In this document: one piece after another, positions 1 to 64,000 of the stretch
How positions within the stretch are numbered: the stretch's first letter is position 1
Layout of the letters: every line of letters starts with the position of its first letter
Made by a program: the position numbers and the translations under genes
The notes under the pieces: generated by a model
The model's database searches: none
The model's input: the letters and a program-made list of their open reading frames with translations, nothing else
Told to the model about the DNA's origin: nothing
Source of the DNA: Opitutaceae bacterium
GTDB lineage: Bacteria; Verrucomicrobiota; Verrucomicrobiia; Opitutales; Opitutaceae
Assembly: GCA_003151515.1 (NCBI GenBank)
Contig: PLXS01000030.1
Span: 77,757 to 141,756, forward strand
Reading direction: 5' to 3'
Length of the DNA stretch: 64,000 bases

Positions 1-2
1 TC

Positions 3-287
3 GAGCGCCAGTGCCGCATCCCCGGCCTGGCGGTGCCGGAATGGGCCGTGTGCGACGCGATCGTGAACGGGGCCCGGGCCGAGGCGCCCCGGCGCGGCCC
101 GCGCGGCGGCAGGGTTTTCCGGTTCGAGAGGACCTACCCGGCGGGACCGGCGCCGCAGGGCCCCATGGGGGGCTTTTGCGGGCGGGTTGCCGTCCTTGGG
201 GAGCTCACGGGCCGCGGCTGCACCGCTCTTCGGCTGCTTTGGCCCGCAAGGGGAGGCAAGAAATCTGGGATGGTCTGGGATTTTTGA
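3..287 (+). CDS. C-terminal end of an unidentified protein (5' truncated by window edge)
   Basis: An open frame enters from the left edge and stops at a TGA just before recA. Codons in this frame end almost always in G or C over the first 200 bases, which is typical coding bias here and absent from the other frames. The visible 94 residues include [24 protein letters not shown] and the end [10 protein letters not shown] do not recognise a family. The ORF track starts it at an internal ATG (33), but the frame is open further upstream, so it is treated as partial. Only 16 bases separate its stop from the preferred recA ATG, so recA may share its transcript. Confidence 0.5.
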
Positions 288-303
288 ATCGCGCCGTTTC
301 AAA

Positions 304-1416
304 ATGAATGCGTCAACAGGGGCCCCCCTCAAAGCCATGTCCAAAGCCACTCCCGTCAAAGCCATAGAGACAAAGGCCGCGTCCCAGTCCGCCACGCCGG
401 GCCGGGACAAGAACATCGAGCTCGCCATATCCTCCATCACGAAGCAGTTCGGCGAGGGCTCGATCATGCGCCTTGGGAGCAACACCAAGATGAAGGTCGA
501 GACCCTCTCGACGGGCTCGCTGGCGATCGACCTCGCGCTCGGGGTCGGCGGCCTCCCTCTGGGGCGAATTATCGAGGTCTACGGTCCGGAGTCGTCGGGA
601 AAGACGACCTTCTGCCTGAGCGTGATCGCGGAGTGCCAGCGCAAGGGCGGGCTCGCCGCATTCATAGACGTGGAGCATGCGCTGGACCCGAAGTACGCCC
701 GCGTGGTCGGCGTGAAGCTCGACGACCTGCTCGTCTCCCAGCCGGACAGCGGCGAGGACGCCCTGAACATCACCGAGACGCTCATACGCTCCAACTCGAT
801 AGACCTGATCGTCCTTGATTCGGTGGCGGCCCTCATCTCGAAGCAGGAGCTGGACGGCCAGATGGGCGACCAGCAGATGGGCAGCCAGGCGCGGCTCATG
901 TCCCAGGCGATGCGCCGGCTGACCGCGGTCGTCAGCAAGACGAAGTGCGTGTGCGTGTTCACCAACCAGATCCGCGAGAAGATTGGCGTCATGTTTGGCA
1001 ACCCCGAGACGACGCCGGGCGGCCGCGCCCTCAAGTTCTTCTCGTCGATCCGCATCGACATCCGCCGCAAGGACCAGATCAAGACGCCGGAGGGCCGCGT
1101 CGTCGGCAACCGCACCAAGATCAAGGTGGTCAAGAACAAGGTCGCCCCCCCGTTCACGGAGTGCGAGTTCGACATCATGTACGACGAGGGCATCTCGTCG
1201 ACCGGCTCGCTCCTCGACCTGGGCATCGAGCACAAGATCCTGGAGAAGAAGGGGGCCTGGATAACCTACCAGGGGGACCTCGTCGGCCAGGGCCGCGACG
1301 CCGCGAAGCAGGCGCTGCGCGAGAAGCCCGAGCTCGCCGAGAATATAAAGAAGGCGATCCTGGAGAAGGTGAACGTCACGGGCGGAACCGTGGTGACCGG
1401 CGATCCCGCGGTCTGA
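304..1416 (+). CDS. recA: Recombinase RecA
   Basis: RecA forms filaments on single-stranded DNA, drives strand exchange and stimulates LexA cleavage. From the chosen ATG the protein is 370 residues. The Walker A motif GPESSGKT lies at about 94-101, followed by the family signatures [42 protein letters not shown] and TPGGRALKF. The ORF track start at 187 adds 39 residues without family character, while the ATG at 304 and another at 337 ([11 protein letters not shown]) are both plausible. The N-terminal tail before [11 protein letters not shown] is about 35 residues, longer than in E. coli RecA. No Shine-Dalgarno and no obvious LexA box are visible upstream. Confidence 0.97.
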
Positions 1417-1592
1417 CGCGGACGGAAAGCGGGAGGGCCCGGCGGCGACCGCGCGCCGGAGAAGGCTCGCGGGGAGGTATTTCTTGCCTATGAATCCCCG
1501 TCGTGAAAAACCTCGCCTCCCCCGTCATCAACCAGCGCGGGAGGGCTGCGCATAGCCCGGACGGCGCCCCGCTGCCCGCAGGCCCCCATCGC

Positions 1593-2981
1593 ATGAATGC
1601 CATCCGCACAACCGCAGCAGCGGCCCTCCTCCTCGGGCTCTCCTCGGCGTTCGCGATCGCGGACACCCCGGCGGCCCCGGCCTCGACCCCGATAGCCCCG
1701 GTCCCGCCTGGCGTGGCGCTGCGGGCCGCGACCGTCAGGGTCGCCGTTGCCCCCGACCACCGCGACTGGACCTACAGGGTCGGAGAGACCGCGCACTTTA
1801 AGGTGACGGTGACGGCGGACAGCGAGCCGATCGACGGCGTCAGCGTGACGTACACGGTCGGCCCCGACATGTTCCCCGGGGAGAAGAGGATCGCGGCGCT
1901 CCCGCTCGAGGGCATGACGGTCGACGCCGGCACGATGAGCGAGCCGGGCTTCCTGCGCTGCATCGTGACGGCGCAGGTTGCGGGGCAGAGTTACCGGGGC
2001 CTGGCGACGGCCGCCTTCGAGCCGGGGAGGATCGCGCCGACGCAGGTCGAGCCGGCGGACTTTGACGCATTCTGGGCCGCCGCCAAGGCCGAGCTCGCCT
2101 CGGTGCCGGTCGACGCCCGCATGACCCTCCTGCCGGACTCGTGCACATCGTCGGTCGACGTCTACCACGTGAGCTTCCGGGTGACCGGCGCGAAGGGCCC
2201 GTATTCCTCCCGGATCTTCGGGATCCTCTGCCAGCCGCGGGCGCCCGGGCGCTACCCCGCGGTGCTCAAGGTGCCGGGCGCCGGCGTGCGGCCCTACTTC
2301 GGGGACCCCGAGCTGGCGGCGAAGGGCGTCATCGTCCTTGAGATAGGGATCCACGGGATCCCGGTGAACATGGCCAAGGACGTCTACGACGACCTGGCGG
2401 CCGGGGCGCTGGGCGGCTACTGGCTGTTCAACTTCGACGACAGGGACCACTTCTACTACCACCGCGTCTACCTGGGCTGCATAAGGGCGAACGACTTCCT
2501 CACCTCCCTGCCCAACTGGGACGGCAGGCACCTGGTCGTGATGGGCGCGAGCCAGGGCGGCCAGCTGACGATCGTCACCGCGGCGCTCGACCCGCGCGTG
2601 ACGGGCCTCGCGGCCACCCACCCGGCGTTCTGCGACGTGTCGGCCGAGCTCCACGGCCGGGCCGGCGGGTGGCCCCACCCCTTCATGCCCCTGGCGGGAG
2701 GAGCGCCGTCGCCCCAGGCCACGCCGGCGAAGATCTCGACCGCGTCCTACTATGACACGGTCAACTTCGCCCGGCGCATCCGCGTGCCGGGCTACTACAG
2801 CTGGGGATACAACGACGAGACCTGCCCCCCGACCTCCACCTTCGCGGCCTACAACACGGTGACGGCGCCGAAGACGCTCGGGGTGACCCTCGAGCTGGGC
2901 CACACCTACACGCCGGAGCAGGGGGCGGCGGCCTCCGCATGGGTGGCGGGCGCCCTCGGCCTCAATCAGCCCTCTCAGTGA
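1593..2981 (+). CDS. Secreted acetylxylan esterase / cephalosporin-C deacetylase (CE7, AXE1 family)
   Basis: An alpha/beta hydrolase that removes acetyl groups from xylan or xylo-oligosaccharides. The ATG at 1593 gives a clear signal peptide (MNAIRTTAAAALLLGLSSAFA), so it is preferred to the GTG at 1503 used by the track. After an N-terminal beta-rich domain of about 130 residues, the AXE1 domain has the nucleophile elbow GASQGGQ (Ser near 320), DPRVTGLAATHPAFCD and a late LELGHTYTP with the probable catalytic His near 437. Length is 462 residues; CE7 enzymes are usually about 320, and the extra N-terminal domain explains the difference. The stop overlaps the GTG of the next gene (GTGA), so it is translationally coupled to a beta-mannosidase; the pair suggests hemicellulose use. 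Confidence 0.88.
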   Translation: MNAIRTTAAAALLLGLSSAFAIADTPAAPASTPIAPVPPGVALRAATVRVAVAPDHRDWTYRVGETAHFKVTVTADSEPIDGVSVTYTVGPDMFPGEKRIAALPLEGMTVDAGTMSEPGFLRCIVTAQVAGQSYRGLATAAFEPGRIAPTQVEPADFDAFWAAAKAELASVPVDARMTLLPDSCTSSVDVYHVSFRVTGAKGPYSSRIFGILCQPRAPGRYPAVLKVPGAGVRPYFGDPELAAKGVIVLEIGIHGIPVNMAKDVYDDLAAGALGGYWLFNFDDRDHFYYHRVYLGCIRANDFLTSLPNWDGRHLVVMGASQGGQLTIVTAALDPRVTGLAATHPAFCDVSAELHGRAGGWPHPFMPLAGGAPSPQATPAKISTASYYDTVNFARRIRVPGYYSWGYNDETCPPTSTFAAYNTVTAPKTLGVTLELGHTYTPEQGAAASAWVAGALGLNQPSQ

Positions 2982-5461
2982 GAATCCTTCCCCTCTCCCC
3001 CCTTCCCTGGAGATTCCGGGACTGCTCCGGCTCAGCGTGGCTTCCCTCCGTCGTGCCGGGTTGCGTCCACGACGACCTGCGCAGGTCCGGCAGGATACCG
3101 GACCCGTTCTGGGGCGTGAACGAGGAGAAGGTGCAGTGGATCGAGGAGCGGGACTGGGAGTACGCGGCCTCCTTTGTCGCCGACGCCGCGCTCCTCGCCG
3201 AGGAGGTGGTGGAGCTCGTCGCCGACGGCATGGACACGCTTGCGACCGTGCGGGTGAACGGGCGCGTGGTCGCCCGGACCGAGAACATGTTCATCGCCCA
3301 CCGCTGGGACATCAGGCGCCTGCTGCGGCGAGGGCCCAACCGCCTGAGCGTGCGCTTCGGGAGCGCGACGCGCTACATCCGCACGCACCGCACGTCCCAC
3401 CGGCCCAGAGAGTTCAGCGATCCCGTGGGCCGCTGCTGCGTCCTTCGCAAGCAGCAGTGCCAGTTCGGCTGGGACTGGGGCCCGCGCTTCGTGACGGCGG
3501 GGATCTGGCGCGACATCCGCATCGAGGCCTGGAGCGTGAACCGCCTCGCGTCGATCGCGGTGGCCCAGGAGCACGGCCGCGGCGGGAGGGTGACGCTGCG
3601 CCTCGTCCACGAGCTCGCGCGGCCCGACCCGGGCTCGTCGTGCCTCTGGCGCCTGTCGCTCGGCGCCAGGACGGTCGCCGCCGGCTCCGGCCCGACGATC
3701 GAGGTTCCGGCGCCTAGGCTGTGGTGGCCCAACGGGCAGGGCGAGCAGCCCCTCTACTTGCTCGAGGTCGAAGTTGTCGGCTCGGACGGCAAGGCGGCCG
3801 GGCGCTGGACCCGGCGCATCGGCCTTCGGACGATCGCTCTGGAGCGCCGCAGGGACGCGTGGGGGGAGTCCTTCCGGTTCGCCGTCAACGGCCGCCCGGT
3901 GTTCGCCAAGGGCGCCAACTGGATCCCGGCCAGCAGCTTCGTGGCGGGCCTCGGGCGGGCGCACTACGAGCGCGACCTGCGCAGCGCGGCCGCGGCGCAC
4001 ATGAACATGATCCGCGTCTGGGGCGGCGGGATCTACGAGAGCGAGGATTTCTACGACCTGTGCGACGAGCTGGGCCTCATGGTCTGGCAGGACTTCATGT
4101 TCGCCTGCACGCTCTACCCGGCGGACCCCGCCTTCGTCGCGAGCTCGCGGGCCGAGGCCGAGCACCAGGTCAAGCGCCTGAGGCACCGAGCGTGCCTCGC
4201 CCTATGGTGCGGCAACAACGAGGTGTGGGGCAACAACGTCCACGAGCTCATGGACCCGGAGAAGGGGCACCTGCGCGCCGACTATGAGCGGCTCTTCCAC
4301 CGCGCGCTCCCCCCGGTCGTGGCGGAGCACGGGGGCGGCACACCGTACTGGCCCTCCTCGCCGTGGCGGGGCGACGTGGCGGCCGACCACGCGGCTGGCG
4401 AGGCCCGCGGCGACACCCACTACTGGGACGTCTGGCACGCCCGCAACCCGGTGAAGGACTATGAGAAGTGGGCCTTCAGGTTCGTCTCCGAGTTCGGCAT
4501 GCAGAGCTACAGCTCCAGCGCGACCCAGGCGACGTTCTGCCCGCCAAACGACGGCAACGTCTTCGGCGCCACGATGGAGAACCACCAGAAGAACAAGCTC
4601 GGCAACCAGATCATCCTCGACTACGTCGCGCGCCGGTACCGCTTCCCGAAGGACCAGGAGTCGCTCATCTACCTCTCGCAGCTGAACCAGGCCCACTGCA
4701 TGCAGACGGGCGTGGGCCACTACCGCAGGACCATGCCCCGGTGCATGGGGACCCTCTACTGGCAGCTCAACGACTGCTGGCCCGTCGCCTCCTGGAGCTC
4801 CATCGAGTACACCGGCAGGTGGAAGGCCCTCCACCACGTGGCGCGGCGCTTTTTCGCCCCGGCCGTGGTGACCGCGCACGTGCGCGGCGACGAGGTGCAG
4901 GGCATCGGCAATTACCGCGTCTCCACCGTGCGCCGCGTGGACATCCACACGAGCTACGACGGCGTGCGCCCGGCCCGGGGCGCCGTGCGCTGGGACCTGA
5001 TGGACGTGGACGGCCGCAGGATCCTCTCCGGGCGCAGGGCGGTGTCCCTGCGGCCGATGACGAGCGCCCGCGTGAAGGCGCTCGACCTGGCGGCGCCCCT
5101 CGCGCGCCATGGCCGCGACCGCCTCTACCTGCGCATCGCCCTCGACGTCGCGGGCAGCCGCGTCAGCGAGGACACCGTCTTTTTGACGGCGCCCCGATTC
5201 ATCGACCTTCCGAGGCCCGTGACGCGCGTCGGCGTCACGATGGCGTCCCCCACCCGGGCCCTGGTCACCTTCACCTCGCCCGTGTTTCAGCACCGCTTCG
5301 CGTTCGACATCCCCGGCAGGCGCTTCGATTGCAGCGACAACCATTTCGAGCTGTACCCAGGCGAGGCGAAGCGGGTCGAGGTCGCCCTCTTTCGCCCGAC
5401 GACGGCCGCGCGCCTTGGGCGCATGATCACCCACCGGTCGCTCGCGGACACGTACGAGTGA
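2978..5461 (+). CDS. Beta-mannosidase, glycoside hydrolase family 2
   Basis: Hydrolyses terminal beta-mannosides of manno-oligosaccharides. Family landmarks run in order: the sugar-binding N-terminus with VPGCVHDDL and IPDPFWGVNEEKVQWIEERDWEY, CQFGWDWGPRFVTAGIW, FAKGANWIPASSF, MIRVWGGGIYE, the acid/base motif WCGNNEVWGNN (Glu near 415) and the nucleophile motif FVSEFGMQSY (Glu near 505). Length is 827 residues, normal for the family. The track starts at ATG 2939 inside the previous gene; the GTG at 2978, which overlaps that gene's stop, gives MRILPLSPLPWRFRDCSG and fits the usual beta-mannosidase N-terminus better. No signal peptide, so probably cytoplasmic, acting on products released outside, possibly with the help of the upstream esterase. 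Confidence 0.93.
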   Translation: MRILPLSPLPWRFRDCSGSAWLPSVVPGCVHDDLRRSGRIPDPFWGVNEEKVQWIEERDWEYAASFVADAALLAEEVVELVADGMDTLATVRVNGRVVARTENMFIAHRWDIRRLLRRGPNRLSVRFGSATRYIRTHRTSHRPREFSDPVGRCCVLRKQQCQFGWDWGPRFVTAGIWRDIRIEAWSVNRLASIAVAQEHGRGGRVTLRLVHELARPDPGSSCLWRLSLGARTVAAGSGPTIEVPAPRLWWPNGQGEQPLYLLEVEVVGSDGKAAGRWTRRIGLRTIALERRRDAWGESFRFAVNGRPVFAKGANWIPASSFVAGLGRAHYERDLRSAAAAHMNMIRVWGGGIYESEDFYDLCDELGLMVWQDFMFACTLYPADPAFVASSRAEAEHQVKRLRHRACLALWCGNNEVWGNNVHELMDPEKGHLRADYERLFHRALPPVVAEHGGGTPYWPSSPWRGDVAADHAAGEARGDTHYWDVWHARNPVKDYEKWAFRFVSEFGMQSYSSSATQATFCPPNDGNVFGATMENHQKNKLGNQIILDYVARRYRFPKDQESLIYLSQLNQAHCMQTGVGHYRRTMPRCMGTLYWQLNDCWPVASWSSIEYTGRWKALHHVARRFFAPAVVTAHVRGDEVQGIGNYRVSTVRRVDIHTSYDGVRPARGAVRWDLMDVDGRRILSGRRAVSLRPMTSARVKALDLAAPLARHGRDRLYLRIALDVAGSRVSEDTVFLTAPRFIDLPRPVTRVGVTMASPTRALVTFTSPVFQHRFAFDIPGRRFDCSDNHFELYPGEAKRVEVALFRPTTAARLGRMITHRSLADTYE

Positions 5462-5531
5462 GGGCGCGCGGCAAAATCGTGTCGCGCTAGCGCGGCAACC
5501 CGGGAAGCCTCAGGTCCGCGACGCCCAGCCC

Positions 5532-7088
5532 ATGCCTTCAAACGCCGCCCCATCGCACGCCCCGGGCGGGGAGAACGCGCCGGAGCCCTCCTCCCCGGCC
5601 GCGTCCGGGCCGGCTGGCGCTCCCCGCTGGGCGGCGCCCGCGCTCCTGGCGCTTCTGGCGGCCTACGGCGTCCTCCTCGCCTTCTACGTCGGCGCCGTGG
5701 CCGGGGGTTCCGACAACTCGGGTTATTTCAACGAGGCGCGCCTGCTCGCGCACCTCTCGGTCCACGCCAAGCCCAGGGTTCTCGAGGGGGTGCCCGCCGC
5801 AGAAGCCCCCCCGTACCTCTACATCCCCCTAGGGTTCAAGCCGGCGGCCGGCGACCCGTCCCGGATCGTTCCCACGTATCCCCCGGGCCTTCCTCTCCTC
5901 CTCGCCCCGGTCGCCCGCATCGTTGGCTGGCGCCACGCCGGCGACGTCGCGCTGGTCCTGCATGCGCTGGCCGGGCTGGCCCTCACCTTCGCCCTCGGCC
6001 GCAGGTGCGGCCTTCCCGCCGGCTGGTCGCTGCTCGGGTCCGCCGTGCTGGCCGCAAGCCCCCTTTACCTTTACACGTCGCTCCAGGCGCTCAGCGACGT
6101 GCCGGCGACCGCGTGGTCCCTGGCGGCGGTCCTCGCCGCGTGGAAGAGCCGGAAGCGAGCCGGCTGGGCGCTCGCCGCCGGCATCGCTTTCGCGGTGGCC
6201 TTCCTTGTCAGGCCCAGCAACTTCATGCTCGCCATCCCGATGGCTGTAGCCTTCGGGCCCTCCGTGCGCCGCTGGCTCTTGTGCGCGGTGGGCGCCCTCC
6301 CGGGGATCGCCGCGTGGTTGGCGATCAACCACGCGGCGTACGGGGGCTACCTCCAGAGCGGCTATGGGGCCATCGGCAACGAGTTTCACGGGGCGCTGGT
6401 CGGCGCAACCCTCCGGTACTGCGCCAGGTGGCTTCCCAACCTGTTCGGCCCCATCATCATCGCGGCGCCGGCCGTCCTTATCCTGGCGCGGGCGCGGCCC
6501 GGGGCGGTCGCCGTGCTCGCGTCGTGGGCGCTCGCCTACCTCTGCTTCTACTCCGCCTACCGGTGGACCCACGAGGACTGGTGGTTCCTGCGCTTCCTGC
6601 TGCCGGCCGCGCCCGCCATGATCGTCTCCGGCCTGCTCGTGGTCGCGACGTGCTTCCGGATGCTGCGCGCGAGCATGCCCGGGTCGCTGATGGCCACCCT
6701 CGCCGCGATCCTCGTCGTCGCGTGCCTCGGGGCCGAGACCGCGCAGGTCTACACGCTCGAGGCATGGTCGATAGGCCGCGGGGAGCGCAAGTACGAGAGG
6801 GCCTGCGACTGGCTGAACGCCAACGTGCCGCGCAATTCGGTCGTGATCGCCAACCAGTTCAGCGGCGCGCTCTTCTATTTCACGGGCTTCACCGTGCTGC
6901 GCGCGGACCAGATCGACCCCGCGACGGCCGCCAGGATACTCTCCGCCGCCCGCGCCGGCCGCAGGCCCCTGTACGCCGTGTTCTTCACCTTTGAGGAGCC
7001 GCTCCTCTCAAGGGTCCCGTCCCGCTGGGCCGTCGTCACCTCGGTCGACGACGTGCTGATCCAGCGCTGCACGGGGATCGACCACTGA
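5532..7088 (+). CDS. ArnT/GT39-like polytopic membrane glycosyltransferase
   Basis: A 518-residue membrane protein with about ten hydrophobic segments and the architecture of lipid-linked sugar transferases (ArnT/PMT, DUF2029-like). After a short Pro/Ala-rich cytoplasmic tail comes the first helix (ALLALLAAYGVLLAFYVGA) and a loop with SDNSGYFNEARLLA, where an acidic residue is usually catalytic. The motif YPPGLPLLLAPVARIVG follows a periplasmic loop, as in other family members. A soluble C-terminal tail of roughly 130 residues ends the protein. Acceptor and sugar cannot be told from sequence. It lies 70 bases after the beta-mannosidase and 82 before mnmE, without an evident operon link. Confidence 0.72.
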   Translation: MPSNAAPSHAPGGENAPEPSSPAASGPAGAPRWAAPALLALLAAYGVLLAFYVGAVAGGSDNSGYFNEARLLAHLSVHAKPRVLEGVPAAEAPPYLYIPLGFKPAAGDPSRIVPTYPPGLPLLLAPVARIVGWRHAGDVALVLHALAGLALTFALGRRCGLPAGWSLLGSAVLAASPLYLYTSLQALSDVPATAWSLAAVLAAWKSRKRAGWALAAGIAFAVAFLVRPSNFMLAIPMAVAFGPSVRRWLLCAVGALPGIAAWLAINHAAYGGYLQSGYGAIGNEFHGALVGATLRYCARWLPNLFGPIIIAAPAVLILARARPGAVAVLASWALAYLCFYSAYRWTHEDWWFLRFLLPAAPAMIVSGLLVVATCFRMLRASMPGSLMATLAAILVVACLGAETAQVYTLEAWSIGRGERKYERACDWLNANVPRNSVVIANQFSGALFYFTGFTVLRADQIDPATAARILSAARAGRRPLYAVFFTFEEPLLSRVPSRWAVVTSVDDVLIQRCTGIDH

Positions 7089-7170
7089 GGGTCTCCGGCC
7101 CCCCCCCTCCCCGCAGCACGGGCCCCTCCGCGCTTGAGTCCGCGGCCCCGCGCGCGTTGGTTGGGCCCCG

Positions 7171-8514
7171 ATGGCGCGCCACACGGACACGATCGCGGCA
7201 CTGGCCACGCCGGCCGGGGTGTCGGCCCTCGCGTTGATTCGTATCACTGGACCGGATACAAAGGCCGTCACCGCGGCGGCGCTGGGCTTCGCCCCCCAGG
7301 CCCGCGTCGCCACGCATTGCGACTACGGCGCCATCGACGACGTCGTCGCCACCCTCTACGAGGGCCCCAACTCCTACACGGGCGAGGACTCCCTCGAGAT
7401 CTCGTGCCACGGCAGCCCGTTCATCGCGCGAAAGATCCTGTCCGACCTCCTCGGGCGCGGGTGCCGGCCGGCGGGGCCCGGGGAGTTCACGCAGAGGGCC
7501 TTCCTCAACGGGCGAATGGACCTGAGCCAGGCGGAGGCCGTCATGGACCTGATCAACGCGCGAAGCGACAGGGCCCTCGCGGCGGCCCGCGCCGTCCTTC
7601 GGGGCGCCCTCGGCCGCCACCTCGCCGTGCTGATCGACGGGCTCGTCGGCGCGCTCGCCTCCGTCGAGGCGTACATCGACTTTCCCGATGAGGACCTGCC
7701 TCCCGAGGACCGGGCGCGGCTCTCGGAGCGCGTGGGCGCGGTCCTCGCCGGCACCGACCGGCTTCTGGCGACCGAGCGCACCGGCGCCCTGCTTCGCCAC
7801 GGCTTCGCGACGGTGATCCTCGGGGAGACGAACGCCGGCAAGAGCTCCCTGTTGAACCGCATCCTCGGCAACGAGAGGGCGATCGTGAGCCCCGAGCCCG
7901 GCACCACACGCGATTTCATCGAGGCCCCCGCGAACGCGGGGCCCCACGCCCTTCGGCTCATCGACACGGCCGGCCTCAACCCGGCCGCAACGGGGATCGA
8001 GGCCCTGGGCGTCGAGCGGGCGCTCGAGCAGGCTCGCAGCGCGGACATCCTCCTCGTCGTCGTGGACGCGGGCAGGCCCGCCCCTCCGCTCCCGCCGGCG
8101 CTCAGGGGATGTATCACGCCATCGAATACAATCTTCGTCCTGAACAAGGCCGACCTGCTGGGCGGGCGCCCCCCGGCGGCCGCGCCGCCCGCCGGCTTCG
8201 CCGCGGTCGCCGTTTCCGCGCTCACCGGGCTCGGGCTGGACGGGCTCATGGCCGAGATCGCGCGCCTGGCCGAGGCGATGCAGGACACCGTCGGCGAGGA
8301 GCGGATAGCGATCAACGTGCGCCACGCCCACTACCTCGCGCTCGCTCGCGCATGCCTCGGCTCCGCGCGTGAGAAGGTCGAGGAGAGCGCGCCAGCGGAG
8401 CTCCTCGCAAGCGACCTCAGGGGCGCGCTTGATGCCTTCGGCGAGATCTCCGGCAAGGTGGACAACGAGCGGATGCTCGATCAATTATTCGCGTCCTTCT
8501 GCATTGGGAAATGA
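7171..8514 (+). CDS. mnmE: tRNA uridine-5-carboxymethylaminomethyl modification GTPase MnmE
   Basis: With MnmG it installs the cmnm5 group on the wobble uridine of tRNAs. The N-terminal formyl-THF-binding domain begins DTIAALATPAGVSALALIRI and includes FTQRAFLNGRMDLSQAEAVMDLI. The inserted G domain has G1 GETNAGKSSL (about 221-230), G3 DTAGLN (about 265) and G4 NKAD (about 324). The protein ends with the catalytic CIGK motif. Length is 447 residues, normal. The G3 motif has Asn where Arg or Ile is usual after DTAGL. mnmG follows 65 bases downstream, the two partners of one enzyme complex. Confidence 0.97.
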   Translation: MARHTDTIAALATPAGVSALALIRITGPDTKAVTAAALGFAPQARVATHCDYGAIDDVVATLYEGPNSYTGEDSLEISCHGSPFIARKILSDLLGRGCRPAGPGEFTQRAFLNGRMDLSQAEAVMDLINARSDRALAAARAVLRGALGRHLAVLIDGLVGALASVEAYIDFPDEDLPPEDRARLSERVGAVLAGTDRLLATERTGALLRHGFATVILGETNAGKSSLLNRILGNERAIVSPEPGTTRDFIEAPANAGPHALRLIDTAGLNPAATGIEALGVERALEQARSADILLVVVDAGRPAPPLPPALRGCITPSNTIFVLNKADLLGGRPPAAAPPAGFAAVAVSALTGLGLDGLMAEIARLAEAMQDTVGEERIAINVRHAHYLALARACLGSAREKVEESAPAELLASDLRGALDAFGEISGKVDNERMLDQLFASFCIGK

Positions 8515-8579
8515 CCGGTGCCTTTCGGTTGGGGATGGAGTCCGGTCACCCCCAAGCACGCCCATAATTACTTAAGTAC

Positions 8580-10454
8580 TTGTACACCAATAATAAGTGT
8601 TATGACGTGATCGTTTGCGGCGCCGGACATGCCGGCGTCGAGGCGGCGCTCGCGGCCTCCCGCATGGGAGCCTCCACCCTCCTGCTGACTGGCAACATCG
8701 ACACGATAGCCCAGATGAGCTGCAACCCGGCGATCGGCGGCCAGGCCAAGGGCCAGATCGTCCGGGAGATCGATGCCCTCGGTGGCGAGATGGCGATCAA
8801 CACCGATTGCACGGGAATCCAATTTAGGCTGCTCAACGAATCCAAGGGCCCGGCAGTCCAGTCGCCCCGGGCCCAATGCGACAAGAAGGCCTACCAGTTC
8901 AGGCTGAAGCACACGATCGAGCTCCAGCCGAACCTCACCCTGTTCCAGGCAACGGTGACCAGCCTGCTCTACAAGGATCACGCCGTGATGGGCTGCCGGA
9001 CCAATTTGGACATAGAGTTCTATGGCCGGTGCATCGTGGTCACGACAGGAACATTCCTGAGGGGCCTGATGCACATCGGACAGAACAAGAACGAAGGAGG
9101 TAGGCTCGGCGACTTTAGCTCTAAGACATTATCAGCAAGCCTGATGGAAATCGGCATTGAGCTTAAACGCCTCAAGACAGGCACCCCGCCCCGGGTTCTT
9201 GGTCGAAGCCTCGATTTTACCAAGATGATCGAGCAGAAAGGCGACGCAATCCCCACCCTGTTCGCCTTCCATGACACTCGCGACAACGAGCAATTGTTCC
9301 ACGTGGAACATTCCGGCGAAACCAGGATCGGTTGGCCGCCGGGATCCGCCCAGGTCTCGTGCTGGATGACGCATACGTCATCGAAGACCGCCACGATCGT
9401 TAGGTCGAACCTGCACAAGTCCGCCATGTACAGCGGCGAGATCGAAGGTGTCGGCCCAAGGTATTGCCCAAGCATTGAGGACAAGTTCGTCCGATTCGCC
9501 GACAAGCCGCGCCACTTGCTTTTCCTTGAGCCCGAAGGTCGGAACACCAACGAATACTACATCAATGGCCTTTCGACCTCGCTGCCTTTCGATGTCCAGC
9601 TCGACATGGTCCACAGCATTCCCGGTCTTGAGAACGCCGTTCTGCTGCGCCCGGCTTACGCAGTCGAATACGACTTTGCTCCGCCGACCCAGCTGTATCC
9701 GACCCTCGAATCCAAGAAGATCGAGAACCTGTTTCTCGCCGGCCAAATCAATGGAACCTCCGGCTATGAGGAGGCCGCAGGCCAAGGCCTGATCGCTGGG
9801 ATAAACGCGGCCAACAAGGCTAGGGGAGCAGCACCGATAATCCTGGGCCGCCACGAATCCTATATCGGCGTCCTCATCGACGATCTCGTGACTAAAGGCA
9901 CAGACGAGCCCTACCGAATGTTCACGAGCAGGGCGGAGCACCGCCTGCTTCTCAACCACGGCAGTGCAGAGCTCAGGCTCATTCACCACGCTGAAAGACA
10001 CAACTTGTTAACTTCAAGCCGCTTGAATAGAATTCGAGACAAGGCGTCCCGGATCGACAAATGGACAAAAGAACTTGAGTCAAATCGTTACTACGGAGAC
10101 ACTTGGGCAACAATTTTTCGCCGGAAAGGGGTGGACGCCCCGCTTCCGGATGATTTCCTCAAGGAATCTCCACAGGTGCGGGACGAAGTGCTGTATCGCC
10201 TTTTCTACCAAGGCTATCTGGAGCGTGAGATGCGCCAGATAGAGAGACTTCAGGATATTGAGAAGATAAGGATTCCCTTGGGGTTTGATTATATGAAGAC
10301 ATCCGGCCTGCGTCGTGAAAGCGCAGTTAAGCTGTCCCATATCAAACCTCTTACGCTCGGACAGGCCAGTCGGATGAGCGGTGTCAACCCAACCGACATC
10401 AGCCTGCTGATGGTGGCCATCGAATCGGCAAGGGGAGGGGACCGAAGCCATTGA
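8580..10454 (+). CDS. mnmG: tRNA uridine-5-carboxymethylaminomethyl modification enzyme MnmG (GidA)
   Basis: FAD-dependent partner of MnmE. It has the dinucleotide fold [21 protein letters not shown], then [91 protein letters not shown] and [16 protein letters not shown]; length 624. The start is a TTG (8580) in a low-GC stretch. The gene is about 45% GC in sampled lines while neighbours are near 70%. Residues about 231-254 ([24 protein letters not shown]) lie where I remember E. coli MnmG having a much shorter link between the FSF-like segment and the ITHT motif; this apparent insertion encodes a perfect parS palindrome. The stop overlaps the TTG of trmB. Confidence 0.96.
9295..9310. other. 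parS-type ParB-binding palindrome inside mnmG
   Basis: The sequence TGTTCCACGTGGAACA is a perfect 16-bp inverted repeat. It matches the chromosomal centromere parS: the B. subtilis consensus is TGTTTCACGTGAAACA, and in Pseudomonas the GTTCCACGTGGAAC core is used. It lies in the mnmG frame and reads as part of LFHVEH (residues about 239-244). ParB loads on such sites near oriC to organise chromosome segregation. No other perfect copy was seen in the window. parA and parB themselves are not present. Confidence 0.85.
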
Positions 10455-11044
10455 GGTCCAAGGGTATCGAGAGTTACAAAGCCCTGGTCGCGCAAAGGCG
10501 CGAGCAGCTGCGCATCCAGTTCCCGAAGCTGCTTCCGCGTGATGAATCTTTTGTCTGGGAGATTGGGTGCGGCCACGGCCACTTTCTGACGGCCTATGCC
10601 GCGGCCCATCCGCAGGAGCCGTGCATCGGCATCGACATATCCCCTGAGCGCGTGGCGCGCGCCGAGCGCAAGCAGGTTCGCGCCGGACTCAGGAACCTGC
10701 ACTTCATCCTCGCCGACGCCGACGATTTCCTCGCCGCGCTTCCCCGGGGGCGCAGGGCGAGCGCCATCTTCATGCTGTTTCCCGATCCCTGGCCCAAGCG
10801 CCGCCACCACAAGAACCGCCTCGTCAAGCCCGAGTTCCTCGCGGCCGCCGCAGCAGCGGCCGAAAAGGGCGCGCCCCTCTACTTCAGGACGGACTACGAG
10901 CCCTATTTCGCGGAGGCGCGGCTCCTCGTGGGCGGGGCTCCCGCCTGGAGGCTCCTGCCGCAGACGCTGCTTCCGCTCGAGGAGCCGACCGTCTTCCAGA
11001 GGCGGGCGCCCCGCCATTTTACCCTCGTTGCCGCGCGGCGATAG
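10451..11044 (+). CDS. trmB: tRNA (guanine-N7-)-methyltransferase TrmB
   Basis: SAM-dependent enzyme forming m7G46 in tRNA variable loops. The SAM site [15 protein letters not shown] comes first, followed by [15 protein letters not shown] and the family signature [15 protein letters not shown], with the C-terminal [14 protein letters not shown]. Length is 197 residues, slightly short but complete. The TTG start overlaps the TGA of mnmG (TTGA), so the two are translationally coupled and join mnmE-mnmG in a tRNA-modification group. GC content returns to the local high level within this gene. Confidence 0.95.
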
Positions 11045-11058
11045 GCTAGAAAATCGGC

Positions 11059-11643
11059 ATGCGCAGGAACGTCGCCATCCTTGTGTTCAACGAGATCGAG
11101 GTGCTCGACTTCGCGGGCCCTTTCGAGGTTTTCGCCGTCACCGACCAGCTGCGGGACCGCGCAGCCTTCAGCGTGTCGATCGTCTCCCCCGCCGGCGACG
11201 CGGTGCGCGCGCGCAACGGACTCAAAGTCACCCCCGAGCACTCGTTCGCCGACTGCCCGCAGCCCCAGGTCCTCGTCGTTCCGGGAGGATTCGGGACGCG
11301 GGCGCTGCTCGGCAATGAGGTAGTTATTAATTGGATACTAGAGAGGTCCCGCGCCTCCGAGGTCACGATGAGCGTCTGCACCGGCTCGCTCCTGCTGGCG
11401 CGGGCGGGCCTCCTCGACGGGCTGCGGGCGACCACCCACCACCGGGCCATCGACGAGCTCCGCCGGCTAGCGCCGGCCGCGATCGTCGACCCCGGCGCGC
11501 GGTTCCACGACAACGGGCGCATCCTCACGGCCGCCGGAATCTCCGCAGGCATAGACTGCTCGCTCCATCTTGTCGGCCGCCTCCTCGGCGACGATGTCGC
11601 GGCCGCCACGGCGGCCTACATGGAGTATGAGCGCAGGGGCTAG
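11059..11643 (+). CDS. DJ-1/PfpI family protein
   Basis: A 194-residue single-domain member of the class I glutamine amidotransferase-like superfamily, in the subgroup resembling the sensor half of GATase1-like AraC regulators. It opens NVAILVFNEIEVLDFAGPFEVF, has VLVVPGGFGTR and carries the nucleophile elbow MSVCTGSLLLARAGLL with a Cys, followed by ATTHHRAIDELRR. The final GISAGIDCSLHLVGRLLG is typical. No DNA-binding domain is attached. The substrate is unknown; relatives include isonitrile hydratases and putative deglycases. The downstream transporter starts inside its last codons. Confidence 0.85.
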   Translation: MRRNVAILVFNEIEVLDFAGPFEVFAVTDQLRDRAAFSVSIVSPAGDAVRARNGLKVTPEHSFADCPQPQVLVVPGGFGTRALLGNEVVINWILERSRASEVTMSVCTGSLLLARAGLLDGLRATTHHRAIDELRRLAPAAIVDPGARFHDNGRILTAAGISAGIDCSLHLVGRLLGDDVAAATAAYMEYERRG

Positions 11644-12520
11644 TCTCTCCCGCGAGGCCCGCGGCCTGCGCCTCGGCCTTCTCGGGGTATGCGGCTTCAG
11701 CCTCACGCTGCCGATGACCCGCATCGCGGTCGCCGAGCTGGACCCGGTCTTCGCCGGGCTCGGCCGCTCGCTTGTTTCAGTAGTCCTGGCCCTGGGGGTC
11801 CTCGCGTGGAAGCGCGACCGGTTCCCGGGCGCGCGCCACCTTCCGAGCTTCCTCACGATCGCGCTCGGCGTGATCGTGGGCTTCCCGCTTCTCACCGCTT
11901 TCGCGCTGCGCCGGGTTCCGGCCTCGCACGGGGCCGTCGTGATCGCGGTTCTCCCGCTGTTCACGGCGCTCTGCGGCACGCTCAGGGCGCGCGATCGCCC
12001 TTCGCCGCTCTTCTGGCTCGCGGCCTTCGTGGGATCCGCAACGGTCATCGCGTTCATCCTGCTGACGGGCGGCCTGCGCCCGACGGCCGCCGACCTGCTC
12101 CTGCTTGCGGCGGTCGTCACATGCGCCATGGGCTACGCCGAGGGTGGCAGGCTGTCGCGCGAACTCGGCAGCTGGAGGGTCCTCTGCTGGGCCCTGGTGC
12201 TCGCATGCCCGTTCCTGGCCGTTCCGGTGGCCGTCTCCGTCTGGGAGCACGGACTCCATGCGTCGCTCGGGGCGTGGGCTGCATTCGCCTACATGGGCGT
12301 GGTCAGCATGTTCCTGGCCTTCTGGGCCTGGTATGAGGGGCTTTCTCTCGGGGGCGTGGCCCGGGTGAGCCAGACGCAGCTCCTCCAGGTCTTCCTGACG
12401 CTCGCCGCGGCCCGGTTCATCAACGGAGAGAACATCGCTCCGTCGATGCTGGTCGCCGCCACGGTCGTGGTTGCGTGCGTGGCCGTGGCAAGGAGGGCCC
12501 GCATCGGGGTTGCGCGATGA
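11627..12520 (+). CDS. EamA/DMT family transporter
   Basis: A ten-helix drug/metabolite transporter with two EamA repeats of about 140 residues each. The ATG at 11627 (MSAGASLSREARGLRLGLLG) is preferred to the track start at 11570; it overlaps the end of the DJ-1 gene by 17 bases. Typical features are the SHGAVVIAVLPLFTAL segment that ends the first repeat and WAWYEGLSLGGVARVSQTQLLQV near the end of the second. The substrate is unknown. The stop overlaps the ATG of a second EamA gene, so the two are coupled. Confidence 0.82.
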   Translation: MSAGASLSREARGLRLGLLGVCGFSLTLPMTRIAVAELDPVFAGLGRSLVSVVLALGVLAWKRDRFPGARHLPSFLTIALGVIVGFPLLTAFALRRVPASHGAVVIAVLPLFTALCGTLRARDRPSPLFWLAAFVGSATVIAFILLTGGLRPTAADLLLLAAVVTCAMGYAEGGRLSRELGSWRVLCWALVLACPFLAVPVAVSVWEHGLHASLGAWAAFAYMGVVSMFLAFWAWYEGLSLGGVARVSQTQLLQVFLTLAAARFINGENIAPSMLVAATVVVACVAVARRARIGVAR

Positions 12521-13437
12521 GCGCCGATGCAAAGCCCTCGAGGCTCGCCCTGGTCTCGGCGTTTGGAGCCATCTACGTGATCTGGGGGAGCACGTACCTC
12601 GGAATCCGGGTGGCCGTGGAGACGCTGCCCCCGTTCCTGATGGCCGGGGCGCGGTTCGCGATTGCCGGGGTGCTCCTCTTCACGGTCCTCATGCTGCGGG
12701 GCGCGGCGTGGCCGACGGCCCGGCAGTGGAGGGACCAGGCAATCGTGGGCATCTTCCTGCTCCTGGGCGGCAACGCCGTGGTCTCGTGGGCGGAGCTTCG
12801 GACGCCGTCGGGCATCACCTCGCTGATCCTCGGGTCGGCCCCGCTCATTGTGGTCATTTTCGACTGGCTGCGGCCCGGCGGCCGGCGTCCGTCCCTGGGG
12901 TTGGTCTGCGGCGTCTGCGTCGGCATCGCCGGAATCGTGATGCTCGTCGGCCCGGGCTCGATCCCGGCCGGCTACCAGCCCCCGGTCATCGACATCATCG
13001 CCCTGCTCCTGGCGAGCGTAAGCTGGTGGATCGGTTCATTCTACAGCAAGCATGCCAGCACGCGGACGCCGCTCATGCTGGCGTCGTCCATGCAGATGAT
13101 CTGTGGCAGCGCTTGCATGTTGCTGACGGGCTTCGTCTTGGGAGAGGGTGGGGGGTTTCGGGCCTCCTCGGTGACGCCCCAGTCCTGGCTGGCGTTCAGC
13201 TATCTGGTCGTCGTCGGCTCGATCATCGCGTTCCCGGTGTACGTCTGGCTTCTTGAGCACAGCACCCCCTCCAAGGTTTCAACCTACGCCTACGTGAACC
13301 CCGTGGTCGCCGTCTTTCTGGGGTGGGCCGTCATCGGCGAGCCCCTCAATTTCAGGATAATCCTCGCCGCGTCGGTGATCATCGGCGCCGTCGCAATCAT
13401 CACGATTGGCAAGGCGAAGGCGCTGGAAAAGCCATGA
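12517..13437 (+). CDS. EamA/DMT family transporter (YedA/RhaT-like)
   Basis: Second EamA transporter, 306 residues, about ten helices. The ATG at 12517 overlaps the previous stop as ATGA. The N-terminus FGAIYVIWGSTYLGIRVAVETLPPFLMAGARF is characteristic of the YedA subgroup, and the second repeat ends VNPVVAVFLGWAVIGEPLNFRII. The two tandem EamA genes are distinct in sequence and could work separately; some EMR-like systems pair two subunits, but these have the full ten helices each. The cargo cannot be predicted. Confidence 0.82.
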   Translation: MSADAKPSRLALVSAFGAIYVIWGSTYLGIRVAVETLPPFLMAGARFAIAGVLLFTVLMLRGAAWPTARQWRDQAIVGIFLLLGGNAVVSWAELRTPSGITSLILGSAPLIVVIFDWLRPGGRRPSLGLVCGVCVGIAGIVMLVGPGSIPAGYQPPVIDIIALLLASVSWWIGSFYSKHASTRTPLMLASSMQMICGSACMLLTGFVLGEGGGFRASSVTPQSWLAFSYLVVVGSIIAFPVYVWLLEHSTPSKVSTYAYVNPVVAVFLGWAVIGEPLNFRIILAASVIIGAVAIITIGKAKALEKP

Positions 13438-13451
13438 GTACTTTTAGATGG

Positions 13452-13481
13452 TTGACGGGGGGAGCGCCCATTGCCTACGAC
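13452..13481 (+). promoter_or_regulatory. Possible sigma-70-type promoter of the atp operon
   Basis: TTGACG at 13452-13457 fits a -35 hexamer at five of six positions. TACGAC at 13476-13481, 18 bases further, is a weak -10 (three of six). It lies in the 80-base gap before the preferred atpB start and would drive the ATP synthase operon. Prediction by inspection only. Confidence 0.3.
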
Positions 13482-13517
13482 TACACGTTTCAACGCCTCC
13501 CGGCTTCACCACGCAGC

Positions 13518-14393
13518 ATGTCAAAGGTCACCAAACTAGCCCTGTTTCTACCGTTCCTGTCGGCCGGGACGACGGCGTTCGCGGCGGAAGGCGGGGGGGT
13601 GGAGAAGGCCGCGACGGCGATTTTTAGCATCGGGCCCCTCCCCGTCACCAACAGCATGGTGACGAGCTGGGTTGTGGCCGTGGCGCTCGTCGTTGCCATC
13701 CGCTTTGCCGTGAGGCGGCCCAAGCTTATCCCAAACAGGGCCCAGGCCGTGGTCGAGTACCTGGTCCAGGGCATCCTTGACATCATATCCCCCATTGTCG
13801 GCGCCAGGGTGGCCAAGCCCGCCTTCCCGCTGCTCATCGGCCTGTTCACCTTCATTCTCATTCAGAACTGGAGCGGCCTGTTCCCCGGGGTCGGCACCGT
13901 CTACATGGCCAACCCCAAGACCGGCGATTGGATGGAGCTGATCAGGCCCGGAAACGCGGACATGAACGCCACCGGCGCGCTCGCCATCGTCGCGATCGCG
14001 GGCTGGTTCTATCTCATCATGCGCTACGCGGGGCCGGCCTTCGTCCTCAAGGACATCTTTGGCAACAAGGCCGACAAGAGCGAGATCCCCGCCGTCATCT
14101 ACTATCCGCTCTTCGTGATCTTCTTCCTCGTCGGCATAATCGAGGTCATCTCGATCGCGTTCCGGCCGATTTCGCTGTCGCTGCGGCTTTTCGGAAACAT
14201 ATTTGGCGGCGAGAGCCTCATGCACGCGATAAGCGGCATGGAAAAATGGGGTCTTCCCGCGCCTCTTTACCTCCTCGAGCTCCTCATCGGATTCGTGCAG
14301 GCGTTCGTGTTCACGCTTCTCGTGAGCGTCTATATCGGCCTCATCTGCAACCACGGCGACGAGCACGAGTCGCTCAAGGAGTCCGCGCACTGA
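13518..14393 (+). CDS. atpB: F0F1 ATP synthase subunit a
   Basis: Membrane subunit forming the proton half-channels against the c-ring. The ATG at 13518 gives 291 residues with a leader-like N-terminus (MSKVTKLALFLPFLSAGTTAFAAEGG); the ORF track start at 13323 lies inside the upstream gene, and an ATG at 13434 overlapping the transporter stop is a second possibility. The essential arginine is visible in LSLRLFGNIFGGE (Arg near 223), and the last helices read LLELLIGFVQAFVFTLLVSVYIGL. First gene of a full atp operon; no atpI precedes it. Confidence 0.95.
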   Translation: MSKVTKLALFLPFLSAGTTAFAAEGGGVEKAATAIFSIGPLPVTNSMVTSWVVAVALVVAIRFAVRRPKLIPNRAQAVVEYLVQGILDIISPIVGARVAKPAFPLLIGLFTFILIQNWSGLFPGVGTVYMANPKTGDWMELIRPGNADMNATGALAIVAIAGWFYLIMRYAGPAFVLKDIFGNKADKSEIPAVIYYPLFVIFFLVGIIEVISIAFRPISLSLRLFGNIFGGESLMHAISGMEKWGLPAPLYLLELLIGFVQAFVFTLLVSVYIGLICNHGDEHESLKESAH

Positions 14394-14466
14394 CCCCAAC
14401 CCTTTCCCGCCGGGACCGTGCAACGCGCGGACGGCGGCAGTCCACCAACCCTAAACACACATCACA

Positions 14467-14673
14467 ATGATCCCAGTTATCGCTGAAATCACGGGCAGCA
14501 TCCAGGGCGGCCTCGGCTGCCTCGGCGCCGCCATCGGCGTGGGCCTCGTCGGCTTCAAGGCCGCCGAAGCCGTCGGCCGCAATCCCGGCGCTTCCACGAA
14601 GATCCTCGTCCAGGGCATCCTGGGCATGGCACTCGCCGAAGCGGTCGCGTTCTACGCGCTCTTCATCAAGTAA
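14467..14673 (+). CDS. atpE: F0F1 ATP synthase subunit c
   Basis: A hairpin of two helices that forms the rotor ring. At 68 residues it is at the short end for this subunit. The first helix carries the glycine-rich GCLGAAIGVGLVGFKAAEAVG, the loop is RNPGAS, and the ion-binding carboxylate is Glu58 in GMALAEAVAFYALFIK. The residue after this Glu is Ala rather than the Ser/Thr of sodium-binding rings, and there is no Gln in the right place of helix 1, so a proton-driven enzyme is likely. It follows atpB after 73 bases. Confidence 0.95.
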   Translation: MIPVIAEITGSIQGGLGCLGAAIGVGLVGFKAAEAVGRNPGASTKILVQGILGMALAEAVAFYALFIK

Positions 14674-14733
14674 TCCCCTCCGATCGCCCCGCGCCGGCGC
14701 CCGCCGGCGCGGCCCCTTTCACAGGCCACCTCA

Positions 14734-15309
14734 ATGATCCCCCATCTGCTCATCCTAGCCCAGGCGACCGGCGCAGCTGACGCCCACGGCGAGGCAGCCA
14801 CCGGCGTAACCGCGATCTTCAGGAACTTTGGCATAAGCTGGCCGTTCCTGCTCGCGCAGGTCGTTAACTTCTGCCTCGTCGCCTTCGTCCTCTGGAGGTT
14901 CGCGTTCAAGCCGGTGCTTGCGACCCTCGATGAACGCCAGAAGAAGATCGCGGCGGGCCTGCAGTACGCCGACGAGACGAAGGCCAAGCTCGAAGCCATC
15001 CAGCAGGAGGGCATCGCGAGCGCCAAGCGGGCCCAAGTCGAGGCCTCGAAGATCATCGAGGAGGCACGCAAGGCGGCCAAGGAATTCCTGGAAAAGCAGG
15101 AGCAGGAGAGCGTCGCCAAGGCCAACGACATTCTCACGAAGGCCCAGCAGGTGATCGAGCTCGAGAAGAGGAAGATGCTCGCCGACGCCCGCACGGAGAT
15201 CGCCCGCCTGGTGGTCTCGATTACGCAGCGCGTGCTCTCCAAGGAGCTTTCCGATGCCGAGCGCAGCCGCTACAACGAGTCCGCCGCCAAGGAGCTCACG
15301 GTAATCTAG
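14734..15309 (+). CDS. atpF: F0F1 ATP synthase subunit b
   Basis: Peripheral-stalk subunit, 191 residues. One membrane helix (WPFLLAQVVNFCLVAFVLWRFAF) is followed by PVLATLDERQKKIAAGLQYADE and a long charged coiled coil (KAKLEAIQQEGIASAKRAQ onwards), as expected for a dimeric stalk. A soluble N-terminal extension of about 30 residues precedes the helix and contains a His/Ala-rich stretch. It sits between atpE and atpH in the canonical operon order. Confidence 0.94.
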   Translation: MIPHLLILAQATGAADAHGEAATGVTAIFRNFGISWPFLLAQVVNFCLVAFVLWRFAFKPVLATLDERQKKIAAGLQYADETKAKLEAIQQEGIASAKRAQVEASKIIEEARKAAKEFLEKQEQESVAKANDILTKAQQVIELEKRKMLADARTEIARLVVSITQRVLSKELSDAERSRYNESAAKELTVI

Positions 15310-15333
15310 CGGGAGCCCCGCGAAACCCCGACC

Positions 15334-15729
15334 ATGGCAGCCAACGCAAAGACCGCCCAGCTCCTCGCCCGCCAGCTCTTCAAGATGAGCTTTGCGGACG
15401 GCGCGGTATCCGCGGAGCGCGTCGGCGGCGTCCTTGCCTACATCGAGAAGCATCGGCCCGCGAGCCCGATGGTTGTCCTCAAGGCGTACAGCCGCCTCAT
15501 CGCCGCCGAACTCGCAAGGGGCGAGGCCGTCGTCGAGCACGCCGGCGCGGTGAATGACGCGATGCTCGCGGCCATTGCGGCGGCGATGAGCAGGAGGTAC
15601 GGCCGCAAGGTCGCCGCGAGGCCGAAGGCCAACGCCGCCCTGCTCGCCGGCTTGCGCGTGCGCGTGGGCGACGACGTGTACGAATCATCCATCGCCAGCC
15701 AGCTCGCGGCGCTCGCCCTTTCAATCTGA
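15334..15729 (+). CDS. atpH: F0F1 ATP synthase subunit delta (short form)
   Basis: Connects the peripheral stalk to the top of F1. Position between atpF and atpA, and the C-terminal LLAGLRVRVGDDVYESSIASQLAAL, which matches the family ending (GG.....GD...D.S....L..L), identify it. It is only 131 residues, whereas delta subunits are normally about 180. The N-terminal helical domain that contacts the alpha subunits is therefore reduced. The stop is clean and 58 bases separate it from atpA, so this looks like a genuine short form and not a frameshift. Confidence 0.82.
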   Translation: MAANAKTAQLLARQLFKMSFADGAVSAERVGGVLAYIEKHRPASPMVVLKAYSRLIAAELARGEAVVEHAGAVNDAMLAAIAAAMSRRYGRKVAARPKANAALLAGLRVRVGDDVYESSIASQLAALALSI

Positions 15730-15787
15730 CGCCGCACCCTCCCTCATCCCTTAACAGACCCTCCACGCACATTTCAAGAACCGGCCC

Positions 15788-17314
<1,527 letters not shown>

Positions 17315-17354
17315 TCGAACTGGAGCCCGGCACCCCCAACAACGACCCCTTCCG

Positions 17355-18233
17355 ATGGCCAGCACCCGCGACATCCGCCGACGCATAAAGTCGGTTAAGA
17401 ACACCCGCCAGATAACGAAGGCGATGGAGCTTGTCGCGGCTTCGAAGATGAAGAAGGCGCAGCAGGTGGCCCTCGCGGGCCTGGCCTACGCGAATCTCCT
17501 TGCGGACGTCCTGGCGGCGCTCGCAAACAAGATCGACGAGGCCGCCCATCCCTTCCTTGTGCAGCGCGAGTTGAGAACGCGCGGGATTCTGCTCATCACG
17601 ACGGACAGGGGCCTGTGCGGGTCGCTGAACGCCAACCTGTTCAAGCTCGTCCAGGAAGTTCGCACGCCAGCGAAGTTCTACTCGATCGGCCGCAAGGGGA
17701 CGCAGTTTCTGGCCCGCTCAAAGAGGGCGATGGTCGCCGACTTCCAGGTCCACGACCGCGTCCCGTTCACCGAGGTCAAGGTGGCCGCGGAGTTCATGGT
17801 CAAGGAGTACCTCGAGGGCTCCATCGACACGATCGAGGTCATCTATTCGCGTTTCAAGAACACGATGGTGCAGGTGCCGATCCAGTGGCCGGTCCTGCCG
17901 CTTCCCAGCCTGAAGGAATTCCTCGAGCAGCTGGGCAGGGACACGGGCACCGTGCGCGTTCCCCATGCCGACGACCGCGAGGTGCTCTTCGAGCCCAATG
18001 CGCCGGAGGTGCTCAGGGCGCTGCTTCCGTACTACGTCAATTACCAGATCCACCAGCTCGCCCTTTCTGCCAAGGCCTCGGAGCACAGCGCCCGCATGGT
18101 CGCCATGAAGACCGCGACGGACAACGCGACCGAGCTGCTGGATAAATTGACCCTCGAATACAACAAGGCCCGCCAGGCCTCGATCACCCAGGAGATTCTG
18201 GAGATCGCCGCGGCCCAGTACAGCGCGGCCTGA
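17355..18233 (+). CDS. atpG: F0F1 ATP synthase subunit gamma
   Basis: Central rotor shaft, 292 residues. The N-terminal helix reads RDIRRRIKSVKNTRQITKAMELVAASKMKKAQ, a conserved signature, and LLITTDRGLCGSLNANLFK follows. The C-terminal helix contains SARMVAMKTATDNATELLDKLTLEYNKARQASITQEILEIAAAQ, also diagnostic. Nothing unusual apart from about 20-30 variable residues in the middle domain. Confidence 0.97.
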   Translation: MASTRDIRRRIKSVKNTRQITKAMELVAASKMKKAQQVALAGLAYANLLADVLAALANKIDEAAHPFLVQRELRTRGILLITTDRGLCGSLNANLFKLVQEVRTPAKFYSIGRKGTQFLARSKRAMVADFQVHDRVPFTEVKVAAEFMVKEYLEGSIDTIEVIYSRFKNTMVQVPIQWPVLPLPSLKEFLEQLGRDTGTVRVPHADDREVLFEPNAPEVLRALLPYYVNYQIHQLALSAKASEHSARMVAMKTATDNATELLDKLTLEYNKARQASITQEILEIAAAQYSAA

Positions 18234-19691
<1,458 letters not shown>

Positions 19692-19694
19692 CCC

Positions 19695-20102
19695 ATGACC
19701 CTCACCCTTGAGATCGTCACGCCCGAGGCGCGGGTGTACTCCGACACGGTCGACACGGTCGTCGTGCCGACCGTGGAGGGGGAGATCGGCGTCCTGCCGG
19801 GGCACATCCCGCTCGTCGCCCAGCTTGGGGCGGGGGAGCTGCGCGCCACCAAGGGCGGCGTCACCGAGCTGCTCGTGGTGGGCGGCGGATTCGTCCAGGT
19901 TTCCGGCGAAAAGGTTTCGATACTGGCCGACAGCGCGATCGAGGAGGAGAAGATCGACCCGAACGCGGTCGCCGACGCCATGCGCAGGGCGGAGGACGCC
20001 CTTCGCCGAAAGGACACCTTGTCGCAGGCGGACGTGGAGCGCTTGGAAGCGCTTGTGCGCTTCTCCGTTGCTCAGCTGGGTGTGAAGCAGCGACGCAGGT
20101 AG
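19695..20102 (+). CDS. atpC: F0F1 ATP synthase subunit epsilon
   Basis: Rotor subunit with inhibitory role, 135 residues. The N-terminal beta-sandwich begins LTLEIVTPEARVYSDTVDTVVVPTVEGEIGVLPGHIPLVAQLGAGELR, and ELLVVGGGFVQVSGEKVSILADSA follows. The C-terminal helical hairpin is shown by DAMRRAEDALRRKDTLSQADVERLEALVRFSVAQL. Last gene of the operon. Confidence 0.95.
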   Translation: MTLTLEIVTPEARVYSDTVDTVVVPTVEGEIGVLPGHIPLVAQLGAGELRATKGGVTELLVVGGGFVQVSGEKVSILADSAIEEEKIDPNAVADAMRRAEDALRRKDTLSQADVERLEALVRFSVAQLGVKQRRR

Positions 20103-20171
20103 CCCGTTCAGGCTGCTCTGGTTCGGGCCATTGGCCGGTGTGGGATCCGCTGGGAATTCGCGTCCAATTAT

Positions 20172-20217
20172 GGGCGTTTTTGGCCATTTTATAGGGCTTT
20201 ATGGGCAAGAAACGCCC
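20172..20217 (+). terminator. Possible terminator of the atp operon
   Basis: Eight-base arms GGGCGTTT and AAACGCCC are perfectly complementary but separated by 30 bases that contain further GC-poor self-complementary words. It is 70 bases after atpC. There is no U-run after the right arm, only AATTAAAGG, so intrinsic termination is uncertain. Confidence 0.3.
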
Positions 20218-20242
20218 AATTAAAGGCAAAATCGGCCTATTC

Positions 20243-20271
20243 TTGGCCCTATACAGATTAGGGTATTTAAT
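20243..20271 (+). promoter_or_regulatory. Probable promoter of the feo operon
   Basis: TTGGCC (20243-20248) matches a -35 hexamer at four positions, and TTTAAT (20266-20271) matches TATAAT at five, with a 17-base spacer. Transcription would begin near 20278, just upstream of the palindrome at 20296, so a repressor bound there could block initiation or early elongation. Found by inspection. Confidence 0.45.
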
Positions 20272-20295
20272 GGATATTGGGCTAAGAAATTCTTG

Positions 20296-20312
20296 AAACT
20301 GAGTCTCAGTTT
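20296..20312. promoter_or_regulatory. Putative iron-regulator (Fur-like) operator upstream of feoA
   Basis: AAACTGAGTCTCAGTTT is a perfect 8-1-8 inverted repeat 18 bases before the first feoA start. Its core TGAGTCTCA shares the TGA...TCA symmetry of Fur boxes (7-1-7, TGATAAT-N-ATTATCA). Its place before ferrous-iron transport genes makes an iron-responsive repressor such as Fur the natural candidate; DtxR-type regulators recognise a different consensus (TTAGG...CCTAA). Confidence 0.55.
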
Positions 20313-20330
20313 ACTTACCTTGCTCGCCAC

Positions 20331-20582
20331 ATGTCCGAATCGCCCTTCCATCACCTGATGCCCCTCTGCCAGCTGCCCGCTCGGGCGACGGGCAGGATCT
20401 GCGAGCTGACGGGTGACTCGGAATTCTGCCAGCGCATACGCGAGATGGGCTTCGGCGAATCCGTCTACGTGACCAAGATCGCCGGAAACGGCACCATCCT
20501 CTGCCAGCTGAACGGCACCCGGATCGGACTGAGCCATGACGCGGCAAGGCAAATCCTGGTTGAGCGGGTCGGCTCGCGGTAG
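20331..20582 (+). CDS. feoA: FeoA-domain ferrous iron transport protein (first copy)
   Basis: A small SH3-like protein of 83 residues that assists FeoB. The diagnostic region is ICELTGDSEFCQRIREMGFGESVYVTKIAGNGTILCQLNGTRIGLSHDAARQILVE. It carries an N-terminal tail of about 15 residues (MSESPFHHLMPLCQLP) and is the first gene after the palindromic operator. Followed after 12 bases by a second FeoA. Confidence 0.9.
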   Translation: MSESPFHHLMPLCQLPARATGRICELTGDSEFCQRIREMGFGESVYVTKIAGNGTILCQLNGTRIGLSHDAARQILVERVGSR

Positions 20583-20594
20583 GCGGGCATCGCC

Positions 20595-20837
20595 ATGGCG
20601 GCGACGGTGAAGCTGTCCGCGCTCCCCGTGGGCGCCTCCGCGGTCGTCCGCGACATCCAGAAGACGGACTCCTCCTCGGTGCGGCTGAGGGAGATGGGCC
20701 TGCTCGTGGGCACCGAGTTGACGCTCGTGAGGTGCGCGCCGCTCGGCGACCCCCTGGAGATCAAGATGCGCGGCTACCACCTGACCCTGCGAAAGAGCGA
20801 GGCGTCCCTGGTGACGGTCGAGCCCAAGGAGCCGTGA
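20595..20837 (+). CDS. feoA: FeoA-domain ferrous iron transport protein (second copy)
   Basis: An 80-residue FeoA domain with LSALPVGASAVVRDIQ, VRLREMGLLVGTELTLVRCAPLGDPLEIKMRGYHLTLRKSEASLV, the standard fold. It differs strongly from the first copy, so the two are old paralogues or have separate roles. The TGA overlaps the GTG start of feoB (GTGA), giving translational coupling to the transporter. Confidence 0.92.
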   Translation: MAATVKLSALPVGASAVVRDIQKTDSSSVRLREMGLLVGTELTLVRCAPLGDPLEIKMRGYHLTLRKSEASLVTVEPKEP

Positions 20838-22945
20838 TCCCTACCGCCGCAAGGCCCCCGGGGGTGGCAAAGGCCCCGGTCTACGCGATCGTCGGCAACC
20901 CGAACTGCGGAAAGAGCACGCTCTTCAACGCCCTCACGGGCCTCAAGCAGAAGGTCGGCAACTACCCCGGGGTCACGGTCGAGAAGAAGACCGGGACCCT
21001 GTACTCGCAGCACGGCCAGCCCATCACGATCATCGACCTTCCCGGCGCGTATTCGCTCGCAGCGCGCTCGCCGGACGAGGCCGTGACGCGCGACGTCCTG
21101 CTCGGCCGGCGCGAAGACACGGCGCAGCCGGACCGCGTCCTGTGCATCGTCGACGCGACGAACCTCGAGAGGAACCTCTACCTCGTCCACCAGGTCCTGG
21201 ACCTCGGCAGGCCTGTCATCCTTATCCTCAACATGATGGACCTGGCGGCTCAGGCGGGGATTTCGATCCGGGTCGCCCGCCTGAGCCAGATGCTCGGCAT
21301 CCCGGTGATCCCCTGCGAGGCCGTGAACGGCAAAGGGATCATCGAGCTCAAGCTCGCGATAAGCCGCCACGACCTTCCGCTGTCGCGCCACGCGTGGGAC
21401 ATACCGGCCCCGATAGCCCCTGCGGTCGCCGAGCTGCAGGCGTCCCTCGTGTCCAACGGCGGAAAGGCCCCGCTGATCGCGCGCGCCGAGGCGCTGCTCC
21501 TGCTCACCGACCAGGACTCCGTGCGCGTCGCCGGGTCAGCCCCCCTGGACGCGAAGACCCAGGAGATCCTGAGGTCATGGCAGTCGCGCTGGGAGGCCCA
21601 GGGCGTGGACTGGGCGGGGACGCTCGTCAGCTCGAGGTACGAGGCGATAGGCCGGCTGGCCTCCGAGGTCGCGCAGTCCGCCAAGCCGTCGGCGCAGACG
21701 CTCAGTGACCGGATCGACGCCGTGGTCATCCATCCCCTTTGGGGCTGGGTGGTCCTCGCCTTGGTGATGACGCTCCTCTTCTTCAGCATCTTCAAGTTCG
21801 CCCAGGCCCCGATGGACTGGATCGGGGACGGCAACGCCGCGCTGGCGGGCTGGATCAGGGGCCTGATGCCCGACGGCGACCTGCGCAACCTCCTCACGGA
21901 CGGGGTGATCGGGGGCGTGGGCACGATCGTCACGTTCCTTCCGCAGATCCTGATCCTCTTCTTCTTCATCGGGCTGCTCGAGAGCACGGGCTACATGGCC
22001 CGGGCCGCGTTCATCATGGACCGGCTGATGGGCCACGTGGGCCTGAACGGAAAGTCGTTCATCCCGCTCTTGAGCTCCTACGCCTGCGCCATCCCGGGGA
22101 TCATGGCCACCCGCACGATCGAGGACCCCAAGGACCGGCTGGTCACGATCCTCGTGGCGCCGCTCATGAGCTGCTCGGCGAGGCTGCCCGTCTACCTGCT
22201 GATGATCGCCGCCCTGTTCCCGGGCCCGACCTACCCCATCGCCGCCAAGGTCGGGATCATGGTGCTCATGTACGCCCTGGGGACGATCGGGGCGTTCGGC
22301 TTCGCGTGGCTCTTCAAGCGCACGCTCCTCAGGGGCAAGCCCCCCCTCATGATCATGGAGCTGCCGCCCTACCGCCTGCCGCGGATCAAGGACGTGCTCC
22401 TGCAGATGACCGAGCGCGCCGGCCTCTTCCTGAAGAACGCCGGCACCGTGATCCTCGCGATCAGCATCGTCCTGTGGCTCCTGGCCGCATACCCGAAGTC
22501 TCCCGCGGGGGCGACGGCGACCGAGCAGCTCGCGCACAGCTTCGCGGGCCGCGCCGGACACCTGCTTGAGCCCGTGATCAAGCCGATCGGATTCGACTGG
22601 CATATCGGCATCGGCCTTATCAGCTCCTTCGCCGCGAGGGAGGTTTTCGTGAGCACGATGGGCGTCGTCTTCAGCGCGGAGAGCGGCGGCGAGGACACGA
22701 CGTCTCTGCGGCACGCCCTGAACGCGGCGCGCTGGCCGGACGGCCGCGTCCTGTTCACGCCGCTCGTCTGCATAACCCTCATGGTCTTCTACGTGTTCGC
22801 GATGCAGTGCATGAGCACGATCGCCGTCGTGCGCAGGGAGACCAATTCGTGGCGCTGGCCCCTCTTCCAGACCGCCTACATGACTGGCGCCGCCTGGATT
22901 ATATGCTTCATTGTGTACCAGTCGGGCACCGCCCTCGGATTCTAG
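20834..22945 (+). CDS. feoB: Ferrous iron transporter FeoB
   Basis: Inner-membrane Fe(II) transporter with an N-terminal G domain, 703 residues. G1 GNPNCGKST (about 21-29), NYPGVTVEKKTG (G2 region), G3 DLPGAYSL and G4 NMMD are visible, then the helical GDI-like domain and membrane core with two Gate motifs, including SSYACAIPGIMATRTIEDPKDRL and SSFAAREVFVSTMG. The GTG at 20834 overlaps the second feoA; the track's start at 20732 lies inside that gene. Expected to be iron-repressed through the upstream palindrome. Confidence 0.96.
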   Translation: MIPTAARPPGVAKAPVYAIVGNPNCGKSTLFNALTGLKQKVGNYPGVTVEKKTGTLYSQHGQPITIIDLPGAYSLAARSPDEAVTRDVLLGRREDTAQPDRVLCIVDATNLERNLYLVHQVLDLGRPVILILNMMDLAAQAGISIRVARLSQMLGIPVIPCEAVNGKGIIELKLAISRHDLPLSRHAWDIPAPIAPAVAELQASLVSNGGKAPLIARAEALLLLTDQDSVRVAGSAPLDAKTQEILRSWQSRWEAQGVDWAGTLVSSRYEAIGRLASEVAQSAKPSAQTLSDRIDAVVIHPLWGWVVLALVMTLLFFSIFKFAQAPMDWIGDGNAALAGWIRGLMPDGDLRNLLTDGVIGGVGTIVTFLPQILILFFFIGLLESTGYMARAAFIMDRLMGHVGLNGKSFIPLLSSYACAIPGIMATRTIEDPKDRLVTILVAPLMSCSARLPVYLLMIAALFPGPTYPIAAKVGIMVLMYALGTIGAFGFAWLFKRTLLRGKPPLMIMELPPYRLPRIKDVLLQMTERAGLFLKNAGTVILAISIVLWLLAAYPKSPAGATATEQLAHSFAGRAGHLLEPVIKPIGFDWHIGIGLISSFAAREVFVSTMGVVFSAESGGEDTTSLRHALNAARWPDGRVLFTPLVCITLMVFYVFAMQCMSTIAVVRRETNSWRWPLFQTAYMTGAAWIICFIVYQSGTALGF

Positions 22946-22949
22946 AGCC

Positions 22950-23117
22950 ATGTCCCCAACCCTGCAGACCGCCGTCGCCCTCGCCATCGTCGCCGTGGCG
23001 GTCGCGTGGCTCGTCGTCCGCGCGCTCTCGCGCAGGCGCCGGGAGGGGTGCGGGGGCGACTGCGGGTGCCCGTCCTCCGACCTGAAGGAGAAGCTCGCGC
23101 GCAAAGCGCGCGACTAG
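22950..23117 (+). CDS. Small FeoB-associated Cys-rich membrane protein
   Basis: A 55-residue protein starting at ATG 22950, four bases after feoB. One hydrophobic helix (LQTAVALAIVAVAVAWLVVRAL) is followed by basic residues and a cysteine cluster CGGDCGCPSS, then a short charged tail. This layout matches the small FeoB-associated Cys-rich proteins often found at the end of feo operons. Their exact role is unsettled; an iron or redox role is usually assumed. The track's start at 22911 overlaps feoB and is less likely. Confidence 0.8.
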   Translation: MSPTLQTAVALAIVAVAVAWLVVRALSRRRREGCGGDCGCPSSDLKEKLARKARD

Positions 23118-23205
23118 CGAACCCCGAACCTTCGCGTTTGACGAGGGCCGGGGGAGGCAGACGCTTGGGGGAGAGCCCGGCGGCCCAATCGGCCGCCCCA
23201 CTGCA

Positions 23206-24078
23206 ATGCTTGTCATCCACGACCCCCGCTGCGCCGACTACGGCTTGCTTCCCCATCCGGAGAGGCCGGAGCGCGTGACGGACACCGCCGCCCACCTGCG
23301 CAAGGCGTTCCCGTCATGGCAGTGGAGCGCGCAGGCGGAAGGCGCCCCGGACGAGACGCTGCTCCTCGCCCACACCGCGGAGCACCTGGCCCGCCTCGAC
23401 GTGCCGTGGGACTTCGACGCCGACACGTCGTACCACCCCGATATCGCCCAGCACGCGCGCCGCTCGGTGGGGGCGGCCCTGGCCGCCGCCCGCCACGCGC
23501 GCTCCGGCATGGGGCCCGCCTTCGCCCTCATGCGGCCGCCAGGCCACCACGCCACGCAGGACGAGGCCATGGGATTCTGCTACCTGAACCAGGTGGCGAT
23601 TGCGGCGCTCGCGGCGCGCAGGGACATGGGCGCGCGCAGGGTCGCCATCTGGGACTTCGACGCGCACCACTGCAACGGGACCGAGGCCATCCTGCGGGGC
23701 CGCGAGGGCTTCTTGGTCTGCTCGGTCCACCAGAACCCGGGCTACCCCGGGACGGGCCTCGAGGACTCGGGCAACAGCCGCAACTGGCCCGTGCCGCCGG
23801 CGGCCCCGCGCGAGCGGCACATGCGGGCGCTTCGCGAGTCGCTGGACGCGGTGGTCTCGTTTCGCCCGGACCTCGTGCTCGTCTCGGCGGGGTTCGACGC
23901 CTACGCGCGCGACCCGATAACGGACATGACTCTCGAGGCAGAGGACTTCGCGGCGCTCGGGGGCTGGCTGCGCGAAAGCGGGCTCGCGGCGGCGGCCTCG
24001 CTCGAGGGCGGCTACAGCAAGGACCTGCCGAAGCTTGTCGCCGCCTTCCTGGGGGCCTGGGCGGCGCAGCCGGCCTGA
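23206..24078 (+). CDS. Histone deacetylase superfamily amidohydrolase
   Basis: Zinc hydrolase of the arginase/deacetylase fold, 290 residues; bacterial members deacetylate acetylpolyamines or acetyl-lysine in proteins. Typical motifs run in order: HPERPERV, RPPGHHATQDEAMGFCYLNQVAIAA, AIWDFDAHHCNGTE (zinc ligands D and H), VHQNPGYPGTG, VLVSAGFDAYARDP (third zinc ligand) and SLEGGYS. All catalytic positions look intact. Substrate cannot be assigned. It stands 88 bases after the feo operon and 66 before RNase D. Confidence 0.9.
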   Translation: MLVIHDPRCADYGLLPHPERPERVTDTAAHLRKAFPSWQWSAQAEGAPDETLLLAHTAEHLARLDVPWDFDADTSYHPDIAQHARRSVGAALAAARHARSGMGPAFALMRPPGHHATQDEAMGFCYLNQVAIAALAARRDMGARRVAIWDFDAHHCNGTEAILRGREGFLVCSVHQNPGYPGTGLEDSGNSRNWPVPPAAPRERHMRALRESLDAVVSFRPDLVLVSAGFDAYARDPITDMTLEAEDFAALGGWLRESGLAAAASLEGGYSKDLPKLVAAFLGAWAAQPA

Positions 24079-24144
24079 AGGCGCGCGAGCTTTTAAGATT
24101 CGCCCTTTGCGGCCCCGCGCGTACACGCTTCGCTAGACTCATAG

Positions 24145-25320
24145 ATGATCTCACGCTTCCTGCCGCACCCGGTCCGCCGCCTGCTCGGGGTAAAGACCCA
24201 GCATCCCCGGATCTCGGGTTTCCGCCTGGTTGACCAGCCCGGGCAGATCCAGCCGCTGCTGGGCGCGATCGAGCGCGCGGGGGAGGTGGTCATGGACACC
24301 GAGGCGGACAACATGTACCGCTTCCGCGTCCGCATCTGCCTGCTGCAGTTCTACCTGGACCGCGAGGTGTACCTCGTGGACGCCCTGGCGCCGGTCAACC
24401 TCGACCCGCTCTGGCCGCTCCTGGCCAGGAAACACCTGGTGATGCACGGCAGCGACTTCGACCTGCGCCTCCTCTACGACCTGTGCCGGTTCAAGGCGAA
24501 GAGCCTCTTCGACACGATGCTCGCGGCCCAGCTGCTCGGCAGGAGCCGCATCGGGCTCGCCTCGCTGATAGAGGAGAACTTCGGGGTAAAGCTGGACAAG
24601 GACGGGCAGAAGGCCAACTGGTCGAAGCGCCCGCTGACGCAGAAGCTGCTCGACTATGCTGCGCTGGACGTCTGGTACCTGCCGGCCCTGAGGGACATCC
24701 TGAAGGGTGAGCTCAAGCGGCTGGGGCGCCTCGAGTGGATGGAGCAGCAGTGCCGGGCCCAGATCGAGTCCGGGACCACCGGTTTCGCCCCTCCCGACCC
24801 GAACGACTGGCGCATCGGCAAGTCCGAGAGGCTGCGCCCCCGCGGCCTGTGCGCCCTGCACGCCGTCTGGCACTGGCGCCAGGACCAGGCCCTGCGCCTC
24901 GACACACCGCCGTTCAAGGTCTGCTCGAACGAGCTGCTCCTGCGGCTCGCCTCCGCGGCGGACGCCGGCGCCTCCGAGGAGGAGGTCCTCTCCAGCGTCA
25001 ACCTGGGAAAGCGCCACTCCCGCCTCATCGGCTCGCTCGGCGCAGCGGTGCGCTCCGGGATCGAGCACGACCCGCGCACGCTTCCGCGCCGGCCCGGCCG
25101 CGACCGCAGCCAAGTGCCCCTGACGCAGGCAGAGATCGAGTTGCTCGACCGCATAAAGGAGGACCGCGACAAGATCGCCTCGAAGATCTCCATCGAGCCG
25201 ACGCTGATCGCGAACCGCTCCCAGCTTTCACTGATCGCGCGCGAGCCGGGCAAGCTGGGCGAGATTCTCCTGCCGTGGCAGGCCTCTCTGCTTTCCGGCG
25301 CCCCGTCGCTCAACGCGTGA
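24145..25320 (+). CDS. rnd: Ribonuclease D-like 3'-5' exonuclease with HRDC domain
   Basis: DEDDy exonuclease trimming structured RNA 3' ends, 391 residues. Exonuclease motifs are VVMDTEADNMYRF (D, E), HGSDFDLRLLYDL (D) and YAALDVWYLPAL (D...Y). From about 210 the HRDC-type region follows, with LHAVWHWRQDQALRLDTPPFKV where RNase D usually has WR...A...N.P...... A C-terminal part of about 120 residues (TLIANRSQLSLIAREPGKLGEIL) completes a second helical domain. The final TGA overlaps the GTG of the OleC-like ligase, an unexpected coupling of RNA processing with lipid synthesis. Confidence 0.88.
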   Translation: MISRFLPHPVRRLLGVKTQHPRISGFRLVDQPGQIQPLLGAIERAGEVVMDTEADNMYRFRVRICLLQFYLDREVYLVDALAPVNLDPLWPLLARKHLVMHGSDFDLRLLYDLCRFKAKSLFDTMLAAQLLGRSRIGLASLIEENFGVKLDKDGQKANWSKRPLTQKLLDYAALDVWYLPALRDILKGELKRLGRLEWMEQQCRAQIESGTTGFAPPDPNDWRIGKSERLRPRGLCALHAVWHWRQDQALRLDTPPFKVCSNELLLRLASAADAGASEEEVLSSVNLGKRHSRLIGSLGAAVRSGIEHDPRTLPRRPGRDRSQVPLTQAEIELLDRIKEDRDKIASKISIEPTLIANRSQLSLIAREPGKLGEILLPWQASLLSGAPSLNA

Positions 25321-26939
25321 ACGCCAACATAGCCCGCCATCTCGACCGGATGGCCGCTGCGCAACCCGGGGCGACGGCGCTCAAGGTCGCGCGGGGGAGG
25401 TCCCCCTCGGGAGGGATTGACTACCTCTCGCTCACCTTCGCGCAGCTCCTCGAGGAGACCGGCGCCTGGTGCGGGCGGCTCCGGGCCAAGGGCGTGCGCC
25501 GCGGCGACCGCGTCCTCGTGGTGGTCCGGCCGGGCCTGCCGCTCGTCGCCTCGGCCTTCGCCCTCTTCAAGGTGGGCGCCGTTCCGGTGATCATCGACCC
25601 AGGAATGGGGCTTCGCAGCTTCCTTGCGTGCGTCGAGCGCTCGCGCCCCAGGGCGCTCGTCGGAATCCCGCTGGCGCAGGCCGTATCGAGGGTCTTCAGA
25701 CGCACCTTCCGCTCGGTCGAGGCCCGCGTCAGCGTGAGCGGCTCGCTCACGGCGCGGCTCGCGGGGCCCGCGCGCGGATCCGAGCCGGCGCAGGCGGAGC
25801 CGTCGGACCTGGCGGCGATCCTCTTCACCTCCGGCTCGACCGGCGCCCCGAAGGGCGTGTGCTACGAGCACGGGATGTTCGAGGCCCAGGTCCGCCTCGT
25901 GCGCGACACCTACGGGATCGAGCCCGGCGAGGTCGACCTTCCCCTGCTTCCGATCTTCGCCCTCTTCAACCCGGCCCTCGGGATGACGAGCGTCATCCCG
26001 GAGATGGACCCGCGCAGCCCAGCCAAGGCCGACCCGGCCAGGATAGTCCAGGCGATCCGCCAGGAAAATGTGACGAATTCCTTCGGCTCGCCGACCCTGT
26101 GGCGCAAGGTCGCCGGGTACTGCCGGGAGCATAAGGTCACGCTTCCAAGCCTGCGGCGGGTGCTCTGCGCAGGCGCCCCGGTCCCCGCCGACCTATGGGA
26201 GGCGTCCCGATCCTTCCTGACCGGCGGCAGCCTCCACAGCCCTTACGGGGCGACCGAGGCCCTCCCGGTCAGCACGGTCTCGGCCGACGAGATCGAGGCT
26301 GGCTCGACGCGGGGCGCCTGCGTCGGGCGGCCCGTCGCGGAAGTCGAGGTGAGGATCATCCCCATCCGCGACACCCCGATCGCCTCGATTGACGCCGCGG
26401 GCCGGGTCCCGGCGGGCCAGCCCGGGGAAATCATCGTTCGCGGGCCCGTCGTCACCCGCTCCTACGATGCGCTGCCCGAGGCGACGGCGGCCTCGAAGAT
26501 CCTGGATCCTGCAGCCCCGGGCGGAGTCTGGCACCGGATGGGGGACTGCGGCCTGGTCGACGCCGACGGAAGGCTCTGGTTTCTCGGCCGCAAGGCCGAG
26601 CGGGTCGAGACCGCCGAAGGCACCCTGTTCACCGAGCCGTGCGAGCAGGTGTTCCGGGAGCACCCGAGGGCGCGCCGATGCGCCCTGGTGGGGCTGGGAT
26701 CCGAGCCGGCCCTAGTCGTCGAGGCTGAGCCGCGCGGCGCGCGCGACGCGCAGGGCCTGGCCTCCGAGCTGGGCGCCCTGGCGCGGCGCTATCCGCACAC
26801 GGCACGCATCAGGAAGTTCCTCTTCAGGCGCCGCCTTCCCGTCGACGTGCGCCACAACGCCAAGATCCACAGGCTTGCCCTCGCAAGGTGGGCTTCGTCG
26901 GCGCGCGTATTCCAGGCCGTGGACGCGGCTCAGCCATGA
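25317..26939 (+). CDS. oleC: OleC-like AMP-dependent ligase (beta-lactone synthetase / fatty-acid-CoA ligase family)
   Basis: ANL-superfamily adenylating enzyme, 540 residues from the GTG at 25317. The A3 motif is FTSGSTGAPKGVCYEHGMFEAQ, with PLLPIFALFNPALGMTSVIPEMDP, SPYGATEALPVS, WHRMGDCGLVDADGRLWFLGRKAERV and VDVRHNAKIHRLAL near the end. PLLPIFALFNPALGM and the downstream OleD-like reductase match OleC of long-chain olefin biosynthesis, which cyclises beta-hydroxy acids to beta-lactones. The track's start at 24735 lies in RNase D. OleA and OleB are not in this window. Confidence 0.82.
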   Translation: MNANIARHLDRMAAAQPGATALKVARGRSPSGGIDYLSLTFAQLLEETGAWCGRLRAKGVRRGDRVLVVVRPGLPLVASAFALFKVGAVPVIIDPGMGLRSFLACVERSRPRALVGIPLAQAVSRVFRRTFRSVEARVSVSGSLTARLAGPARGSEPAQAEPSDLAAILFTSGSTGAPKGVCYEHGMFEAQVRLVRDTYGIEPGEVDLPLLPIFALFNPALGMTSVIPEMDPRSPAKADPARIVQAIRQENVTNSFGSPTLWRKVAGYCREHKVTLPSLRRVLCAGAPVPADLWEASRSFLTGGSLHSPYGATEALPVSTVSADEIEAGSTRGACVGRPVAEVEVRIIPIRDTPIASIDAAGRVPAGQPGEIIVRGPVVTRSYDALPEATAASKILDPAAPGGVWHRMGDCGLVDADGRLWFLGRKAERVETAEGTLFTEPCEQVFREHPRARRCALVGLGSEPALVVEAEPRGARDAQGLASELGALARRYPHTARIRKFLFRRRLPVDVRHNAKIHRLALARWASSARVFQAVDAAQP

Positions 26940-27976
26940 GCGGCGCGCTCCCAGGAGACCCGTCCCGTGAGCCGGCGCTCGTCACCGGCGGAACGGGCTT
27001 TCTGGGCCGCAGGATCGTCGAGCGGCTGCTGGGGCAGGGGCGCCCCGTTTGGGTGGTCGCCCGTAACCCGGCCCCCGACCTTGAGGCGCGCGGCGTGAGG
27101 TTCATCCGCGCCGACCTGGAGGACACGGACGCGATCAGGGCCTCCTGCGCGGGCGCGCGCACCGTCTTCCACGTGGCGGCCAAGATCGGCGTATGGGGCC
27201 CCTACGGCGACTATTTCCGGGCCAATGTCCTCGGCACGCGGGCGGTCATCGCGGGGTGCAGGGAGCACGGCGTGGCGCGCCTGGTGCACACGAGCACGCC
27301 GAGCGTGGTTTACAACGGCCGCGACATCTCGGGGGCCGACGAGTCGCTTCCGCTGACGCGGGCCTGCCCGTGCCCGTACCCCCCGACGAAGGCCGTTGCC
27401 GAGGCCGAGGTCCTCGCCGCCAACGGTCCGGGGCTGGCGACGGTGGCGCTTCGCCCCCACCTGATCTGGGGTCCAAAGGATCCCCACCTCGTCCCTGGAA
27501 TCCTGCGGGCGGCCCGCTCCGGAAGGCTGCGGATCGTCGGCGGAGGAAGGAACCGGGTGTCCATGGTCCACGTCGAGAACGCCGCGGACGCCCATATCGC
27601 GGCCGAGCAGGCGCTGCGCAGGCCGGGCGCCGCGGCGGCGGGAAGGGCCTACTTCGTCACGGACGGCGAGCCCGTGGTGCTTTGGGAGTGGGTCAACGCC
27701 CTGTTGGCCGCGCTGGGGGAGCCCCCGATCACAAGGAGTATCCCGCTCGGGGCCGCGCACGCGGTCGGCGCGGCATGCGAGGCGGCCTGGTGGCTCCTTC
27801 GACTTCGGGGGCAGCCTCCGATGACCCGATTCGTGGCGGCCGAGCTCGCCAGGGACCACTGGTTCGACATCACCGCCGCGCGCCGCGACCTGGGATACGC
27901 TCCCAGGGTCTCCCCAAAGGAGGCCATGGCGGAGCTGGTCGCGTCCCTCAGGGTCGCCGCCCGGAGCGCTGCCTGA
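26936..27976 (+). CDS. oleD: OleD-like NAD(P)-dependent reductase (3-beta-HSD/epimerase family)
   Basis: Extended short-chain dehydrogenase, 346 residues. The nucleotide site is VTGGTGFLGRRIVERLL, the catalytic motif YPPTK (in PCPYPPTKAVAEAEVLAAN), with HVAAKIGVWGPYGDYFRANVLGT and LRPHLIWGPKDPHLVPGIL. OleD reduces the 2-alkyl-3-keto acid made by OleA. The ATG overlaps the OleC-like stop (ATGA), supporting joint function. The end overlaps the convergent TrmH gene by 29 bases. Confidence 0.85.
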   Translation: MSGALPGDPSREPALVTGGTGFLGRRIVERLLGQGRPVWVVARNPAPDLEARGVRFIRADLEDTDAIRASCAGARTVFHVAAKIGVWGPYGDYFRANVLGTRAVIAGCREHGVARLVHTSTPSVVYNGRDISGADESLPLTRACPCPYPPTKAVAEAEVLAANGPGLATVALRPHLIWGPKDPHLVPGILRAARSGRLRIVGGGRNRVSMVHVENAADAHIAAEQALRRPGAAAAGRAYFVTDGEPVVLWEWVNALLAALGEPPITRSIPLGAAHAVGAACEAAWWLLRLRGQPPMTRFVAAELARDHWFDITAARRDLGYAPRVSPKEAMAELVASLRVAARSAA

Positions 27977-28760
27977 CCGCCTCGAAGAGGGTTATCAGGG
28001 CCGCCATCGCCACGTTCAGCGAGTCGGCCTGGCCGGCCATCGGTATGCGCACGGGAAGGTCCGCGTTGCTGAGCCAGAACTCGCTCAGCCCGTACTGCTC
28101 GCTGCCCATGATCACGGCCAGCGGCCCGGTAAGGTCGCAGTCCGTGTAGAGCTTCCCTGCGGCGGGGCTCGTCGCGACGATGCGGATCCCGCGCGCGCGA
28201 AGCCACGAGAGCACGGCCGGTCCCTCCTCGACGACGCAGGGCACGGAGAAGAGCACGCCGGTCGACGCGCGAACGACGTTCGGGTTGAAGAGGTCCGTCA
28301 CGGGGTCGCACACGATGACGGCGTGGCACCCCGCGGCATCGGCGCTGCGAAGGATGGTTCCCAGGTTGCCCGGCTTCTCAATCGCCTCCACCACGAGCAC
28401 GAAGGGCTCCGCGGGAAGGGAGAGCCCCGCCAGGCCGCGCCTCCACTGCGGAGCCACCGCGAGGATCCCATCGGGTCGCTCCCTGTAGGCCACCTTCGCG
28501 AACGCCTCCTTCGACAGCTCGAAGAGCCGCGCCCCGGCCGCCTCGGCGGCCGAGAGGAGCGCCGCCTCGTTCTCGCCGAGGAACCAGTCCCGCGAGAAGT
28601 AGAGCTCGTCCAGCGCCACCTTCCTCTCTAGAGCCCTCCTCACCTCGCGGTAGCCCTCCACGAGAAACGCCTTCTCCTCGTCCCGGGCGCGCCGCTCGCG
28701 CAGGCGCACCAGCCGCTTGAGCCGGGGATTCTGCATGCTGGTGATTTTCTCGACGGGCAT
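27948..28760 (-). CDS. TrmH/SpoU family RNA 2'-O-methyltransferase
   Basis: A SPOUT methyltransferase, 270 residues from the ATG at 28760 (MPVEKITSMQNPRLKRLVRL); the earlier track start adds 17 non-conserved residues. An N-terminal substrate-binding domain (AFLVEGYREVRRAL) is followed by the knot domain with VLVVEAIEKPGNLGTILRSADAAG (motif 1), LAVIMGSEQYGLSEFW (motif 2) and VRIPMAGQADSLNVAMAALITLFEA (motif 3). Substrate could be 23S rRNA or tRNA. Diverges from an RlmD-type methyltransferase after 28 bases. Confidence 0.92.
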   Translation of the reverse strand: MPVEKITSMQNPRLKRLVRLRERRARDEEKAFLVEGYREVRRALERKVALDELYFSRDWFLGENEAALLSAAEAAGARLFELSKEAFAKVAYRERPDGILAVAPQWRRGLAGLSLPAEPFVLVVEAIEKPGNLGTILRSADAAGCHAVIVCDPVTDLFNPNVVRASTGVLFSVPCVVEEGPAVLSWLRARGIRIVATSPAAGKLYTDCDLTGPLAVIMGSEQYGLSEFWLSNADLPVRIPMAGQADSLNVAMAALITLFEAVRQRSGRRP

Positions 28761-28788
28761 CGCCCGATTTGAATTGTTGTTACCGCCC

Positions 28789-30042
28789 GTGTCCAAAAAG
28801 AAAGCATTCAAAGACAGGCCTTTCGCCTACCACCAGGAGGTCGAGCTCTCGATCGCGACGCTCACGAACCTGGGCCTCGGGCTGGGCAGGGTCGCGCTGG
28901 GGGAGGGGGAGAAGGGGTGGGTCGTGATGGTCGCCTTCGCCCTGCCGGGGGAGCTCGTGCGGGCGCGCGTCTTCCGAAACCACGCGAACTACTCCGAGGC
29001 GGACCTCCTCGAGGTGATCCGGCCGTCGCCCCACCGGGTCCAGCCGCGCTGCGCCCTCTTCGGGACGTGCGGCGGCTGCCAGTACCAGAACCTGCGCTAC
29101 GAGGAGCAGCTCGAGTGGAAGCGCCGCCAGGTGGCGGAGCTCCTGGAGCACATGGCCGGGCTAGCCTTCGAGGTCCTTCCGGTCATCGGCTCGCCCCGCC
29201 CGTTCGGATACCGCTCCAAGATCACGCCCCACTACAACGCGCCGCGGTCCGGCCGCGAGCTCGCCATCGGCTTCCTGCGGCAAGGGACCCGGTTTGACAT
29301 TGTCGACGTCCCGCGCTGCGAAATCGCAACCGAGCCTATCAACCGGGCGCTCGCGGCGGCGCGCGATGAAGTCCGAAGGCTCGTGGCGGCCGAGGCTCCC
29401 GAGCGGGGCGCCACGCTCCTCATCAGGGACGCCGCAGGGCGGGTCACGCTCTCGCACGAGGAGCGGATCATGGAGGAGGTCCCCCTGGGCGGCGCCGGGA
29501 CGCTGCGGCTCAGCTTCCTCGCCCGGGACTTCTTCCAGAACAACCCGTTCATCCTCCCGGCGTTCGCCGGGTACGTGCGGGACCAGGCGCGCTCGTGCGG
29601 CGCGCGCTTCCTCGTCGACGCGTACTGCGGGAGCGGCCTTTTCTCGCTCGCGTGCGCCGGGGTGTTCGAGCGGGTGGCCGGCGTCGAGGTGAGCGAGTCG
29701 TCCGTGGCTTTCGCCAGGGAGAATGCCGCGTCAAACTCCATCTCCAACGCATCCTTCATCGCGGGGGACGCCTCGGGCATCTTCCTCGGCCTGGACTTCC
29801 CCGGCGCCGACACCGCGGTGGTCATCGACCCTCCCCGCCGGGGCTGCGACGAAGGCTTCCTGCGTCAGCTCTTCCGGTTTCGCCCGCGCGGCGTGGTCTA
29901 CGTGAGCTGCGACCCGGCGACGCAGATGCGCGACCTCAGGGGCTTCCTCGCCGAGGGCTACCAGGTGCGCGCCGTGCAGCCCTTCGACCTGTTTCCGCAG
30001 ACGCGCCACCTGGAGTGCGTCATCACGCTGGCGCTCGCCTAG
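28789..30042 (+). CDS. RlmD/RumA-type RNA (uracil-5-)-methyltransferase
   Basis: Iron-sulfur SAM-dependent RNA m5U methyltransferase, 417 residues from the GTG at 28789 (MSKKKAFKDRPFAYHQEVELS). A TRAM-like N-terminal domain is followed by the cluster-binding cysteines CALFGTCGGCQYQNL, the SAM region FLVDAYCGSGLFSLA, VIDPPRRGCDEGF and the nucleophile segment VYVSCDPATQMRDL, ending FDLFPQTRHLECVITLA. It may act on 23S rRNA (RlmC/RlmD) or tRNA; sequence alone does not decide. The start is 28 bases from the divergent TrmH-type gene. Confidence 0.93.
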   Translation: MSKKKAFKDRPFAYHQEVELSIATLTNLGLGLGRVALGEGEKGWVVMVAFALPGELVRARVFRNHANYSEADLLEVIRPSPHRVQPRCALFGTCGGCQYQNLRYEEQLEWKRRQVAELLEHMAGLAFEVLPVIGSPRPFGYRSKITPHYNAPRSGRELAIGFLRQGTRFDIVDVPRCEIATEPINRALAAARDEVRRLVAAEAPERGATLLIRDAAGRVTLSHEERIMEEVPLGGAGTLRLSFLARDFFQNNPFILPAFAGYVRDQARSCGARFLVDAYCGSGLFSLACAGVFERVAGVEVSESSVAFARENAASNSISNASFIAGDASGIFLGLDFPGADTAVVIDPPRRGCDEGFLRQLFRFRPRGVVYVSCDPATQMRDLRGFLAEGYQVRAVQPFDLFPQTRHLECVITLALA

Positions 30043-30094
30043 GCTGGCCTTCCCGGGGTTGCCAAGCCGGCCCAGGCCCGGGATATTCGGGGCG

Positions 30095-32197
30095 ATGAGG
30101 CCCGCCGCCCCCCCAACCCATAAATGGAGCTTCGTGCCCATGGGCGGCCTGGAGCAGGTGTCGCTCGCGACGGGATCCGACCTGGCGGCGCTGGGCCAGC
30201 TGGACCAGAAACTCTGGGTCGCGCTCAGCTGCCCGGTCAAGGGGCTGCAGATAGACGAGCGATCGCTCTCGCTCATCGACTCCGACGGCGACGGCCATGT
30301 TCGCCCCCCGGAGGTCATCGCCGCCGTGGCCTGGGCTTGCGCCAGGCTCAGGGACCCCGGACTGATCCTCAAGGGCGCGGACCCGCTTCCAATCGACGCC
30401 ATAGCGGAGGGCGCCCCGGGGGCCCCTGTCGCCGACGCGGCCCGCTGGATCCTTTCAAGGATGAGCCACGGCTCGGCGGCCATCTCGGCGGCCCAGGCGG
30501 CGCAGGCGGCCAAGGCGGCCTCGCTGGGCGCCCTGAAGGGCGACGGCTTGCTGCGGCCCGACGCCGCGCCCGACATGCAGACGCGCGCCCTGATCGCGGA
30601 GATAGCCCAGTGCCAGGGCACCGTGACCGAGGCGTCGGTCGAGGCCTTCTACGCGGATCTCGCCTCCTTCAAGGCGTGGTCCGAGGCCGGGAGCCTCGCG
30701 GGCGCGGCGCAACTCGGGCCCGCCGCCGCCGAGGCGTTCGCGGCCGTCGCCGCCGTCCGCTCCAAGGTCGCCGACTACTTTGCGCGCACGCAGCTCGCGG
30801 CCTTTGACGCCGCGGCCGTTCCCGGCCTCAACCTCCAGGACGCGGACTTCCGCAGGGTTTCCGCGGGCGAGCTCTCCGCTGACTCTCCGTCCCTCGCGGC
30901 GTTCCCGCTCGCCCGCGTAGAGGCCGACAAGCCTCTGCCGCTCCTCGCGGGGGTCAACCCCGCGTGGGCCGCGGCCCTAGCCAGGCTGCATGCCGCCGCT
31001 GTCGTCCCTCTCCTGGGCCCGTCGAAGATGCAGCTGACGCCGGACGACTGGGCCGCCCTTTTGGAGAAGCTGCGGCCCTACGAGTCGTGGGTGGGCACGA
31101 AGCCCGCGTCCGCTGTCGCGAATCTTGGGATCGACCGGATAAACGCCATCCTCGCGGGCGCCGGCCGCAAAACGCTCGCGGACCTCTTCAGCGAGGACAA
31201 GGCGCTGGCCCCCAGGGTCGCCGCGCTCGCCGACGTGGAGCGTCTCGCCCTCTTCGCGAGGGACCTCGGCACCATCCTGCGCAACTTCGTCAATTTCTCG
31301 GACTTCTATTCGAAGGCGAAGCCCGCCGTGTTCCAAACGGGGGCCCTGTACATGGACGGCCGCACGTTCAGGCTGTGCATACGCGTCGACGACATTGCCG
31401 CCCACTCGGTGTTCGCCAAGATGAGCCGCGTCTACGTCGCCTACCTCGAGTGCCGAAGGACGGGCGGCGAGACGATGAGGGTCGCCGCGGGCGTCACCCA
31501 GGGCGACAGCGACTACCTCTTCGTCGGGAGAAACGGCGTCTTCTACGACCGCAGGGGGCTCGACTGGGACGCCACCGTGGTGAGGATCGTCGAGAGCCCC
31601 ACCAGCATCAGGCAGTCGTTCCTCGCGCCGTACAAGAAGGTTTCGTCGTTCGTCGGCGACCAGCTTGCGAAGTTTGCCTCCTCGAAGGAGACGGCGGTGC
31701 AGGGCGGCCTCGAGGTGGCGGCCGTGGCCCCGGTGACCCAGGCGCCCCCGCAGTCCCAGTCCTTTGACATCGCCAAGTTCGCCGGAATCTTCGCCGCCAT
31801 CGGCCTCGCGATCGGCGCGATAGGCGGGGCGCTGGCGAGCGTCTTCAGCGGGCTCCTCCACCTGCCCCCTTGGATGTGGCCGGTCGCGGTTGCCGCGGCC
31901 CTGCTGATCATCTCCGGGCCCTCGATGCTCCTCGCCGCGCTCAAGCTGCGCCAGAGAAACCTGGGGCCGCTTCTCGAGGGGACGGGCTGGGCGGTGAACG
32001 GCCGGGTGAAGATCAACATTCCCCTTGGCGCCGCGCTGACCGACCGCGGCGTTCTCCCGGCGGACTCCGCGCGGCTCACAACGGATCCCTACGAGGACCA
32101 GGCCGCGAACCGGCGGCGCATGGTCGCGTACGGGCTCGTCCTGGGGGTGCTTGCGTGGCTCGTCGCGGCCCGCGTCTTCCGCTTCTGGCCGTTCTGA
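30095..32197 (+). CDS. Large membrane-anchored protein of unknown function with one EF-hand
   Basis: I recognise no full-length family for this 700-residue protein. Near the N-terminus is one canonical 12-residue calcium loop, DSDGDGHVRPPE (about 62-73), with D at 1, 3 and 5, G at 6 and E at 12. A long soluble Ala-rich, probably helical region follows to about 555. The C-terminus has three membrane segments (about 562-588, 593-618 and 675-699), with a Gly/Ala-rich first helix and a soluble loop of about 55 residues between the second and third. No signal peptide, so the bulk is probably cytoplasmic. The ATG at 30095 is chosen over 30059. Confidence 0.8.
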   Translation: MRPAAPPTHKWSFVPMGGLEQVSLATGSDLAALGQLDQKLWVALSCPVKGLQIDERSLSLIDSDGDGHVRPPEVIAAVAWACARLRDPGLILKGADPLPIDAIAEGAPGAPVADAARWILSRMSHGSAAISAAQAAQAAKAASLGALKGDGLLRPDAAPDMQTRALIAEIAQCQGTVTEASVEAFYADLASFKAWSEAGSLAGAAQLGPAAAEAFAAVAAVRSKVADYFARTQLAAFDAAAVPGLNLQDADFRRVSAGELSADSPSLAAFPLARVEADKPLPLLAGVNPAWAAALARLHAAAVVPLLGPSKMQLTPDDWAALLEKLRPYESWVGTKPASAVANLGIDRINAILAGAGRKTLADLFSEDKALAPRVAALADVERLALFARDLGTILRNFVNFSDFYSKAKPAVFQTGALYMDGRTFRLCIRVDDIAAHSVFAKMSRVYVAYLECRRTGGETMRVAAGVTQGDSDYLFVGRNGVFYDRRGLDWDATVVRIVESPTSIRQSFLAPYKKVSSFVGDQLAKFASSKETAVQGGLEVAAVAPVTQAPPQSQSFDIAKFAGIFAAIGLAIGAIGGALASVFSGLLHLPPWMWPVAVAAALLIISGPSMLLAALKLRQRNLGPLLEGTGWAVNGRVKINIPLGAALTDRGVLPADSARLTTDPYEDQAANRRRMVAYGLVLGVLAWLVAARVFRFWPF

Positions 32198-32214
32198 GCC
32201 GCAAGGCTCGTCCG

Positions 32215-32937
32215 TCAGCGGAACTCCATCCACTCCGGCGAGAAGTACCTCTCAACAAGGCCCTCCATCTCGTCCTCACTGAATTCGGGCCAGGGGCGCG
32301 CCTCGGCCGGGATCCGGAGCGCCTGCGCGAGGCGCGCGGCAAAGTCCTCGCCGAATTTCTCCCAGTCGGGCGCGGGCGACCCCGCCGCGGGCTTCCAGAT
32401 GGACCCCTGGAAAAGGAGCCCGCGCTTGTTCCTCTTCTGGGCCCCGCCCGCAATCTTGATCCCGGTGGACGCGTGCACGACGTCGAATATCTCCGCCCTC
32501 TCGAAGCAGACTCCCGCCGGGCCGCCAGGCTCGGCTGCGCCCCCTGGATCCGGCACGGCCTTTACGGTGACCGGGACGCCCGCAGCACGGAGCGCCAGCG
32601 CCAGCGCCTCGTGGACGGCCCGGTAGCTCTGGGTCGCACGGAGCTCCTCAAGGGGATGCCCCCTCGGAATCACGAGCGCGTAGGTCCAGTCGTCCCGGTG
32701 GTCGACGATCCCCCCGCCTGTGGGGCGCCGGCACAGGTCGAACGCCTCGCCGGGGGGCAGCTGGCCCCGCACAAAGGCGATCTTCTGGCTGTAGCCGAAG
32801 GTGAACGCCGGTGAGCGCCAGTCGTAGTGCCTGTATCTGGCGTTGCCCTCGCGCGGGTGGCGCTGCAGGAGCATGAAGTCCGCGGCCATGTTCTCCGCGG
32901 CGCCTCCCGTCCTCTCCGGCAGGACCTCCAGGATCAT
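32215..32937 (-). CDS. Lipoate-protein ligase A family protein
   Basis: BPL/LplA/LipB superfamily ligase, 240 residues, attaching lipoate or a related acyl group to carrier domains. Motifs are RRPTGGGIVDHRDDWTYALVI, where the RRxxGGG motif binds the ligand, and STGIKIAGGAQKRNKRGLLFQGSI, with the Lys expected for the acyl-AMP. It lacks the accessory C-terminal domain of E. coli LplA, as in shorter homologues. It is downstream of sixA with a 4-base overlap. Confidence 0.87.
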   Translation of the reverse strand: MILEVLPERTGGAAENMAADFMLLQRHPREGNARYRHYDWRSPAFTFGYSQKIAFVRGQLPPGEAFDLCRRPTGGGIVDHRDDWTYALVIPRGHPLEELRATQSYRAVHEALALALRAAGVPVTVKAVPDPGGAAEPGGPAGVCFERAEIFDVVHASTGIKIAGGAQKRNKRGLLFQGSIWKPAAGSPAPDWEKFGEDFAARLAQALRIPAEARPWPEFSEDEMEGLVERYFSPEWMEFR

Positions 32938-33389
32938 AGCGAGCGCACGAGCCAGTCGGCGCGCCAGCTGCGCTCCCGCCTGCTAAGCGCGAGGACGCCC
33001 GCCTTCGGAAAATGGTAGAACACGGCCGCGTGGCCCGGCCCTCGGGTCATGATGGAGGCGAGGATCCCGAGGTGCGGCTCGTGCCCCACCAGGGCGATGC
33101 TCCTTTTCTCGGAGCCGAGCGCCTCGGCGACGGCAGAGGGGTCGTCCTCCGGCTCGAGCCCCTTCCTTAGGATGATTCGCGCGTGGAGCCCGAGGCCCTG
33201 GGCGAGGAGCTCGGCCGTCTCCCTGGACCTCGACAGGGGGCTGTGCCATATCTCCGCGGGCGCGAAGCCTGCCTCCTTGCGCAGGAGTTCGCACGCCCTG
33301 ACGACCTGCTCGCGCCCCTTCGTGCTCAGCGGCCTCAGGGGGTCCTCCTCGTCGGAGACGGCGTCGGCGTGCCTGATTAGGTAGATCAT
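32934..33389 (-). CDS. sixA: Phosphohistidine phosphatase SixA
   Basis: Histidine phosphatase-superfamily enzyme of 151 residues, removing phosphate from phosphohistidine in His-Asp relays or PTS-Ntr proteins. The catalytic RHAD is at residues 6-9 (MIYLIRHADAVSDEEDPLRPLS), with the arginine motif SPLSRSRETAELLA and the second catalytic His in LVGHEPHLGILAS. The track ORF is longer because its upstream part is a shadow; the ATG at 33389 fits the family start exactly. Coupled to the lipoate ligase. Confidence 0.92.
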   Translation of the reverse strand: MIYLIRHADAVSDEEDPLRPLSTKGREQVVRACELLRKEAGFAPAEIWHSPLSRSRETAELLAQGLGLHARIILRKGLEPEDDPSAVAEALGSEKRSIALVGHEPHLGILASIMTRGPGHAAVFYHFPKAGVLALSRRERSWRADWLVRSL

Positions 33390-33411
33390 CGCCCAGGGGC
33401 CCCCGTACGCG

Positions 33412-34050
33412 TCAGGGGGCCAGGCGCTCCACAATCCAGGTGCTCGTCTCGTCGCGGCGGTAGCGGAGCCTGTCGTGGAGCCTGTTGCGGCGCCCCTGCC
33501 AGAACTCGACGGACTGCGGGATGATCCTGAATCCGCCCCAGTTGGGCGGCAGAGGGGCCTCGACGCCCGAGTACTTCTTCTCCACGGCCCGCATCGCCTC
33601 CTCGAGGACGTCGCGCCCCGAGATGATCGAGCTCTGGGGCGACGCCCAGGCCGCCAGCTGGTTGGCCCTCGGCCGGCTGTGGAAGTAGGCCTCGCTCTCC
33701 TCCCTGGGCACCCTGGCCACCGCGCCCTCGACAATCACCTGGCGCTCGAGCGCGACCCAGGGGAACAGGTACGCCGCGTGGGCGTTGCCCTCGAGCTCGC
33801 GGCCCTTTCGGCTGTGGTAGTTCGTGTAGAAGACGAACCCGCGGCCGTCGACGGCCTTGAGCAGGACCATGCGCGCCGACGGGCGGCCGTCCTTAGCCGC
33901 GGTGGCAAGTACCGCAGCGTTGGGCTCGTGCACCTTCGCCGCCTCGGCCTCCTGGAACCACTTCTCGAACTGGCGGTACGGGTCCTTGGCGACATCCTTC
34001 TCGGAAAGCCCCGCAAGCGAGTACTCCTTTCGTAGGTCGGCCAGGGTCAT
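33412..34050 (-). CDS. pdxH: Pyridoxamine 5'-phosphate oxidase
   Basis: FMN enzyme converting pyridoxine/pyridoxamine 5'-phosphate to PLP, 212 residues from the ATG at 34050 (MTLADLRKEYSLAGL). Family motifs are DPYRQFEKWFQEA, RMVLLKAVDGRGFVFYTNY, SRKGRELEGNAHAAYLFPW, SRPRANQLAAWASPQSSII and the C-terminal GRRNRLHDRLRYRR. Complete and ordinary. It sits before sixA and the lipoate ligase on the same strand, with 22 bases between. Confidence 0.96.
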   Translation of the reverse strand: MTLADLRKEYSLAGLSEKDVAKDPYRQFEKWFQEAEAAKVHEPNAAVLATAAKDGRPSARMVLLKAVDGRGFVFYTNYHSRKGRELEGNAHAAYLFPWVALERQVIVEGAVARVPREESEAYFHSRPRANQLAAWASPQSSIISGRDVLEEAMRAVEKKYSGVEAPLPPNWGGFRIIPQSVEFWQGRRNRLHDRLRYRRDETSTWIVERLAP

Positions 34051-34111
34051 TGCGGGGACGCTGCCGCTGTGCGCACGGGGTGTCAAAATTCAACTTGTCG
34101 AGGCGGCGCCG

Positions 34112-34609
34112 CTAGCGCGTGAGCGCGCGCACGATCGCCGAATGCGCGGGGAATTCCCTCTCGAGCTCCTTCCTCTTGCCGAGCTCAAACTCCCCCTCGC
34201 TCCAGGCGGGCGCCATGGTGCATCCGACGAGCGTCCATCCGCGCGCCGCGCCGGGGTGGGCGGCGACTATGCGCGCCCCCTGCCACTCGCCGGCCCTCGC
34301 GATCGCCTGGGGCACATGTCCCCCCTCTGGGTCCGGTCCGAGGATCGAGATGAGGCAGGCCTTGGTGCGGGGGTCCAGACGCACGAGCTCCGCCGGATCC
34401 CCCGCATGGAAGTGCCACACCTCGTCGCACCGGAGCCTGTGCAGCGCCGAGAAGTCGTTCTCGGTCATGAGGAAAAGGATCGCGGAGCCGGCCGCCCGTC
34501 CGTCGGCCACTGAGGCACTTCCTGTCCATGTCCGGGCGAAGAAACCCCCTTCTCCGGGGAGGGGCTCCAGCCCGAACTTCCTGATTAAATGGGCCGCCTC
34601 GGCGTTCAT
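34112..34609 (-). CDS. DUF985-type cupin protein
   Basis: A 165-residue single-domain cupin. Typical sequence is AAHLIRKFGLEPLPGEGGFFARTW, FLMTENDFSALHRLRCDEVWHFHAGDP (the cupin motif with His residues) and LVGCTMAPAWSEGEFELGKRKEL, as in yeast YML079w-type proteins. No enzymatic activity is established for the family, though some relatives act on sugars. The ATG at 34609 is chosen because MNAEAAHLIRKFGL is the family start. Confidence 0.88.
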   Translation of the reverse strand: MNAEAAHLIRKFGLEPLPGEGGFFARTWTGSASVADGRAAGSAILFLMTENDFSALHRLRCDEVWHFHAGDPAELVRLDPRTKACLISILGPDPEGGHVPQAIARAGEWQGARIVAAHPGAARGWTLVGCTMAPAWSEGEFELGKRKELEREFPAHSAIVRALTR

Positions 34610-34692
34610 GGGCAATGAGATATAGAACCAACCGGGGGTTTGCACGACATTCCGTGCTTCCCGTCAAACGCCCTATTCGCGAAGCTTTCCTG

Positions 34693-35937
34693 GTGGACCG
34701 ACTAGACCAATTCATCGAACAGAACACCCCGTCGCTCCTGGGCCGGCTCAAACGCCTCGTCGGCCTGCAGACCGTGAACCCGCCGGGCGAGAACTACGGG
34801 ACAATCACGGCCCTGCTTGTGCGGGAACTCCGAAACGTCGGCCTCAAGGCCCGCCGGTTCCGGATCCCGCAGCGGCTGCTGAAGTCCAGCCTGCCGCCGG
34901 CCCAGCATGCGTTCCCCCGATACAACGTCCTTGGAAAGCTGCGGGCGCCGGGCGCCAGGAGGACCATCCACTTCAACGCCCACTACGACGTGGTTCCGGT
35001 CTCCGGGGCGTGGCGCCACGGCAGCCCCTTCAGCGGGGCCGTCGAGAAGGGCCTCATCTATGGCCGCGGGACGGCGGACATGAAGGGCTCGATCGCAAGC
35101 CTGCTGACGGCCCTGGACGCCCTCTCGTCCACCGGGACGCGGCCCCTTGTGAACGTCGAGGTCTCGTTCACCGCCGACGAGGAGACGGACTCCTTCCTCG
35201 GCGCGCGCTGGCTGGTCGACGAGGCGCCGATCAACCCGGACTACGCCATCGTCATGGAGGGCGCGGAGGGCGACAAGGTCTGCTGTGGCCACAACGGCAC
35301 TCTCTGGATGGAGGTGGCCGTCATCGGGAAGGCGGCGCACGGATCGACGCCCGAGAAGGGCGTCAACGCCCTCGAGAAGATGGCGGCGCTTGTGCGCGAG
35401 CTCGAGTCCTACAAGGCGAGGATCGCCAGGAGGACGTTCGTCACCCCGGAGGGAAAGACCATGCGGCCGACGATCAACGTCGGCGGCGTCTTCGCGTGCG
35501 GCCCGGGCGCGAAGATCAACACGGTCCCCGCGCAGGCCTCCTTCTCCATCGACCGGCGCGTTCTCGCGGTCGAGGACCACGCCTCCGCCGAGCGTGACCT
35601 GCGCTCCTTCCTCGCCGCCGCCGCGCGGCGCATCCCGGCCTGCAGGATCCGCGTCTCCAAGGTGTCCGAGAACTTCTCCTGCTTCACGAAGCCGAGGCAC
35701 CCGTTCTTCGGTGCGATGGCCGACTGCGTCAGGCGCGTGCGGGGAAAGCCCACCGTGTTCAGCGTCTCCACGGGCTTCAACGATATCCACTACTTCGCGA
35801 AGCACCTCGGCATTCCGACTCTCGGCTACGGCCCGGGGGGCGACGACATCCACGCCGTCAACGAGCGGGCGCGGGTAGGGGACCTCGTGTCCGCCGCCAA
35901 GATCTACGCCAGGCTCCTCACGAGCTTCGGCGGCTGA
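34693..35937 (+). CDS. M20 family metallopeptidase (ArgE/DapE-type)
   Basis: Zinc amidohydrolase of about 414 residues. Metal-site motifs are IHFNAHYDVVPV, YGRGTADMKGSIASLLTAL, the catalytic FTADEETDSFLGARW and IVMEGAEGDKVCCGHNGTLW; the final FGGDDIHAVNER type motif reads YGPGGDDIHAVNERA. It resembles acetylornithine deacetylases/succinyl-DAP desuccinylases and related dipeptidases; substrate not assignable. The start is uncertain: the GTG at 34693 matches the family's beginning, while ATG 34615 would add a non-conserved, AT-richer leader almost touching the divergent cupin gene. Confidence 0.88.
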   Translation: MDRLDQFIEQNTPSLLGRLKRLVGLQTVNPPGENYGTITALLVRELRNVGLKARRFRIPQRLLKSSLPPAQHAFPRYNVLGKLRAPGARRTIHFNAHYDVVPVSGAWRHGSPFSGAVEKGLIYGRGTADMKGSIASLLTALDALSSTGTRPLVNVEVSFTADEETDSFLGARWLVDEAPINPDYAIVMEGAEGDKVCCGHNGTLWMEVAVIGKAAHGSTPEKGVNALEKMAALVRELESYKARIARRTFVTPEGKTMRPTINVGGVFACGPGAKINTVPAQASFSIDRRVLAVEDHASAERDLRSFLAAAARRIPACRIRVSKVSENFSCFTKPRHPFFGAMADCVRRVRGKPTVFSVSTGFNDIHYFAKHLGIPTLGYGPGGDDIHAVNERARVGDLVSAAKIYARLLTSFGG

Positions 35938-35946
35938 GGCCGCGCG

Positions 35947-36528
35947 TCAGGGAGAGACGAACCCCTGCCGCACGACGTGGACCGCGATCGCGGCCAGGAG
36001 CAGCGAGATAATCTTCGACACCGCCCTCAGGCCCGTCACACCGACCAGGCGCGCGAGCCACTCGCTGGCCACGAACGATAACGCGACGATGGCCAGGTTG
36101 GCGGCGAGTGCCAGCAGCGTCATCCAGAGGCCGAGCGACTGAGAGATGACGAGGAGCGTCGTTATCGTCGCCGGGCCCGCGATGAGGGGCATGCCCAGGG
36201 GCACGACGCCGAAGTCGTCGGGTAGGCCCCCCTTCTCGACCGTGACGGGAAGCGTCAGGTCGCGCGCCGCGATGATGAAGAGGATTAGTCCGCCCGCGAT
36301 CTGGAAGTCTCCTTCGCCTATCCTGATCGAGATGAAGATCACCCGCCCGAGGAAGAGGAAGAGGAGCGCCACGGCGCCGCCCGTGAGCGTGGCCTGGGTC
36401 GCGATCCGCCGGCGCCTCTCGGGAGTCGCGTCCTTCCCAAGCGCAAGGAATATCGCGGCGAGGCCGACCGGATCGATAGCCACGAAGAGGGGTATGAAGC
36501 ACTCGAGAAACCTCGTAACCAGGGACAT
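35947..36528 (-). CDS. MarC family membrane protein
   Basis: A six-helix membrane protein of 193 residues. The start MSLVTRFLECFIPLFVAIDPVGLAAIFLAL and the segments FQIAGGLILFIIAARDL and VPLGMPLIAGPATITTLLVIS are characteristic of the MarC/NAAT family. Its function is unclear; despite the name, a role in multiple antibiotic resistance has not held up and neutral amino-acid transport is suggested for some members. Convergent with the M20 gene and divergent from rlmN. Confidence 0.9.
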   Translation of the reverse strand: MSLVTRFLECFIPLFVAIDPVGLAAIFLALGKDATPERRRRIATQATLTGGAVALLFLFLGRVIFISIRIGEGDFQIAGGLILFIIAARDLTLPVTVEKGGLPDDFGVVPLGMPLIAGPATITTLLVISQSLGLWMTLLALAANLAIVALSFVASEWLARLVGVTGLRAVSKIISLLLAAIAVHVVRQGFVSP

Positions 36529-36591
36529 GCGAAGATGATGCCATCTGCCGTGCGAAAGGCAATCCACCTTGCGCCGAAACGGCCCGCGCCG

Positions 36592-37656
36592 ATGATGCTC
36601 TGCCCCGTGAAGGACGCCGCGACCGATCTCTACAGTCTCACGCGCCAGGAGCTCGGCTCCCTCCTTGGGTCATGGGGCCTGAGCCCGGTCCACGCCGCCC
36701 GGATCTGGAACCGCCTCTACCTGGGCCTCGCCGGCTCGGTGCCCGAGCTGGGCGACCTGCCGGCGCGCGTGCGCTCCCGCCTCTCCTCCGGGGCTCGCAT
36801 CGGGAGCCTTCCCGTTTCCCTCGAGACGGACTCAAGCGACGGGTTCACCCGCAAGTACCTTCTCTCGCTTGCGGACGGCGAAAGGATCGAGACCGTGCTC
36901 ATGCGCTTCACGGGGCGCACCACCGCCTGCCTGAGCAGCCAGGCCGGCTGCGCGATGGGATGCGTCTTCTGCGCGACGGGGCAGATGGGGTACCGCAGGC
37001 AGCTCTCCGCTGCGGAGATCGTCTCGCAGGCGGTGCACATCGCGAGGGTCCTTCGCTCGTCGGGCGAGCACCGCGGCCTCAGAAACGTGGTCTTCATGGG
37101 AATGGGCGAGCCGCTCCACAACTACGACGCGGTCATGAAGGCGGCCGACATCCTTCGCGACCCGAACGGTCTCAGCCTGGGGGCGGGGCGCATCACGCTC
37201 AGCACGGTCGGGGTCGTGCCGGGCATCCGGCGCATGGCCGACGAGGCCCGCCCCATCCATCTCGCCGTATCCCTGCACGCGGCGAGCCAGCAGGAGCGCG
37301 CAGCCCTCGTGCCCGCCGCCCGCCGGTGGCCTCTCGACGAGCTGATGGAGGCGTGCCGGCACTACTGCTTCACGCTGCGCCGCCGGATCTTCTTCGAGTG
37401 GACCCTGATCGAGGAAAAAAACGACTCGGCGGACCACGCGCACGCCGTCGGCCGCCTGATCCATGGCCTGCCCGCCCAGGTGAACCTTATCCCCCTCAAC
37501 CCCACGTCGGGCTACGGCGGCCGTCCCTCGCACGGCGAGGCCGCGCGCCGCTTCCAGCGCGTCCTGTCGGAGCACTATGGGATCCCGAGCACCATCCGCC
37601 AGCGCCGCGGCATAGACATCGCCGCCGGATGCGGGCAGCTGGCCGTTGCCTCCTAG
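36592..37656 (+). CDS. rlmN: Dual-specificity RNA methyltransferase RlmN (23S rRNA A2503 / tRNA A37)
   Basis: Radical-SAM enzyme that makes 2-methyladenosine. The protein shows KYLLSLADGERIETVLMRF, the methyl-carrying Cys region TACLSSQAGCAMGCVFCATGQMG with the CxxxCxxC cluster motif, VFMGMGEPLHNYDAV, ITLSTVGVVPGIRR, LAVSLHAASQQER and the C-terminal catalytic Cys in GIDIAAGCGQL. The ATG at 36592 gives 354 residues and leaves room for a promoter; the track's ATG at 36535 would leave six bases to the divergent marC start. Confidence 0.95.
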   Translation: MMLCPVKDAATDLYSLTRQELGSLLGSWGLSPVHAARIWNRLYLGLAGSVPELGDLPARVRSRLSSGARIGSLPVSLETDSSDGFTRKYLLSLADGERIETVLMRFTGRTTACLSSQAGCAMGCVFCATGQMGYRRQLSAAEIVSQAVHIARVLRSSGEHRGLRNVVFMGMGEPLHNYDAVMKAADILRDPNGLSLGAGRITLSTVGVVPGIRRMADEARPIHLAVSLHAASQQERAALVPAARRWPLDELMEACRHYCFTLRRRIFFEWTLIEEKNDSADHAHAVGRLIHGLPAQVNLIPLNPTSGYGGRPSHGEAARRFQRVLSEHYGIPSTIRQRRGIDIAAGCGQLAVAS

Positions 37657-37663
37657 GGCCACC

Positions 37664-38542
37664 CTAGTCGTAGCGCGCCGCCCGGCCGAGGTAGTTCAGC
37701 ATCCATATCTCCTTCCAGACCCTGTAGCGGCCCTCGTGGGAGATCTTGCCATGGTCCTCGCGCTCACCCTGGGGGTTGAGGAATCCAAGCTCGGTGTTCA
37801 CCCGGTCGAGCTCCCTTTGCGCGTTGTTGAGATCGGCCAGGGGCTCGACCGCGAAGGGCGCGAGCGGCTGGCCCATCGAGGAGACCCTGCGCCGGTGCCT
37901 GGCCAGCAGCCGGGCGAGCGACCGGCAGCACGGCCGACGGTCGACGTACCAATCCTCCGGGTAGAAGCCGCCGAAGGGGATGTAGAGGTTGTCGGTCACG
38001 TACCGCGCCCCGTCGGCCGCCATCGACATGAGCGAGTAGCAGACGTCGATCGCGCCGTTTCCCTGCGGCAGGAAGGTCACCTGGACGCGCAGGAGCGCCC
38101 CCTCGTCCTGGTAGATGGACACGCGCAGGTAGATGTCGCCCCCGACCTCGGCCTTGAGCGCCTGGACCTGCTTGAAGCCCTGCGCCCTGAGCCATTCGCG
38201 AATCTTAAGGAATCGGGGCTGGACGGGCCACTCCTCACCGCTGCTGTTAATCGAATACCTGGGGAACAGCGGAAAGGGGCTCACGCTTAGCGCCGCGATG
38301 GCCAGCCAGTTGTACAGCGTCTCCACCAGGAACCAGATGATGAAGCCGGCGAGCGCCAGCACCCAGAGGGGCCGGTCGATGAGCTCGAAGTCGAGGCAGA
38401 GCTTTGCCCCCACGATCGGGAAGACGATCCAGCGCAGCCAGCGGTCGATGATCGCCACGACGGGCGAGCCAAAGCGCTGATGCAGCTGCATCAGGACGAA
38501 CGAGAGGAGGATCGCTCCGAAGACGAAGTACGGAACCTGCAT
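37664..38542 (-). CDS. Conserved-looking membrane protein of unknown function
   Basis: I do not recognise a family. The 292-residue protein starts with two or three hydrophobic segments (VPYFVFGAILLSFVLMQL, PLWVLALAGFIIWFLVETLYNWLAIAAL). A soluble domain of about 190 residues follows, rich in beta-like segments (EVGGDIYLRVSIYQDEGALLRVQVTFLP) and a Trp/Tyr-rich part (FYPEDWYVDRRPCC), ending with a helix-like charged region. GC3 bias confirms it is coding. Its stop is seven bases beyond the convergent rlmN end. Confidence 0.75.
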   Translation of the reverse strand: MQVPYFVFGAILLSFVLMQLHQRFGSPVVAIIDRWLRWIVFPIVGAKLCLDFELIDRPLWVLALAGFIIWFLVETLYNWLAIAALSVSPFPLFPRYSINSSGEEWPVQPRFLKIREWLRAQGFKQVQALKAEVGGDIYLRVSIYQDEGALLRVQVTFLPQGNGAIDVCYSLMSMAADGARYVTDNLYIPFGGFYPEDWYVDRRPCCRSLARLLARHRRRVSSMGQPLAPFAVEPLADLNNAQRELDRVNTELGFLNPQGEREDHGKISHEGRYRVWKEIWMLNYLGRAARYD

Positions 38543-38568
38543 TTGCGATGATTGCCCCGGCTGGCTCC

Positions 38569-38588
38569 TTCAGCCTCTTGAGGCTGAA
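38569..38588. promoter_or_regulatory. Near-perfect 9-bp inverted repeat in a divergent promoter region
   Basis: TTCAGCCTC-TT-GAGGCTGAA forms a 9-bp perfect inverted repeat with a 2-base centre. It lies 26 bases upstream of the minus-strand membrane-protein start and about 220 bases upstream of the KdpE-like regulator on the other strand. The two-base centre suits a dimeric DNA-binding site better than an RNA hairpin. Remaining bases of the 265-base gap (38543-38807) show no ORF with coding bias. Confidence 0.45.
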
Positions 38589-38807
38589 ACCGGCTCCGGG
38601 GGCTGCTTTGCGGGACAACGCGCTGCCCGTGCGGGTTCCCCTTTGCCGGCGCTATTTGCTGATTCCACCATGATGTTGACTCTTTCTCAACCTATACGGC
38701 CGGTCGCGCCCAGGCGCAAGGAAAGTAAGCCCGAAGGCCGTCCGGGCTTCGCGAACTCCATTTCCCGTTTGCCGCTGGCGGCCGCCCCTTTAACGCTCTG
38801 CGAAGCC

Positions 38808-39503
38808 ATGGCCACCGCAGAGAAACGCCACGAGGTCCTCGTGATTGACGATGAGGTCCAGATCCGCCGCCTGATGCGAATCACCCTCGAGGCCGGCGGG
38901 TTCACCATGCGCGAGAGCGACAGCGGGCGCGGCGGCCTGGGCGAGATCTCCTTCCGCCAGCCGGACGCCGTTGTGCTTGACCTTGGGCTGCCGGACATGT
39001 CCGGCGTCGACGTCCTCAAGCGCCTGCGCGAATGGTCCCAAGTTCCGGTGCTGATACTCTCGGTCCTCGGCCACGAGGACGACAAGGTCTCCGCTCTCGA
39101 CGCGGGGGCCGACGACTACCTCACCAAGCCCTTCAACGGCCGCGAACTCCTTGCCCGCCTGCGCGTCATGCTCCGCCACTCCAGACCGGAGGACGGCATC
39201 AGCATCGTGCGCTTCGGCGCGGTGGAGGTCGACCTTTCGCACCGCCAGGTGAGGAGGGCGGGGGAGCCCGTGCCGCTGACCGCCAAGGAATACGCCCTTC
39301 TTCGGCTCCTCGTCCTGCACCGCAACAAGGTGCTTACCCACCGCCAGCTCCTGCGCGACGTCTGGGGCCCGACGTCGGACGACCAGACCCACTACCTGCG
39401 CGTTTACGTGGACCGCCTGCGGCGCAAACTGGAGAAGGACCCGAAGGCGCCGGCGTTGCTCACGACAGTCCTCGGCGTCGGCTACCGCCTGGTGTGCGAG
39501 TAG
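38808..39503 (+). CDS. OmpR/KdpE-type DNA-binding response regulator
   Basis: Two-domain regulator of 231 residues from the ATG at 38808 (MATAEKRHEVLVIDDEVQIRRLMRITLEAGGF). The receiver has the acidic pair DDE, phospho-acceptor Asp in AVVLDLGLPDMSG and Lys in LTKPFNGRELLARL. The winged-helix part shows VPLTAKEYALLRLLVLHRNKVLTHRQLLRDVWG and YLRVYVDRLRRKLE. These match KdpE most closely. No kdpD, kdpFABC or other histidine kinase lies nearby, so it is an orphan. Track start 38643 lies in non-coding sequence. Confidence 0.9.
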   Translation: MATAEKRHEVLVIDDEVQIRRLMRITLEAGGFTMRESDSGRGGLGEISFRQPDAVVLDLGLPDMSGVDVLKRLREWSQVPVLILSVLGHEDDKVSALDAGADDYLTKPFNGRELLARLRVMLRHSRPEDGISIVRFGAVEVDLSHRQVRRAGEPVPLTAKEYALLRLLVLHRNKVLTHRQLLRDVWGPTSDDQTHYLRVYVDRLRRKLEKDPKAPALLTTVLGVGYRLVCE

Positions 39504-39507
39504 CCGA

Positions 39508-40632
39508 TTAGCTCTGGCGCATCGGCATGATGACGCAGATGAAGTTGTCCAGCGTCTTGAAGACGCCGGGGCTCACCTCGTCCTTGAGCTCCAGGAACAC
39601 CTCGTCCTTGGCGAGCGCCCGCAGCGGGTCGATGACGAACGCCGGGTTGAAGGCCACCTGGAGGTCGGGTCCGCTGTAGCCGATCGCCATCGACTCGTGC
39701 GCCTCGCCGAAGTCGGGGCTCTGCGCGGTTATCTCAAGGAGGTTGCTCGTCAGCTTGATGCGCACCGAGTTCGACTTCTCGGAGCACACGAGCGCCGCGC
39801 GGTGGACGCACTGCAGGAACAGCTCCCGCTCGAGCTTGATGCGCTGGTGCGTCTCCTTCGGGATCACCTGCTGGTAGTTGGGGTAGCTCCCCTCGACGAC
39901 CTTTGAGTACAGGTAGACGCTGTCAATCAGGCCGCTCGTGTCCTTGTCCGTGCCGATCTGGAACGCGCAGCGCCGGTCGTTGAAGTTGATCTTCACCTTG
40001 TCGCCCTTGTCGAGGATCCGGGCGAGCTCGCTCACGGTCTTCGCCGGCAGGATGATCGCGCCGGCACTGGCCGCGGAAACCTCCATCTCCCTTGATATGA
40101 GGGCCAGGCGCCTGCCGTCGGTGGCGACGAGCGACAGCCCCCCCTCCTTGAAGTTGAAGTACACCCCGTTGAGCGTGTAGCGCGTCTCGTCCTGCGACTG
40201 CGCGTAGGCGACGCTTTTGAGCATCGCGGCAAGGTCTCCCTGCTGCAGCGTGTGGGCCTTCTCGTCCCCGAATTCCGGCAGCGGCGGGAATTCGTCCTTG
40301 CTCATCCCCATGATTCGGAACGTCGATCCGCCGGATGAAAGTTTCACCTGGTTGTTCGGCGACGCGTCCACGGCGACGTCGGAATTCGGCAGCTCCCGCA
40401 CGATGCTTGCCAGGCGCTTGACCGGAAGCGTCACGGAGCCGACCTCCTTCACGTCTGCCTTGATCTTGCAACGTATCCCGAGGTCGAGGTTCGTGGTCGT
40501 GAGGGAAAGCAGGTCCTTCTCAGCCTCTATCAGGACGTTGCTCAAAATGGGCATCGTCGCCTTTGATCCCACGACATTCAGGACCTGGGAGAGGCCGTTG
40601 GCGAAATGGTCGCGGTTTGTCTTGAATTTCAT
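39508..40632 (-). CDS. dnaN: DNA polymerase III subunit beta (sliding clamp)
   Basis: Ring-shaped clamp that tethers the polymerase, 374 residues from ATG 40632 ([38 protein letters not shown]). Further signatures are [52 protein letters not shown] and the terminal [11 protein letters not shown]. Usually dnaN is next to dnaA and recF; here it is alone, convergent with a response regulator and downstream of pssA. It may have its own promoter in the gap 40633-40890. Confidence 0.97.
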
Positions 40633-40890
40633 GTATCCGTGGCTGGGTCCCGTTGAAAGCTGGGACAAACTAACAAAGTCTAATTGAGAGTAGGTTCAAT
40701 AATGAATTACAGCAGTAGTCGTATAGGAGGCTCGAAACACCAATAACTCGAGCCGGTCGCTCTGGGAAAAGGGAGTTGCAGGCCCGTGAGCAATTGCAGC
40801 GGGAATGTGCGTAACAGGGCGGTTATTCGCAGGCCAGACGTTGCTCGGAAGTCGGGCACAGGTTCCCGACACGATTTTCGCATTAGGGAA
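40633..40890 (-). promoter_or_regulatory. Intergenic region upstream of dnaN
   Basis: This 258-base gap is AT-richer near dnaN (AACTAACAAAGTCTAATTGAGAG and TTCAATAATGAATTACAGC) and is expected to carry the dnaN promoter. No clear -35/-10 pair, DnaA-box cluster or coding frame was found. A 6-bp-stem hairpin at 40851-40870 lies close to the pssA stop and is listed separately. Confidence 0.45.
40851..40870 (-). terminator. Possible hairpin after pssA
   Basis: GTCGGG and CCCGAC arms with an 8-base loop form a stable hairpin 21 bases beyond the pssA stop on the minus strand. No U-run follows it, so it may not be an efficient intrinsic terminator. Confidence 0.3.
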
Positions 40891-41796
40891 TCACGCGGGC
40901 GGAGCGAGACGGGCTCGCTTGGCCGCGCGCACTCGCATCCAGTGGCGGATGAGGCCGAAGAGGATGTAGCCCAGGCACAGACCCATGAACGCAATCTCCC
41001 TGAACAGGATGACCAGGCCGATAAGAAGAACCACGACGCCGAGCGTGCGCGGCTTTGTCTGTGTCTGCAGGTCCACGGTCTTGCCGCTCGGGTAGCGAAT
41101 GCCGCTCATCATGAGCGTGGCAATCAGCGCCATCAGCGGGGGCAAAGCCAGGGCATACCAGTTGAGGGACTTATCCGCGTCGTCCAGCCTGAGCAGAAAG
41201 AGGACAAGCGCCGCGACGGTCATGGCGGCTGCCGGAACCGGCAGCCCGATGAAATCCTTGCTGGCCTCCTTTTTGCCGGGGTAGAGCAAGGGATTCGTGA
41301 TGACGTTGAAACGAGCGAGGCGCATCGCGGCGAGGAGCAGGTAATAGAACCCGAAAATCCCGCCGATCAGCCTGAACCAGGGGAACGCCTGAGACGGTGA
41401 CAGGATGAGAAAGAACATGAGGAACGCCGGCGCCATGCCGAACGACACAACGTCCGCAAGCGAGTCGAACTCAGCCCCAAAAAGGGACTCCCGGCCTCCC
41501 ATCCGCGCAAGGCGCCCGTCGAGCAGGTCAAAGACCGCCGCGCCGAAGATGAAATAGACGGCGTACCTGTAATGCTCGCCAGCGGTGGCGTTAAGGTAAA
41601 GGCCGTCGCCGGATGACGCCGCGAGCCTGGCATGGATGCAGTTGACGACCGCCATGAAGCCGCAGAGCAAGTTGCCGGCCGTCATCAGGTTAGGCAACAG
41701 GTATATGCGGCTCGCGTGGGCCACATTGTACGGGTCCTCACGCGAGGCGAGGTCCGCGTCCTCCTGGGCGTTCTGCGGCCTGCGACGGAAGATCAT
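40891..41796 (-). CDS. pssA: CDP-diacylglycerol-serine O-phosphatidyltransferase
   Basis: Membrane enzyme making phosphatidylserine, the precursor of phosphatidylethanolamine; 301 residues and about eight hydrophobic segments. The CDP-alcohol phosphotransferase motif is DGRLARMGGRESLFGAEFDSLAD, preceded by LLPNLMTAGNLLCGFMAVV. Subtype follows from YFIFGAAVFDLLDGRLAR and MAPAFLMFFLILS, typical for PssA type II. The ATG overlaps the stop of the upstream RelE-like gene (ATGA). Confidence 0.93.
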   Translation of the reverse strand: MIFRRRPQNAQEDADLASREDPYNVAHASRIYLLPNLMTAGNLLCGFMAVVNCIHARLAASSGDGLYLNATAGEHYRYAVYFIFGAAVFDLLDGRLARMGGRESLFGAEFDSLADVVSFGMAPAFLMFFLILSPSQAFPWFRLIGGIFGFYYLLLAAMRLARFNVITNPLLYPGKKEASKDFIGLPVPAAAMTVAALVLFLLRLDDADKSLNWYALALPPLMALIATLMMSGIRYPSGKTVDLQTQTKPRTLGVVVLLIGLVILFREIAFMGLCLGYILFGLIRHWMRVRAAKRARLAPPA

Positions 41797-42143
41797 TTGG
41801 TCAGGCTCTCCAGGTATTTCCAGAACTTTGAGTCCTGCTCGACGAGCTGCTGCTCGGACACCGGCAGGCGGTTGCGCAGCAGGAAGTCCTCAAGGGAATT
41901 CTTATGCAGGATGTACTTCACGTGGAGGGTGTCGGCGGTGACGTCGAAGTAGAAGCGATGATCGCCAGCGCGCAGGCGGTAGAACGGCTTTCCCTGCCGG
42001 TTGAAGCGCCCGAGGGGTTCCCGGGGATGCTCGAGGTCAGAGGCGGTGACGGTGCTGATGGGCTCAACAACAGCAAGCTGCGCCAGCGTCGGGAGCTTGT
42101 TCAACTCCCGCATGGCTTGCTCTGAAAATGTAACCTGATACAT
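41793..42143 (-). CDS. RelE/ParE-superfamily protein, possible orphan toxin
   Basis: A 116-residue protein with the RelE-like fold signature: MYQVTFSEQAMRELNKLP at the start and FYRLRAGDHRFYFDV..DTLHVKYILHK in the core. Compared with typical RelE toxins of about 90 residues it has a C-terminal extension of about 25 residues (RNRLPVSEQQLVEQDSKFWKYLESLTK). No antitoxin ORF lies upstream; the divergent dehydratase begins 56 bases away. It is translationally coupled to pssA, which suggests a housekeeping or regulatory use rather than an addiction module. Confidence 0.75.
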   Translation of the reverse strand: MYQVTFSEQAMRELNKLPTLAQLAVVEPISTVTASDLEHPREPLGRFNRQGKPFYRLRAGDHRFYFDVTADTLHVKYILHKNSLEDFLLRNRLPVSEQQLVEQDSKFWKYLESLTK

Positions 42144-42199
42144 CGAGCGTTGGGTGTAGACCCCCCCGGAATGCCCGCAACGCTATTTCTTGCAACACG

Positions 42200-43408
42200 A
42201 TGGCGGTAGACCCCGTCAACCTGTCCGACATAAGGGCGGCGCGCCGCAGGATCAAAAGCGGGGTGATCCTGACACCGTGCACGGCCTCCATCCCACTGAG
42301 CGAGATCACAGGCTCAAGGGTCGCCTGCAAGCTCGACAACTTCCAGAGGACGGGCTCGTTCAAGGAGAGGGGAGCGCGCAACGCGCTCCTCATGCTCTCG
42401 CGGGCGAGGAGGAGCCGGGGCGTCGTGGCGGCGTCGGCCGGCAACCACGCGCTGGGCCTCGCCTACCACGGGAAGCTCCTCGGCATCCCGGTCACGGTTG
42501 TGATGCCGGAGTTTGCTCCGCTCATCAAGATAACGACATGCCAGCGCCTTGGAGCGAGCGTGATCCTCCACGGGAGCGATTTCACCGAGGCGAGGGCCGA
42601 GGCGGACCGGATCGCGGCCACGGGGCCAGCCTACATCCACGGGTTCGACGACCCGCACATCATCGCCGGACAGGGGACGATGGGCCTCGAGATACTGGAG
42701 CAGGTCCCGGATGTCGACGCGATCTTATGCCCCGTCGGCGGCGGGGGCCTCCTCGCAGGCATCTGCGTCGGCGTCAAGGCCGTGAGGCCCTCCGTCAAGG
42801 TGATAGCCGTGGAGAGCGTCTGCACGGGAAACCTCACCGCGGCGATGCGCGCCGGCCGGCCCGTGCATGTTCGAAGGCGGGCGACCCTTGCCGACGGCCT
42901 CGCGACGCTCACCGTCGGCGATAACGCATTCGCGCTCATCCGCCGGCGTGTGGACCAGGTGGTCAGGGTCGAGGAGAAATGGATCTCGCTCGCGATCCTG
43001 CGCATGCTCGAGCTCGAGAAGACGGTGGTCGAGGGGGCCGCCGCCGCGCCGCTCGCCGCGCTCATCTCGGGCAAGCTGCGGGGCCTTAAGGGCAAGAGGG
43101 TCGCCCTGGTCGTCTGCGGCGGCAACATTGACCCCGCGATCCTCGGGCGCGTGATCGAGAAGGGCCTCGTCCACGACGGGCGCCTGACACGCTTCACGGT
43201 GACCATCAGCGACAGGCCGGGCGGGCTTGCGGAGCTCGCTCGCGTGATCGCTTCCTGCGGCGCGAGCATCAACCAGGTGTCCCACGACCGGGCCTTCAGC
43301 GGGCCCGACGTCAGCGAGACGCGCGTCGTCTGCACCGTGGAGACGCGGGACCGCGCGCACATATCGATGCTGCACCGGGCGCTCAGGAGGGACGGATTCC
43401 GGCCGTGA
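42200..43408 (+). CDS. ilvA: Threonine ammonia-lyase with C-terminal ACT domain
   Basis: PLP fold-type II enzyme converting threonine (or serine) to 2-oxobutyrate and ammonia, 402 residues. PLP Lys is in GSFKERGARNAL (Lys55), with ASAGNHALGLAYHG, HGFDDPHIIAGQGTMGLEI and the glycine loop PVGGGGLLAGI. From about 330 an ACT domain (FTVTISDRPGGLAELARVIASCGASINQVSHDRA) suggests amino-acid feedback. It resembles TdcB/short IlvA. The stop overlaps the GTG of the binding-protein/permease fusion. Confidence 0.93.
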   Translation: MAVDPVNLSDIRAARRRIKSGVILTPCTASIPLSEITGSRVACKLDNFQRTGSFKERGARNALLMLSRARRSRGVVAASAGNHALGLAYHGKLLGIPVTVVMPEFAPLIKITTCQRLGASVILHGSDFTEARAEADRIAATGPAYIHGFDDPHIIAGQGTMGLEILEQVPDVDAILCPVGGGGLLAGICVGVKAVRPSVKVIAVESVCTGNLTAAMRAGRPVHVRRRATLADGLATLTVGDNAFALIRRRVDQVVRVEEKWISLAILRMLELEKTVVEGAAAAPLAALISGKLRGLKGKRVALVVCGGNIDPAILGRVIEKGLVHDGRLTRFTVTISDRPGGLAELARVIASCGASINQVSHDRAFSGPDVSETRVVCTVETRDRAHISMLHRALRRDGFRP

Positions 43409-45726
43409 TAGCGAGGCTGCCGGGCCTTGCGGCGTGCGCGCTTGTCCTCGCGGCGGCGCCAGCCAGGGGATCGCCGCCGCGCGATCTCGACATCCCGGTG
43501 TTCGAGGGCGGCTACGGCATAGGATTCTACAAGGACGCGGCGCGGCGGTTCGAGGCCCTTCGGCCGGGCGTTCGGGTCCACGTGTACGGGGACCCGAGGA
43601 TACAGGACCAACTCAGGATCCGGGTGATCGAGGGAAGCCTGCCGGACGCGGCATGGGTGCCCTACCTCCTTTGGCCGGCGCTCATCCGGGCGGGCAAGGT
43701 GGTGAACCTGGGCGGGTACCTCTCCGGGCCGAACTGGGAGGGGGACTCCAGGTGGATGGACACGTTTCATCCGGGCTCCCTCGACTCCTGGCGGGTCGGG
43801 TCGGGCGTGTACGGGCTTCCTTTCGGCTATTCCTGCTGGAGCATCTTCTACAACCGTGGGCTGTTAAGGGCCCACGGATGGAGGGAACCCCGGACGTGGG
43901 ACGAGTTCTTTGCGCTCTGCGAGCGCATGCGCGCCCGGGGGATCACTCCGCTTAGCCTGCCCGGGACGCGCTGGCTCTACCCCGACGCCTTCTTCAGGGC
44001 AGCGTACCACGGGCTCGCCGGGCCGCGGGGGTGGGCGGCCCTGAATGCGGACGAGCCGGGCTCATGGGACGATCCGATGGTCGTCGAAGGCGCTCGAATC
44101 CTGCGCAGGGTGACCACCGAGGACGTCCAGCCGGGGTGGGAGGGGGACACCGCGCAGGGGGCCGAGCTCCTCTTCCTGCAGGGAGGCGCCGCGATGACCG
44201 TTTCAGGGTCATGGTTCTTCAACGAGATGGCCGGCAAGATCCCGGAGGGGTTCGACGTGGGCACCATGAACTTCCCGGTGTTCCCCGGAGGGCGGGCGGA
44301 CCCCTCGGCGATACAGACGGGAAGCGACTGCTTCTTCGTCTTCAAGACCGGCGACGGGGAGCGCGAGCGCCTGACCGTCGACTTCCTGCGATTCCTGACG
44401 TCGCGCGACCGGGCCGAGGCCTTCGTGAGGGAGAACGACGCGCCGGTCGCCGTAAAGGGGGTTCCGGCCTCCGCGTACTCGGCGCGGATGAGGGAAACGG
44501 CCGCGATGATCGCGGGAGCCAGGGAGGCCTACAACATGCCCCAGGAGATGATGCAGCCGCCGGTGCTGCGGCAGGCCCTCGTGGACGAGACGCGCCGGCT
44601 CATGGAGGGAAGGCTGGAGCCGGAGGAGTACGCGCGGCGGCTCGAGGCGGCGGCGGCCGCCGACAGGGCCCGGCTTGCCGATCCCGGGCATGTCGACTAC
44701 CGGCACACGGCGGCCGCGGCCGCGCTTTTGGCGGCGCTTGCAGCAGTCACGGCGTGGCTTATTGCCGGCAGGCTGAGGGCCGCCCGTCGGCCGGCAGCTT
44801 CGAGGCCCGGGCAGGACGAGGGGGGCTTCGGGAGGCTAAGGGGCCCCATGGCCGCGGGCTTTGTCGGCCCGGCGCTGGCGCTGTACGCGGCGGTCATGCT
44901 TTTGCCCGCGCTTGTCGCCTTCCTCTGGGCGTTCACGCGCTGGGACGGCATCGGGGCCCGGGCTTGGGCGGGACTCTACAACTTCAAGTCCCTGCTCCTC
45001 GAGAGCGACGTCCTGTGGACGGCGCTCGGGAACAACCTCTACCTCATGGTGGTTCCGGCCCTCCTCACGGTGCCGATAGCCCTCCTGCTCGCGGTTCTCA
45101 TCCACCGCGGGGTGTGGGGCGCCAGCGCCTTCCGCGTGGTGATCCTCTTTCCGAACCTACTGGGCGGAATCGCGGCCATCCTGATCTGGCTTAACGCCTA
45201 CCAGCCCCACAGCGGGCTTGTTAACGCGACGCTCTCGGGCCTCGGCTCGGCGCTGCACTGGGACTGGCTGCGGTCCTTCGCAAACTACCCGTGGCTGTCG
45301 GAGCAGCACCTGTACGCGGCGCTGGTGCCGATCTACGTGTGGGTCGGCTGCGGCTTCAACCTGATCCTGTACCTGGCGGCGATGGAGGGGATAGACCCCC
45401 AGCTGTACGAGGCGGCGGAGATCGACGGCGCCCCGGCCTGGATGCAGTTCGCGACGATCACGCTGCCGCTCATCCGCGAGGTGCTGGCGATCTCGGCGGT
45501 ATTCCTAGTCATCGGGGGGCTCAACGCCTTCGAGATGGTCTGGCTTCTCACGTCGCAGGATCCGTCCGCCTCCTCGCAGACCCTCGGGACGCTCCTGGTG
45601 ACGACCATGTTCAAGAACATGGACATCGGCCGGGCGTCGGCCCTGGCCGTCATCCTTTTCGCGCTCGTCCTCGCGGCGAGCGCCGCGGCGCTTCGATGGC
45701 TCAAGGGGGAGCCGGCGGAGGCATGA
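43405..45726 (+). CDS. ABC sugar transporter: solute-binding protein fused to MalF-type permease
   Basis: A 773-residue fusion. Residues 1-22 look like a signal/anchor sequence, and about 23-430 form a family 1 extracellular binding protein (GIGFYKDAARRFEALRPGVRVHVYG, YGLPFGYSCWSIFYNRGLLRAHG, TWDEFFALCERMRARGITPLSL, GAAMTVSGSWFFNEM). A single helix (about 433-456) then crosses the membrane. A MalF-like permease begins near 480 and carries the EAA loop EAAEIDGAPAWMQFATITLP (about 670-690) that contacts the ATPase. The reading frame is unbroken with consistent GC3. The start is GTG overlapping ilvA; no ATPase gene is nearby. Confidence 0.88.
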   Translation: MIARLPGLAACALVLAAAPARGSPPRDLDIPVFEGGYGIGFYKDAARRFEALRPGVRVHVYGDPRIQDQLRIRVIEGSLPDAAWVPYLLWPALIRAGKVVNLGGYLSGPNWEGDSRWMDTFHPGSLDSWRVGSGVYGLPFGYSCWSIFYNRGLLRAHGWREPRTWDEFFALCERMRARGITPLSLPGTRWLYPDAFFRAAYHGLAGPRGWAALNADEPGSWDDPMVVEGARILRRVTTEDVQPGWEGDTAQGAELLFLQGGAAMTVSGSWFFNEMAGKIPEGFDVGTMNFPVFPGGRADPSAIQTGSDCFFVFKTGDGERERLTVDFLRFLTSRDRAEAFVRENDAPVAVKGVPASAYSARMRETAAMIAGAREAYNMPQEMMQPPVLRQALVDETRRLMEGRLEPEEYARRLEAAAAADRARLADPGHVDYRHTAAAAALLAALAAVTAWLIAGRLRAARRPAASRPGQDEGGFGRLRGPMAAGFVGPALALYAAVMLLPALVAFLWAFTRWDGIGARAWAGLYNFKSLLLESDVLWTALGNNLYLMVVPALLTVPIALLLAVLIHRGVWGASAFRVVILFPNLLGGIAAILIWLNAYQPHSGLVNATLSGLGSALHWDWLRSFANYPWLSEQHLYAALVPIYVWVGCGFNLILYLAAMEGIDPQLYEAAEIDGAPAWMQFATITLPLIREVLAISAVFLVIGGLNAFEMVWLLTSQDPSASSQTLGTLLVTTMFKNMDIGRASALAVILFALVLAASAAALRWLKGEPAEA

Positions 45727-46595
45727 CGCGCAAACGGACACGCAGGCCCGGGCCATCAAGCCTGCCGCGGCGAGCGGCGCTGCTCGCGCTGCTTGGGTAC
45801 TCGGCCTGGCTCGTCTTCCCGATGGTCTGGGTCGCATATTCCTCCCTGAAGCAGGACGAGGCCATCTTCCGGCACGCGCTTTCACTTCCGGACCCCGGGG
45901 CCCTCGCCACCGCGAACTACGCGCGCGCGTGGAACCAGGGGCACTTCGGGGAGTACTTCCTGAGCTCCGTCCTGGTGACCGGGGCCTCGGTCTGCCTGAT
46001 CGTCGCCCTGGGCTCGACGGCGGCGTACGCCCTTGCGCGCTTCTCCCACCCGCTCGGGCGCGCCGCATACGGGCTGTTCGTCGCCGGGCTGACGCTGCCG
46101 GCGCAGCTTGCGATCGTCCCCCTCTTCTTCGAGCTGCGTACCGCGGGACTGCTGAACTCCCGCCTGGGCCTGGTCCTCGTCTACACGGCGAACGGGCTTC
46201 CGTTCGCCGTGTTCGTCCTCGCCGGCTTCTTCAGGTCGCTTCCGCGCTCGCTGCACGAGGCGGCGCTTGTCGACGGGTGCGGGGAATTCTCGGCCTTCTG
46301 GAGGGTCCTCCTCCCCCTTGCGCGGCCGGGTATCGTGACGGTGGCGATATTCCAGTTCATCGGGGTCTGGAAGGAGTACTTCTATGCGTTCATGCTTGTC
46401 GGGGGCGACACGACGGGGGCAGCGCGCACGCTGCCCCTTGGCCTCGCCAACCTTTCCATCACGGCCGAGTACCGAACGCAGTACGGCATGCTCTTCGCGG
46501 GGATCATCATCGTTATGGTGCCCATCCTCCTGGTCTACCTGGCCCTTCAGCGCCAGATCGTGCGCGGGATCGCCGCCGGCGCGCTCAAGGGCTGA
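45723..46595 (+). CDS. ABC sugar transporter MalG-type permease
   Basis: Carbohydrate (CUT1) permease of 290 residues with six helices. The ATG overlaps the previous stop (ATGA). Motifs include YALARFSHPLGRAAYGLFVAGLTLPAQLAIVPLFF, a family start loop, and the EAA loop EAALVDGCGEFSAFWRVLLPLARPG. It pairs with the MalF half of the fusion protein to form the channel. The missing ATPase is probably encoded elsewhere, as shared MsmK-type ATPases often are. Confidence 0.92.
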   Translation: MTRKRTRRPGPSSLPRRAALLALLGYSAWLVFPMVWVAYSSLKQDEAIFRHALSLPDPGALATANYARAWNQGHFGEYFLSSVLVTGASVCLIVALGSTAAYALARFSHPLGRAAYGLFVAGLTLPAQLAIVPLFFELRTAGLLNSRLGLVLVYTANGLPFAVFVLAGFFRSLPRSLHEAALVDGCGEFSAFWRVLLPLARPGIVTVAIFQFIGVWKEYFYAFMLVGGDTTGAARTLPLGLANLSITAEYRTQYGMLFAGIIIVMVPILLVYLALQRQIVRGIAAGALKG

Positions 46596-46663
46596 GGCTT
46601 CCCCCGGCCGGCCGAATACGGGTTGTTATTTCGGAAGGAACCCGGCTTCCTTGCCGTTTTCAT

Positions 46664-49600
46664 ATGCTTGGAATGCCAGCCATGGAGAGGTTCCCCCTTT
46701 GCGCCTTGATCCTGGCGCCGGCCCTGTGTGTCACCTCGGCCCTTGGGGCATCGTCAACGGCGGCCAGGAGCCGGTTCCCCGGAAGCATAAGGGAGGTCGC
46801 CGCGTCGGCCGGGGCCGCGATGGCCCCCGCCGTCTCACGCGTATCGCTGAGGCCCGAGGAGGCGTCGGCCCCCATCGCCTTCGAGGTGGCTCTTCGCATG
46901 CGCAACTTCGACGAGCTGCAGCAGCGCATCGCCAGGGGCGAGCAGATCCCCCGCGCCGAGATGGCTGAGCGGTACTTTCCCCTTGCGGCGGATCACGACC
47001 GGCTGGTGCAGTGGCTCAGGGGCAAGGGCATCGAGATCCTGAGGACCGACGAGAACCGGGTGGCCGTCTTCGCCAGGGGACCGGTTTCCGTGGTCGCGCA
47101 GGCCCTCGACGTCACCTTCGCCCGCGTCATCGGGAGGGACGGAGGGGAATACACCTCAGCGATCACCGCACCGAGCCTGCCCGGGGACGTTTCGCCCGCG
47201 GTCCTCGGGATCCACGGCCTTCAGCAGCACATCAGGCAGCGGCCGCTCGCGCTTCCCCGGCAGGTGCGCCCGGACCTGACGGTCACCGTCGGGGGCTATT
47301 ATCCGAGCCAGATAGCCCAGGCCTACAATGCAAACGGCCTGACGGCCACCGGCAGCGGGCAGACGATTGCCATCTATGCCCTGGGGTACCCGATGAGCAG
47401 CGACCTGACGGCCTTCTGGCAGACGGTCGGGGTGTCGCAGTCGCTCTCGAACATCCAGCAGGTCGACGTCGCGGGGGGGCCGGGAGCCTCGCCCGATCCC
47501 GAGATAATTGAGGAGGCGACCCTGGACACGGAGTGGGCCAGCGCCCTTGCGCCCGCGGCGACGATCAGAATTTACGCAGCGAACGAGGCCGATCCCGGCG
47601 AGAACGACGAGATCCTGCAGCAAATATATGCGGACCTGCCGAGCCAGCCGTCGCTCCATCAGCTATGCATCTGCATCGGGGGCGATGAGGCCGAGGACGA
47701 GAGGGACTACCTCATCATCGAGGCGCAATACATGGCCAACCTGGCGAGCGGCGGAGTCTCAGTCTTCGTCGCCTCGGGCGACAACGGGGCCTACGACGAC
47801 CCGATCAATGCTTCCCTTCTCACGGTTACCACCCCGACATCCGACCCCGACGTGACGGGCGTAGGAGGGACAACCCTCGTCCTCTCGGGCGGCACGGTGA
47901 CCTCCGAGACGGCCTGGAGCGGCAGCGGCGGCGGGGAGAGCGTCGTGTTCAGCAGGCCGCCCTGGCAGACGGGGATCGGCGTGCCAGCCGGGGTGACGAG
48001 GCTCGTCCCCGATGTGGCCGCCGCTGCCGACCCCCAAAATGGCGCTTATATCTACAGCACGGCCGTGGCCAATGGCGCGGCGGTCGTGGGCGGGACAAGC
48101 TGGGCCACCCCGGTATGGACCGCGTTCTGCGCGCTCCTGAACCAGGGCCGCAGCACGCCCCTGGGGCTTTTGAACCCCAGAATATACCCGCTTATCGGCT
48201 CCAGTGCGTTCCGCGACATCACGAGCGGTGACAACCGCTTTTACAACGCGGGGGTTGGCTACGACATGTGCACTGGCATCGGCGTCCCGGACATGGCGGC
48301 GCTCTCCACGGCCTCGCTGAGCGCGACCACCACGGTCAACATTCCGGCGCAGCTCGGCAACGTGTTCACGACCGTCGGACAGCCGGCGACCTTCTTTGTC
48401 GTCGCGCAGGGTGCGGCGGATTACTCCTACAGCTGGCAGCGGCTGCCCATCGGCACGTCGACATGGGAGGCCGTGTCGGACAACTCGACGTTCTCGGGCT
48501 CGCTCACGGCGACCCTCGTCGTAAACAACACGACGGCCGCGATGTCGGGGGACGAGTACAGGTGCACCGTCACCTCGGGCTCGCAGAGCGCGACCAGCAC
48601 GCCTCCGGCGACGCTAACGGTGAGCGGATATGGCGTGACCACGATCGCGGGCTGGCCGGGCTCGGTGGGCAGCGCCAACGGGACGGGATGGGAGGCGCGG
48701 TTCGCCTATCCGGGCAGCGTGCGCACCGACTCCGCCGGCAATGTCTACGTCGCGGACTCGTACAACAACACGGTGCGCAAAGTGACGCCCAATGGCGTCG
48801 CGACGACGGTCGGCGGCGTCGCCGGCAAGAGCGGCAACACGAACGGGCCGGTGGCAACGGCGCTGCTCAACGAGACGGCGGGTGCGGCCGTCGACGCCTC
48901 GGGCAACCTCTTCGTCGCCGACAACGGCAATTACGAGATCCGCGAGATCAGCGCCTCGGGCACGGTGACGACGCTGGCCGGGTCTGGGGCCCCTGGCGTG
49001 GTCGACGGGGCGGGCACGGCCGCGAGCTTCTTCGACCCCCAGAACCTGGCGATAGACACGGGCGGCAACCTCTATGTCGCGGACGGCATGGGCAACGTCA
49101 TCCGCAAGGTGACGCCCTCGGGGCAGGTGAGCACGTTCGCCGGGGCCGGGGTGTCCGGCAGGGCGGGGCCTGCCGGCTCGCAGGACGGGACGGGATCCGC
49201 GGCCGAATTCAACGACCCGACGGGGATCGCAGTCGACGTGAGGGGGAACCTGTACGTCGCGGACGCGGTGAACGACACGATCCGCATGATCAATCCGGCG
49301 GGAGTCGTGACGACGCTTGCGGGTTCGCCCGGGCTCAGCGGGAGCGCGGACGGGTCGGGACCGGCCGCGAGGTTCAGCAACCCTGCGGGCGTCGGTGTCG
49401 ACGCCGTAGGCAACGTCTACGTGGCCGACAACGGCAACAACACGATCCGCATGATCACGCCCGAGGGGGTCGTGACTACGCTCGCCGGCTCGGCGGGCAG
49501 CGAGGAGAACATCGACGGCCTCCCGGGCAACGCGCGGTTCGCGGGCCCCGGGGACGTGACGATCGACAACTCGGGCATCATCTACGTGGCGGACTCGCAG

Positions 49601-51028
49601 AACATGACCATCCGGCGGATCATCCCCGCCTCGTCGGCGACGCTCGGAATCTCGACGCAGCCGGAGAGCGCGGCGGTCAATCTGGGCTCGATGGTTGTCT
49701 TCGCCGTGGGGCCCGCCGGATACGCGCCGTTCAGCTACCAGTGGTACTTCAACGGGGGCGCCGTCATCGGGGCGACGGGGCCCTCCTACACGCTGGACAA
49801 CGTGCAGACGGCCGATGCGGGCTCCTACACCGTGATTGTCTCCAACGCGTCTGGCTCGGTGACGAGTTCCCCGGCCGTCCTCACCGTCAACGTGCCGGCG
49901 GGCGACCCGCAGATCTCGGCGCAGCCGCAGGGGGGAACGCTCACGGCCGGCGGCAGCGTCGGGCTCTCGGTGTCGGTGACAGGCAACGGGCCCTTCAGCT
50001 ACCAATGGTACGTGAACGGCGGGGCGATCGCGGGCGCCACGGCGCCCACGTACAATGCGACGACGATAGGGAGCTACACGCTCGCGGTCAGCAACGCCGC
50101 GGCGACGGTGACCAGCGACGCCGCGGTCGTCACCTCGGGAAGCCGCCTGATCAACATCTCGACGCGGGCCCTCGTCGGGACGGGAGGGAACATCACGATC
50201 GCCGGAATCTACATCGACGGGCCGTCGAGCGAATACAAGCAGCTCGTGATCCGCGGCGTCGGGCCCACGCTCTCGCAGTTCAATGTGTCCGGCGCCCTGT
50301 CGGCTACGACCATCTCCGTGTTCGACACGAGCGGCAACGTGATCGTCTCCAACACGGGCTGGGGCAACGCCCCGGTCGCGGGCAACTCGAGCGTCGAGGC
50401 GGCCTTCGAGCAGGCCACAGCCAACAGCATGAGAGCGGTCGGAGCCTTCGCGCTGCCGGCGGGCAGCGCCGACAGCGCCCTGGTGGCGGACCTGCCGCGG
50501 GGCAGCTACACGGTGCAGATGACGGGGGTCGGCGACGCTACCGGCGTCGGGCTCGTCGAGGTCTACGAGGCCAACACGTCGGATCCCGCGGTGATGACGG
50601 ACATCTCGACGCGCGCCCAGGTGGGAACCGGCTCGAACACACTCATCGCCGGGTTCGTCGTGACCGGCACGCAGCCGGCGACGGTGCTCGTGAGGGGCGA
50701 CGGCCCGGCGCTCAAGGCGGTTCCCTTCAGCGTCCCTGGGACCCTCGCCCAGCCGGTCGTAAGCGTGTATGACGGCAATTCGATGCTGATCGCGAGCAAC
50801 CAGGGATGGGCCAACAACCCCAAGGCGGGAGGCTCGACGGTCGCCGCGTCGTTCCGCGCGGCGACGGCGGCGGACTTCAGCTCCGCGGGGGCGTTCCCCC
50901 TTGCAAGCGGCTCGCTCGATTCCGCGCTCGTCCTGACGCTGCCTCCTGGGGCCTATTCCGCCTGGATCACGTCCGCGGACGGCACGCTGGGGGTCGCCCT
51001 GGCCGAGGTGTACCAACTCGAGCCCTGA
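46664..51028 (+). CDS. Secreted sedolisin (S53) protease with NHL, Ig-like and duplicated C-terminal domains
   Basis: Serine-carboxyl protease, 1454 residues from ATG 46664. A signal peptide (ERFPLCALILAPALCVTSALG) precedes a pro-kumamolisin domain. The catalytic domain shows Glu284 and Asp288 (EEATLDTEW), oxyanion Asp373 (ASGDNGAY), Ser479 (GGTSWATPVW) and the calcium-site region DITSGDNRFYNAGVGYDMCTGIG. Then come an Ig-like domain (about 559-656), NHL repeats (about 666-987), two Ig-like domains (about 993-1159) and two related C-terminal domains (about 1161-1309 and 1311-1454) beginning INISTRALVGTG and DISTRAQVGTG. The track's start at 45929 lies in malG. Confidence 0.9.
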   Translation: MLGMPAMERFPLCALILAPALCVTSALGASSTAARSRFPGSIREVAASAGAAMAPAVSRVSLRPEEASAPIAFEVALRMRNFDELQQRIARGEQIPRAEMAERYFPLAADHDRLVQWLRGKGIEILRTDENRVAVFARGPVSVVAQALDVTFARVIGRDGGEYTSAITAPSLPGDVSPAVLGIHGLQQHIRQRPLALPRQVRPDLTVTVGGYYPSQIAQAYNANGLTATGSGQTIAIYALGYPMSSDLTAFWQTVGVSQSLSNIQQVDVAGGPGASPDPEIIEEATLDTEWASALAPAATIRIYAANEADPGENDEILQQIYADLPSQPSLHQLCICIGGDEAEDERDYLIIEAQYMANLASGGVSVFVASGDNGAYDDPINASLLTVTTPTSDPDVTGVGGTTLVLSGGTVTSETAWSGSGGGESVVFSRPPWQTGIGVPAGVTRLVPDVAAAADPQNGAYIYSTAVANGAAVVGGTSWATPVWTAFCALLNQGRSTPLGLLNPRIYPLIGSSAFRDITSGDNRFYNAGVGYDMCTGIGVPDMAALSTASLSATTTVNIPAQLGNVFTTVGQPATFFVVAQGAADYSYSWQRLPIGTSTWEAVSDNSTFSGSLTATLVVNNTTAAMSGDEYRCTVTSGSQSATSTPPATLTVSGYGVTTIAGWPGSVGSANGTGWEARFAYPGSVRTDSAGNVYVADSYNNTVRKVTPNGVATTVGGVAGKSGNTNGPVATALLNETAGAAVDASGNLFVADNGNYEIREISASGTVTTLAGSGAPGVVDGAGTAASFFDPQNLAIDTGGNLYVADGMGNVIRKVTPSGQVSTFAGAGVSGRAGPAGSQDGTGSAAEFNDPTGIAVDVRGNLYVADAVNDTIRMINPAGVVTTLAGSPGLSGSADGSGPAARFSNPAGVGVDAVGNVYVADNGNNTIRMITPEGVVTTLAGSAGSEENIDGLPGNARFAGPGDVTIDNSGIIYVADSQNMTIRRIIPASSATLGISTQPESAAVNLGSMVVFAVGPAGYAPFSYQWYFNGGAVIGATGPSYTLDNVQTADAGSYTVIVSNASGSVTSSPAVLTVNVPAGDPQISAQPQGGTLTAGGSVGLSVSVTGNGPFSYQWYVNGGAIAGATAPTYNATTIGSYTLAVSNAAATVTSDAAVVTSGSRLINISTRALVGTGGNITIAGIYIDGPSSEYKQLVIRGVGPTLSQFNVSGALSATTISVFDTSGNVIVSNTGWGNAPVAGNSSVEAAFEQATANSMRAVGAFALPAGSADSALVADLPRGSYTVQMTGVGDATGVGLVEVYEANTSDPAVMTDISTRAQVGTGSNTLIAGFVVTGTQPATVLVRGDGPALKAVPFSVPGTLAQPVVSVYDGNSMLIASNQGWANNPKAGGSTVAASFRAATAADFSSAGAFPLASGSLDSALVLTLPPGAYSAWITSADGTLGVALAEVYQLEP
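48718..49626 (+). repeat. NHL/beta-propeller repeats in the sedolisin gene
   Basis: At least six units of about 55-60 residues repeat the pattern GN-(V/L)-YVAD-x-x-NT-(I/V)-R-K/M-(I/V)-x-P-x-G-x-V-(T/S)-T-(L/F)-AG. Examples are SAGNVYVADSYNNTVRKVTP, GGNLYVADGMGNVIRKVTP and VGNVYVADNGNNTIRMITP. These would form a six-bladed propeller for binding. The repeats are diverged at DNA level, so recent expansion is not evident. Confidence 0.8.
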
Positions 51029-51051
51029 GGGGCGGATCCCCGGGCATCCCC

Positions 51052-52002
51052 ATGAACGAGCCTACCCTTGAGCTTATCCGGGAAGCGCACGCGAGGATCC
51101 GCGGCCACATCCGCAGGACGCCCGTCCTCACCAGCGGCCGCCTGGACGGGCTCTGCGGAACCCGCCTCTTCTTCAAGTGCGAGAACTTCCAGAAGACCGG
51201 GGCCTTCAAGGCGCGCGGGGCCCTGAACGCGGTCCTGTCTCTCCCTGATTCCGAGGCGGCCAGGGGCGTCGCGACGCACTCGTCGGGCAACCACGCGGCC
51301 GCGCTCGCCTGGGCAGCGGGGCTGCGGGGAATACCGGCGACCGTCGTCATGCCTCGCACGGCGAGCCCCTTCAAGGTGGCGGCCGTCAAGCGCTACGGGG
51401 CAAGGGTCGTGTTCTGCGAGCCGACCCACAAGGCCCGGGAGGAGGCCGCGCAGCGGGTCGTCGCGCAGACGGGGGCGACGCTCGTGCACCCCTTCGACGA
51501 CCCCAGGGTGATCGCGGGACAGGGGACGGCGGCCCTCGAGCTCCTGGAGGACCTGCCGGACCTTGACGCGGTCGCGTGCCCGGTCGGGGGCGGAGGCCTG
51601 CTTTCGGGCACGGCGATAGTCGCCAGGGCCGTCAGGCCCGGGATGCGCGTCCTGGCCGGCGAGCCCGAGGGGGCCGCCGACGCGAGCCTGTCCATGGCGG
51701 CGGGGCGGAGGAGCCCCGTGGACAAGCCATCGAGCATCGCCGAAGGACTGCTTGCCACGATCGGCCTGCTGACCTTCCCGATCATTCGGCGAGAGGTCGA
51801 GAGAATCGCCACCGTCTCGGACGAGGAGATCCGCGCGGCCGTGCGCCTGCTCCTCGAGGTCATGAAGATCGCAGTCGAGCCGTCGGGGGCCGTGGGCTAC
51901 GCGGCCGTCGCGTCGGGCAGGCTTTCCGTGTCCGGCGCGCGGGTCGGGGTCATCCTTTCCGGAGGCAACATCGACCTCGACCGCGCGCCCTGGGCCAGGT
52001 AG
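51052..52002 (+). CDS. Serine racemase/threonine-serine dehydratase-like PLP enzyme
   Basis: PLP fold-type II enzyme of 316 residues without an ACT domain. The Schiff-base Lys is in GAFKARGALNAV (Lys53), the following motif THSSGNHAAALAWAA resembles serine racemase, whose second Ser in SSGNH re-protonates the substrate, then HPFDDPRVIAGQGTAALEL and PVGGGGLLSGTA. It could be a serine/threonine dehydratase or racemase. The ATG at 51052 is chosen over the ORF start inside the sedolisin gene. It is a diverged paralogue of the enzyme at 42200. Confidence 0.88.
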   Translation: MNEPTLELIREAHARIRGHIRRTPVLTSGRLDGLCGTRLFFKCENFQKTGAFKARGALNAVLSLPDSEAARGVATHSSGNHAAALAWAAGLRGIPATVVMPRTASPFKVAAVKRYGARVVFCEPTHKAREEAAQRVVAQTGATLVHPFDDPRVIAGQGTAALELLEDLPDLDAVACPVGGGGLLSGTAIVARAVRPGMRVLAGEPEGAADASLSMAAGRRSPVDKPSSIAEGLLATIGLLTFPIIRREVERIATVSDEEIRAAVRLLLEVMKIAVEPSGAVGYAAVASGRLSVSGARVGVILSGGNIDLDRAPWAR

Positions 52003-52019
52003 CGCCCCGGGGCGCCCGT

Positions 52020-52610
52020 TCAGCCCCCGGTGGCCTCGGCGACCAGCGCGGCGACCGCGGCCGGCAGGCTCAGGCCCCGGGCGAGCTCCTGGGCGCGGGG
52101 GCTCATCTTGCGCCAGGTCTTCCTAAGGATGTCCACGAACTTCCCCCGGGGATACGCCGAGTGCTGCGCGGCGAAGGCGCTGATCTCGCTCTCGAGGAAA
52201 ACGAGGACTGCCGCGTCCTCGAGGGCCTGCGTGCCCGGGTTGGTCTTAAGGCCGCTCTTCGAGATCCAGGTCGCCGCGTCGGCCGCCTCGGCCTCGGGCA
52301 CCCCCGCCTCAAGGAGCAGCGCCCGGGCGCGCCCGGCCTGCCTCGAGTAGAGCGACCGGCGCCAGGCGAGGTAGCCCGCCCGGCCCTCGGGGAACGAGGT
52401 CCTCGGCACCTGCCATCGCTCAAGGTGCTGGCAGCGGGCCGCGAGGAGGAGCACGGGCCCGGCCCCGGGGACCATGCGCGAGACCCAGCGCTCCATGCGC
52501 TCGGCGTAGGCGAGCTCGGCCGGGAGGCCGTCGGGCGTCCTGCCGGGGTCGGCGCCGTGGGCCGCGTCGATGAGGGCCCGGGCGCGCTGGTAGGCGTCCG
52601 GCGCGCTCAC
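52020..52610 (-). CDS. DUF4202 family protein
   Basis: A 196-residue soluble protein. The features I associate with DUF4202 are the early RARALIDAAHGADP, ELAYAERMERWVSRM, LLLAARCQHLERWQVPR, GRAGYLAWRRSLYSRQAGRA and EDAAVLVFLESEISAFAA. The His/Trp-rich core resembles HD-like helical domains, but no catalytic role is known. Its GTG start (52610) overlaps the stop of the upstream DUF2007 gene (GTGA). Confidence 0.82.
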   Translation of the reverse strand: MSAPDAYQRARALIDAAHGADPGRTPDGLPAELAYAERMERWVSRMVPGAGPVLLLAARCQHLERWQVPRTSFPEGRAGYLAWRRSLYSRQAGRARALLLEAGVPEAEAADAATWISKSGLKTNPGTQALEDAAVLVFLESEISAFAAQHSAYPRGKFVDILRKTWRKMSPRAQELARGLSLPAAVAALVAEATGG

Positions 52611-52807
52611 GGGCTTCGCCCCTCGAGGATGGAGCGCGCCGTCTCGGCGTCCTCGTCCGCCACCTGCACGCGGATGCCCGGGCTCACCATCCCGCGGTAC
52701 GTGACCGTCAGCTCGTCCGGCACGAAGGCCGCGATGCCGCAGTCGGCGAGAAGCGAGCGAAGCACCATCGCCTCGTCGGTCGAGGAGCATTCGGCGACGG
52801 TGGTCAT
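52607..52807 (-). CDS. DUF2007-like small protein
   Basis: A 66-residue protein with an alpha-beta ferredoxin-like layout: MTTVAECSSTDEAMVLRSLLADCGIAAFVPDE, then GIRVQVADEDAETARSILEG. This is the pattern of DUF2007/putative signal-transducing proteins, PII-like in shape. Its function is unknown. It is coupled to the DUF4202 gene downstream and lies 21 bases after glycyl-tRNA synthetase. Confidence 0.78.
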   Translation of the reverse strand: MTTVAECSSTDEAMVLRSLLADCGIAAFVPDELTVTYRGMVSPGIRVQVADEDAETARSILEGRSP

Positions 52808-52828
52808 GGTGGCTTTCCCGGAGGCGGG

Positions 52829-54352
52829 CTAGTACACCTTCTCCTCGAGGAGGGCGAACAGCTCGGGCTCGCCGATCCTCACCTGCTTCATCGAGTCGCG
52901 CTCGCGCAGCGTGAACGTGCCGTCCTTCTCGATGGTCTCGAAGTCTATCGTCACGCACCAGGGAGTTCCGATCTCGTCCTGGCGCCGGTAGCGCCTGCCG
53001 ATCGCCCCCGACTCGTCGTAGAAGACCGCGTACTTGCGCTTCAGCGCCCGGTGGAGGGCCTCGGCGCGCGCCACGAGCTCGGGCTTATTCTTGAGGAGCG
53101 GGAGCACGGCGACCTTCACCGGCGCGACGCGCGGGCTCAGGCGCAGCACGGTGCGCTTCTCGACGTTGCCCTTGTTGTCCCTCACGTCCTCCTCGGCGTA
53201 GCCGGCGCACAGCAGGGCGAGGAAGATCCGGTCGACGCCGACCGCGGGCTCGATGACGTGGGGCACGAACCTCTTCTTTGACGCCTCGTCGAAGATCACC
53301 TGGGGGATTCCGCTGAACTTCTCGTGCTGCTTCAGGTCGTAGTCGCCGCGGGCGGCGACGCCCCAGAGCTCCTGCACCCCGAAGGGGTAGCGGAACATGA
53401 TGTCGGTCGTGCCCCTCGAGTAGAAGGCCAGCTTCTCCTTGGGGTGGTTGTACTCGGAGAGGCGGCCTGCGGGCAGCCCGATGGAAACGAGCCAGTCCTT
53501 GCACCAGTCGATCCATTCGCGGTGGCACTTGGCCCAGTCGGCGTCCTCGTGGATGAAGTACTCCATCTCCATCTGCTCGAACTCCCGCGAGCGGAAGACG
53601 AAGTTGCGCGGCGTGATCTCGTTGCGGAACGACTTGCCGATCTGCGCTATGCCGAAGGGAAGCTTCACCCGGCCCGTGTCCACCACGGCCTTGAAGTCGG
53701 CGAACATGCCCTGCGCGGTCTCCGGGCGCAGGTAGGCGACCGACGACGCGTCGGTCATCGCGCCGACGTTCGTCTGGAACATCATGTTGAAGGAGCGGGG
53801 CGCCGTGAGGCTCCCCGGCTCCCCGGTCGCGGGGGAGGGGATGAGGGCTATCTCCTCGGGGGCCGCCTCGGTCATGTCCCGCACGCGGACGGGCTCGAGC
53901 TTGCCCTGGATGGACTTCTTGCGCTTGAGGGACTCCGCCGCCTCCTGCAGCTCCTCGGGGGTGCGCTCGCCCTCAAGGGCGCTCACGTAGCCCACGGTCC
54001 TGCCGTCGACGACGACGGGCGCGAAGAAAAGCTGGTCGGCGCGGTACCTCTGCTTGCTTGCCCGGCAGTCGACCAGGGGGTCGGTGAAGCCGGCCACGTG
54101 GCCCGAGGCCTCCCAGACCTTGGGGTGCATGATGATGGAGGTCTCTATCCCGACAATGTCGTCGCGGCGGTGGACCATGTCGTTCCACCAGCAGTCGCGG
54201 ATGTTCTTCTTCAGCTCCGCCCCGAGGGGGCCGTAGTCGAAGAACCCGTTTATGCCGCCGTAGATCTCTGAGGACTGGAAAATGAAGCCGCGGCGCTTGC
54301 ACAGCGACACGAGTGTTTCCATCGAGACTTCCTGCGGGGCGGGTTCGGACAT
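52829..54352 (-). CDS. glyS: Glycyl-tRNA synthetase (dimeric, single-chain type)
   Basis: Class II synthetase of the alpha2 type, 507 residues. It starts near [31 protein letters not shown], followed by [30 protein letters not shown], motif 2 [28 protein letters not shown] and motif 3 [17 protein letters not shown], with the C-terminal anticodon-binding domain [21 protein letters not shown]. This is distinct from the bacterial alpha2-beta2 GlyQS enzyme. Nothing is missing. It follows the M3 peptidase after 33 bases. Confidence 0.96.
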
Positions 54353-54385
54353 AGCCGCCCAGACATAGACGGCACCCGGGCGGGG

Positions 54386-56515
54386 TCAATTCCCGCCTTG
54401 GTCGAGCCCCCTGCGCCTGACGAGGGCCCCGACGTCCGGTTCGCCCCCCGTTAGCGAGCGGAACATCCCGATGGCCTCCCGGCTGTCGCCGCGCGAGAGG
54501 ACCGTCGAGCGGAAGAGCTCGCCGTTCTCCCGCGTCAGGCCCCCGTGCGCCTTGAACCACTCGATCGTGTCGGCGACGAGGACGTCGGCCCAGATGTAGG
54601 CGTAGTAGTTCGCCGCGTAGCCGCCGGAGAACGAGTGGGAGAAGTAGGTGCTGCGGTATCTGGGCGGCACGGGCGCGAAGTCGACGCCGCACCTATGCAG
54701 CGTCGCCGCCTCGAACGCCGCGACGTCGACAGGGATGTCAGCGGGCTTGAGCTCGTGCCACGCCTGGTCGATGAGCGTCGCCTCGAGGTACTCGGCCGTC
54801 TCGTATCCCTGGTTGAACTTGGAGGTGGCGAGCATCTTGTCGAGGAGAGCGGACGGAATGGGCTCGCCCGTTTGGTAGTGCCTGGCGTAGTGGCGAACGA
54901 CCTCGGGCCATTCGGCCCACATCTCGTTCACCTGGGAGGGGTACTCCACGAAGTCGGTGGGGACGGCGGTGCCGCCGAAGAGGGGGTAGCGCACGTTCGA
55001 GAAGAGCCCGTGCAGGCCGTGGCCGAACTCGTGGAACAGCGTGACGACCTCGTCGAAGGTGAGGAGCGTGGGCTCGCCCGGGCCGGGCTTCGGGATGTTG
55101 TGGTGGTTGCCCACGACCGGCCGGCGGCCGAGGAGCGAGGACTGGGTGACATACTCGTTCATCCACGCGCCGCCCTGCTTCGAAGGACGGGCGTAGAAGT
55201 CCTCGAGCAGCAGGCCCAAGGGCTTTGCGTGCGCGTCGAAGACCTCGAACACCCGGACGTCGGGATTGTAGACGGGCAGGTCGTGGCGCTCCCGGAACGT
55301 GAGGCCGTAGAGCCTGTTGGCCGCGAAGAAGACGCCGTCCTCGAGGACGCGGTTGAGCTCGAAGTAGGGCCTCAGCTGCGCCTCGTCGACCGAGTACCTG
55401 GCCCTGCGGACCTTCTCCGCATAGTAGGCCCAGTCCCATGAGGCGATCTGGAAGCCGCCGTGCTGCGCGTCTACGATGGCCTGCATGTCGGTCGCCTCCC
55501 GCCGCGCCTTCGCGATGGCCGGCGCGGCGAGCCGGGAGAGAAGCCCGTTGACTGCGCCGACGGTGCGCGCCGTCTGGTCCTCGACCGTGAAGGCGGCGAA
55601 GGTGTCGTAGCCCAGGAGGGCCGCCTGCTCCGCGCGAAGCCTGGCGATCCGGGAGACGACCGCGCGGTTGTCGTAGGGCCCGCCGCGGCTTCCCCTGGCG
55701 AGAGAGGCCTCCATGATCCGCTCGCGAAGCGGCCGGTTTTCCAGGTAGACGAGCGGGGGCTGGCCCGTGGTGTTGTCGAGGGCGATCACGTACCCGCCGC
55801 CCTTGCGGTCCGCGGCGATCTCCGCCGCGGGCAGGCCCGCGAGATCGGCGGCGTCCGCCGCGGCGACACCGGAGGCGTTGACCTCGTTCAGGACGTTCTG
55901 GGTGAAGGTCGACTCGAGGCTCGCAAGTTCCCGGTTCAGCGCCCTCAGGCGCTCCTTGTCAGGCCCCGAGAGCCTCGCGCCCGCGCGCACAAAGTCGCGG
56001 TGGTAGCGCTCAAGGAGCCTGAGCGACTCGGCGTCGAGACCCAGCGACGACCGCGCGTCGTAGAGCGCGCCGATCCTCGCGAAGAGGGCCGGGTTCATGT
56101 GGATCGCGTCCGCGTGGGCGGCCCGCACGGGCGCCATGTCGGAGTCGATCTTCTGCATGCCCGGGGTGGTGTCCGCCTGGTTCAGGTTGTCGAACACCGC
56201 GGAGACGCGCGCCAGCTCCTGGCCGGAGCGCTCCAGGGCGACAATCGTGTTGTCGAAGGTGGGCTTGTCCGGGTCCGACGCGACGGCCTCTACCTCCCTC
56301 AGATGGTCCGCCATCGCCTTCTCGAAGGCGGGCACGTAGTCCGCCTCCCGTATCCGGTCGAACGGGGGCATGCCGTAGGGGAGGGGGCTTTCCGGGAGAA
56401 GGGGGTTTTCAGTCATGGGGGGCTGGGGCGTTGGAGCCGGCGAGGCCCGGCACAGGGAGGGGACCAGCAGCGCGAGGGCGAGGCCCCCGCGCCGCAGGAA
56501 AAGGGTTCTGCACAT
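54386..56515 (-). CDS. M3 family metallopeptidase (Dcp/oligopeptidase A-like), exported
   Basis: Zinc oligopeptidase of 709 residues. The N-terminus MCRTLFLRRGGLALALLVPSLCRA is a signal peptide. The zinc site is LFHEFGHGLHGLFS, with the third ligand Glu about 28 residues later, near DFVEYPSQVNEMWAEW. Also seen are MPPFDRIREADYVPAFEKAM at the start and SHSFSGGYAANYYAYIWADVL, characteristic of peptidyl-dipeptidases. Its exported form points to periplasmic peptide turnover. Gene is first in a run with glyS, after the esterase and Fsr genes. Confidence 0.94.
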   Translation of the reverse strand: MCRTLFLRRGGLALALLVPSLCRASPAPTPQPPMTENPLLPESPLPYGMPPFDRIREADYVPAFEKAMADHLREVEAVASDPDKPTFDNTIVALERSGQELARVSAVFDNLNQADTTPGMQKIDSDMAPVRAAHADAIHMNPALFARIGALYDARSSLGLDAESLRLLERYHRDFVRAGARLSGPDKERLRALNRELASLESTFTQNVLNEVNASGVAAADAADLAGLPAAEIAADRKGGGYVIALDNTTGQPPLVYLENRPLRERIMEASLARGSRGGPYDNRAVVSRIARLRAEQAALLGYDTFAAFTVEDQTARTVGAVNGLLSRLAAPAIAKARREATDMQAIVDAQHGGFQIASWDWAYYAEKVRRARYSVDEAQLRPYFELNRVLEDGVFFAANRLYGLTFRERHDLPVYNPDVRVFEVFDAHAKPLGLLLEDFYARPSKQGGAWMNEYVTQSSLLGRRPVVGNHHNIPKPGPGEPTLLTFDEVVTLFHEFGHGLHGLFSNVRYPLFGGTAVPTDFVEYPSQVNEMWAEWPEVVRHYARHYQTGEPIPSALLDKMLATSKFNQGYETAEYLEATLIDQAWHELKPADIPVDVAAFEAATLHRCGVDFAPVPPRYRSTYFSHSFSGGYAANYYAYIWADVLVADTIEWFKAHGGLTRENGELFRSTVLSRGDSREAIGMFRSLTGGEPDVGALVRRRGLDQGGN

Positions 56516-56530
56516 ATCCCAAGACGAGTA

Positions 56531-57277
56531 TCAACCCAGCAATCTTGCAAGACCCTCCCTCATGCCAAGGGGCGCGGAGTCGTAGTGGTCGCGGCCCGGG
56601 AACCGCTCGCTCACCACCCTCAGGCCCGAGAAGGGCCTATCGGTGAGCTGCTTCTCGAGAAGCGCGAGGTCGCCCGCCATGGACGGCGTGTCGGCGTCGC
56701 CGGCGCACAGATAGAGGCTGGCGTCAAGCCGCGCCTGGCGGTCGCGCAGGCGCGCGGCGAGGCCGAGGATGCTGCGGTTGTCCCACCAGATCGAGGGCGC
56801 GCTGGCGAGCGCGGCGCTGAAGAACGGACCGGGCTGGAAGAGCGCGTGAAGGACCAGGAGCGAGCCCAGCGAGTGGCCGGCGATGGCCCTTCGGTCGGTG
56901 CGCAGGGGATGGAGCCTGGCGAGTTCGGGCCAGAGCGTGGCGCACAGGTAGCGCAGGAACCGGTCGGCGCCCCCGCTTGAAGGCTCCTCCGGGGAGGCGG
57001 TCGGCGTGTAGTCGCGGCCCCGGAAGTTGCCCGGCTTTCCGAATCCGGCGCCGTAGCCCACACCGACCACCAGGGTCGGCCCGATCCTGCCGGACGCCTG
57101 GAGGGAGCGCGCCGCCTGGGCCGCCGTGTCGAAGAGGTAATCCCCGTCCATGAGGAGCACCGAGTCCCAGGGGCCGGGGGCCCCCGGGGGCGCGTCGGCA
57201 TAGATGGCATAGGTGGCGCCGGTTTCCTGCGAGCGGGACTGGAAAGCGGGCCTCGCGCGCGTGGCCGTCGGCTTCAT
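56531..57277 (-). CDS. Alpha/beta hydrolase, esterase-D/Fes-type fold
   Basis: A 248-residue hydrolase of the putative esterase family (PF00756 type). It has LLMDGDYLFDTAAQAARSL, GVGYGAGFG, the nucleophile elbow AGHSLGSLLVLHAL and late ERFPGRDHYDSAPLGM with the probable catalytic His. Relatives include enterochelin esterases and S-formylglutathione hydrolases. No signal peptide is evident. It starts eight bases after the Fsr-type transporter stop and is likely co-transcribed with it. Confidence 0.82.
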   Translation of the reverse strand: MKPTATRARPAFQSRSQETGATYAIYADAPPGAPGPWDSVLLMDGDYLFDTAAQAARSLQASGRIGPTLVVGVGYGAGFGKPGNFRGRDYTPTASPEEPSSGGADRFLRYLCATLWPELARLHPLRTDRRAIAGHSLGSLLVLHALFQPGPFFSAALASAPSIWWDNRSILGLAARLRDRQARLDASLYLCAGDADTPSMAGDLALLEKQLTDRPFSGLRVVSERFPGRDHYDSAPLGMREGLARLLG

Positions 57278-57284
57278 GGGGCGT

Positions 57285-58526
57285 TCAGGCGGACTCGGCG
57301 GCCTGCCCCTCGATTCGGCGGGCCCGCCTGCTCGCGCTCTCGATGTCCGGCAGGAACCAGGTGAGGATGCCTATCAGCGGCAGGTAGCCGCACGCGTTGA
57401 AGAGGAACCCGATGCTGCGCAGGTCGGCGATCTTCCCTAGCGCGGCGGAGGCGACGCCGCCCATCCCGAACGCCAGCCCGAAGAAGAGCCCCGATATCAT
57501 GCCCACCTTGCCGGGGATGAGCTCCTGGGCGTAGACGAGGATCGCGGAGAACGCGGACGCGAGGATGGCGCCGATCAGCACCGAGAGGACCACGGTCGCC
57601 CCCAGACCGACGTGGGGAAGCAGGATCGAGAAGGGGGCGACGCCGAGGATCGAGATCCAGATCACGTACTTGCGCCCGAACCTGTCGCCGAGCGGCCCGC
57701 CGAGGATGGTCCCGGCCGCGACGGCCGCGAGGAACACGAAGAGCAGGTACTGCGCCCCCTGTATAGAGAGGCCGAAGCGCTGGATGAGGTAGAACGTGTA
57801 GTAGTTGGTGATGCTCACCAGGTAGAAGTACTTCGAGAAGATGAGGGAGACCAGGACCGCGAGCGAGAGGGAGACCGTTCCGCGCGACAGGGTCTGCGGC
57901 CCGTGGACCGACGGCCGCTTCCTGAAGGAGGGGAGGTTTCGCCGGTACCATCCCCCGACCCGGGTGAGGAGCGCGATCCCGCCGAGCGCCAGGACCCCGA
58001 ACCAGATTATCGAGGCCTGCCCGTTCGGGACGACGATGAGCGCGGCAAGCAGAGGCCCGAGCGAGCTGCCGAAGTTGCCCCCGACCTGGAACAGTGACTG
58101 CGCGAACCCGTGCCGGTTGCCCGCGGCCATGTGGGCCATGCGCGAGGCCTCGGGGTGGAAGATGGCCGAGCCCATTCCGATGATCACCGACGAGACGAGG
58201 ATCATCGGGTAGCTGGCGGCCCGCGACAGCGACACAAGCCCGGTTAACGTGAAGGCCATCCCCCACGCGAGGGAGTAGGGCCTCGGGTTGCGGTCGGTGT
58301 AGGCGCCTATCAGGGGCTGCAGGATGGAGGCCGTCAGCTGGTAGCTGAGCGTGATGAGCCCGATCTGCGTGAAGCTCAGGCCGAAGGGCCCCTTGAGCAT
58401 GGGGTATATCGCCGGGAGCAGCGCCTGGAGCGTGTCGTTTATCAGGTGGGAGGCGCTGAGCGCCACGAGGACGGCCATCGCCGTCTCTGCCTTCCCCAAC
58501 GATGACTTGCCCGGGTCGTTGTGCAC
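57285..58526 (-). CDS. fsr: MFS transporter of the fosmidomycin-resistance (Fsr) type
   Basis: Major-facilitator protein, 413 residues, twelve helices. Diagnostic are LSASHLINDTLQALLPAIYPMLKGPFGLSFTQIGLITLSYQLTASILQPLIGAYTDR and GMGSAIFHPEASRMAHMAAGNRHGFAQSLFQVGGNFGSSLGPLLAALIV, features of the Fsr group. Export of fosmidomycin or related drugs is known for E. coli Fsr; the real substrate here is unknown. Leads an apparent minus-strand operon with the esterase, M3 peptidase and glyS. Confidence 0.88.
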   Translation of the reverse strand: MHNDPGKSSLGKAETAMAVLVALSASHLINDTLQALLPAIYPMLKGPFGLSFTQIGLITLSYQLTASILQPLIGAYTDRNPRPYSLAWGMAFTLTGLVSLSRAASYPMILVSSVIIGMGSAIFHPEASRMAHMAAGNRHGFAQSLFQVGGNFGSSLGPLLAALIVVPNGQASIIWFGVLALGGIALLTRVGGWYRRNLPSFRKRPSVHGPQTLSRGTVSLSLAVLVSLIFSKYFYLVSITNYYTFYLIQRFGLSIQGAQYLLFVFLAAVAAGTILGGPLGDRFGRKYVIWISILGVAPFSILLPHVGLGATVVLSVLIGAILASAFSAILVYAQELIPGKVGMISGLFFGLAFGMGGVASAALGKIADLRSIGFLFNACGYLPLIGILTWFLPDIESASRRARRIEGQAAESA

Positions 58527-58576
58527 CCGGACTAGCTATCCCGGTTGCGCAGATCTGCAACCTTGGGAAACGCACC

Positions 58577-59167
58577 CTAGGCGGTTTCCCGTGGGCCGGG
58601 AGGGGAGAGCAGGCCTATGCGTCTGCAGAGGGCGTGGGAGGCGATGAGCCTCGAGAGGCGGCCCATGCGGGTCTGCTCGCGCACGGCGCTGACGACCCAG
58701 AAGGTGGCGGTGCGCCGGTACCCCGGCGGCTGCGCGGCCCAGTGGGCCCAGGCCGCGCCGTTGCGGCGGAACTCGCTCGCGAGGTGCCCGGGCAGCTCCT
58801 TCGGGCGCCGCTCGAAGGAGTAGATCCCCGTGCGCTTCGCCTCGCGCGACTCGAACGCCTTCAGGCCCGGGGCCTGCATCCTGCCCTCGGCGATCAGCCT
58901 GCCCGCGTGGCGGACATTGACGAGGCTCCACGTGCTTCGCGGCCGCCGCGGAGAGAAGCGGATCGTGTAGCCGTGCGCCCCGGCCCCGCGCCGCACGCCG
59001 TCTATCCACCCGAAGCAGAGGGCCTCGTCGAGCGCCTCGGGGTAGGTCATGCCGCCCTTGCCGGAAGCTGCGCTGTTGAACCCCACGAGGAGCTCGGTCC
59101 TGCGCGAATGGGAGTAGCGAAGCCAGGCGCGGAACCTCGCCGCGCTGGCAAAATGGACGGCCTTCAT
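58577..59167 (-). CDS. YdeI/OmdA-like protein (bacteriocin-protection, DUF1801-related)
   Basis: A 196-residue protein with the YdeI family start FASAARFRAWLRYSHSRRTELLVGF, the core MTYPEALDEALCFGWIDGVRR and RFSPRRPRSTWSLVNVRHAGRLIAEGRM, and the C-terminal part FFVRRPKEL-like RRPKELPGHLASEFRRNGAAWAHWAAQPPGYRR. Relatives are named OmdA or YdeI and are reported to affect stress or antimicrobial-peptide tolerance, but the biochemical role is not known. Start at 59167 gives an ATGA overlap with the upstream regulator; the track's long ORF is a shadow before that. Confidence 0.87.
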   Translation of the reverse strand: MKAVHFASAARFRAWLRYSHSRRTELLVGFNSAASGKGGMTYPEALDEALCFGWIDGVRRGAGAHGYTIRFSPRRPRSTWSLVNVRHAGRLIAEGRMQAPGLKAFESREAKRTGIYSFERRPKELPGHLASEFRRNGAAWAHWAAQPPGYRRTATFWVVSAVREQTRMGRLSRLIASHALCRRIGLLSPPGPRETA

Positions 59168-59850
59168 GCGCGCGGGTACCCGTTGGCCCGGGCCGGCTGG
59201 GGGTTGGGCCTCTGCACGACCGGGGGCCGCGTCAGCCCGCAGCGCCTCGCGAAGCGGGCGGCCTCGGCGCGCGAGTGAAGGCCGAGCTTTCGCATGATGT
59301 TGAAGCGGTGCTTCTCGACCGTCTCCGGGGAAAGCTGCAGGCGCGCCGCGATCTCCGCGTCCGACAGGGGCTCGCCGACGAGGCTCAGGATCGTCTGCTC
59401 GCGGTCCGTCAGCACCTTGTCGAAGGCGTCGGGGTTGCGGGTGTGGGCCCGGCGCGCCTCCATGAAGGGCACCGGGAAGTAGGTCGAGCCCCCCTCGATC
59501 GCCGCGATCGCGAGGTTCAGCTCCGCGATCGTGTTGGTCGACTTGTCGATGAAGCCCTGGACGGCCGCCCGTTCGATGCGGCCGAGCGTGTACTCGTCGA
59601 AGTAGGCCGAGATCACGAGCGTGCGGATGAGCGCCCTCTTGCGCCGCACGGTGCGCAGCACGTCGAGGCCGTCCATGTCCGGCAGGTGGATGTCGAGGAT
59701 GAGCAGATCCGGCATCGACGCCGGCACCATGGCGAGCGCCTCGCGGCCCGTGCCCGCCTCCCCGACAACCTCGTGCCCCAGGTCCGCCACGCACGCCTTC
59801 CTCAGGATGTCCCTGAAGAGGCGCTCGTCCTCGACAATGGCGATCTTCAT
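59164..59850 (-). CDS. NarL/FixJ-type response regulator
   Basis: Receiver plus LuxR-type HTH, 228 residues. The receiver begins MKIAIVEDERLFRDIL, carries the phospho-Asp in LLILDIHLPDMDG and the Lys in FIDKSTNTIAEL. HTH sequence is LTDREQTILSLVGEPLSDAEIAARLQLSPETVEKHRFNIMRKLGLHSRAEAARFA. A 20-residue Pro-rich tail ends it. No sensor kinase is adjacent; the YdeI-like gene is coupled downstream. Confidence 0.92.
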   Translation of the reverse strand: MKIAIVEDERLFRDILRKACVADLGHEVVGEAGTGREALAMVPASMPDLLILDIHLPDMDGLDVLRTVRRKRALIRTLVISAYFDEYTLGRIERAAVQGFIDKSTNTIAELNLAIAAIEGGSTYFPVPFMEARRAHTRNPDAFDKVLTDREQTILSLVGEPLSDAEIAARLQLSPETVEKHRFNIMRKLGLHSRAEAARFARRCGLTRPPVVQRPNPQPARANGYPRA

Positions 59851-59899
59851 TGGGGGGGAAAGTTTGTGGCGGCGGGGCCGGCTTGGAAAGGACTCCCGC

Positions 59900-59915
59900 T
59901 ACCGGAATGCCGGTA
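59900..59915. promoter_or_regulatory. Interrupted palindrome upstream of the NarL-type regulator
   Basis: TACCGG-AATG-CCGGTA has perfect 6-bp arms separated by 4 bases and lies in the 76-base gap between the asparaginase stop and the regulator start. It may be an operator for autoregulation or the end of the asparaginase transcript. No U-run follows. Confidence 0.35.
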
Positions 59916-59926
59916 CCGGGTTCCTC

Positions 59927-60952
59927 CTAATGCGAGTAGAAGAGGCGCTGCAGCTCCATCGGGTCGCGCGTCCGCGTCAGGCCGAGCATGAGCAGGATGC
60001 GCGCCTTCTGGGGGTTGAGCTCTACCGCGGCGATGAGGCCGTTCGCGTCGTCGTCCACCTCGACGTTCCTCTCGACGATCCCGCCGCCTGTGCGCGAGCT
60101 GCGCACGACGGCGATGCCCGCCTTCGCTGCGGCCGCGGCCGCCGCCAGCGCCGGAGCCGCCAGGTTGCCGTTGCCCACGCCCGCGATCACGATCCCGCGC
60201 GCCCCGGCCCGCGCCGCGGCCTCGATGAGCTCCGGCCCCATCCCGGCGTGCGCATAGACGACGTCTACCCTGGGAAGGGCGGCGCGAGGCGGCAGAGAGA
60301 AGGTGCCGCCCCGGGTCTGGCGCCGCACGGGCGCCCCGTAGAAGTGGATCCGCCCCGCGCTCACGAGGCCCGCCAGACCGCGCTGGGTGCTGCGAAACGT
60401 CCCGATGAGAGTCGTGTTCGTCTTGGAAACCTCGCGGGCGTAGTGGATCTCGTCGTTCGCGACCACGAGCACGCCGCGCCCCCACGCCCGCGGATCCGCC
60501 GCCGTTGCCACGGCGTTGTAGAGGTTCATGGGGCCGTCCGCGCTGATGGCGGTCGCCGGCCTCATCGCGCCGACCAGGACGACGGGCTTCGCCCCCTTGA
60601 GGACCAGATTGAGGAAATAGGCGGTCTCCTCCATGGTGTCCGTGCCGTGAGTGACGACGACACCGGCGATCGACGGGTTGGCCTGGGCCCGCTGGACCCT
60701 TGACGCAACGGCGCGCCAGACGGCCTCCCCCATGTCCTGGCTGCCGATGCTCGCGACCTGCTCGGTCTCGAGGCGCGCGAGCGAGTGGATTCCCGGCGCG
60801 GCCGCGACAAGGGCGTCGACGGGCAGGATCGCGGACCGGTACCCCCGGCGCGGGCCGCGGGCCTGCGCCCCGGCGATGGTGCCGCCGGTGGCGAGAACGA
60901 TGACCCTCGGCCGCTGCGCGGGGTTCGTCCTTCTCGGGCGGGAGCGGGCCAT
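59927..60952 (-). CDS. L-asparaginase (type II-like)
   Basis: Hydrolyses L-asparagine to aspartate and ammonia, 341 residues from the ATG at 60952. The first active-site motif is VLATGGTIAGAQ (Thr), the second VVVTHGTDTMEETAYFL. Also typical are GPMNLYNAV, VLVVANDEIHYAREVSKTNTT and FRSTQRGLAG. Sequence resembles periplasmic type II enzymes, yet the N-terminus MARSRPRRTNPAQRPR lacks a signal peptide, so it may be cytoplasmic. A GTG at 60961 would add three residues. Confidence 0.93.
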   Translation of the reverse strand: MARSRPRRTNPAQRPRVIVLATGGTIAGAQARGPRRGYRSAILPVDALVAAAPGIHSLARLETEQVASIGSQDMGEAVWRAVASRVQRAQANPSIAGVVVTHGTDTMEETAYFLNLVLKGAKPVVLVGAMRPATAISADGPMNLYNAVATAADPRAWGRGVLVVANDEIHYAREVSKTNTTLIGTFRSTQRGLAGLVSAGRIHFYGAPVRRQTRGGTFSLPPRAALPRVDVVYAHAGMGPELIEAAARAGARGIVIAGVGNGNLAAPALAAAAAAAKAGIAVVRSSRTGGGIVERNVEVDDDANGLIAAVELNPQKARILLMLGLTRTRDPMELQRLFYSH

Positions 60953-60961
60953 GATCCCCAC

Positions 60962-61160
60962 ATTGAGGGGAGCGGGCCCGCGTGTCTATACCTCGCGGGG
61001 CCCGGGCGGGTTTCCTGAAGGGATGCGCCGGCCCGCGGTGTTAAGGGACGGCAACGCCAATGAAACCAGGCGCGGAGAACCTGCATTCTTGTCTCGTCGA
61101 GCCGCCGGCAATCGGCTCTTGTGCCGCTGTCGGCACAAACCCCGCCGGAGCACCCAGCCC
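60962..61160. promoter_or_regulatory. Divergent intergenic region between asparaginase and membrane protein
   Basis: About 200 bases with no recognised gene. It contains the hairpin TTGTGCCG-CTGT-CGGCACAA (61119-61138) near the right-hand start codon. The remainder has no convincing promoter hexamers or coding bias. Confidence 0.4.
61119..61138. promoter_or_regulatory. Perfect 8-bp inverted repeat before a membrane-protein gene
   Basis: TTGTGCCG and CGGCACAA are perfect complements with a 4-base CTGT loop. It ends 22 bases before the GTG start of the downstream gene. It could be a repressor operator or an RNA hairpin in the leader affecting translation. Confidence 0.4.
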
Positions 61161-61946
61161 GTGAGACGACTTGCGCACATCCTCTTCGCGACCGGCATGG
61201 CGGGTCTGGGGGTCCTAAGCCTGCTGTCGGGCGACTTTGCCATGAACTGGCAGCCGGTTCCCGACTCGCTGCCCCACCGGGCGGCCTTTGCCTATGCCTC
61301 GGGCGCCCTACTGCTGGCGGGGGGCCTCGGGATGTGCTTCAGGCGCACGGCGGCTGTCGCGGTGCGTTCCCTGACGGCCTTCCTTTTCCTCTGGCTGCTC
61401 GTCCTGCAGCTGCCCCGGGTGGCGGCGCGCCCCTTAGACGAGGGCATGTGGCTCGGCTTCTGCGAGACGACTGTGCTGACCGCCGGCGCGTGGATCCTCT
61501 CCTGCTTCTGCGCCGCGGGATCCGGCCCGGGTTCCGCGGACGGGGAGGCCTGGATGCGCGCCGGGCGCGTGGCCTTCGCGGCGGCGCTGCCGCTGATTGG
61601 ACTCTCCCACTACGTCTATGTCGGCGCCACGGCGTCGATGGTGCCCGCGTGGATCCCGGCGCACGTGTTCTTCGCCTATCTTACCGGCACGGGGCACATC
61701 GCCGCCGGGGCGGGCATGCTCCTTGGAATACTCAGGCGGGCGGCGGCCGTGCTCGAGGCGGCGATGATCAGCTGCTTCGTCCTGCTGCTGCACATCCCGG
61801 GCGTCTGCGCCGCGCCGGCCAGCCGGCTGCAGTGGACGATGCTGTTCGTGGCCACCGCCCTCATGGCGGCCGGCTGGTCCGCGGCGGCGTCCCTTTTCGC
61901 GGACAAGCCGGTCCCGGGGCCGTCCGGGGCCGCGGGCGCGGCTTGA
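61161..61946 (+). CDS. Polytopic membrane protein of unknown function
   Basis: A 261-residue protein with about seven or eight hydrophobic segments, starting from the GTG at 61161 (MRRLAHILFATGMAGLGVLSLLSGDF). The visible repeats of helices with PVPDSLPHRAAFAYASGALLLAGGLGM and HYVYVGATASMVPAWIPAHVFFAYLTGTGHIAAG resemble DoxX-like/DUF4267-type membrane proteins in size and layout, with the FAYLTGTGHIAAG segment internally similar to FAYASGALLLAGG. A function cannot be assigned. The track start at 60651 lies in asparaginase. Confidence 0.75.
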   Translation: MRRLAHILFATGMAGLGVLSLLSGDFAMNWQPVPDSLPHRAAFAYASGALLLAGGLGMCFRRTAAVAVRSLTAFLFLWLLVLQLPRVAARPLDEGMWLGFCETTVLTAGAWILSCFCAAGSGPGSADGEAWMRAGRVAFAAALPLIGLSHYVYVGATASMVPAWIPAHVFFAYLTGTGHIAAGAGMLLGILRRAAAVLEAAMISCFVLLLHIPGVCAAPASRLQWTMLFVATALMAAGWSAAASLFADKPVPGPSGAAGAA

Positions 61947-61979
61947 CCCCCCGGCGCGTTTGGGGCGTCTTGCAGGAGG

Positions 61980-62852
61980 ATGGCCCCCGCGCTCCTCGTA
62001 CTCGCCGCCGGAATGGGATCCCGCTACGGCGGCCTAAAGCAGATCGACCCCGTCGGGCCGTCGGGCGAGACGATGCTCGACTACGCGGTCTTTGACGCGA
62101 TCCGCGCGGGCTTTGGCAGGGCCGTCTTCGTCATCCGCAGGGACTTCGAGGCGGCGTTTGCTTCGGCGGTCACCGCCAAGTACGCGGGGAGAATAGAATG
62201 CGCGACCGTTTTCCAGGAGGAGGGGGACCTGCCGGAGGGTGCCGCCCCCGCGGCGGCCAGGCAGAAGCCGTGGGGAACGGGGCACGCCGTGTGGTGCGCC
62301 AGGGGCGCGGTCGCGGGCCCCTTCGCGGTCATCAACGCGGACGACTTCTACGGGGCCGGGTCCTACGGCGCCCTCGCGGCGTTCCTGGGCAGGGCGCGCG
62401 GGCCCTCCTACGCGATCGTGGGCTTCCGCCTCGCCAACACGCTTTCCGAGTATGGGGCGGTGTCGCGCGGCGTCTGCCGGGAGGAGGGAGGGCGGCTCGC
62501 CTCGATAACCGAGGAGACGGCGATCGCGCGGGACGACGTCGGGCCCGGCCGGCGCTTCTCGGGCTCGGAGATGGTCTCCATGAACTGCTGGGGCTTCACG
62601 CCGGCGGTCTTCGACGGCCTGGGGGGCCTTCTGGGCGGGTTCCTCGCGCGCAGGGGATCGGACCCGAAGGCGGAGTTCTACCTGCCGGAGGCGGTGTCGG
62701 ACCTGGTGCGCGCCGGCCGCGCCGGCGTGGAGGTGATCGCCAGCGAGGAGCCGTGGTTCGGCATCACCTACCGCGGGGACCGCGAGAGGGTCGCGGCCGC
62801 CGTGGAGGTGCTTGTGGGCCGGGGCGCCTACCCGCGCAGGCTATTCGGCTGA
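61980..62852 (+). CDS. Nucleotidyltransferase family protein (sugar-phosphate)
   Basis: A 290-residue GT-A-fold nucleotidyltransferase. The NTP-binding signature LAAGMGSRYGGLKQIDPVGPSGETMLDY is at the start. Further features are WGTGHAVWCA, the metal-binding FAVINADDFYG and a substrate region VSMNCWGFTPAVFDGL. It belongs with enzymes activating sugar 1-phosphates with NTP. A Shine-Dalgarno-like AGGAGG abuts the ATG directly, which is too close for normal use. The following gene is convergent, and together with it the region may concern amino-sugar activation. Confidence 0.85.
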   Translation: MAPALLVLAAGMGSRYGGLKQIDPVGPSGETMLDYAVFDAIRAGFGRAVFVIRRDFEAAFASAVTAKYAGRIECATVFQEEGDLPEGAAPAAARQKPWGTGHAVWCARGAVAGPFAVINADDFYGAGSYGALAAFLGRARGPSYAIVGFRLANTLSEYGAVSRGVCREEGGRLASITEETAIARDDVGPGRRFSGSEMVSMNCWGFTPAVFDGLGGLLGGFLARRGSDPKAEFYLPEAVSDLVRAGRAGVEVIASEEPWFGITYRGDRERVAAAVEVLVGRGAYPRRLFG

Positions 62853-63728
62853 GCGCTGCAGCAGGAGCCTGACGCCCTCGATGGGCGCCTCCGTGACCCG
62901 CGAGAGCGGGAAGGGGGCCCGGGCCGCCAGGGCCTGGAAGGCGAAGGGGTGGTTCAGGATGTGCCCGCTCACGCCCGCCCGGAATCCCTCCGGAAGGCTC
63001 CCGGGGAAGAGCCGGCTGGAGACGATGATGGCTAGCTTCAGGAGCTCGCCCACGGAGGCGGACACGGCCTCGGCCGCCGCGCGATCCCCCTCCGCCGCGA
63101 GGCGAAGGACCTCCGGGGCGAGCGCGGCGACCCCGTTGTTGGTCGCCGGGTCCCCGTAGAAGTGCCCCGCGACGGCCGCCGCCGTCGTGTGGCCGGTGTT
63201 CGCGCTCACGATGCGCCCCAGCCCCGACGGGTCGGCCCAGCCCTCCAGCTCAAGAAGAGCCCGGGCTATCGCGCGGCGCCCGAGGTCGTAGCCGCTGCCC
63301 TCGTCGCCGAACCTCCAGCCGATTCCGCCGGCGTAGTGGGTGCGTCCGTCCGGGGTGCGGGCGGCGATGAACGAGCCCGTGCCCGCGTGCATCACGAGAC
63401 CGGGGGACCCCCGCGTCGCGAGCTCGAGGACGGGAAACGAGTCGTCGAGAGCCGACGTGAGCCCGAAGCCGGCGAGGCCCGCGCCGAATTCCCGCCAGAA
63501 GGCCCGGCTTCCGGCCATGCAGAGGAGCGTGGACGAGATGACCGCCGAGCCGTGGCCGGCGCGCACCGCCTGGAGAGCCTCGGCGGCGATCTCCCTCGCG
63601 CGGGCGGCCCCGACGAGGCTGGGGCTGCACCCGGGACCGGTGTGCCGGGCCGCGACCGCGCCCGAGGGATCCACGAGGATGCACTCGGTCTTCGTCCCGC
63701 CCCCGTCGACGCCTATCTTCCAGGCCAT
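62841..63728 (-). CDS. BadF/BadG-type ATPase, N-acetylglucosamine-kinase-like
   Basis: ASKHA-fold kinase of 295 residues. The phosphate-binding loop is GVDGGGTKTECILVDPSG, the second site GLVMHAGTGSFIAARTPDG, and the adenosine motif GGIGWRFGDEGSGYDLGRRAI. This matches the BadF/BadG/BcrA/BcrD and GlcNAc/GlcN kinase family. It precedes the SIS-domain protein on the minus strand with 15 bases between, which favours amino-sugar phosphorylation. The end overlaps the convergent nucleotidyltransferase by 12 bases. Confidence 0.9.
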   Translation of the reverse strand: MAWKIGVDGGGTKTECILVDPSGAVAARHTGPGCSPSLVGAARAREIAAEALQAVRAGHGSAVISSTLLCMAGSRAFWREFGAGLAGFGLTSALDDSFPVLELATRGSPGLVMHAGTGSFIAARTPDGRTHYAGGIGWRFGDEGSGYDLGRRAIARALLELEGWADPSGLGRIVSANTGHTTAAAVAGHFYGDPATNNGVAALAPEVLRLAAEGDRAAAEAVSASVGELLKLAIIVSSRLFPGSLPEGFRAGVSGHILNHPFAFQALAARAPFPLSRVTEAPIEGVRLLLQRSAE

Positions 63729-63743
63729 GGGATTCCGGGGGGC

Positions 63744-64000
63744 TCAGGCGAGCTGCCTGCTAAGGCGGCCCCTGTAGCGGGCCGCCAGGGCTCGGTTGTG
63801 CTCGATCGCGCCCGGGAGGTTCTGGCTGCGCATCACGGGCAGGGGGTGCCCGTTGGAGCCCAGCCACTCCATGACCGCGAGCATGAGCCAGTTGAGGATG
63901 GAGCAGCCGATGAGGGTCGAGGTGGGGCCGGCGCTCATCCCGGCGCCCACCTCCACGACCGCGTCGCCCGGCACGCCGCCGTTGTCGAGCACGTGGTCCG
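63744..64000 (-). CDS. SIS-domain phosphosugar-binding protein (COG4821-like), 5' truncated by window edge
   Basis: Only the C-terminal 85 or so residues are inside the window. The segment DHVLDNGGVPGDAVVEVG, GAGMSAGPTSTLIGCSILNWLML and the final SQNLPGAIEHNRALAARYRGRL match the C-terminus of uncharacterised phosphosugar-binding SIS proteins. The frame is open to the window end, beyond the GTG the track uses as a start. Its pairing with a BadF-type kinase suggests amino-sugar or phosphosugar handling. Confidence 0.82.
   Translation of the reverse strand, partial: DHVLDNGGVPGDAVVEVGAGMSAGPTSTLIGCSILNWLMLAVMEWLGSNGHPLPVMRSQNLPGAIEHNRALAARYRGRLSRQLA

Follow-up and report, generated by a model that had tools for sequence, protein, structure and literature searches.

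The window investigated in this study, a stretch of 64,000 nucleotides from an Opitutaceae genome, carries at 46664..51028 on the forward strand a complete reading frame with an ATG start and a TGA stop, which encodes an S53 sedolisin of 1454 residues with a multi-domain tail and for which an ATG at 46682 is a possible alternative start. The protein begins with a putative Sec-type signal peptide (MERFPLCALILAPALCVTSALG, followed by A; 46664..46750, +), which was judged by eye from the sequence. It continues with a pro-kumamolisin activation domain identified by family models at residues 66-190 (46859..47233, +), where the Pfam scan matches PF09286 (Pro-kuma_activ) at residues 66-188 with E=6.8e-14 and 52.8 bits at a cut-off of 23.5, and with the S53 catalytic domain, located by motifs and alignments at residues 212-547 (47297..48304, +), which contains Glu284, Asp288, Asp373 and Ser479 together with Asp518 and Asp534 of the calcium site. 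The following tail comprises an Ig-like domain A defined by family models (residues 569-653; 48368..48622, +), a six-bladed NHL propeller (residues ~655-993; 48626..49642, +) and the Ig-like domains B (residues 996-1075; 49649..49888, +) and C (residues 1082-1154; 49907..50125, +), latter two found by Pfam and by family models. Beyond the prodomain, the Pfam scan returned NHL and two copies of Ig_3. The protein ends in two repeats of a C-terminal module of an unnamed, mostly-beta family, supported by family models, a genome search and a structure model, of which the first covers residues 1161-1303 (50144..50572, +) and the second residues 1313-1451 (50600..51016, +), three residues short of the stop.

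This layout agrees with the original prediction of an intact giant sedolisin with an Ig-like domain, a likely six-bladed NHL propeller, two further Ig-like domains and a tandem C-terminal pair, all of which were recovered by motifs and by domain and structure models. A disruption of the frame, which had been named as potential counter-evidence, is not found, since the frame is open and relatives with 53-65% identity over this part retain it in a sequence alignment.

The catalytic residues Glu284, Asp288, Asp373 and Ser479 were found at their predicted positions in the motifs EEATLD, SGD and GGTSWATP, and all four match those of kumamolisin (1t1e), which aligns with the window protein over ~510 residues with E=1e-43. 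The protein thus displays the features of a sedolisin, with an activation domain and with the catalytic Glu, Asp and Ser and the oxyanion Asp in conserved motifs. The same four residues are invariant in an alignment of 14 sequences and kept in 37 of the 39 catalytic domains that were gathered. The claim of catalysis rests on sequence because the AlphaFold model is of low confidence in this region. The propeller is modelled with a pLDDT of ~90 as six blades. Its NHL family model spans residues 678-993 with six repeats, the ring is closed by an N-terminal strand, and the fold comparison with solved NHL propellers yields TMt values of 0.81 (7djj) and 0.88 (6d69). It is highly improbable that the window protein is a non-catalytic relative employing the sedolisin fold for adhesion. 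Such proteins exist, as illustrated by one relative (L091) that lacks the catalytic Ser and the oxyanion Asp, and the window protein has itself replaced the two network residues of kumamolisin, Glu32 and Trp129; against this, the window protein and nearly all relatives retain the prodomain, every residue of the catalytic site and the Asp of the calcium site.

Recurrence of the architecture in Opitutaceae

A pro-kumamolisin match is present in 24 of 150 Opitutaceae genomes, and most relatives of 1150-1516 residues share the arrangement of the window protein or come close to it. Eight loci with full frames (L061-L063, L065, L066, L068, L077 and L094) show exactly the order of prodomain, catalytic domain, Ig, six to seven NHL repeats, two Ig domains and C-terminal pair, and eleven others (L064, L069-L071, L078-L081, L084, L088 and L091) deviate chiefly in how many Ig or NHL units they contain, where the number of distinct genes is lower than that of loci since some contigs were reached by two tools and carry two locus names (L064 and L084 are one such case). 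A protein of a Verrucomicrobia bacterium (L073) at 48% identity still has the prodomain, the catalytic domain, an Ig domain and six NHL repeats. The window shares a dehydratase, parts of an ABC transporter and a glycyl-tRNA synthetase-type gene as neighbours with L064, L065 and L094, and the same neighbours are partly kept in L062, L066 and L068. The recurring architecture and the shared neighbours thus describe a stable gene that is inherited within Opitutaceae.

The window sedolisin therefore adds a member to a known enzyme family, with an architecture that is common in its lineage. The same domain order in most Opitutaceae sedolisins rules out that the architecture is unique, and the assertion that adhesive tails of this size are rare among sedolisins is not supported in this lineage, most of whose members of comparable length are arranged in the same or nearly the same way. 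The original prediction had also envisaged that many identical architectures might already be characterised: many do exist, and none that is characterised was found. Word searches of the open literature retrieved nothing on sedolisins with NHL repeats, and for sedolisins in Verrucomicrobia only work on an acidobacterial family.

Several further features were observed in these regions. At 43405-45726, the window encodes an ABC transporter protein of 773 residues, in which a solute-binding domain is apparently fused to a permease and which is followed by a second permease; the fused gene is also located upstream of the sedolisin in relatives. In L091 (4904-9451), the catalytic Ser and the oxyanion Asp both align with Glu, while prodomain, Ig, NHL and C-terminal pair are retained, and a second pair-bearing protein precedes the gene. 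One contig (L082) contains two complete sedolisins in tandem (1037-5098 and 5344-9333), both ending in another tail, termed type C. The second PF09286 match in the genome of the window (G000, contig C5, ~5900-6400; L098:3859-5394) was rejected as a second protease and is only a remnant, in which leader and prodomain are joined straight to the last ~35 residues of the C-terminal repeat with the middle absent, as a consequence of either an internal deletion or an assembly artefact.

The C-terminal pair and its passengers

The part of the protein that does not already have a name is the terminal pair, two domains of ~140 residues each. Used as query against the genome of the window, the C-terminal 293 residues returned 39 matches. 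Besides the window protein, the pair terminates 15 other proteins of this genome (L099-L113), a count of those carrying both repeats that were read, with the last repeat ending 1-6 residues from the stop, and two further proteins (L114 and L115) contain a single repeat. Its passengers include a subtilase (S8) with a PQQ-type propeller (L100), a glucoamylase-like protein (L104), glycoside hydrolases of the families GH53 (L106) and GH16 (L107), an arylsulfotransferase (L110), an RCC1 protein (L109), a DUF5122 propeller (L103), NHL propellers (L099, L105, L108 and L111) and a Big_7 array (L112), and they are unrelated to one another.

In library scans, the pair is matched by no Pfam or NCBIfam model. 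Its structure is predicted with a mean pLDDT of 81 as mostly beta with short helices, and when the model of both domains was compared with PDB folds, the matches were weak, with low TM-scores, and none of them points to a function. Its assignment to a known domain was thus rejected. The pair carries neither a transmembrane nor a cysteine anchor, and the C-terminus of the window protein (...GVALAEVYQLEP) contains no helix. A comparison with plasmids gave no match, and word searches of the open literature, as opposed to sequence searches, found no description of the pair. Across the phylum, it is present in 21 of 388 genomes, 18 from the same family, one from the same order and two from the same class, in a survey that scored about six candidates per genome and hence only a part, so that a missing match within the family is only provisional evidence of absence.

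The occurrence of the pair on enzymes with very different substrates argues for a role in location rather than in substrate recognition, and no evidence was found for the suggestion that the protease targets one specific polymer or cell surface. The pair might still be a substrate- or matrix-binding module, akin to carbohydrate-binding domains, which would tether enzymes to plant polymers or extracellular polysaccharide with no part in sorting. We regard this as possible though not likely: glycoside hydrolases are represented by several of the passengers (GH16, GH53 and the glucoamylase-like protein) and the predicted beta structure resembles that of many binding modules, but such modules may sit anywhere in a protein, whereas the pair hardly varies in its place at the very end and is common to passengers of unrelated substrates. 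A binding module would account less readily than a function in sorting for this constant place and for the variety of passengers. Even less probable is a role of pair and Ig domains as mere stabilisers or spacers, spread by gene duplication and domain shuffling. While Ig and propeller domains are promiscuous and the fold search of the pair has revealed no match suggestive of function, the pair is strongly conserved between passengers that are not related, invariably takes the last position and almost always occurs as a tandem. As read from its sequence, the terminal pair is best described as a putative new variant among C-terminal sorting modules.

Exchange of tails and a neighbouring secretin

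In the sister genus g17, five orthologues (L083, L089, L090, L092 and L093) agree with the window sedolisin from the prodomain and catalytic domain through Ig and NHL to the next Ig, while the pair is replaced by an end made up of 5-11 consecutive glycines, a hydrophobic stretch or helix and basic residues. Since the NCBIfam scan of these tails gave no GlyGly-CTERM match at E<=1, their assignment to this type rests on form and context. Tails of GlyGly-CTERM proteins are composed of a G-rich motif, a transmembrane helix and a basic end (PMC3237569, PMC6219818). A rhombosortase above the curated cut-off of TIGR03902 is encoded on the same strand directly behind the sedolisin in three genomes (G142, G060 and G086), as at L090:3908-4609 and likewise at L089 and L093; none was seen behind L083, and L092 is located close to the end of its contig. 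This replacement by a tail of a membrane-sorting type with adjacent rhombosortase speaks against a binding module, and the exchange for another tail in orthologues equally against a mere spacer. The genome of the window (92% complete) contains as best TIGR03902 match a rhomboid-like protein with 32.6 bits at a cut-off of 84, and no rhombosortase above cut-off was detected in the other g1 genomes tested. Four pair-bearing genomes (G021, G007, G020 and G049) have a rhombosortase elsewhere, and the two systems are therefore not mutually exclusive. Tails of other relatives include type B (L086), type C (L082, L095 and L096) and further types. Type B, an unnamed region of ~290 residues that starts at residue 1120 in L086, is also found at the C-termini of giant proteins encoded next to a secretin (L178 and L183).

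A corresponding arrangement in the genome of the window involves the pair itself. On contig C38, a PilQ/GspD-like secretin (L141:12074-13816) is followed after ~40 nucleotides by the start of a pair-bearing giant protein, both together covering L141:12074-17318. Upstream of the secretin are four ORFs with no Pfam match, which are possibly PilM/N/O-like. The same arrangement is found at L177, L179, L180, L182, L184, L188, L189, L191, L194, L196 and L198. A pair-bearing giant of 1154-2731 residues lies directly behind the orthologous secretin in 10 of the first 21 family genomes examined, and two further clear cases (G021 and G054) were identified in longer or further stretches, which amounts to at least 12 of ~40 family genomes; L200 (G030) was left out of this count owing to the odd C-terminus of its ORF. 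Type B takes the place of the pair at the end of the giant in two genomes (G003 and G023), and in G023 this end matches the tail of the sedolisin, likewise of type B (55% identity over 290 residues, E=9e-104). The giants of G024, G050 and G001 have a fibronectin-like end, as judged by eye. Many family genomes have no giant behind the secretin, the adjacency being absent in about half or more, and G058 encodes a pair-bearing sedolisin with no such adjacency. As the adjacency is inherited, it is to be read as conserved synteny that reflects one or few events and not twelve independent ones.

Collectively, these observations make it reasonably probable that the window encodes an extracellular sedolisin with an exchangeable C-terminal sorting or anchoring pair, which resides on the cell surface and probably gets there via a secretin-type channel. 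The comparisons themselves document the anatomy of these proteins and the distribution of their parts, and what we infer for this enzyme concerns its activity, pH, surface location, anchoring function and route. The vertically inherited protein would be exported by Sec and its prodomain removed, whereupon the Glu-Asp-Ser/Asp site would cleave proteins beyond the inner membrane and, to judge from its family, would probably do so under acidic conditions. The part encompassing Ig domains and propeller may act as spacer, stalk or binding surface. The terminal pair would be an exchangeable module for sorting or anchoring that takes the sedolisin to the outer cell surface, thus making the enzyme a putative cell-surface protease, and by virtue of the pair no fewer than 15 further cellular proteins, both enzymes and adhesin-like ones, would share the same route. 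Passage of the outer membrane would probably proceed through the PilQ/GspD-like secretin, the likeliest channel among those seen. On this simplest reading, the pair would play for the window sedolisin the part that a GlyGly-CTERM-like tail plays in the orthologues, and would determine that the exported enzyme reaches the cell surface. The original proposal of a surface-bound or secreted protease thus gains support from leader, prodomain, catalytic residues, the tail shared with secreted enzymes and its GlyGly-CTERM-like replacement, as far as such a location can be predicted from sequence. A more far-reaching version, in which the pair serves Opitutaceae and their relatives as address tag for a so far undescribed route of surface display through the secretin, with the giant as partner or main cargo and with lineages swapping the tag for other tails or GlyGly-CTERM, appears rather unlikely.

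Little work has addressed the placement of dozens of hydrolases outside the cells of Verrucomicrobiota. Should the pair prove to be a sorting module, a large share of the Opitutaceae surface proteome would be predictable from sequence alone, on a scale indicated by the 39 matches in the genome of the window and up to 109 first-look candidates in another, and the secretin would become a concrete candidate channel.

Relationship to known systems

With kumamolisin and other S53 sedolisins (1t1e, 1gt9), the window protein shares the prodomain, the catalytic Glu/Asp/Ser/Asp and the calcium-site motif. The solved enzymes stop after the catalytic domain, whereas the window protein extends for ~900 further residues, and the alignment with 1t1e reveals the replacement of a Glu and a Trp of the extended hydrogen-bond network. 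Its propeller has six blades as in 7djj, 6d69 and the teneurin-like 9ifo, but the other teneurin domains remain unmatched and the propeller is generic.

The C-terminal domain of T9SS cargo (PMC4804311) resembles the pair as a folded beta-sandwich that is found on many unrelated secreted proteins and preceded by Ig-like domains. It differs in that the pair shows no match to a T9SS family in Pfam and NCBIfam scans, is tandem and belongs to a different phylum; a search for SprA_N in the genome of the window gave no match, though the search control also matched nowhere. A PEP motif with C-terminal helix, the hallmark of PEP-CTERM proteins, is absent from the window protein. The genome encodes two exosortases (L144 and L145, on C8 and C33) and may thus also have a route of the PEP-CTERM type.

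The closest parallel is offered by GlyGly-CTERM and rhombosortase, which in V. cholerae, together with the T2SS, place the serine protease VesB on the cell surface (PMC6219818). Families including S8/S53 have members with or without GlyGly-CTERM or with another functional tail instead (PMC3237569), and for Opitutus terrae Haft and Varghese list one GlyGly-CTERM protein with adjacent rhombosortase (PMC3237569). The window protein has neither the G-rich motif, transmembrane helix and basic end nor a rhombosortase above cut-off in its genome, and the GlyGly-CTERM tail is short and contains a transmembrane helix, whereas the pair consists of two folded domains with no helix of this kind. Both systems have in common that one C-terminal module is found on otherwise unrelated secreted enzymes of a genome, and the GlyGly-type tail sits at the same place in orthologues of the window sedolisin. 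The natural swap, with its adjacent rhombosortase, allows two types of tail to be compared directly on the same protease.
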